IMG/VR virus record: IMGVR_UViG_3300020471_000299 | Coordinates: 1-20,019 of that record | DNA: 20,019 nucleotides | Direction: 5' to 3' (one strand) | Source of the DNA: a virus | Shown: one piece after another, positions 1-20,019 of the stretch | Position numbering within the stretch: the first letter of the stretch is position 1 | Layout of the letters: every line of letters begins with the position of its first letter | Translations under genes and position numbers: made by a program | Notes under the pieces: generated by a model | Told to the model about the DNA's origin: nothing | What the model saw: the letters and a program-made list of their open reading frames with translations, nothing else | The model's database searches: none

Positions 1-1
1 T

Positions 2-1528
2 GGGCATGGGGCAGAAGTGGGAGACTTTGTTACTTTTGCAGGGTTTGTTACGCTAGGCGATGCTATAACAGCGGATGTGCTTAACACGGAGCATGAAATC
101 ACAGCTGTAACGTCAGCAAATGTATACACGTTCACAGCTACAGCCACAGCCACGGGTAGTGACTCAGGTAATGGCACGTCTGGAGCGAGTGAGACTGTGC
201 AATACCAAGAAAATATAGGTAAAGAAGGACAGACACCGCTAACAGGTTGGGGCGCAGGGGCTTGGAACGAAGCAGGTACAGCTTGGAATCAAGCAGGCAC
301 AACCACATTCGGTATTCGTTTATGGCATCAACAGAACTTTGGTGAAGACTTAGTGTTAGGGTTTGATGGCGGTAAATTATACACATGGGACGTTACCAAC
401 GGCATATCCACACGCGGTGTACTTGTATCTAGCTTGGCAGGTGCATCAGGAGTTCCCACCACACACAACAATGTAATCGTGTCTGATGTAAGTCGTTTTG
501 TTTTCTGTTTAGGTGTTAACCCAGTAGGAAGTTCTGATATAGATCCTTTACTTGTTCGGTGGTCTGACCAAGAAAGTTTAGTAGACTGGACACCTGCTGC
601 TACGAATCAAGCAGGTAGTTTACGTCTGTCACAGGGTTCAAAAATCGTAACAGGCGCAAACTCACGTCAGGCGGTGTTAATTTGGACAGACGCTGCATTA
701 TACAGCTTGCAATATGTCGGTGCGCCCATAGTATGGGGGGCTAACCTTGTTGGTGAGAACATATCTATAGCCTCTAAAAACGCTGTGGCGTATGCAAATG
801 GTATAGCTTACTGGATGGGTACAGATAAGTTCTATAAGTATGATGGTAGAACAGAAACACTAAAGTGTGACTTACGTCGCTATGTATTTAATGACTTTAA
901 TGAAGATCAGTACAAGCAGGTGTTTGCAGGCACAAACGAGTCGTTTAACGAGATATGGTGGTTCTATTGTGCAACGGGGTCAACCGTGCCAGACAGGTAT
1001 ATAATATACAACTATTCTGAAAATGTGTGGTATTTTGGTAACTTAACACGTACAGCATGGGTAGATTCAGGAGCAAGAGACCATCCACTTGCAGCGACTA
1101 CGTCAGGTAAGTTAGTAGAGCATGAGCAGGGGCTAGATGATAACGAGACAGGTACACCTGCAGCGATAACTGCGTTTATAACGTCTGCAGATTTTGATCT
1201 TGACGATGGACATAGATTGTTTTTAGTAAACAGAATCATGCCTGATGTAACTTTTGATGGTTCTACCATAGATAATCCGTCTGTAACGCTGACATTAGAC
1301 CCGCTAACGAACTCTGGATCGGGTATCAAGTCTACCCCGTCGGAAGGTGGAAACAGTAGTGGTACAGTAACACGTTCTGCTACGACCCCCGTAGAGGCAT
1401 TTACCAGTCAACTTGACGTACGTGTTAGGGGGCGACAGCTTAATTTAAAGATACAATCCAATGCTACAGGGGTGCAATGGCAGCTTGGCTCTCCTAGGTT
1501 GGATATGCGACCTGATGGGAGACGCTAA
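2..1528 (+). CDS. Tail/head-tail connector-like structural protein, 5' partial
   Basis: The frame is open to the left window edge: in-frame codons reading G-H-G-A-E precede the GTG at 17, and the G-H-G-x-x-V-G-D-x-V-T-F phrase is typical of the interior of such proteins. The gene therefore begins outside the window and GTG 17 is not the start. About 508 residues are visible. The protein is beta-rich with few charged helices and has no signal peptide or obvious membrane segment. Near its middle it has the pattern I-W-W-F-Y ... D-R-Y-I-I-Y-N-Y ... V-W-Y-F-G, then an H-E-x-G-L-D-D phrase and D-L-D-D-G-H. This pattern recurs in a large, poorly named family of tail or DNA-stabilisation proteins of marine podoviruses and P22-like phages. 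Its place just before small structural genes and ejection-type proteins fits a tail or connector role. The virion assignment is fairly safe; the exact role (gp10-like stabiliser, tail tube or other) is inference. Confidence 0.75.
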   Translation, partial: GHGAEVGDFVTFAGFVTLGDAITADVLNTEHEITAVTSANVYTFTATATATGSDSGNGTSGASETVQYQENIGKEGQTPLTGWGAGAWNEAGTAWNQAGTTTFGIRLWHQQNFGEDLVLGFDGGKLYTWDVTNGISTRGVLVSSLAGASGVPTTHNNVIVSDVSRFVFCLGVNPVGSSDIDPLLVRWSDQESLVDWTPAATNQAGSLRLSQGSKIVTGANSRQAVLIWTDAALYSLQYVGAPIVWGANLVGENISIASKNAVAYANGIAYWMGTDKFYKYDGRTETLKCDLRRYVFNDFNEDQYKQVFAGTNESFNEIWWFYCATGSTVPDRYIIYNYSENVWYFGNLTRTAWVDSGARDHPLAATTSGKLVEHEQGLDDNETGTPAAITAFITSADFDLDDGHRLFLVNRIMPDVTFDGSTIDNPSVTLTLDPLTNSGSGIKSTPSEGGNSSGTVTRSATTPVEAFTSQLDVRVRGRQLNLKIQSNATGVQWQLGSPRLDMRPDGRR

Positions 1529-1722
1529 TGAGTGTAGATCTAACAGATTATGACGTGCTTTTTCGCGCCCCTGCGTTACCACTACCAAGGGCAGAGTACA
1601 GTAGAGAAGAAGCTATGAAGCTAAATGATGCGTTACGTCTGTATTTTAACCAAATAGACGAGCAGTTTAGGAAGAATACGTTGAAAGAACAATCAGATGC
1701 ACAGGCGTGGTTTATTAGCTAA
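1528..1722 (+). CDS. Small phage structural-region protein (64 aa)
   Basis: This 64-residue protein has the central pattern L-P-x-P-R-x-E-Y-S ... L-x-x-A-L-R-L-Y-F-N-Q-I-D. Short proteins with an LRLYFNQ[LI]D core commonly sit next to tail genes in marine phages, but I know of no established function. The ATG shares one base with the upstream TAA (TAATG), so translation is probably coupled. The middle is predicted to be helical (about residues 24-50) and the C-terminus is short and polar. Conservation of the motif and its fit in an otherwise gapless gene string make it real. It could be a minor tail component or an assembly factor. Confidence 0.75.
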   Translation: MSVDLTDYDVLFRAPALPLPRAEYSREEAMKLNDALRLYFNQIDEQFRKNTLKEQSDAQAWFIS

Positions 1723-2042
1723 TGGCAAATAATTATAAAAACTCTAAAGTAGACCTCACAAGCACCAGTATAACCACGTTGTATACATGTCCTGCAAGCA
1801 CCACAGCTATCATGAAATCTATCTTGGTATCTGATGACTCAGGCAGTGGAGATACGATAACATTGACCATAACAAGTGGGTCAGACGTATTTAGTATATA
1901 TAAAGTAAAAGCTGTAGGTGCAAATGGCACAGTAGAGCTTCTGACAGCCCCTCTTGTTGTGCAAGCATCAGAGATACTAAAGGTAACAGCAGCAACAGCA
2001 AATAGACTACACGTGGTAGCAAGTTATTTGGAGATAACATAG
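1722..2042 (+). CDS. Small beta-rich virion protein (106 aa)
   Basis: The 106-residue protein is rich in Thr, Ser and Val and is predicted to be almost entirely beta strand, with repeated alternation such as S-G-D-T-I-T-L-T-I-T-S-G. It ends in L-H-V-V-A-S-Y-L-E-I. Small proteins of this character, with the theme S-x-T-x-L-Y-T-C-P near the N-terminus, are common in the tail region of marine phages and are usually annotated as structural or hypothetical. The start overlaps the preceding stop by one base (TAATG) and there is no strong Shine-Dalgarno sequence, so it probably relies on coupling. A decoration or tail-fibre-associated role is possible but not shown. No catalytic motif is visible. 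Confidence 0.7.
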   Translation: MANNYKNSKVDLTSTSITTLYTCPASTTAIMKSILVSDDSGSGDTITLTITSGSDVFSIYKVKAVGANGTVELLTAPLVVQASEILKVTAATANRLHVVASYLEIT

Positions 2043-2518
2043 TGGAGTTAAAAGACAGCAAGAAAGAGAAACTAAGTTATAACCAAGTGTTGTTTGGTGC
2101 TATAACAAACTTAAAGAGTTCAGGGCAGATACCAGAAGATGTTACCATGCGACAAGCTGCGGCTACAGTGCTTGAGGAGATAGGAAGCAAAAACGTGCAG
2201 ACGGTGCAGATAGGTAACAGCATATTTGTAGGTGTATTTAACCGTGAGAAAAATAATATGTATGTGCGAATATATAACATGGATGTAGGACGTAATCTTT
2301 TAGATAGTATGTATAGATATGGGGCGCATCTACAGAAGAAAGGTATAGCTTTTGCCAGTGCGTATATAGAGGATGAACGATTACTGCCAGGACTACGTGT
2401 GTTAAAGAAAAGATTTGAAGAAAAAGGCACAGGGTTTGACGTGGTGGAACTAGAAGAGGGTGACGGGTACGGCATGTTTGTAAAGTTTGGTAAAGAACCA
2501 TTGATGGAGGCTGCATAG
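2042..2518 (+). CDS. Unrecognised virion-module protein (158 aa)
   Basis: This is a mixed alpha/beta protein of 158 residues starting at a GTG that overlaps the previous TAG by one base (TAGTG). A GGAG element lies about ten bases upstream. The sequence divides into an N-terminal helical part (about 10-50, charged), a strand-rich middle (V-Q-T-V-Q-I-G-N-S-I-F-V-G-V-F), and a C-terminal part with a conserved-looking Y-R-Y-G-A-H-L-Q-K-K-G-I-A-F stretch followed by a charged helix and G-Y-G-M-F-V-K-F. I do not recognise the family. Its position just before the cell-wall-hydrolase ejection-type protein is where T7-like phages carry small internal-virion proteins, so an internal virion or chaperone role is a reasonable but unproven guess. 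Confidence 0.7.
   Translation: MELKDSKKEKLSYNQVLFGAITNLKSSGQIPEDVTMRQAAATVLEEIGSKNVQTVQIGNSIFVGVFNREKNNMYVRIYNMDVGRNLLDSMYRYGAHLQKKGIAFASAYIEDERLLPGLRVLKKRFEEKGTGFDVVELEEGDGYGMFVKFGKEPLMEAA
2506..2510 (+). promoter_or_regulatory. Ribosome-binding site of the 1131-aa gene
   Basis: A perfect GGAGG lies seven bases before the GTG at 2518, inside the 3' end of the preceding gene. It supports the non-ATG start, which also shares one base with the upstream TAG. Confidence 0.7.
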
Positions 2519-5500
2519 TGGGTGGTGTAGTTAAAGATATTGCTGATGGTATCGGAGATGTTGTACGCGGAGTTGGTGATACAGTTGCTGATGTGTTACG
2601 CCCTGTGGGCGAAGCCATACTACGTAGTGATGAAGTAAAAACTGTTGTAAATGTGGCAGCGGTGGCAACAGGTAATTCGTGGGCTGTGCCTATAATTAAC
2701 GGTGCAGACGCTATAGATGAGGGGGCTGACCCTGAAGACGTACTAAAAACTATTGTTATATCTACTGTAGCCGCAGGTGCAGCAGACGCTGTAGGAGAGG
2801 TAGCTGCTGAAGCTTTAACAGACAAAGTGGGATCTACTGTAGCTAACTTTGTGGCTGATACAGGTGTGAATGTAGTAACAAACGGTGGTGACATAGGAGC
2901 TGCTGTTTTTGATGCAGGACTAAAAGGCTCTCAAATTGTTTCTAATACAACCAACACCATAGTGGACTCTTTGGGCATAGACACTTCTACTGATCTGGGT
3001 AAGTCGTTAGATAAGTCCCTAAAAACGGGTATATCAGCAGAGATTATGGGCGAGGACGGTGTAAAGGCTGCATCCATATCCGCTATATCAGACACAATTA
3101 TCAATCCTGTGCTAGAAAAAGGAGACGAACTAACTCCTGAAGCTCTTGGAGACGTATCTAAACTTGTTTCTACAGCGTTGGTTGCAGGTGCAAAGGGCGA
3201 GAATGTTTATGATGCTATAAATCAAGAGTTGGGCAACACAGCCACAGCTGACCTACGCGACCTTGTAAAGACAAAAGTTAAAGACTTTATAGACCCTGTA
3301 GAAGAACTGCCTATGGATACAGGAGAGTTCTTAACTGAAGCAGTGTTACCTGATGCAGAGACACTAGATAAGTTTAAGGACAAACCAGATACAAGCGTCA
3401 CAGAAAAAGATCTACCTTATTCACCACAAAACTTACAATCTGATTTTATATCAGATGAGGTAAGACAAGAACTACTAGGCACTACAGGCATAGAACTAGG
3501 AAAGTCTTCAGATATAGCTAGACTTATAGATGAATATGAAAAGAGGACAGGCACTACTGGTGAGTTTTTAAAAACAGCAAGCTTACCCGATGTAGAAAAA
3601 TTTAAAAAAGCCTTATCTGAAGCAGAAATATTATACGATCCAAAAACTTTTAAAGGACCCACAGGAGCAGGTATAGGACCTGAAACGACCGATGATGATT
3701 TTAAGAGTCAATTGGCAGGTATACTAGGAGAAGAAACTCCCAAGGTAAGTGAAGTAAGTAAAAGAATAATAGATGACGCAAAGAAGAATCTAGCAGGGTT
3801 TGGTTTTAGTGTGTCTTCAGGAACTTTAGAAGCTATTGCATTGCAAGTAGAAGGCACTGCAAATATTGGCGATGCGACTGTAAATAAATTTAGAGAACTA
3901 TTCGATAAAGACCCTACCAGATTTCTTAGAGATAAAACAGGTAACGTGGTTGCTTGGTTAGACGGTGCAAGTAAAGACCAAAAAGAAAAAATTAGTGGAG
4001 ATTTACTAAGAAGAAGGCGTGATGCTTTACCTGCTGAAGGTATGGAATTTACCACAGCCCTTCCTGGAGGTGAAAAAGCGTTAGATATGAAAGGGAGACC
4101 TTATGGCACGGACAAGTTTGCCACATTTTTAAACGCTTCTGAAGAGTTTGGTGATGTATTTACAGATGTGACAGTTCTTTTTTTAACTGGGCCTATATTA
4201 GGACCTGCGATAACTACCGCCCTTGGTGTAGCTGAAGGACAGGCAGATTCATCACGAAGGTTAGATCAAGAAATACAAAAAGCGATTGATGATGGAACGT
4301 TAGCAGAAAATGTGGGGTGGCAGACCATGTTAGCTGACGCTAAAGGAAACACTTTTGAAGAGAAATCAAAAAATGCCAAAGAAGCTCTGAAGAAACAATT
4401 TTTTAAATACACTCTAGCAGCTGGTGGTTTAGAAGCCGTTGGAGATCTCGTGACTGCAAAGGCAGCTCTTGGGACTTTAAATGTAAAAACCATTGGTGAT
4501 TTGTATACTAAACTAACTCCCAAACAACGAAAAGCCATAGGAATACCTGTAAATATAACTGCAGCGACTGGGGTTGGTGGACTTACCGAAGCAGGTCAAA
4601 CAGCAATAACTGAAAAAGCTTTGAGAGATTTTGGCATCTATCCAAAAACAGAAACTGGAGCATCATTTCTTTTAGGTGCAGCAGGGCAGGGTGGAGCTGT
4701 ATCGGTAGCTAACACTTTAAGTGGCATAAATGATGCGTTAACATCAAAGTATGAAAAAGGCACGTTAAGTTTAGAAGACAGAAATTACGTAGAGAATGAG
4801 ATACTAGCCCCTGAAGGTGAGTTTGTAGGCACTCCAACTGCGCCAGTCAGTGTGACAGAAACCGCACAAGTTGATACTGTGAGTAAAGATATATCAGCCG
4901 CAGACAAAGAGGCTTGGATACGTACCATAATAGGTGAGGCTGCAGGTGAGTCCGATGCAGGGCAGGCAGCAGTGGCGCACACTATACTAAACAGGTATAA
5001 AGATGGTGGTTTTGGAGATACCTTAACAAAAGTTGTAAAAGCTCCATATCAGTTCTCCACCTATAATAGTTTAGATCAAGGTGGTAACACGTTACACCAA
5101 AAGAGTAAAAGTAGTCCTGAGTACAAAAGAGCTGAAAAACTTGTAAATGACATACTAAAAGGTAAAGTCAAAGACCCTACAGAGGGAGCTACGCACTACT
5201 GGAACCCTGATGTGGCTAATCCATCTTGGGGCGACCAATTACTATCTGAACACAAAAGTGGTGGAACAAAGATAGATAGTCACATATTTGGAGGTAACAC
5301 AGGTTCTGCAGACACAATAGATGTAGCAGAAGTTTCTGACAACATAGATAAAAAACCTACAACTAAAGAATCTACAACTCCTACAATAACTGCCGATGTG
5401 TTAGATACAGGTCAGATAGATGCAGAACCAGAAACAGATATATCCGCAGAAGTAGTAGCTGATATACTAAACAAACCTACAAATTTTGTTACCGACTCTG

Positions 5501-5913
5501 ATATAGATGTAGTTACAGACGCTGTGGCTTCTCTTGAAACGGCTACAGATACTGCCACCGACACAGCTACAGATACCGCCATAGATACCGCTATACAAAC
5601 AGCTACGGATACAAGTATTACCACACCTTCTTTTGTTTCTCCGTCTCCTTCTAACCAAGGAATTGCACAGCTTGCAGGTGCAAGACAAGTCACGTTAGAT
5701 CCACCAGAAGTAGCAGAAATAGATTATTTGTATGATTTTGGTAGTATTTTTGCTAATCCAGAGCAAGAAAAGTTGTTTACTAGCCCTTATAAAAACTTTA
5801 CTACTGAAACAGATGTGTTTGATAATTTTAATAATGATGCTAGAATGACCAGAACCACTCCGTATGAGCGAACAACAGAAGAAATACTAAATATATTAAG
5901 AGGTGTAGCATAA
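2518..5913 (+). CDS. Large virion protein with SleB-type cell-wall hydrolase domain
   Basis: This 1131-residue protein probably opens peptidoglycan during DNA entry. Residues 1-110 are Gly/Ala/Val-rich with amphipathic stretches, and 550-572 form one hydrophobic segment that could be membrane-active. A Hydrolase_2 (SleB/CwlJ-like) domain spans about residues 795-915. It shows W-I-R-T-I-I-G-E-A-A-G-E with E807 as the likely catalytic Glu, then G-Q-A-A-V-A-H-T-I-L-N-R, P-Y-Q-F-S and G-A-T-H-Y-W-N-P ... W-G-D. This family cleaves the glycan strand in bacterial spore-cortex and cell-wall enzymes. Residues 1009-1032 are a six-fold T/D-rich four-residue repeat. A motif T-G-E-F-L-x-x-A-x-L-P-D occurs twice (about 268 and 347). 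There is no signal peptide, so it is more likely packaged in the virion than secreted as an endolysin. The GTG start has a GGAGG Shine-Dalgarno sequence. The domain call is strong; the ejection role comes from size and context. Confidence 0.85.
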   Translation: MGGVVKDIADGIGDVVRGVGDTVADVLRPVGEAILRSDEVKTVVNVAAVATGNSWAVPIINGADAIDEGADPEDVLKTIVISTVAAGAADAVGEVAAEALTDKVGSTVANFVADTGVNVVTNGGDIGAAVFDAGLKGSQIVSNTTNTIVDSLGIDTSTDLGKSLDKSLKTGISAEIMGEDGVKAASISAISDTIINPVLEKGDELTPEALGDVSKLVSTALVAGAKGENVYDAINQELGNTATADLRDLVKTKVKDFIDPVEELPMDTGEFLTEAVLPDAETLDKFKDKPDTSVTEKDLPYSPQNLQSDFISDEVRQELLGTTGIELGKSSDIARLIDEYEKRTGTTGEFLKTASLPDVEKFKKALSEAEILYDPKTFKGPTGAGIGPETTDDDFKSQLAGILGEETPKVSEVSKRIIDDAKKNLAGFGFSVSSGTLEAIALQVEGTANIGDATVNKFRELFDKDPTRFLRDKTGNVVAWLDGASKDQKEKISGDLLRRRRDALPAEGMEFTTALPGGEKALDMKGRPYGTDKFATFLNASEEFGDVFTDVTVLFLTGPILGPAITTALGVAEGQADSSRRLDQEIQKAIDDGTLAENVGWQTMLADAKGNTFEEKSKNAKEALKKQFFKYTLAAGGLEAVGDLVTAKAALGTLNVKTIGDLYTKLTPKQRKAIGIPVNITAATGVGGLTEAGQTAITEKALRDFGIYPKTETGASFLLGAAGQGGAVSVANTLSGINDALTSKYEKGTLSLEDRNYVENEILAPEGEFVGTPTAPVSVTETAQVDTVSKDISAADKEAWIRTIIGEAAGESDAGQAAVAHTILNRYKDGGFGDTLTKVVKAPYQFSTYNSLDQGGNTLHQKSKSSPEYKRAEKLVNDILKGKVKDPTEGATHYWNPDVANPSWGDQLLSEHKSGGTKIDSHIFGGNTGSADTIDVAEVSDNIDKKPTTKESTTPTITADVLDTGQIDAEPETDISAEVVADILNKPTNFVTDSDIDVVTDAVASLETATDTATDTATDTAIDTAIQTATDTSITTPSFVSPSPSNQGIAQLAGARQVTLDPPEVAEIDYLYDFGSIFANPEQEKLFTSPYKNFTTETDVFDNFNNDARMTRTTPYERTTEEILNILRGVA
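5542..5613 (+). repeat. Six tandem 12-bp units, in frame
   Basis: Six imperfect copies of a 12-base unit close to GCTACAGATACT encode A-T-D-T, A-T-D-T, A-T-D-T, A-I-D-T, A-I-Q-T and A-T-D-T. The array lies between the cell-wall hydrolase domain and the conserved C-terminal end of the 1131-aa protein, so it is probably a flexible linker. Because the unit is a multiple of three, copy number can change without breaking the frame. Confidence 0.85.
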
Positions 5914-6674
5914 TGTCTTCATGGTGGGAAAAAGTAACAGGCGCATTTAAACCTGCATCCACGGGTTCTTCGTATATGAGTAGCAACTATGAAAAAGAGG
6001 CAGGTATAAATCCTGATACTGGAGGCATATTAAGTGGTTTATTATACACAAAAAATCCGAAAACAGGTGTATCTGAGTTTGATTATAACAAAGTAGCAGG
6101 GTTAGCAGGGTTAGCAGGAAGTGCGTTTGGTTTGTTTCCTAGCAGTCAGCCTGTAACAGGGTATCAAGGTGAGATACCCAGATATAGAGCTGTTAGGTCA
6201 CGAGTTCCTGGTACATTTGACCCTGATAGAAGGGCTGGAAGTGGCGGACAAAGGTATTTTTCAGATATGCAGTTCGTATCTGCTGAAGATGCCCCAGCCG
6301 CTATGGAAGCCGCAGCTACAGAAGCAAAAGGGCTACAAGCTGTAAATTTAGCTAATCCTGCCCAAGATAGGACAGCAAAAATGTTCATGGCAGAGGGCGG
6401 TATAGCCACAGCAAAAAAGAAACCGAGGTATCTAGATGGGGACACTGATGGTATGGCGGACGAAGTACCTGCTATGATAGACAACGAACAACCTGCCATG
6501 TTAAGTGATGGTGAGTTTGTAATCCCTGCAGACGTTGTTAGCCATTTAGGTAATGGTAACTCTGATGCAGGTGCAAAAGTGTTAGAAGAGATGATGGATG
6601 AAGTTAGGATAGCAAGAACAGGAACCAAGAAACAAGCTCCTGAAATTGACCCTGAAGACTTCTTACCAACGTAG
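5913..6674 (+). CDS. Virion protein with GG...LSDGEFVIPA module (253 aa)
   Basis: The 253-residue protein starts with a W-W-E-K-V amphipathic segment and has a Gly/Ala/Leu hydrophobic patch near 60-75. From about residue 159 it carries the ordered motifs M-A-E-G-G-I, R-Y-L-D-G-D-T-D-G-M-A-D-E-V-P-A, M-L-S-D-G-E-F-V-I-P-A and H-L-G-N-G-N-S-D-A-G-A, followed by a charged helix. This block is very common in marine podovirus proteins of unknown function. The G-x-x-D-x-x-P-A-x-L-S-x-G-E-F-V-I phrase also occurs near the C-terminus of many tape-measure proteins. The ATG shares a base with the upstream TAA and a GAGGTG element precedes it. A structural or internal virion role is inferred from family distribution and neighbours. 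The mechanism is unknown. Confidence 0.8.
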   Translation: MSSWWEKVTGAFKPASTGSSYMSSNYEKEAGINPDTGGILSGLLYTKNPKTGVSEFDYNKVAGLAGLAGSAFGLFPSSQPVTGYQGEIPRYRAVRSRVPGTFDPDRRAGSGGQRYFSDMQFVSAEDAPAAMEAAATEAKGLQAVNLANPAQDRTAKMFMAEGGIATAKKKPRYLDGDTDGMADEVPAMIDNEQPAMLSDGEFVIPADVVSHLGNGNSDAGAKVLEEMMDEVRIARTGTKKQAPEIDPEDFLPT

Positions 6675-6683
6675 GAGAATATT

Positions 6684-7565
6684 ATGGCAGCATCAGACGC
6701 AACAGCTAATGTAGGTGGATTAACCAGTCAGCCTTTAGCAAGAGAGTCTTCACTATCTTCATATATAGGTCCTTATGTAACGGAGATGTTAGGTAGAGGG
6801 GCGGGTATAGCGAGTGAACCATATCAAGCATATATGGGTCCTCTCACCGCTGGGACTTCTGATCTACAAGAAAAAGGTTTTCAAGGATTAGCAGGGCTTA
6901 ACATACCCACAGAACAGATGGGTGCATTTACTCCCCAAACATTTACAGGTGGTATAGCCACACAATATATGAATCCATTTTTAGAGGCTGCTTTAGCACC
7001 ACAACTGGCAGAAGCTAGAAGACAATCCGACATATCTGCTCTTGCTGATAGATCAAGGCTTACAAAAGCAGGCGCATTTGGTGGTGGTAGACAAGCCATA
7101 ATAGATGCTGAAAGAGACAGAAATCTACAGCAGAACTTAGCGGCTATTACAGGTAAGGGGTATTCAGACGCATTTAGTCAAGCTATGAAACAGTTTAATG
7201 TTGAACAAGACAGAGAACGAGGCGTACAAGAAGATGTAAACAAGTTTGGACTTGCAGCTCTTGGAGATCAGTTAGACGCAGGTGCGATACAAAGAGGCAT
7301 AGAGTCTGAAGGTATACTTGCTGACCGAGAACAATTTATTGAGGAGCGTGACTTCCCATACAAGCAAGTACAGTACATGCAGTCGTTACTACAAGGATTG
7401 CCACTAGCCACACAATCTGTAACATATGCACAACCTACATTCTTAGAGCAGTTAAGGGCTGACTCTGGTGATACTATGGCGTTACTGGCAAGCATTTTTG
7501 GTACAACTGATAAACCAAATCCTAGTTCAAATGCTAAAGATTATCTAAGGGAGTTAATATCATGA
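6684..7565 (+). CDS. Conserved phage structural protein (293 aa)
   Basis: This 293-residue, mostly helical protein contains the ordered phrases Y-M-N-P-F ... A-A-L-A-P-Q, then G-A-F-G-G-G-R-Q-A-I-I-D-A-E, and G-Y-S-D-A-F-S-Q-A-M-K-Q-F-N-x-E-Q (about residues 95-180). This string is a recurrent signature of an unnamed structural family in small marine phages. It has no signal peptide or membrane segment. An AGGAG Shine-Dalgarno sequence sits in the nine-base gap before the ATG, the first junction here that is not fused. The 3' end overlaps the next gene by four bases (ATGA). Its place among large internal-virion-type genes suggests an internal or tail-associated virion part. I cannot name a function. 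Confidence 0.78.
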   Translation: MAASDATANVGGLTSQPLARESSLSSYIGPYVTEMLGRGAGIASEPYQAYMGPLTAGTSDLQEKGFQGLAGLNIPTEQMGAFTPQTFTGGIATQYMNPFLEAALAPQLAEARRQSDISALADRSRLTKAGAFGGGRQAIIDAERDRNLQQNLAAITGKGYSDAFSQAMKQFNVEQDRERGVQEDVNKFGLAALGDQLDAGAIQRGIESEGILADREQFIEERDFPYKQVQYMQSLLQGLPLATQSVTYAQPTFLEQLRADSGDTMALLASIFGTTDKPNPSSNAKDYLRELIS

Positions 7566-9007
7566 GCCTAGGTATAAATTCTTTACTATCTGATATAGAT
7601 AACAAAATGGAAGTGTTTAGGACAAACCCAGAACAAGCAAAACAACGTGCTAAAATGACAGGCTCTATGTTAGATGCTATAGCTGCAGAAAAAGTATTGA
7701 ATGACAAAATAGTTGCTGCTAACGAGTTAAAACGACAACTGCCTGGTGAACTACCTACTATTGTAGATCAAACTAATCAAGAACTACAAGGTAGAGCAGT
7801 GCAAGAGCTTGCTGAAGGCATAGGAAAAATATTTCAAGTAAATCAGGCTAGAAAACAGAAGAATCTTAACAAGATAGCTAGCATGGGGCTAGGAGGTGCA
7901 AAAAGACCAAATATGGCTGTTCCTATGGCTCAAGGTGGTATTATTGGGTATCAGGCGGGCAATACTGTATTTAAGAACGATCCTTATGGAACAGCTAGAG
8001 GTAGACGTTTGCAAGAGATAATGCAGATGGATATATCTCCAGAAGCAAAACGTAAGTTGTTAGAGGAAGAACAAGTTATGACTTCAGGTCCAGGTATACC
8101 TGTACGTCAGATAGCCCCTGCTACAGTAAACAGACCTGAACTTACACCGACTATATCTCCAGGAACAGAGTTGAGTGGATTAGACGTATTAGCTGAAGAC
8201 TTATTAGCAAAAAATCAAATGAGTGCTGCTATGAAGCCAAAGTCTGATCAAACAGTTGTTGAGCAAGCCGTTTCTGAGCAGCCCGTAACTGGCGCAGACA
8301 TGTTTAAAACAACTCCTATATTAGACGTTACAGAACAAGAACAAGAGAAAGAAGAAGTAGTAGAAACAAAAGAAGAAGTATCTCCTGAAACACCTCCAGC
8401 AGCAGACGATACTCCTGAAGAGAGAACAAAGAAAGTAAACGCATATGAAAGATGGTTTGATAATTTATTAACCGTGCTTAGTGCGCCCCCTACAGGTAGA
8501 GGACTGGGTGGAGGTAACGTTGCCAGAGCATTACTACAAAACAAACAAAAAATATTTGAGAATGATTTAGCAGCTGACAAATTAGACATAGAAGAAAAGA
8601 AAGCTGACGCTCTGGTAGAATTAAATAAATTAGAAGCTGAAAAGCTTAGTTTTAACAAACTAATGGCATTACAAACAAGTGTTTTGGAAGCCATACAAAA
8701 GATAAGAGCTGATGTAGATGGAGGTATGCTAGGTATACAAAGAGAAGGTATAAGAACTAAACTTCTTAAAGCTCAACAAGAAAATGATCCAGAGAAGATT
8801 GCAGAATTGCAAGAACAACTTAGAGATATTGACGTTATGATGAAATCAGCGGTTAGAAAAGCTGCTCAAGCATACCAAGGTCCATTAGGTAGCAACGGTT
8901 TGTTCGCCCAACTAGCAGCTATAGAACAATTATTAGGACTCAGAGGATCTCAAGGTGGTATACCTTCAGGATTTCAAAACAAACTAAATGTTGTTACTGG
9001 TCCATAG
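7562..9007 (+). CDS. Coiled-coil-rich virion protein (481 aa)
   Basis: The 481-residue protein has an N-terminal helical region, a Gly-rich element M-A-Q-G-G-I-I-G-Y-Q-A-G starting at residue 122, an acidic low-complexity stretch (about 255-285, runs of Glu, Lys and Gln), and a long charged helical segment (about 325-430) likely to form coiled coil. The M-A-x-G-G-I element resembles the one in the 253-aa protein two genes upstream and is common in marine phage virion proteins. The start overlaps the preceding gene by four bases (ATGA). The function is unrecognised. Composition and position immediately before the giant polyvalent protein fit an internal-core or scaffold-like virion protein, but this is inference. 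Confidence 0.72.
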   Translation: MSLGINSLLSDIDNKMEVFRTNPEQAKQRAKMTGSMLDAIAAEKVLNDKIVAANELKRQLPGELPTIVDQTNQELQGRAVQELAEGIGKIFQVNQARKQKNLNKIASMGLGGAKRPNMAVPMAQGGIIGYQAGNTVFKNDPYGTARGRRLQEIMQMDISPEAKRKLLEEEQVMTSGPGIPVRQIAPATVNRPELTPTISPGTELSGLDVLAEDLLAKNQMSAAMKPKSDQTVVEQAVSEQPVTGADMFKTTPILDVTEQEQEKEEVVETKEEVSPETPPAADDTPEERTKKVNAYERWFDNLLTVLSAPPTGRGLGGGNVARALLQNKQKIFENDLAADKLDIEEKKADALVELNKLEAEKLSFNKLMALQTSVLEAIQKIRADVDGGMLGIQREGIRTKLLKAQQENDPEKIAELQEQLRDIDVMMKSAVRKAAQAYQGPLGSNGLFAQLAAIEQLLGLRGSQGGIPSGFQNKLNVVTGP

Positions 9008-9013
9008 GGGGAT
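9006..9013 (+). promoter_or_regulatory. Ribosome-binding site of the 2201-aa gene
   Basis: The strong purine box AGGGGGAT begins within the stop codon of the preceding gene and lies two bases before the ATG at 9016, with the GGGG core at a more usual distance. It supports this start for the longest gene in the window. Confidence 0.55.
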
Positions 9014-9015
9014 AG

Positions 9016-12000
9016 ATGCCCACCTATGAAATATACAAAGATGACGGCACACCCATAAGAGTAGAGGGGCCTGAAGGCGCTAGTCTAAGAGATGTCATTG
9101 GTATATACCTACAAGAACAAGAAGACGCAGCTCGTGTTGAAAAAGCAAGAAAGATACAACGTGAAAAACCTGTAAGGCTTAGTCAATATCTAACAGAGTT
9201 TCCGAAAGGTGTTGGTCGTGGGGTAGCAGGTATAGTTGAAACAGGGCTTCTTGGAGGGGCAACGGTCCTTCCTGAATTTGCTGAAGCACCTGTACGAGAC
9301 GCAATTAAAACAGTTGGTGGGGGTATACAAGATTTATTGGCTCCTGCGCCAAACGTACAAGCTAAATTAGAAGATGATGAATTTCAGTTAGCAGAAGTGC
9401 CTGCTAAGTTTGGAGAAGCTTTAGGTTCTTTTGGTGGTATATTAGGCACGTCCCTATTTAACCCTTATTTAGGAGGCGCACTAGCTATTGGAGCAGGAGC
9501 AGGAGAAGCTAGCGAACGTGCAAGAAAGGCAGGTGCTACACAAGCTGAACGTAATATTGCTGCGCTAAAAGGGGCAGGTGTAGGTGTAACAGAATTACTA
9601 CCAATAGAAAGAGTTAGAAGAATTATAAAAACACTACCTGACTCTATATCTACAAAGTTTAAAGATAGAGCGATTGATTTGGGGTTTGCAACCACTGCGG
9701 AAGGCGCACAAGAAGCTCTTGCCGCTTCATTACAGAACGTAATTGAACAAGGGTACAATCCAGAACAGATACTACAGGAAGGCGTTGCTGAAGCCGCTGG
9801 ATATGGAGCAGGTGTAGGAGGAACAGTAGAACTTCTATTACAGTTCATAGGAGGACGTAAACGTAGGAGAACGGATGATGTTACAGAGACTGAAGACACA
9901 GGAAGTGGAGAAGGCGCTCCAGTTGATCCATCAAGCGAACAAAGAACAGAGGAACTTACCGATACCGCAAGAACTGGAGAAGCTGGAGCCGCTGGATTGG
10001 ATACTGCTGACACAACTGTTAGACTTGACGATGTGGGAAAAGGAACAAAAGACGATACATTAGACGCTAAAAAAGACCCCGTCAAACCAGAAGAAAAATA
10101 TGCAGGTGTTGATGGAGAAGCTCAAAACTTTTTATTAGCTCTTGAAGACGCACCAGATCTAATTAACGCAAAACCAAACGCCACTCAAAGGCAAATGTTA
10201 AAAAGAAATGGAGTTAAAAATTTTAAAGAACTAAAAGAAAAAGCGGAAAAAACTCCAGAAGCGCCTGTAGAGACACCTGTAGAAACACCTGTAGAAACAA
10301 AGAAACAAGAAGTATCCACAGAGCTAGCAAAAGCAGAAGAGGGGTTTGACGCTGCGTTTAGTGGGAAGAAGGAGGTTGCAGCTAAACCTGTTGAAGAGGT
10401 CGATAAAGAAATAACTTTGTCTTCTGCTGACAAAAGAGCGAAAGACACTTACAGGTTAAACTTAAAAAACCGTTATTATCTGGACCCAGACCAAAAATCA
10501 GAAGACTTAGATAAATTTAATAAAGCATTAAAAGTTGAAAAACCTGCTACCCCAGTCTTGTCTGAAGAAGATAAAAACAAGGTAGTAGATCTAATTCAAT
10601 CCAACCCAAAAAAAGGAACTGCGGATTATAAAGTAGCCCAAACCTTAAGTAAAGATCCCGTGGTAGAAAACGTGTTAGATAACGCGGCTTTTATGGTGGA
10701 GAAAGGTAGGCAGCTTGAGTTAAAAGATTTTCGTGGTAAAAAAATAGACGACATAAAAGTGCCTGAAGGACTGACTGCCAAACAAGTGCGGAAGTATATG
10801 AGAGAAGAAGTTCCTGTTACCGATGCTGGTTACGCATATTCTTATGCAGATGGAAACCAAGGAAAGGCTGCAGGGTCAAGAGTAAGTACATGGGTTAATA
10901 AAAATTTATCAAAAGAAGGTAGAGATTGGTTTAACTCTCGTGTCGAAGCCTATGGGAAAGAAAAAGACGAAAGCACAGAAGGTATATTAAGAGCTGAACG
11001 AAAAGATAAAGGTACGACTAGAACTGAAACAGCTACTGAAATTGAACCCGTAGCTCCTGGTGCAAAAGGCACAACTTTAGCCAAAGAAAAAAGACTTGAG
11101 GGTACAGGCGTTAAACCAAGCCTAGAAGGTGTAGATCCTAAAACAGGTGAACGTCTTGCTGATCCAATGACAGACATGGCAAGAAAGGAATTACGTTCGT
11201 TATTAGAAAAAACAATACCTGCCTTAAATAAAAAACGAGCAAAAACTGTAGATCGTAAAACAGGCAAGTTTAAAAAACCCATAAAATTTGATGAAAATAC
11301 CATAGAAAAACTTCTTCCTAAGTACTTACAGTTAGTAAGAGAGACCCCTGAACCATTTGATTTTGTTGCGGTTGAGGCTAGAAGAGAAAGAGCTGAAGAA
11401 AAAGCGAAAGAAGTGGCAGAAGTGACTGCTCGTAGATTATTATACGAAGAGGCAATAAAAGAAAAACCTGGGGATACAGATCCAGCTTTTACGCAGCAAG
11501 AAGTTAGCGAACTAACAGAAGAAATATTGCCAAAATATCAAACCTTGTATTTAGGTCATGACTCACAAAAACAAATAGACGAAACCTTGAAATACAAAGG
11601 GTTTGAAAAAAATGCAGAGCGTGTAAAGGAACTAAATTATTTAAACAACAGAGTTTACAAGAAGAAAGAACTAAGCACTGATGAGAGAAAAGCTCTAATA
11701 CGACATCTTGCTGAGAAACATGGGATTCTCAAAACTAAAGATGAAATAGATCAGGTTAAGGAGTTAACAGGAGATATTACTTTTGGAGATGAAAATTTAG
11801 ACGTAGGACGTGAAGAAGGGTTTGTAGAGACTAAGTTAGGTAAAGATGAAACAGGTAAAGAAGAAGTGCGAAAGTTAACAGACGTTGTGACTGGAATATA
11901 CAAGTTAGCCAGAAACGCTGTTATAGATATGACTTACACTCTTCCTGTGGAGTCTATGGGGGCGTTACGACAAGGTGATCTAACTACAGCTTTGAGAAGT

Positions 12001-15000
12001 TTAGCGGAGAACACCAACAATAGCTCAATAAAACGTATAGCTAATAAAATGGCAGATAAGGTGGGTACTACCAAAGTTGTTGTAACTCCTGATTTGTTTT
12101 TAGATGGAAACCCCTATGCGACTTTTAACCCCAAAACTAATACTATAGAGTTAGACTCTATATTAGGCATGAATACTCACGTGCTATTACATGAAATGAC
12201 TCACGCACTAACTTCCGCAGAGCTTTCTAATCCCTCTAGTCCGACCACAAAGCAGTTAAAGACTATATATGAAAAAGTCAAAGATCGGATAGACACAGCC
12301 TACGGCACAGAAAACCTTGATGATTTTGTAGCAGAAACCTTTAGTAACCCTGCATTTCAACAAAAGTTAGCAAGACTAAGTGTAGATGGTGAACCCATAA
12401 CAGCACTACAAAAATTTGCTAATATTATAGTTAACATAATAAGAAGAATAGCAGGATATTCTCCCATAGATAAAAATGCGTACACAGCGACAAGTGACAT
12501 AATAGAAAGTATGTTAGCTCCTGCTCCTGCTTATAGAGATGCAGGTAAATATAACATAGGACCTGCAGGTATATCAAAGCTACTTAGTGGCCTTGGAAAA
12601 CGTCAAGGTGATAAAGAATACCTTAATCCTCAACAACAAGAGGGTTTCTTAAATAAAGCAACTGAATTTTTACGTGACGCAGGTGTTGCTGGGGTAGCAA
12701 AGGATGCGTTTCTAGGTCTAGGTGATCTTCTTACCATAACAAAACTAGCAGAGAAAAATGGGTACGAGGGCATAGGAGACAGAGTAAATGAGTCCATATC
12801 CAAACAAAGAGGACTTATGGAGATAGCAGGAGAAGAGTTTGATAAGATAGCTAAAGAAATATCTGAGTGGTCAACTGCTAACCCTGAACAAAAGAAAATA
12901 TTAGACGACGTAATATATAACCTCAAATATGGGGCAACCATATACCAAGTTGATCCTACTTTAGATGCCGTAGACGCTGCAAGACGGTACAATATTAACT
13001 CAGAACAAATGGATGCTTGGGCTGAAAACCAAGAACAGTGGGCTAAATTAGGAGAGAGCGGACGTAATATATACAAAAAGATGAGAGATTATTACAAGAG
13101 AGAGTACAATAAGCTTTTAAATATATTAGACACGCAGTTAAAAGAGGCGGTTGGAGAAGAAGCAGCAACTAAAATAAAAAATAAACATTTTAGTAGAATA
13201 TTTGATGGTAAGATATTAGATGTATATTTTCCTTTAACTCGTGAAGGCGAGTACCTTGTGCAGTATAAACGGAAGCAACCTGAGAAAGAGGGCGATCCTT
13301 TTGTCACTGTAACCTTACAAACACAAAGCGGTGCAGAAGAACTTGTAAAATCTTTGAATGCAGATAAAGACGAGGTAGAAGAAGGTAGTGTAAGATATAT
13401 AGGCAAACAGGGGGTTAGTGAATTTATGAGAACTCCACCCCCTAACAGCTTTGTGTCTGACATAATGGAGGCAACGAGTAATATATCTAATGTGGTTGAA
13501 CAATCAGCATTTAAAGAAGAACTTGTGCGGTTATATATAAACACTCTACCAGAAACATCTTATGCTAAGTCTTTGGCAAAAAGAAAAGAAAGACCTGGGT
13601 TTATACCTGACTCTTTACACGCCTTTAGAGATAAGGGATTTACTTTATCTAGGCAGGTCATACAGCTTCAGAAAGGTAAAGAGATACGTGGGCTAGAAGC
13701 AGATGTGCGTAAAAGGATAAAAGAAATACAAAACGAACCCTTTAAAGAAAGAACTTTAGGGCAACGTATAGGTATATCTTCTGATACAGGGGTGTTACTA
13801 CCAAGTAGAATACGTGTGGGACAAGAGTTACTACGAAGAACAGAGTTTGCTAGAAAAGGACCTGACAGTAAAACTCACGAAGCCATAGCTAGAACAGCAA
13901 ACCAAACTGCCTTTGTATATACAATAGGTTTCAATGCTTCCTCTGCCATAGTGAACTTATCTCAGATACCTTTGATGGTATATCCTTTTATAGGTGCTGA
14001 ACATGGATATACAAGAAGTGCAGGTGCGTTAAGAGATGCTTATGCCGTAACAAGTAATGGTAAGGTAGATTTAACTTCCTATTACAACATAGGGCGTACA
14101 AAAGACGCAGATGGTAACGAAGTTTTAACGTACACTGTGCGAGATGAAGTGCCTAAATTGTTTTCTAAAAAACTTGGTAGAGGAAACAGAAAACTACAGG
14201 AGGGTGAAAAAAGAAAGATGGAGGCATTTGCCCCTCTTGTAAAAGAAGCAGATGCTCGTGGACAATTAACTAGATCATGGGTGTTAGAGTCATTGGGGTT
14301 GGGAGAAGCAGGTAGAGCTGAACGTATGAAAAATCTTAGTCCTGCTTCTAGACTTCATAATATAACTATGGGTTTATCTGCATATATGTTTAATACAGCT
14401 GAACGTCTTAACAGACAGTCAACACTGCTAGCCACATATGAACTAGCACTTAGAAAAGCTGTAGAGAAGAAAGAACCAAGAATTAAAAAAGAAAAATACG
14501 AGTTTCACAAAGTATTTAAGTTAGCACAAGAAAAGTACCCTGAACTCATAGATGCAGCTGTAAATAAATCTATAGAAGATACGCAAAGATTAAATGGAGG
14601 CACAGTTCTTGAAACAGCACCTAGGCTTGCACAACAAAGTTTTGGACGTGTGGCTATGATGTATAAAAGTTTTGGTCTCAGAATGTATACAACAATGATC
14701 CAAGCAGCGAGAGAAGTAGCAAACAAAGAACTTACTCCAGGAGAACGTTATATAGCCTTTAAGCAGTTAGCAGGTGTGCATGGATCAGCCTTGTTGTTCG
14801 CAGGGGTACATGGTCTGCCTCTATACGGAGCCATAGAGATGGCATTTAACATGCTACTATTAGAGGATGATGAAGATGATTTTGACACATTGGTGCGAAA
14901 ATCTGTTGGTGAAGAGTGGTTTAAAGGGGCAATAAATCTAGCTACAGGCATAGATATAGCCAGTAGAACTCGTTTGACAGGTTTATTGATTCAAGAAAAC

Positions 15001-15621
15001 AGATTTAACTCTGATGCCTCTTTAGAAGAAAACATATTGTTTTACATGGGAGGTCCTGCTTTTAGCACTGTGCAACGTTTTATAAGGGCAGGGAACGATA
15101 TAAAAGACGGTCAATTAGAGCGTGGAGTTGAAAACTTTATGCCAGCAGGTTTAACAAAGTTTTGGCAAGGAACGTTTGGGCGTATAGCTAGAGAAGGCTA
15201 CATGAGTAGACGAGGAGATGTTATATATGGAGATCCAAGTGCTGCAGAGTTGGCAGGAGTTGTATTTGGTTTTTCACCAGCAGAATATATAATTAAACAA
15301 GAAAGAAATAATCAAAAGAATAGAATAGATAAAAACGTAAGTAAGGAACGAACTAGAATACTAAAAAATCTTTACGTCGGTATGCGAACTTTTGATATGC
15401 CCATGTATGAAGCAGCTTTGGAAGACTTATTTGAATTTAACGAGAAGCACCCTCTTGCCGCTATAGTTCAAGAAACCGTGCATAGATCTATGGAAGGACA
15501 TAAACGAACCACTAAAAACATAGCACGGAACAACGGTTTGAATATATCTCCGTCCAACAGATACCTAATATTTTTTAATGAGCTTGGATATGATGATGAC
15601 TATAAATTTTTCTTCGCTTAG
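9016..15621 (+). CDS. Giant polyvalent/ejection protein with HExxH metallopeptidase-like domain
   Basis: This 2201-residue protein takes a third of the window. It opens with Y-E-I-Y-K-D-D-G-T-P, a short strand pair often seen at the N-terminus of large phage virion proteins. Hydrophobic Gly/Ala-rich segments follow at about 136-163 and 256-279. Residues 280-1000 are charged, low-complexity and mostly helical. A zincin-like motif, L-L-H-E-M-T-H, places H1059, E1060 and H1063; D-F-V-A-E-T-F-S-N-P downstream supplies a plausible third ligand, E1107. The C-terminal third has features I associate with 'large polyvalent protein' families of phages: N-A-S-S-A-I-V-N-L-S-Q-I-P (from 1640), S-F-G-R-V-A-M-M-Y-K-S-F (from 1875), a hydrophobic patch near 1922-1945, and G-G-P-A-F-S (from 2012). 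Such proteins are packaged and injected with DNA, and the nearest functional analogue is T7 gp16. Zinc and protease activity are predicted only. Confidence 0.85.
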   Translation: MPTYEIYKDDGTPIRVEGPEGASLRDVIGIYLQEQEDAARVEKARKIQREKPVRLSQYLTEFPKGVGRGVAGIVETGLLGGATVLPEFAEAPVRDAIKTVGGGIQDLLAPAPNVQAKLEDDEFQLAEVPAKFGEALGSFGGILGTSLFNPYLGGALAIGAGAGEASERARKAGATQAERNIAALKGAGVGVTELLPIERVRRIIKTLPDSISTKFKDRAIDLGFATTAEGAQEALAASLQNVIEQGYNPEQILQEGVAEAAGYGAGVGGTVELLLQFIGGRKRRRTDDVTETEDTGSGEGAPVDPSSEQRTEELTDTARTGEAGAAGLDTADTTVRLDDVGKGTKDDTLDAKKDPVKPEEKYAGVDGEAQNFLLALEDAPDLINAKPNATQRQMLKRNGVKNFKELKEKAEKTPEAPVETPVETPVETKKQEVSTELAKAEEGFDAAFSGKKEVAAKPVEEVDKEITLSSADKRAKDTYRLNLKNRYYLDPDQKSEDLDKFNKALKVEKPATPVLSEEDKNKVVDLIQSNPKKGTADYKVAQTLSKDPVVENVLDNAAFMVEKGRQLELKDFRGKKIDDIKVPEGLTAKQVRKYMREEVPVTDAGYAYSYADGNQGKAAGSRVSTWVNKNLSKEGRDWFNSRVEAYGKEKDESTEGILRAERKDKGTTRTETATEIEPVAPGAKGTTLAKEKRLEGTGVKPSLEGVDPKTGERLADPMTDMARKELRSLLEKTIPALNKKRAKTVDRKTGKFKKPIKFDENTIEKLLPKYLQLVRETPEPFDFVAVEARRERAEEKAKEVAEVTARRLLYEEAIKEKPGDTDPAFTQQEVSELTEEILPKYQTLYLGHDSQKQIDETLKYKGFEKNAERVKELNYLNNRVYKKKELSTDERKALIRHLAEKHGILKTKDEIDQVKELTGDITFGDENLDVGREEGFVETKLGKDETGKEEVRKLTDVVTGIYKLARNAVIDMTYTLPVESMGALRQGDLTTALRSLAENTNNSSIKRIANKMADKVGTTKVVVTPDLFLDGNPYATFNPKTNTIELDSILGMNTHVLLHEMTHALTSAELSNPSSPTTKQLKTIYEKVKDRIDTAYGTENLDDFVAETFSNPAFQQKLARLSVDGEPITALQKFANIIVNIIRRIAGYSPIDKNAYTATSDIIESMLAPAPAYRDAGKYNIGPAGISKLLSGLGKRQGDKEYLNPQQQEGFLNKATEFLRDAGVAGVAKDAFLGLGDLLTITKLAEKNGYEGIGDRVNESISKQRGLMEIAGEEFDKIAKEISEWSTANPEQKKILDDVIYNLKYGATIYQVDPTLDAVDAARRYNINSEQMDAWAENQEQWAKLGESGRNIYKKMRDYYKREYNKLLNILDTQLKEAVGEEAATKIKNKHFSRIFDGKILDVYFPLTREGEYLVQYKRKQPEKEGDPFVTVTLQTQSGAEELVKSLNADKDEVEEGSVRYIGKQGVSEFMRTPPPNSFVSDIMEATSNISNVVEQSAFKEELVRLYINTLPETSYAKSLAKRKERPGFIPDSLHAFRDKGFTLSRQVIQLQKGKEIRGLEADVRKRIKEIQNEPFKERTLGQRIGISSDTGVLLPSRIRVGQELLRRTEFARKGPDSKTHEAIARTANQTAFVYTIGFNASSAIVNLSQIPLMVYPFIGAEHGYTRSAGALRDAYAVTSNGKVDLTSYYNIGRTKDADGNEVLTYTVRDEVPKLFSKKLGRGNRKLQEGEKRKMEAFAPLVKEADARGQLTRSWVLESLGLGEAGRAERMKNLSPASRLHNITMGLSAYMFNTAERLNRQSTLLATYELALRKAVEKKEPRIKKEKYEFHKVFKLAQEKYPELIDAAVNKSIEDTQRLNGGTVLETAPRLAQQSFGRVAMMYKSFGLRMYTTMIQAAREVANKELTPGERYIAFKQLAGVHGSALLFAGVHGLPLYGAIEMAFNMLLLEDDEDDFDTLVRKSVGEEWFKGAINLATGIDIASRTRLTGLLIQENRFNSDASLEENILFYMGGPAFSTVQRFIRAGNDIKDGQLERGVENFMPAGLTKFWQGTFGRIAREGYMSRRGDVIYGDPSAAELAGVVFGFSPAEYIIKQERNNQKNRIDKNVSKERTRILKNLYVGMRTFDMPMYEAALEDLFEFNEKHPLAAIVQETVHRSMEGHKRTTKNIARNNGLNISPSNRYLIFFNELGYDDDYKFFFA
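10264..10299 (+). repeat. Three tandem 12-bp units, in frame
   Basis: Three nearly identical copies of CCTGTAGAAACA encode P-V-E-T three times (residues 417-428 of the 2201-aa protein), in the charged linker region. The first copy differs by one base (GAG for GAA). The unit is in frame, so copy number can vary without frameshift. Confidence 0.85.
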
Positions 15622-15651
15622 TAAAAAGAGTGACCACCCGAAGATGGTCAC
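15621..15651 (-). terminator. Rho-independent terminator of the replication operon (UUCG hairpin)
   Basis: On the - strand, bases 15651 to 15630 form a nine-pair stem closed by a C(UUCG)G tetraloop. Eight pairs are Watson-Crick and one is G-U. The stem is followed directly by TCTTTTTAC (15629-15621). Read on the + strand the wobble becomes a C-A mismatch and the stem is followed by A-rich sequence, so the element is built for the leftward transcript. The T tract touches the stop codon of the rightward 2201-aa gene. Confidence 0.8.
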
Positions 15652-15686
15652 ATAAGAGAAAGAGAGTGACAAGCATAACCTGTCAC
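15652..15686 (-). terminator. Upstream tandem hairpin, probable first terminator
   Basis: On the - strand, 15686 to 15666 folds into an eight-pair stem (GUGACAGG with CUUGUCAC, one G-U pair) and a five-base loop, followed by the pyrimidine tract TCTCTTTCTCTT. It lies 11 bases after the 78-aa gene ends at 15697, and just before the UUCG hairpin, whose stem opens with the same GTGAC. As with its partner, the wobble becomes an A-C mismatch on the + strand. The broken T tract makes it weaker than the second hairpin. Confidence 0.6.
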
Positions 15687-15696
15687 CCTACATTTA

Positions 15697-15933
15697 TCAC
15701 AAAATTCTCCAAATGCGAACACCTAATTTGTTATTCTCTACACGGACGTTTGTTTTTATATCCCAACCCTTTGTTTTTGCTATATTTTTTATTTGTCTTA
15801 CAGCTGCCTGGGTGTCTATGCACAGGATAAATACAGAGGAACTTGTTACCATGTTATCCCAATCTATCACAATACGAACGCCATCTGGGTTCAAATCGTC
15901 AGCTTTCAGGACTCCCTGCCTTAATTTCATCAT
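15697..15933 (-). CDS. Conserved small phage protein (78 aa), unknown function
   Basis: The 78-residue protein contains V-I-D-W-D-x-M, S-S-V-F-I-L-C-I-D-T, a helix with I-K-N-I-A-K-x-K-G-W, and a C-terminal R-V-E-N-x-K-L-G-V-R-I-W-R. This layout matches a small family that often follows replication genes in marine phages. I know of no assigned function. Its 5' end overlaps the primase-helicase gene by 35 bases in another frame. Two ATGs are adjacent (15933 and 15930), and the second gives the more usual M-K-L start. No good Shine-Dalgarno sequence is visible, so coupling to the upstream gene is likely. It is the last gene before the tandem terminators. An opposite-strand frame over the same bases has no such motifs. 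Confidence 0.75.
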   Translation of the reverse strand: MMKLRQGVLKADDLNPDGVRIVIDWDNMVTSSSVFILCIDTQAAVRQIKNIAKTKGWDIKTNVRVENNKLGVRIWRIL

Positions 15934-18643
15934 CTATCAAACAATCCACGGCTATAACGTCTGTAGGGGGTAGGTTCATGTGAGTGCCTTTGCTAAGACG
16001 TATCTTCATTCTTTTAGCATTTAACTTGTTTTTCAAATCACCAACAAACGCATTGTAGTTTATCTGCTGTTCCCCACACCATGCTTTCAATGGTTTAGGT
16101 ACGAGATAGGCACGTTTTAAATCTGTTTCGTAACGAGCCACGAGTTTACCTCTGGGTAGTGCTTCGGGTATAACTAAGTTAGATACATCACCCTCTTGTT
16201 TTCGTAGATCATCTGTGCTTTTTATCCATAACACGTTACTCCAATGTTCATGTATGTAGTCATTGAGTGTCTCCTCTACAGATATACTCATGTCCTCGAC
16301 CTGACGTTTGTTCTCTTTCAAACGTTCTATAGCCCAGTTAAACAGTTTTTTTGTATCATACTGTATTAATCCACAACGCTTGGCTAGCATGATACCAGTG
16401 AGAGTGCATGCCACAAGCACAGACCAATATCTATTTTCTGCTGTTAACCCTGCTTTCGAATCTACCTTTTCTTGTACCTGTCGTATTAGTTTTTGTACTT
16501 CTTCTAAGTTATCCATGACGTGTTTAATGTATACCTTGCCTGCGTGTCCGTAGTGGTTCTGCAAACGAGAACTAAATATGTCTGTTTCTTCTTTTGTCTT
16601 AAAGTACATTCTGCTTACACGACACTCCAGTATACGTTGTGCTTCAGCTTTCGGCATGGCTTTTATAATACTTATACGCTCTACCATACTTGTATTCCCT
16701 GTAGTGACAGCTAGTAACTTCCATGCCTCACCTCTGTGACGTTCTACGTTACTACTTGCTGACATACGTCCACGCTGTCTACCTCCTGTCAGTTGGTACG
16801 CTAGATTAGATAGTTCCTTACCTGAAGTATTTGTAAGTTCGTCCATATACATTGGCAAGTTATGGTATATTTCACCCCTGTTCATCTTGGTGTTATACGT
16901 GTCTCGCTCGTGCATTATCAAGTCTTCTGGATTACCCCACACAGATGCACCTGCTATCATAGCTGTGGTTTTACCCACACCTGACTCCTTGCTGTATATA
17001 TGCAGGGCTGAACAATTTATAGGTGAAAACTTCATCAATGGAGAACCAAACGATGTACCTAGAACAAACTGATGTAGTTCAAAGTCCTCTCTGTTGTAAA
17101 AATTTACTATATCTTTCCATTCCTCAAGTGTGCCTTTTGGTTCAAATGAAGGAAACAAGCTAGCCGTGGGCGTGGACGGAGGGTTAAACTTAATCTCTTT
17201 TAAAGTCACCTCTTCGCTACCCAAGACAAATCCTTTACATTCATCATCTGTCCAACCAAATTGTCTACGAGCTTCCTCCGCTACACTCTTTGCTTGTAGT
17301 TGTGTTACCCATGTTGTTGTGTATGCCATAATATCATCCATCCTTAATACAGCTATGCCCTGCATAGATAAGTTTTTTCTTAGTTCTTCTTTAGATGTTA
17401 CAGCAGTAAGAGGAACTGTAAACTCTCGTGTGCCATCTTTAGGTAGATGTAAACGCATGACTATTGCTTCTCCAACCTCTACGTCCATCACACGTTTGAC
17501 CACATAAAGATCGTTTTGGTATATCATCTTGTCTTCTATGTTGCCATCTTTATCCTTGAATCGCATATATACACCACCATTAACACCTCTAAAGTATGGC
17601 TCTGGATATAAAGGTACGTCTTTTGACAACGGAGCTTGCTTTATGCTTTTCCCTAAAACTATTGGAGATGTGATTTTATCCCAATGAGGACAGGCAGAGC
17701 AAGGTTCTGGGTCTTCTTCTGCAAACTTAGCGCACGTGTATGGACCCTTAATAAGTTCAACCTTCTCGTCTGTTAGTAGTTCGCTGTACTCTGGGTGTCT
17801 ATAAGACATCTTATGTACGGCTTTCTCTGAGTCATTACAAAACTTTGCTATAGATAATCCTGCCCTCCACAAGGGTTCGCTTATGTCTTGTTGGTTCTCT
17901 AGTATATTTTTTAGTTGTTCACACCCCACGCCCTTCATAGTCTTTGTCAATATATTCTTAAATCCAAACTCGGAGTTGTCTATCATGGCACGTTTCAAGG
18001 CGTTCTCTTCGTTGTCCACTTTTGTAGGCACACTGACACCTTGTTTACCAACAAGAGACGCAAACTCTTCAAACGCTACGTCACGGAACTCTCCGACACC
18101 AAAAAACCCTACGGGTTTCTGTGTGCCACGCTTGTGATTACGTGTGCCAGGAACTCTAAGTACACGGGCGGCATCCGCAGTTACACCATTATCTGCTGAC
18201 AAGTTATGCTGTATACACATATCCTTCAGTCCCTGGGCCACGGGTAGCCACTCACCATAGGACACACTCTCCGTAAGCACCCAGTATACATGCACTCCGT
18301 AACCAGAGTTTATCAACATGGGTTTAGGTAATCCTGTTTCTTTTATAAATCTCTTCAAGTCTAGAAAAGCTTCGTTCTGACTGCTGTACTCCTTACCAAC
18401 ACCACAGTCCAAGTCTAGGTAAAAAGAACTTAAGCTCTTTACATTTGTGACTTTTCTGTCGTTACTTGTTTTGAATGTGGCTAAACCGAAGTACGCATTA
18501 ACACCTCTAGCGTCCAACTCGTTAGCTTTTTCTATTACATCGTCTATAGTTGTGTGGAAGCTCTGTGCCTTTTTCTCACCAAGACCAAGCACAGAATAGT
18601 ATCCATCACCTAAAACTCTCTCTAAAAATTTTTTTGTTTCCAT
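15899..18643 (-). CDS. Primase-polymerase / DUF927-type helicase fusion
   Basis: This 914-residue protein likely primes and unwinds phage DNA. The N-terminal AEP-type (archaeo-eukaryotic primase) domain shows Y-L-D-L-D (D77, D79), S-G-Y-G-V-H-V-Y-W (H118) and D-A-A-R-V-L-R-V-P-G-T (D157), the expected metal- and nucleotide-binding set. A Cys cluster follows: Y-T-C-A-K-F (C304), then C-S-A-C-P-H-W (C315, C318), probably zinc-binding. The C-terminal half is a P-loop ATPase resembling DUF927/D5-like phage helicases: S-G-V-G-K-T-T (K558, T559), Walker B-like L-P-M-Y-M-D-E-L (D601, E602), G-G-R-Q-R-G-R (620-626) and T-T-G-N (N650). It ends in a region that may be DNA-binding. The ATG at 18643 is preferred over an in-frame TTG at 18676 because an AAGGTGGG site lies just upstream of it and the TTG sits inside the structured leader. 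It follows the SSB-like gene across an 83-nt gap. Confidence 0.88.
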   Translation of the reverse strand: METKKFLERVLGDGYYSVLGLGEKKAQSFHTTIDDVIEKANELDARGVNAYFGLATFKTSNDRKVTNVKSLSSFYLDLDCGVGKEYSSQNEAFLDLKRFIKETGLPKPMLINSGYGVHVYWVLTESVSYGEWLPVAQGLKDMCIQHNLSADNGVTADAARVLRVPGTRNHKRGTQKPVGFFGVGEFRDVAFEEFASLVGKQGVSVPTKVDNEENALKRAMIDNSEFGFKNILTKTMKGVGCEQLKNILENQQDISEPLWRAGLSIAKFCNDSEKAVHKMSYRHPEYSELLTDEKVELIKGPYTCAKFAEEDPEPCSACPHWDKITSPIVLGKSIKQAPLSKDVPLYPEPYFRGVNGGVYMRFKDKDGNIEDKMIYQNDLYVVKRVMDVEVGEAIVMRLHLPKDGTREFTVPLTAVTSKEELRKNLSMQGIAVLRMDDIMAYTTTWVTQLQAKSVAEEARRQFGWTDDECKGFVLGSEEVTLKEIKFNPPSTPTASLFPSFEPKGTLEEWKDIVNFYNREDFELHQFVLGTSFGSPLMKFSPINCSALHIYSKESGVGKTTAMIAGASVWGNPEDLIMHERDTYNTKMNRGEIYHNLPMYMDELTNTSGKELSNLAYQLTGGRQRGRMSASSNVERHRGEAWKLLAVTTGNTSMVERISIIKAMPKAEAQRILECRVSRMYFKTKEETDIFSSRLQNHYGHAGKVYIKHVMDNLEEVQKLIRQVQEKVDSKAGLTAENRYWSVLVACTLTGIMLAKRCGLIQYDTKKLFNWAIERLKENKRQVEDMSISVEETLNDYIHEHWSNVLWIKSTDDLRKQEGDVSNLVIPEALPRGKLVARYETDLKRAYLVPKPLKAWCGEQQINYNAFVGDLKNKLNAKRMKIRLSKGTHMNLPPTDVIAVDCLIDDEIKAGSPES

Positions 18644-18647
18644 TTTT

Positions 18648-18655
18648 CCCACCTT
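18648..18655 (-). promoter_or_regulatory. Ribosome-binding site of the primase-helicase gene
   Basis: On the - strand, AAGGTGGG ends four bases before the ATG at 18643. It fixes this start against the upstream in-frame TTG. The site begins one base after the 3' arm of the inverted-repeat structure, so access to it could depend on RNA folding. Confidence 0.6.
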
Positions 18656-18719
18656 GTGCCGAAGACACCACGACAAGATACGGCACGTTATCCTTTCGGC
18701 AAAAGCCTAGTCGTGGTGT
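18656..18719 (-). promoter_or_regulatory. Structured leader: nested, competing inverted repeats before the primase gene
   Basis: In the - strand transcript a 10-base perfect pair joins 18719-18710 (ACACCACGAC) with 18674-18665 (GTCGTGGTGT). A second, 7-base perfect pair joins 18701-18695 (TGCCGAA) with 18663-18657 (TTCGGCA), interleaved with the first in A-B-A'-B' order as in a pseudoknot. A third segment, 18686-18681 (GTGCCG), can instead pair with 18661-18656 (CGGCAC). No T run follows, so it is not a simple terminator. The element ends one base before the Shine-Dalgarno sequence of the primase-helicase and starts eight bases after the SSB-like stop codon. The pairings are seen in the sequence; a translational operator, RNA switch or DNA-level origin/operator is inference. 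Confidence 0.6.
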
Positions 18720-18726
18720 AGTTCTA

Positions 18727-19377
18727 TTAATCGTCCCAATCGTCAACGATAGAACTCAAGTCGTCATCAGCATCCTTGGTGGGAGGGGAGGACTTTTTAA
18801 CGACCTTCTTTGGTTCTGCCACCGCATCTTCAGTAAAAGGATTGTCTTCAGCCTCATTGAACACAAACCCATCGGTTGCCTCGAAAGGATTTCTCTCTTC
18901 CACAGGCACATACTTTACAACCTGCACAGCTCTCAAACGTAACGACACGTTCTGCTTGCCACCCATGTCATATGGATAAAACTGTACAGCTATATTTACT
19001 GTGCTACCTGTTGTTAACAAAAAATCATCTGGTAGCCTGTTACCCTTGGCATCAACTTGTAAAGGCTTTTGAGTTTTTACGCTTTTATACATGCCTTTAA
19101 GAGTTGCCTTGTAGGTGAACATACCATCATCGTCTTTGACAAATTTACGCTCTAATTTATCTGCCCACTTCTCTTTCTTGTTGGCTTGGTAACTCCGTGA
19201 CATAGCAGTAAACAATGCCTTTGCAGTATCATTATCCATACGAAACTGTATAGAGAACTCTGCGTTTGGGGCAGTGGGTTCACACGTCACGGATCGACCT
19301 TCGTTATTATCAAAATGATAAGTTGTGTTTATTTTAGGCCACAAAGCCTCTACGTTTTTTATAATATATTGTTCCAT
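18727..19377 (-). CDS. Single-stranded DNA-binding protein, gp2.5-like
   Basis: This 216-residue protein is probably the phage SSB, coating ssDNA at the fork and recruiting partners. Residues 10-160 look like an OB-fold core: W-P-K-I-N-T-T-Y, then K-A-T-L-K-G, and G-S-T-V-N-I-A-V-Q-F-Y-P-Y followed by V-S-L-R-L-R-A-V-Q-V-V-K-Y-V-P. This pattern is shared with T7 gp2.5-like and related phage SSB families. The tail from 160 is disordered, Pro/Lys-rich near 187-200, and ends in D-D-D-L-S-S-I-V-D-D-W-D-D. Such an acidic, aromatic-containing tail is a hallmark of SSBs that bind polymerase and helicase. An AAGGAG Shine-Dalgarno sequence lies five bases before the ATG. Its place between an HTH gene and the primase-helicase supports the call. 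Fold assignment is by pattern only. Confidence 0.78.
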   Translation of the reverse strand: MEQYIIKNVEALWPKINTTYHFDNNEGRSVTCEPTAPNAEFSIQFRMDNDTAKALFTAMSRSYQANKKEKWADKLERKFVKDDDGMFTYKATLKGMYKSVKTQKPLQVDAKGNRLPDDFLLTTGSTVNIAVQFYPYDMGGKQNVSLRLRAVQVVKYVPVEERNPFEATDGFVFNEAEDNPFTEDAVAEPKKVVKKSSPPTKDADDDLSSIVDDWDD

Positions 19378-19382
19378 TTTCT

Positions 19383-19388
19383 CTCCTT
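19383..19388 (-). promoter_or_regulatory. Strong ribosome-binding site of the SSB-like gene
   Basis: On the - strand AAGGAG lies five bases upstream of the ATG at 19377, within an 18-base intergenic gap. It is the strongest site in the replication block, consistent with an SSB needed in stoichiometric amounts. Confidence 0.65.
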
Positions 19389-19394
19389 CTCTAT

Positions 19395-19422
19395 ATTATA
19401 AGTCTTCATCTAATTCATCCAA
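19395..19422 (-). promoter_or_regulatory. Possible internal promoter before the SSB-like gene
   Basis: A perfect TATAAT (19400-19395, - strand) overlaps the stop codon of the HTH gene. Sixteen bases upstream is TTGGAT (19422-19417), only a half match to TTGACA. Transcription would start just before the Shine-Dalgarno sequence, giving a very short leader. AT-rich coding sequence produces such boxes by chance, so this is tentative. Confidence 0.3.
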
Positions 19423-19632
19423 TAGGTCTTCGCCTACTGTTTCTTCACTACGTTTACTAGATACTTTAGTCAATGCGGTGGCTACATCACCAACACGAAA
19501 CCTATAAGTATTACCTATCTTTACATAAGTATCTTTAGGTATGTGGTTCTGACGCACCCAAGCACGAACAGTTGATACAGACACGCTAAAATGTTTAGCT
19601 ACGTCCTCTATTGGTACAAAAGGTTCATTCAT
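19396..19632 (-). CDS. Helix-turn-helix DNA-binding protein (excisionase/MerR-like fold)
   Basis: The 78-residue protein is a short winged helix-turn-helix. Its N-terminal pattern is V-P-I-E-D-V-A-K-H-F-S-V-S-V-S-T-V-R-A-W-V, then I-P-K-D-T-Y-V-K-I-G-N-T-Y-R-F-R-V-G-D-V. This is the classic HTH_17/excisionase layout: a recognition helix followed by a strand pair carrying Arg. It is about the usual length of that family. The last 13 residues are strongly acidic (G-E-D-L-L-D-E-L-D-E-D-L), which the HTH fold does not need. The ATG overlaps the upstream gene's stop (ATGA), and GAGGAAG precedes it. With no integrase in view, a role as an early transcription or replication regulator is more likely than prophage excision, but this rests on context only. 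Confidence 0.8.
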   Translation of the reverse strand: MNEPFVPIEDVAKHFSVSVSTVRAWVRQNHIPKDTYVKIGNTYRFRVGDVATALTKVSSKRSEETVGEDLLDELDEDL

Positions 19633-20019
19633 TTCTTCCTCACAGAAATTGTTACTTCTTCTTCAATCTCTAATCCCTCTGGCTTGAGATCAGGATTCTC
19701 TTCCAAGAACTCTCTCATATTCGCCTGATTGATACGTTTGTCAAGTAACTGAGGTGCGTTTTCTTCCACAATAAGCTTGTGTATTGCATCCCATTCACTG
19801 ACCCAGTATTTCTTCTTAGTCGAACGAAAGAATAATCCTTCAGAAGTTCTTACGCTTTCTACATTGTGGTCTTCACAATGATCTAGCATTGCCTGTTTTA
19901 TTACGTCTAACTGTCGTATAAGGTTGCCATCTTCTTCCTTATACTTGGCTGACAGCATAGATCTCTCTGCTCGTATGCGTAGATACGTCTTTGCCAACTT
20001 GTCAGGGGTTATCTTGTCA
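19629..20019 (-). CDS. Conserved phage protein of unknown function, 5' partial
   Basis: The frame runs open to the right window edge: in-frame codons for D-K-I-T-P-D-K-L precede the TTG at 19997, so that TTG is internal and the true start is beyond the window. At least 129 residues are visible. The motif T-P-D-K-L-A-K-T-Y-L-R-I-R is followed by a charged helical region (about 10-45), V-R-T-x-E-G-L-F-F-R-S-x-K-K-x-Y-W-V-S-E-W-D, and near the end R-I-N-Q-A-N-M-R-E-F-L-E-E-N-P-D-L-K-P-E-G-L. This combination recurs in a family found beside early genes in many marine phages and usually left unnamed. N-terminal coiled coil is likely. It overlaps the HTH gene by four bases (ATGA) and so belongs to the same transcript. 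I do not assign a function. Confidence 0.78.
   Translation of the reverse strand, partial: DKITPDKLAKTYLRIRAERSMLSAKYKEEDGNLIRQLDVIKQAMLDHCEDHNVESVRTSEGLFFRSTKKKYWVSEWDAIHKLIVEENAPQLLDKRINQANMREFLEENPDLKPEGLEIEEEVTISVRKK

Follow-up and report, generated by a model that had tools for sequence, protein, structure and literature searches.

On the leftward transcript of a 20,019-nt stretch of viral DNA (hereafter the window), the gene of a ssDNA-binding protein (SSB) is followed by that of a primase-helicase, and interleaved inverted repeats fill much of the 83-nt gap between the SSB stop codon (18729-18727) and the primase ATG (18643-18641). What is encoded in this gap, and does it act on the translation of the primase? 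A preliminary description of the locus had proposed a pseudoknot or a bistable RNA switch at the ribosome-binding site, perhaps under the control of the SSB, or else an origin or operator at the DNA level. The three pairings on which it relied are all exact on the minus strand (10, 7 and 6 bp), and as evidence from this one sequence they are thin. The case for chance alone is mixed: perfect 10-bp inverted repeats with a spacer of 3-60 occur twice in the whole window against a mean of 1.6 in shuffled sequences, but in shuffles of the 83-nt gap such a repeat arises in only 0.18%, and its combination with an interleaved 6-bp helix in 0.02%. The folding energy is ordinary (z -1.36; 21 of 200 shuffles were equally good). 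It is conservation, not stability, that sets the element apart from random sequence.

The three-way junction in the SSB-primase gap

The minimum-energy fold of the gap is a three-way junction of the helices P1, P2 and P3, and six bases of the P3 loop (L3) can pair with the tail of the element in a pseudoknot that adjoins the Shine-Dalgarno (SD) sequence (Table 1). The helices listed in the preliminary description are real, but the P2 and P3 hairpins were overlooked and the structure is larger than had been supposed. An intrinsic terminator was considered and rejected: positions 18550-19450 hold no GC-rich hairpin with a U run, and P1 is followed by CUUCGG.

Table 1. Features of the SSB-primase locus (window coordinates; RNA elements in the order of the leftward transcript)
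Feature	Position	Strand	Remarks
T7 gp2.5-like ssDNA-binding protein (SSB) gene	18727..19377	-	upstream of the element; phrog_112
P1, 5' arm, ACACCACGAC	18710..18719	-	7 nt past the SSB stop; minimum-energy fold; covaries class-wide
Junction J12, UA	18708..18709	-	invariant in the aligned class (T10, A11)
P2 hairpin, GGC-UUUU-GCC	18698..18707 (18707-18705 with 18700-18698)	-	minimum-energy fold; covarying
Junction J23, GAA	18695..18697	-	start of the conserved GAAAA; G22, A23 and A24 invariant
P3 hairpin, AGGAUA/UAUCUU	18675..18694 (18694-18689 with 18680-18675)	-	covariation in lineage A
P3 loop, L3	18688-18681	-	
Pseudoknot 5' strand in L3, GUGCCG	18681..18686	-	'third segment' of the preliminary description; lineage A pairing, swap test
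P1, 3' arm, GTCGTGGTGT	18665..18674	-	10-bp helix with the 5' arm; 100% paired in lineage A
Linker between P1 and pseudoknot 3' strand, CUU	18664-18662	-	
Pseudoknot 3' strand, CGGCAC	18656..18661	-	touches the SD; lineage A pairing, swap test
7-bp helix, TGCCGAA with TTCGGCA	18701-18695 with 18663-18657	-	present, not conserved
SD, AAGG	18652..18655	-	AAGGTGGG to 18648; basis: sequence
Primase-helicase gene	15899..18643	-	presumed regulated gene; 914 aa; DUF927; phrog_25314, phrog_8841

The primase and SSB proteins served as queries to retrieve several hundred related viral loci. Among annotated phages, BLASTn found no relative; a protein search returned only primases at <=30% identity, and no relative of the window primase was confirmed in bacterial genomes. 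With a strict parser, the same junction was recovered in 87 distinct gap sequences (242 loci) out of 130 distinct upstream sequences. These comprise the window's own lineage, here lineage A, and other groups, in which the sequences of P1, P2 and P3 differ and the core is the same: P1, UA, a P2 with opening G and closing C, GAA(AA), P3, CU and P1'. One relative (L306) has a short gap before the primase without the element, and the gap of distant relatives (the freshwater L308-L310, and L279 and L281) holds a terminator-like hairpin followed by a U-rich stretch instead of the junction RNA.

Covariation in lineage A was assessed in 18 distinct sequences against a tree null of 300 simple simulations. 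The sequences were aligned by structural segments, because MAFFT on cores and tails misregistered P2. P1, P2, P3 and the helix between L3 and the tail are each paired in 95-100% of cells. P3 accumulated 14 double-change cells, a number that none of the 300 simulations reached, whereas the covariation of P1 is not significant in this null (18 sequences, 300 simulations) because P1 hardly varies within the lineage.

Relationship to the int-alpA class

The window itself has no match in Rfam, even at E<=10, and none of the Rfam riboswitch covariance models matched the window or 15 diverse relatives. In the Rfam scan of these 15, a single match exceeded the threshold, namely RF02996 (int-alpA) in L304, exactly at the gap element. 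In a laxer scan, L304 and L286 scored 39.4 and 39.6 bits, above the RF02996 cut-off of 35.8 bits, while L280 (31.9 bits) and L302 (26.2 bits) fell below it; both matches above the cut-off coincide with the SSB-primase gap. Scans of bacterial genomes and viral contigs with DNA patterns for the core gave many matches in which P1 extended further. A covariance model (R1) was built from 60 bacterial and viral members of the class, none of them from lineage A. Its sole match in the window is the element (18718-18666; 33.4 bits, E=1.3e-7), which has the junction pattern of the class, P1-CUA-G(P2)C-GAAAA-P3-CU-G. R1 scores lineage A relatives at 27-44 bits and also matches, at about 1e-9 to 1e-11, the int-alpA loci of E. 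coli that follow an integrase gene (L564 and L565). In an alignment of 60 distinct sequences of the class, 94.9% of 975 cells are paired and 285 cells show double changes, compared with 80.5 (sd 8.6) in shuffles; structures slid along the same alignment pair in only 36-51%.

The window element is thus a structural homologue of int-alpA that lies outside the Rfam family as drawn. It shares with RF02996 the three-way junction, the CUAG...CGAAAAG...CCUG core, the length of P1 and a tail with an SD-like AAGG. However, P3 and its loop have diverged (GUGCCG instead of a CCUU-type loop), neither a hairpin at the SD nor a second SD copy is present in the tail, and SSB and primase genes flank the element in place of an integrase and an unknown gene. 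Rfam types RF02996 as 'Gene; sRNA', whereas its placement and coevolution in the present data point to an element acting in cis; a function of int-alpA was not found in the searchable literature. Inspection of the junction, which reads UA/GAAA/CU and contains no CUGAUGA, led us to drop the hammerhead and other known ribozymes. Upstream of the SSB gene, the window encodes a 78-aa HTH_17/MerR/excisionase-like protein (19396-19632, minus strand); HTH genes of the excisionase type may recall the alpA link of the RNA class.

At E<=1e-4, the class was detected in 38 of 369 and 44 of 398 genomes in two random draws, and about 10% of the sampled Gammaproteobacteria/Pseudomonadota genomes carry it. In phages and bacteria alike it lies directly before start codons. 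Upstream neighbours are integrases in 16 of 41 loci scanned, and also include a Sak-type annealing protein, tail proteins and regulators. Many of the genes downstream in viral loci are replication-like (DUF1376 in 14 of 32, primase, KilA-N). In bacterial loci, the genes that follow integrase-linked int-alpA (L324-L443) encode proteins of about 150-370 aa with a Pfam match in only 2 of 42, and represent an unexplored set of regulated proteins. One viral contig (L506) carries two class members, of which one precedes a replication-like gene and the other lies between a Sak-type annealing protein gene and an HNH-type gene (4823-4887, plus strand, and 3018-3072, minus strand).

The gene neighbourhoods bear on the proposal that the SSB controls translation of the primase. 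In this model, the gp2.5-like SSB would bind the pseudoknot and repress the downstream gene, much as gp32 of the phages T4 and RB69 represses through a structured leader (PMC535899). The SSB is indeed the neighbour in the marine phages, and the gene 32 operator resembles the window element in being a phage leader with a pseudoknot near the ribosome-binding site at an SSB locus. The gene 32 operator, however, precedes the SSB gene itself and acts autogenously, whereas the window element follows the SSB gene, targets the next one, and is built on a three-way junction that recurs without an SSB. Most class members have no nearby SSB (integrase, tail or other genes lie upstream), the class precedes many genes where no SSB is present, and in the primase lineage of L523 and L451, L523 has an HTH gene instead directly before the RNA and the primase. 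Repression by the SSB is therefore very improbable.

The pairing partners of the tail

The preliminary description built its pseudoknot on the 7-bp helix and saw in the third segment a competitor for the same tail. A swap test, in which tails were exchanged among class members and duplex energies compared in 2000 permutations, distinguishes the two partners. Native L3-tail pairs are stronger than swapped ones (z -9.1 overall, -8.1 in bacteria and -4.9 in phages; 0 of 2000 permutations), while the strands of the 7-bp helix reach only z -1.4 within bacteria and -0.5 within phages, their overall z of -4.3 reflecting differences between the groups. In lineage A, 107 of the 108 cells of the L3-tail helix are paired, G-U accounting for 7. 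Double changes occur in 4 cells, a number reached in 11 of 300 tree simulations, and 5 of 300 reached the covariation score. Matched changes are evident from loop/tail pairs such as GUGCCG/CGGCAC in the window, GUGUCA/UGACAC in L005 and UGCACC/GGUGUA in L061. For the 7-bp helix, with six pairs counted, 14 of 108 cells are mismatched in the same 18 distinct close relatives and not one change is compensatory. As the swap test favours L3, the tail's true partner is most likely the third segment (18686-18681) and not the 7-bp arm. A pseudoknot at the primase-helicase ribosome-binding site, formed at the RNA level, is thus upheld by the L3-tail coevolution and by G-U pairs in the helices, albeit through another helix than the one proposed. 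The strained 1-base linker that was thought to disfavour it applies to the 7-bp partner only, the L3-tail pseudoknot having a linker of 3 nt. The pseudoknot is not universal, since L3-tail pairing is absent from lineage C (about L130-L142 and L215-L253), where the junction is kept.

A bistable arrangement, in which tail positions 18663-18657 alternate between the 7-bp helix and the P3 loop, would be compatible with the window sequence, where both pairings are available at duplex energies of about -10.2 and -10.9 kcal/mol, and in a few relatives whose P3 loop is short (L450, L536) the tail is strongly complementary to CCGAAA. However, the unpaired cells without compensation and the lack of coevolution within groups speak against it, and CCGAAA is already fixed as junction core and CGG by its pairing with the P3 loop. 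We regard this arrangement as quite improbable.

The idea of a switch as such is plausible, although its supported targets differ from those originally named. With the tail divided into an SD part, comprising the 17 nt that precede the start codon, and a proximal part comprising the rest, L3 was found to coevolve with both in 70 sequences (proximal part z -13.0, SD part z -7.5), each significantly in bacteria and in viral loci other than SSB phages. A second set of 23 sequences from the random genome draws, largely but not wholly independent because a few near-identical sequences are common to the first (L569, L570, L598), gave z -7.1 and -6.0, respectively; the median distance from RNA to start codon in this bacterial set is 32 nt. 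In L600, for example, the loop UCCGCA faces GCGGA..GCGGA. Across the class, the case for two sites that compete for the P3 loop is strong. The SSB phages, including the window, have no second site (SD part z +1.2, with only 7 sequences long and distinct enough), and the window's own lineage appears to keep only the proximal target. In integrase-linked members, the SD tends to be drawn into a hairpin of its own (score 12.3, compared with 8.5 for shuffled sequences; 15 of 42 members reach 5% or better). Members with a long P3 loop that precede KilA-N or regulator genes (L461, L484, L504, L507, L518) have two overlapping loop-complementary sites in the tail (AGGCGGA and GGAGC), the SD included.

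Coevolution with the SD also counts against a role at the DNA level, as an origin, operator or recombination site, in which the RNA pairing would be incidental. Such a site might be expected from the adjoining replication genes, and from the integrase genes in bacteria. Yet the element is always in sense orientation, immediately ahead of a start codon, and P1, P2, P3 and the pseudoknot together contain 21 G-U pairs versus 6 non-pairs in lineage A. This tolerance of G-U favours RNA over DNA, and a DNA-level role is extremely improbable.

A putative gate on primase translation

Sequence comparison establishes a conserved three-way junction, a loop-tail pseudoknot, covariation at the RNA level and, in the whole class, a fixed position before the start codon. 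In the SSB-primase mRNA, the element is probably a cis-acting gate on translation of the primase-helicase. With junction and pseudoknot folded, the helix would reach as far as 18656, 12 nt before the AUG, and hinder loading of the 30S subunit on the SD, so that the primase would be made at a low, controlled rate relative to the SSB; unfolding would open the ribosome-binding site. SD-sequestering pseudoknots are known from riboswitches of the preQ1 and SAM-II types, in which a tail strand adjacent to the SD likewise pairs with an upstream loop and folding competes with ribosome access. The window element differs from these in its junction sequence and in matching no riboswitch model of Rfam. 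The likeliest opener in this genome would be a ribosome terminating on the SSB gene: among relatives the SSB stop codon precedes P1 by a median of 10 nt (range 6-33, n=85), and such short spacing could allow the terminating ribosome to open P1. As the specific trigger, ribosome coupling is nevertheless doubtful. Alternatively, the conserved junction may bind a protein or a small ligand that opens the gate. A mere physical block leaves the strong conservation of the junction bases unexplained.

Elsewhere in the class, the P3 loop is complementary to a proximal copy as well as to the SD region, which suggests that the loop exchanges between a decoy, which would leave the SD free, and the SD itself, which would then be blocked. 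Tentatively, int-alpA RNAs might serve phages and integrated elements generally as a translational switch, in which the loop trades decoy against SD and the junction senses a ligand, a protein or the state of the ribosome; the marine SSB-primase version would be a reduced, decoy-only form.

The RNA could instead be mainly an mRNA processing or stability element, or a separate small RNA, that separates the SSB and primase transcripts. Its listing as an sRNA in Rfam and its invariably intergenic position would fit, and in some relatives the same gap holds terminator-like hairpins. On the other hand, the loop coevolves with the SD region itself and the spacing between RNA and start codon is constant, both of which speak for translation in cis, and positions 18550-19450 of the window contain no promoter- or terminator-like site. 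Such a role is unlikely. Complementarity among loop, decoy and SD argues for a cis switch, and this triple match makes the role simple to test. The data thus offer int-alpA, listed as an sRNA, a testable function in the cis control of replication and other early genes, which would cover phages as well as integrated elements, and they extend the class to an abundant marine phage group missed by the Rfam model. As far as the searchable literature goes, the marine SSB-primase lineage is new as a diverged relative of int-alpA; the loop-tail pseudoknot supported by coevolution and the loop-decoy-SD complementarity are new in the same literature but may be partly known already.

Two further features of the window deserve mention. 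A perfect 10-bp stem of A+U (UUAUAAUAUA/UAUAUUAUAA; 19359-19401, minus strand) encloses the start codon and SD of the SSB gene in its loop; the stem is kept in near relatives and lost in others, its 3' arm is coding, and no compensatory change was seen. The second feature is a plus-strand gene (9016-15621) for a protein of 2201 aa, which carries a large polyvalent protein domain (LPD39) and shows DarB-like similarity.
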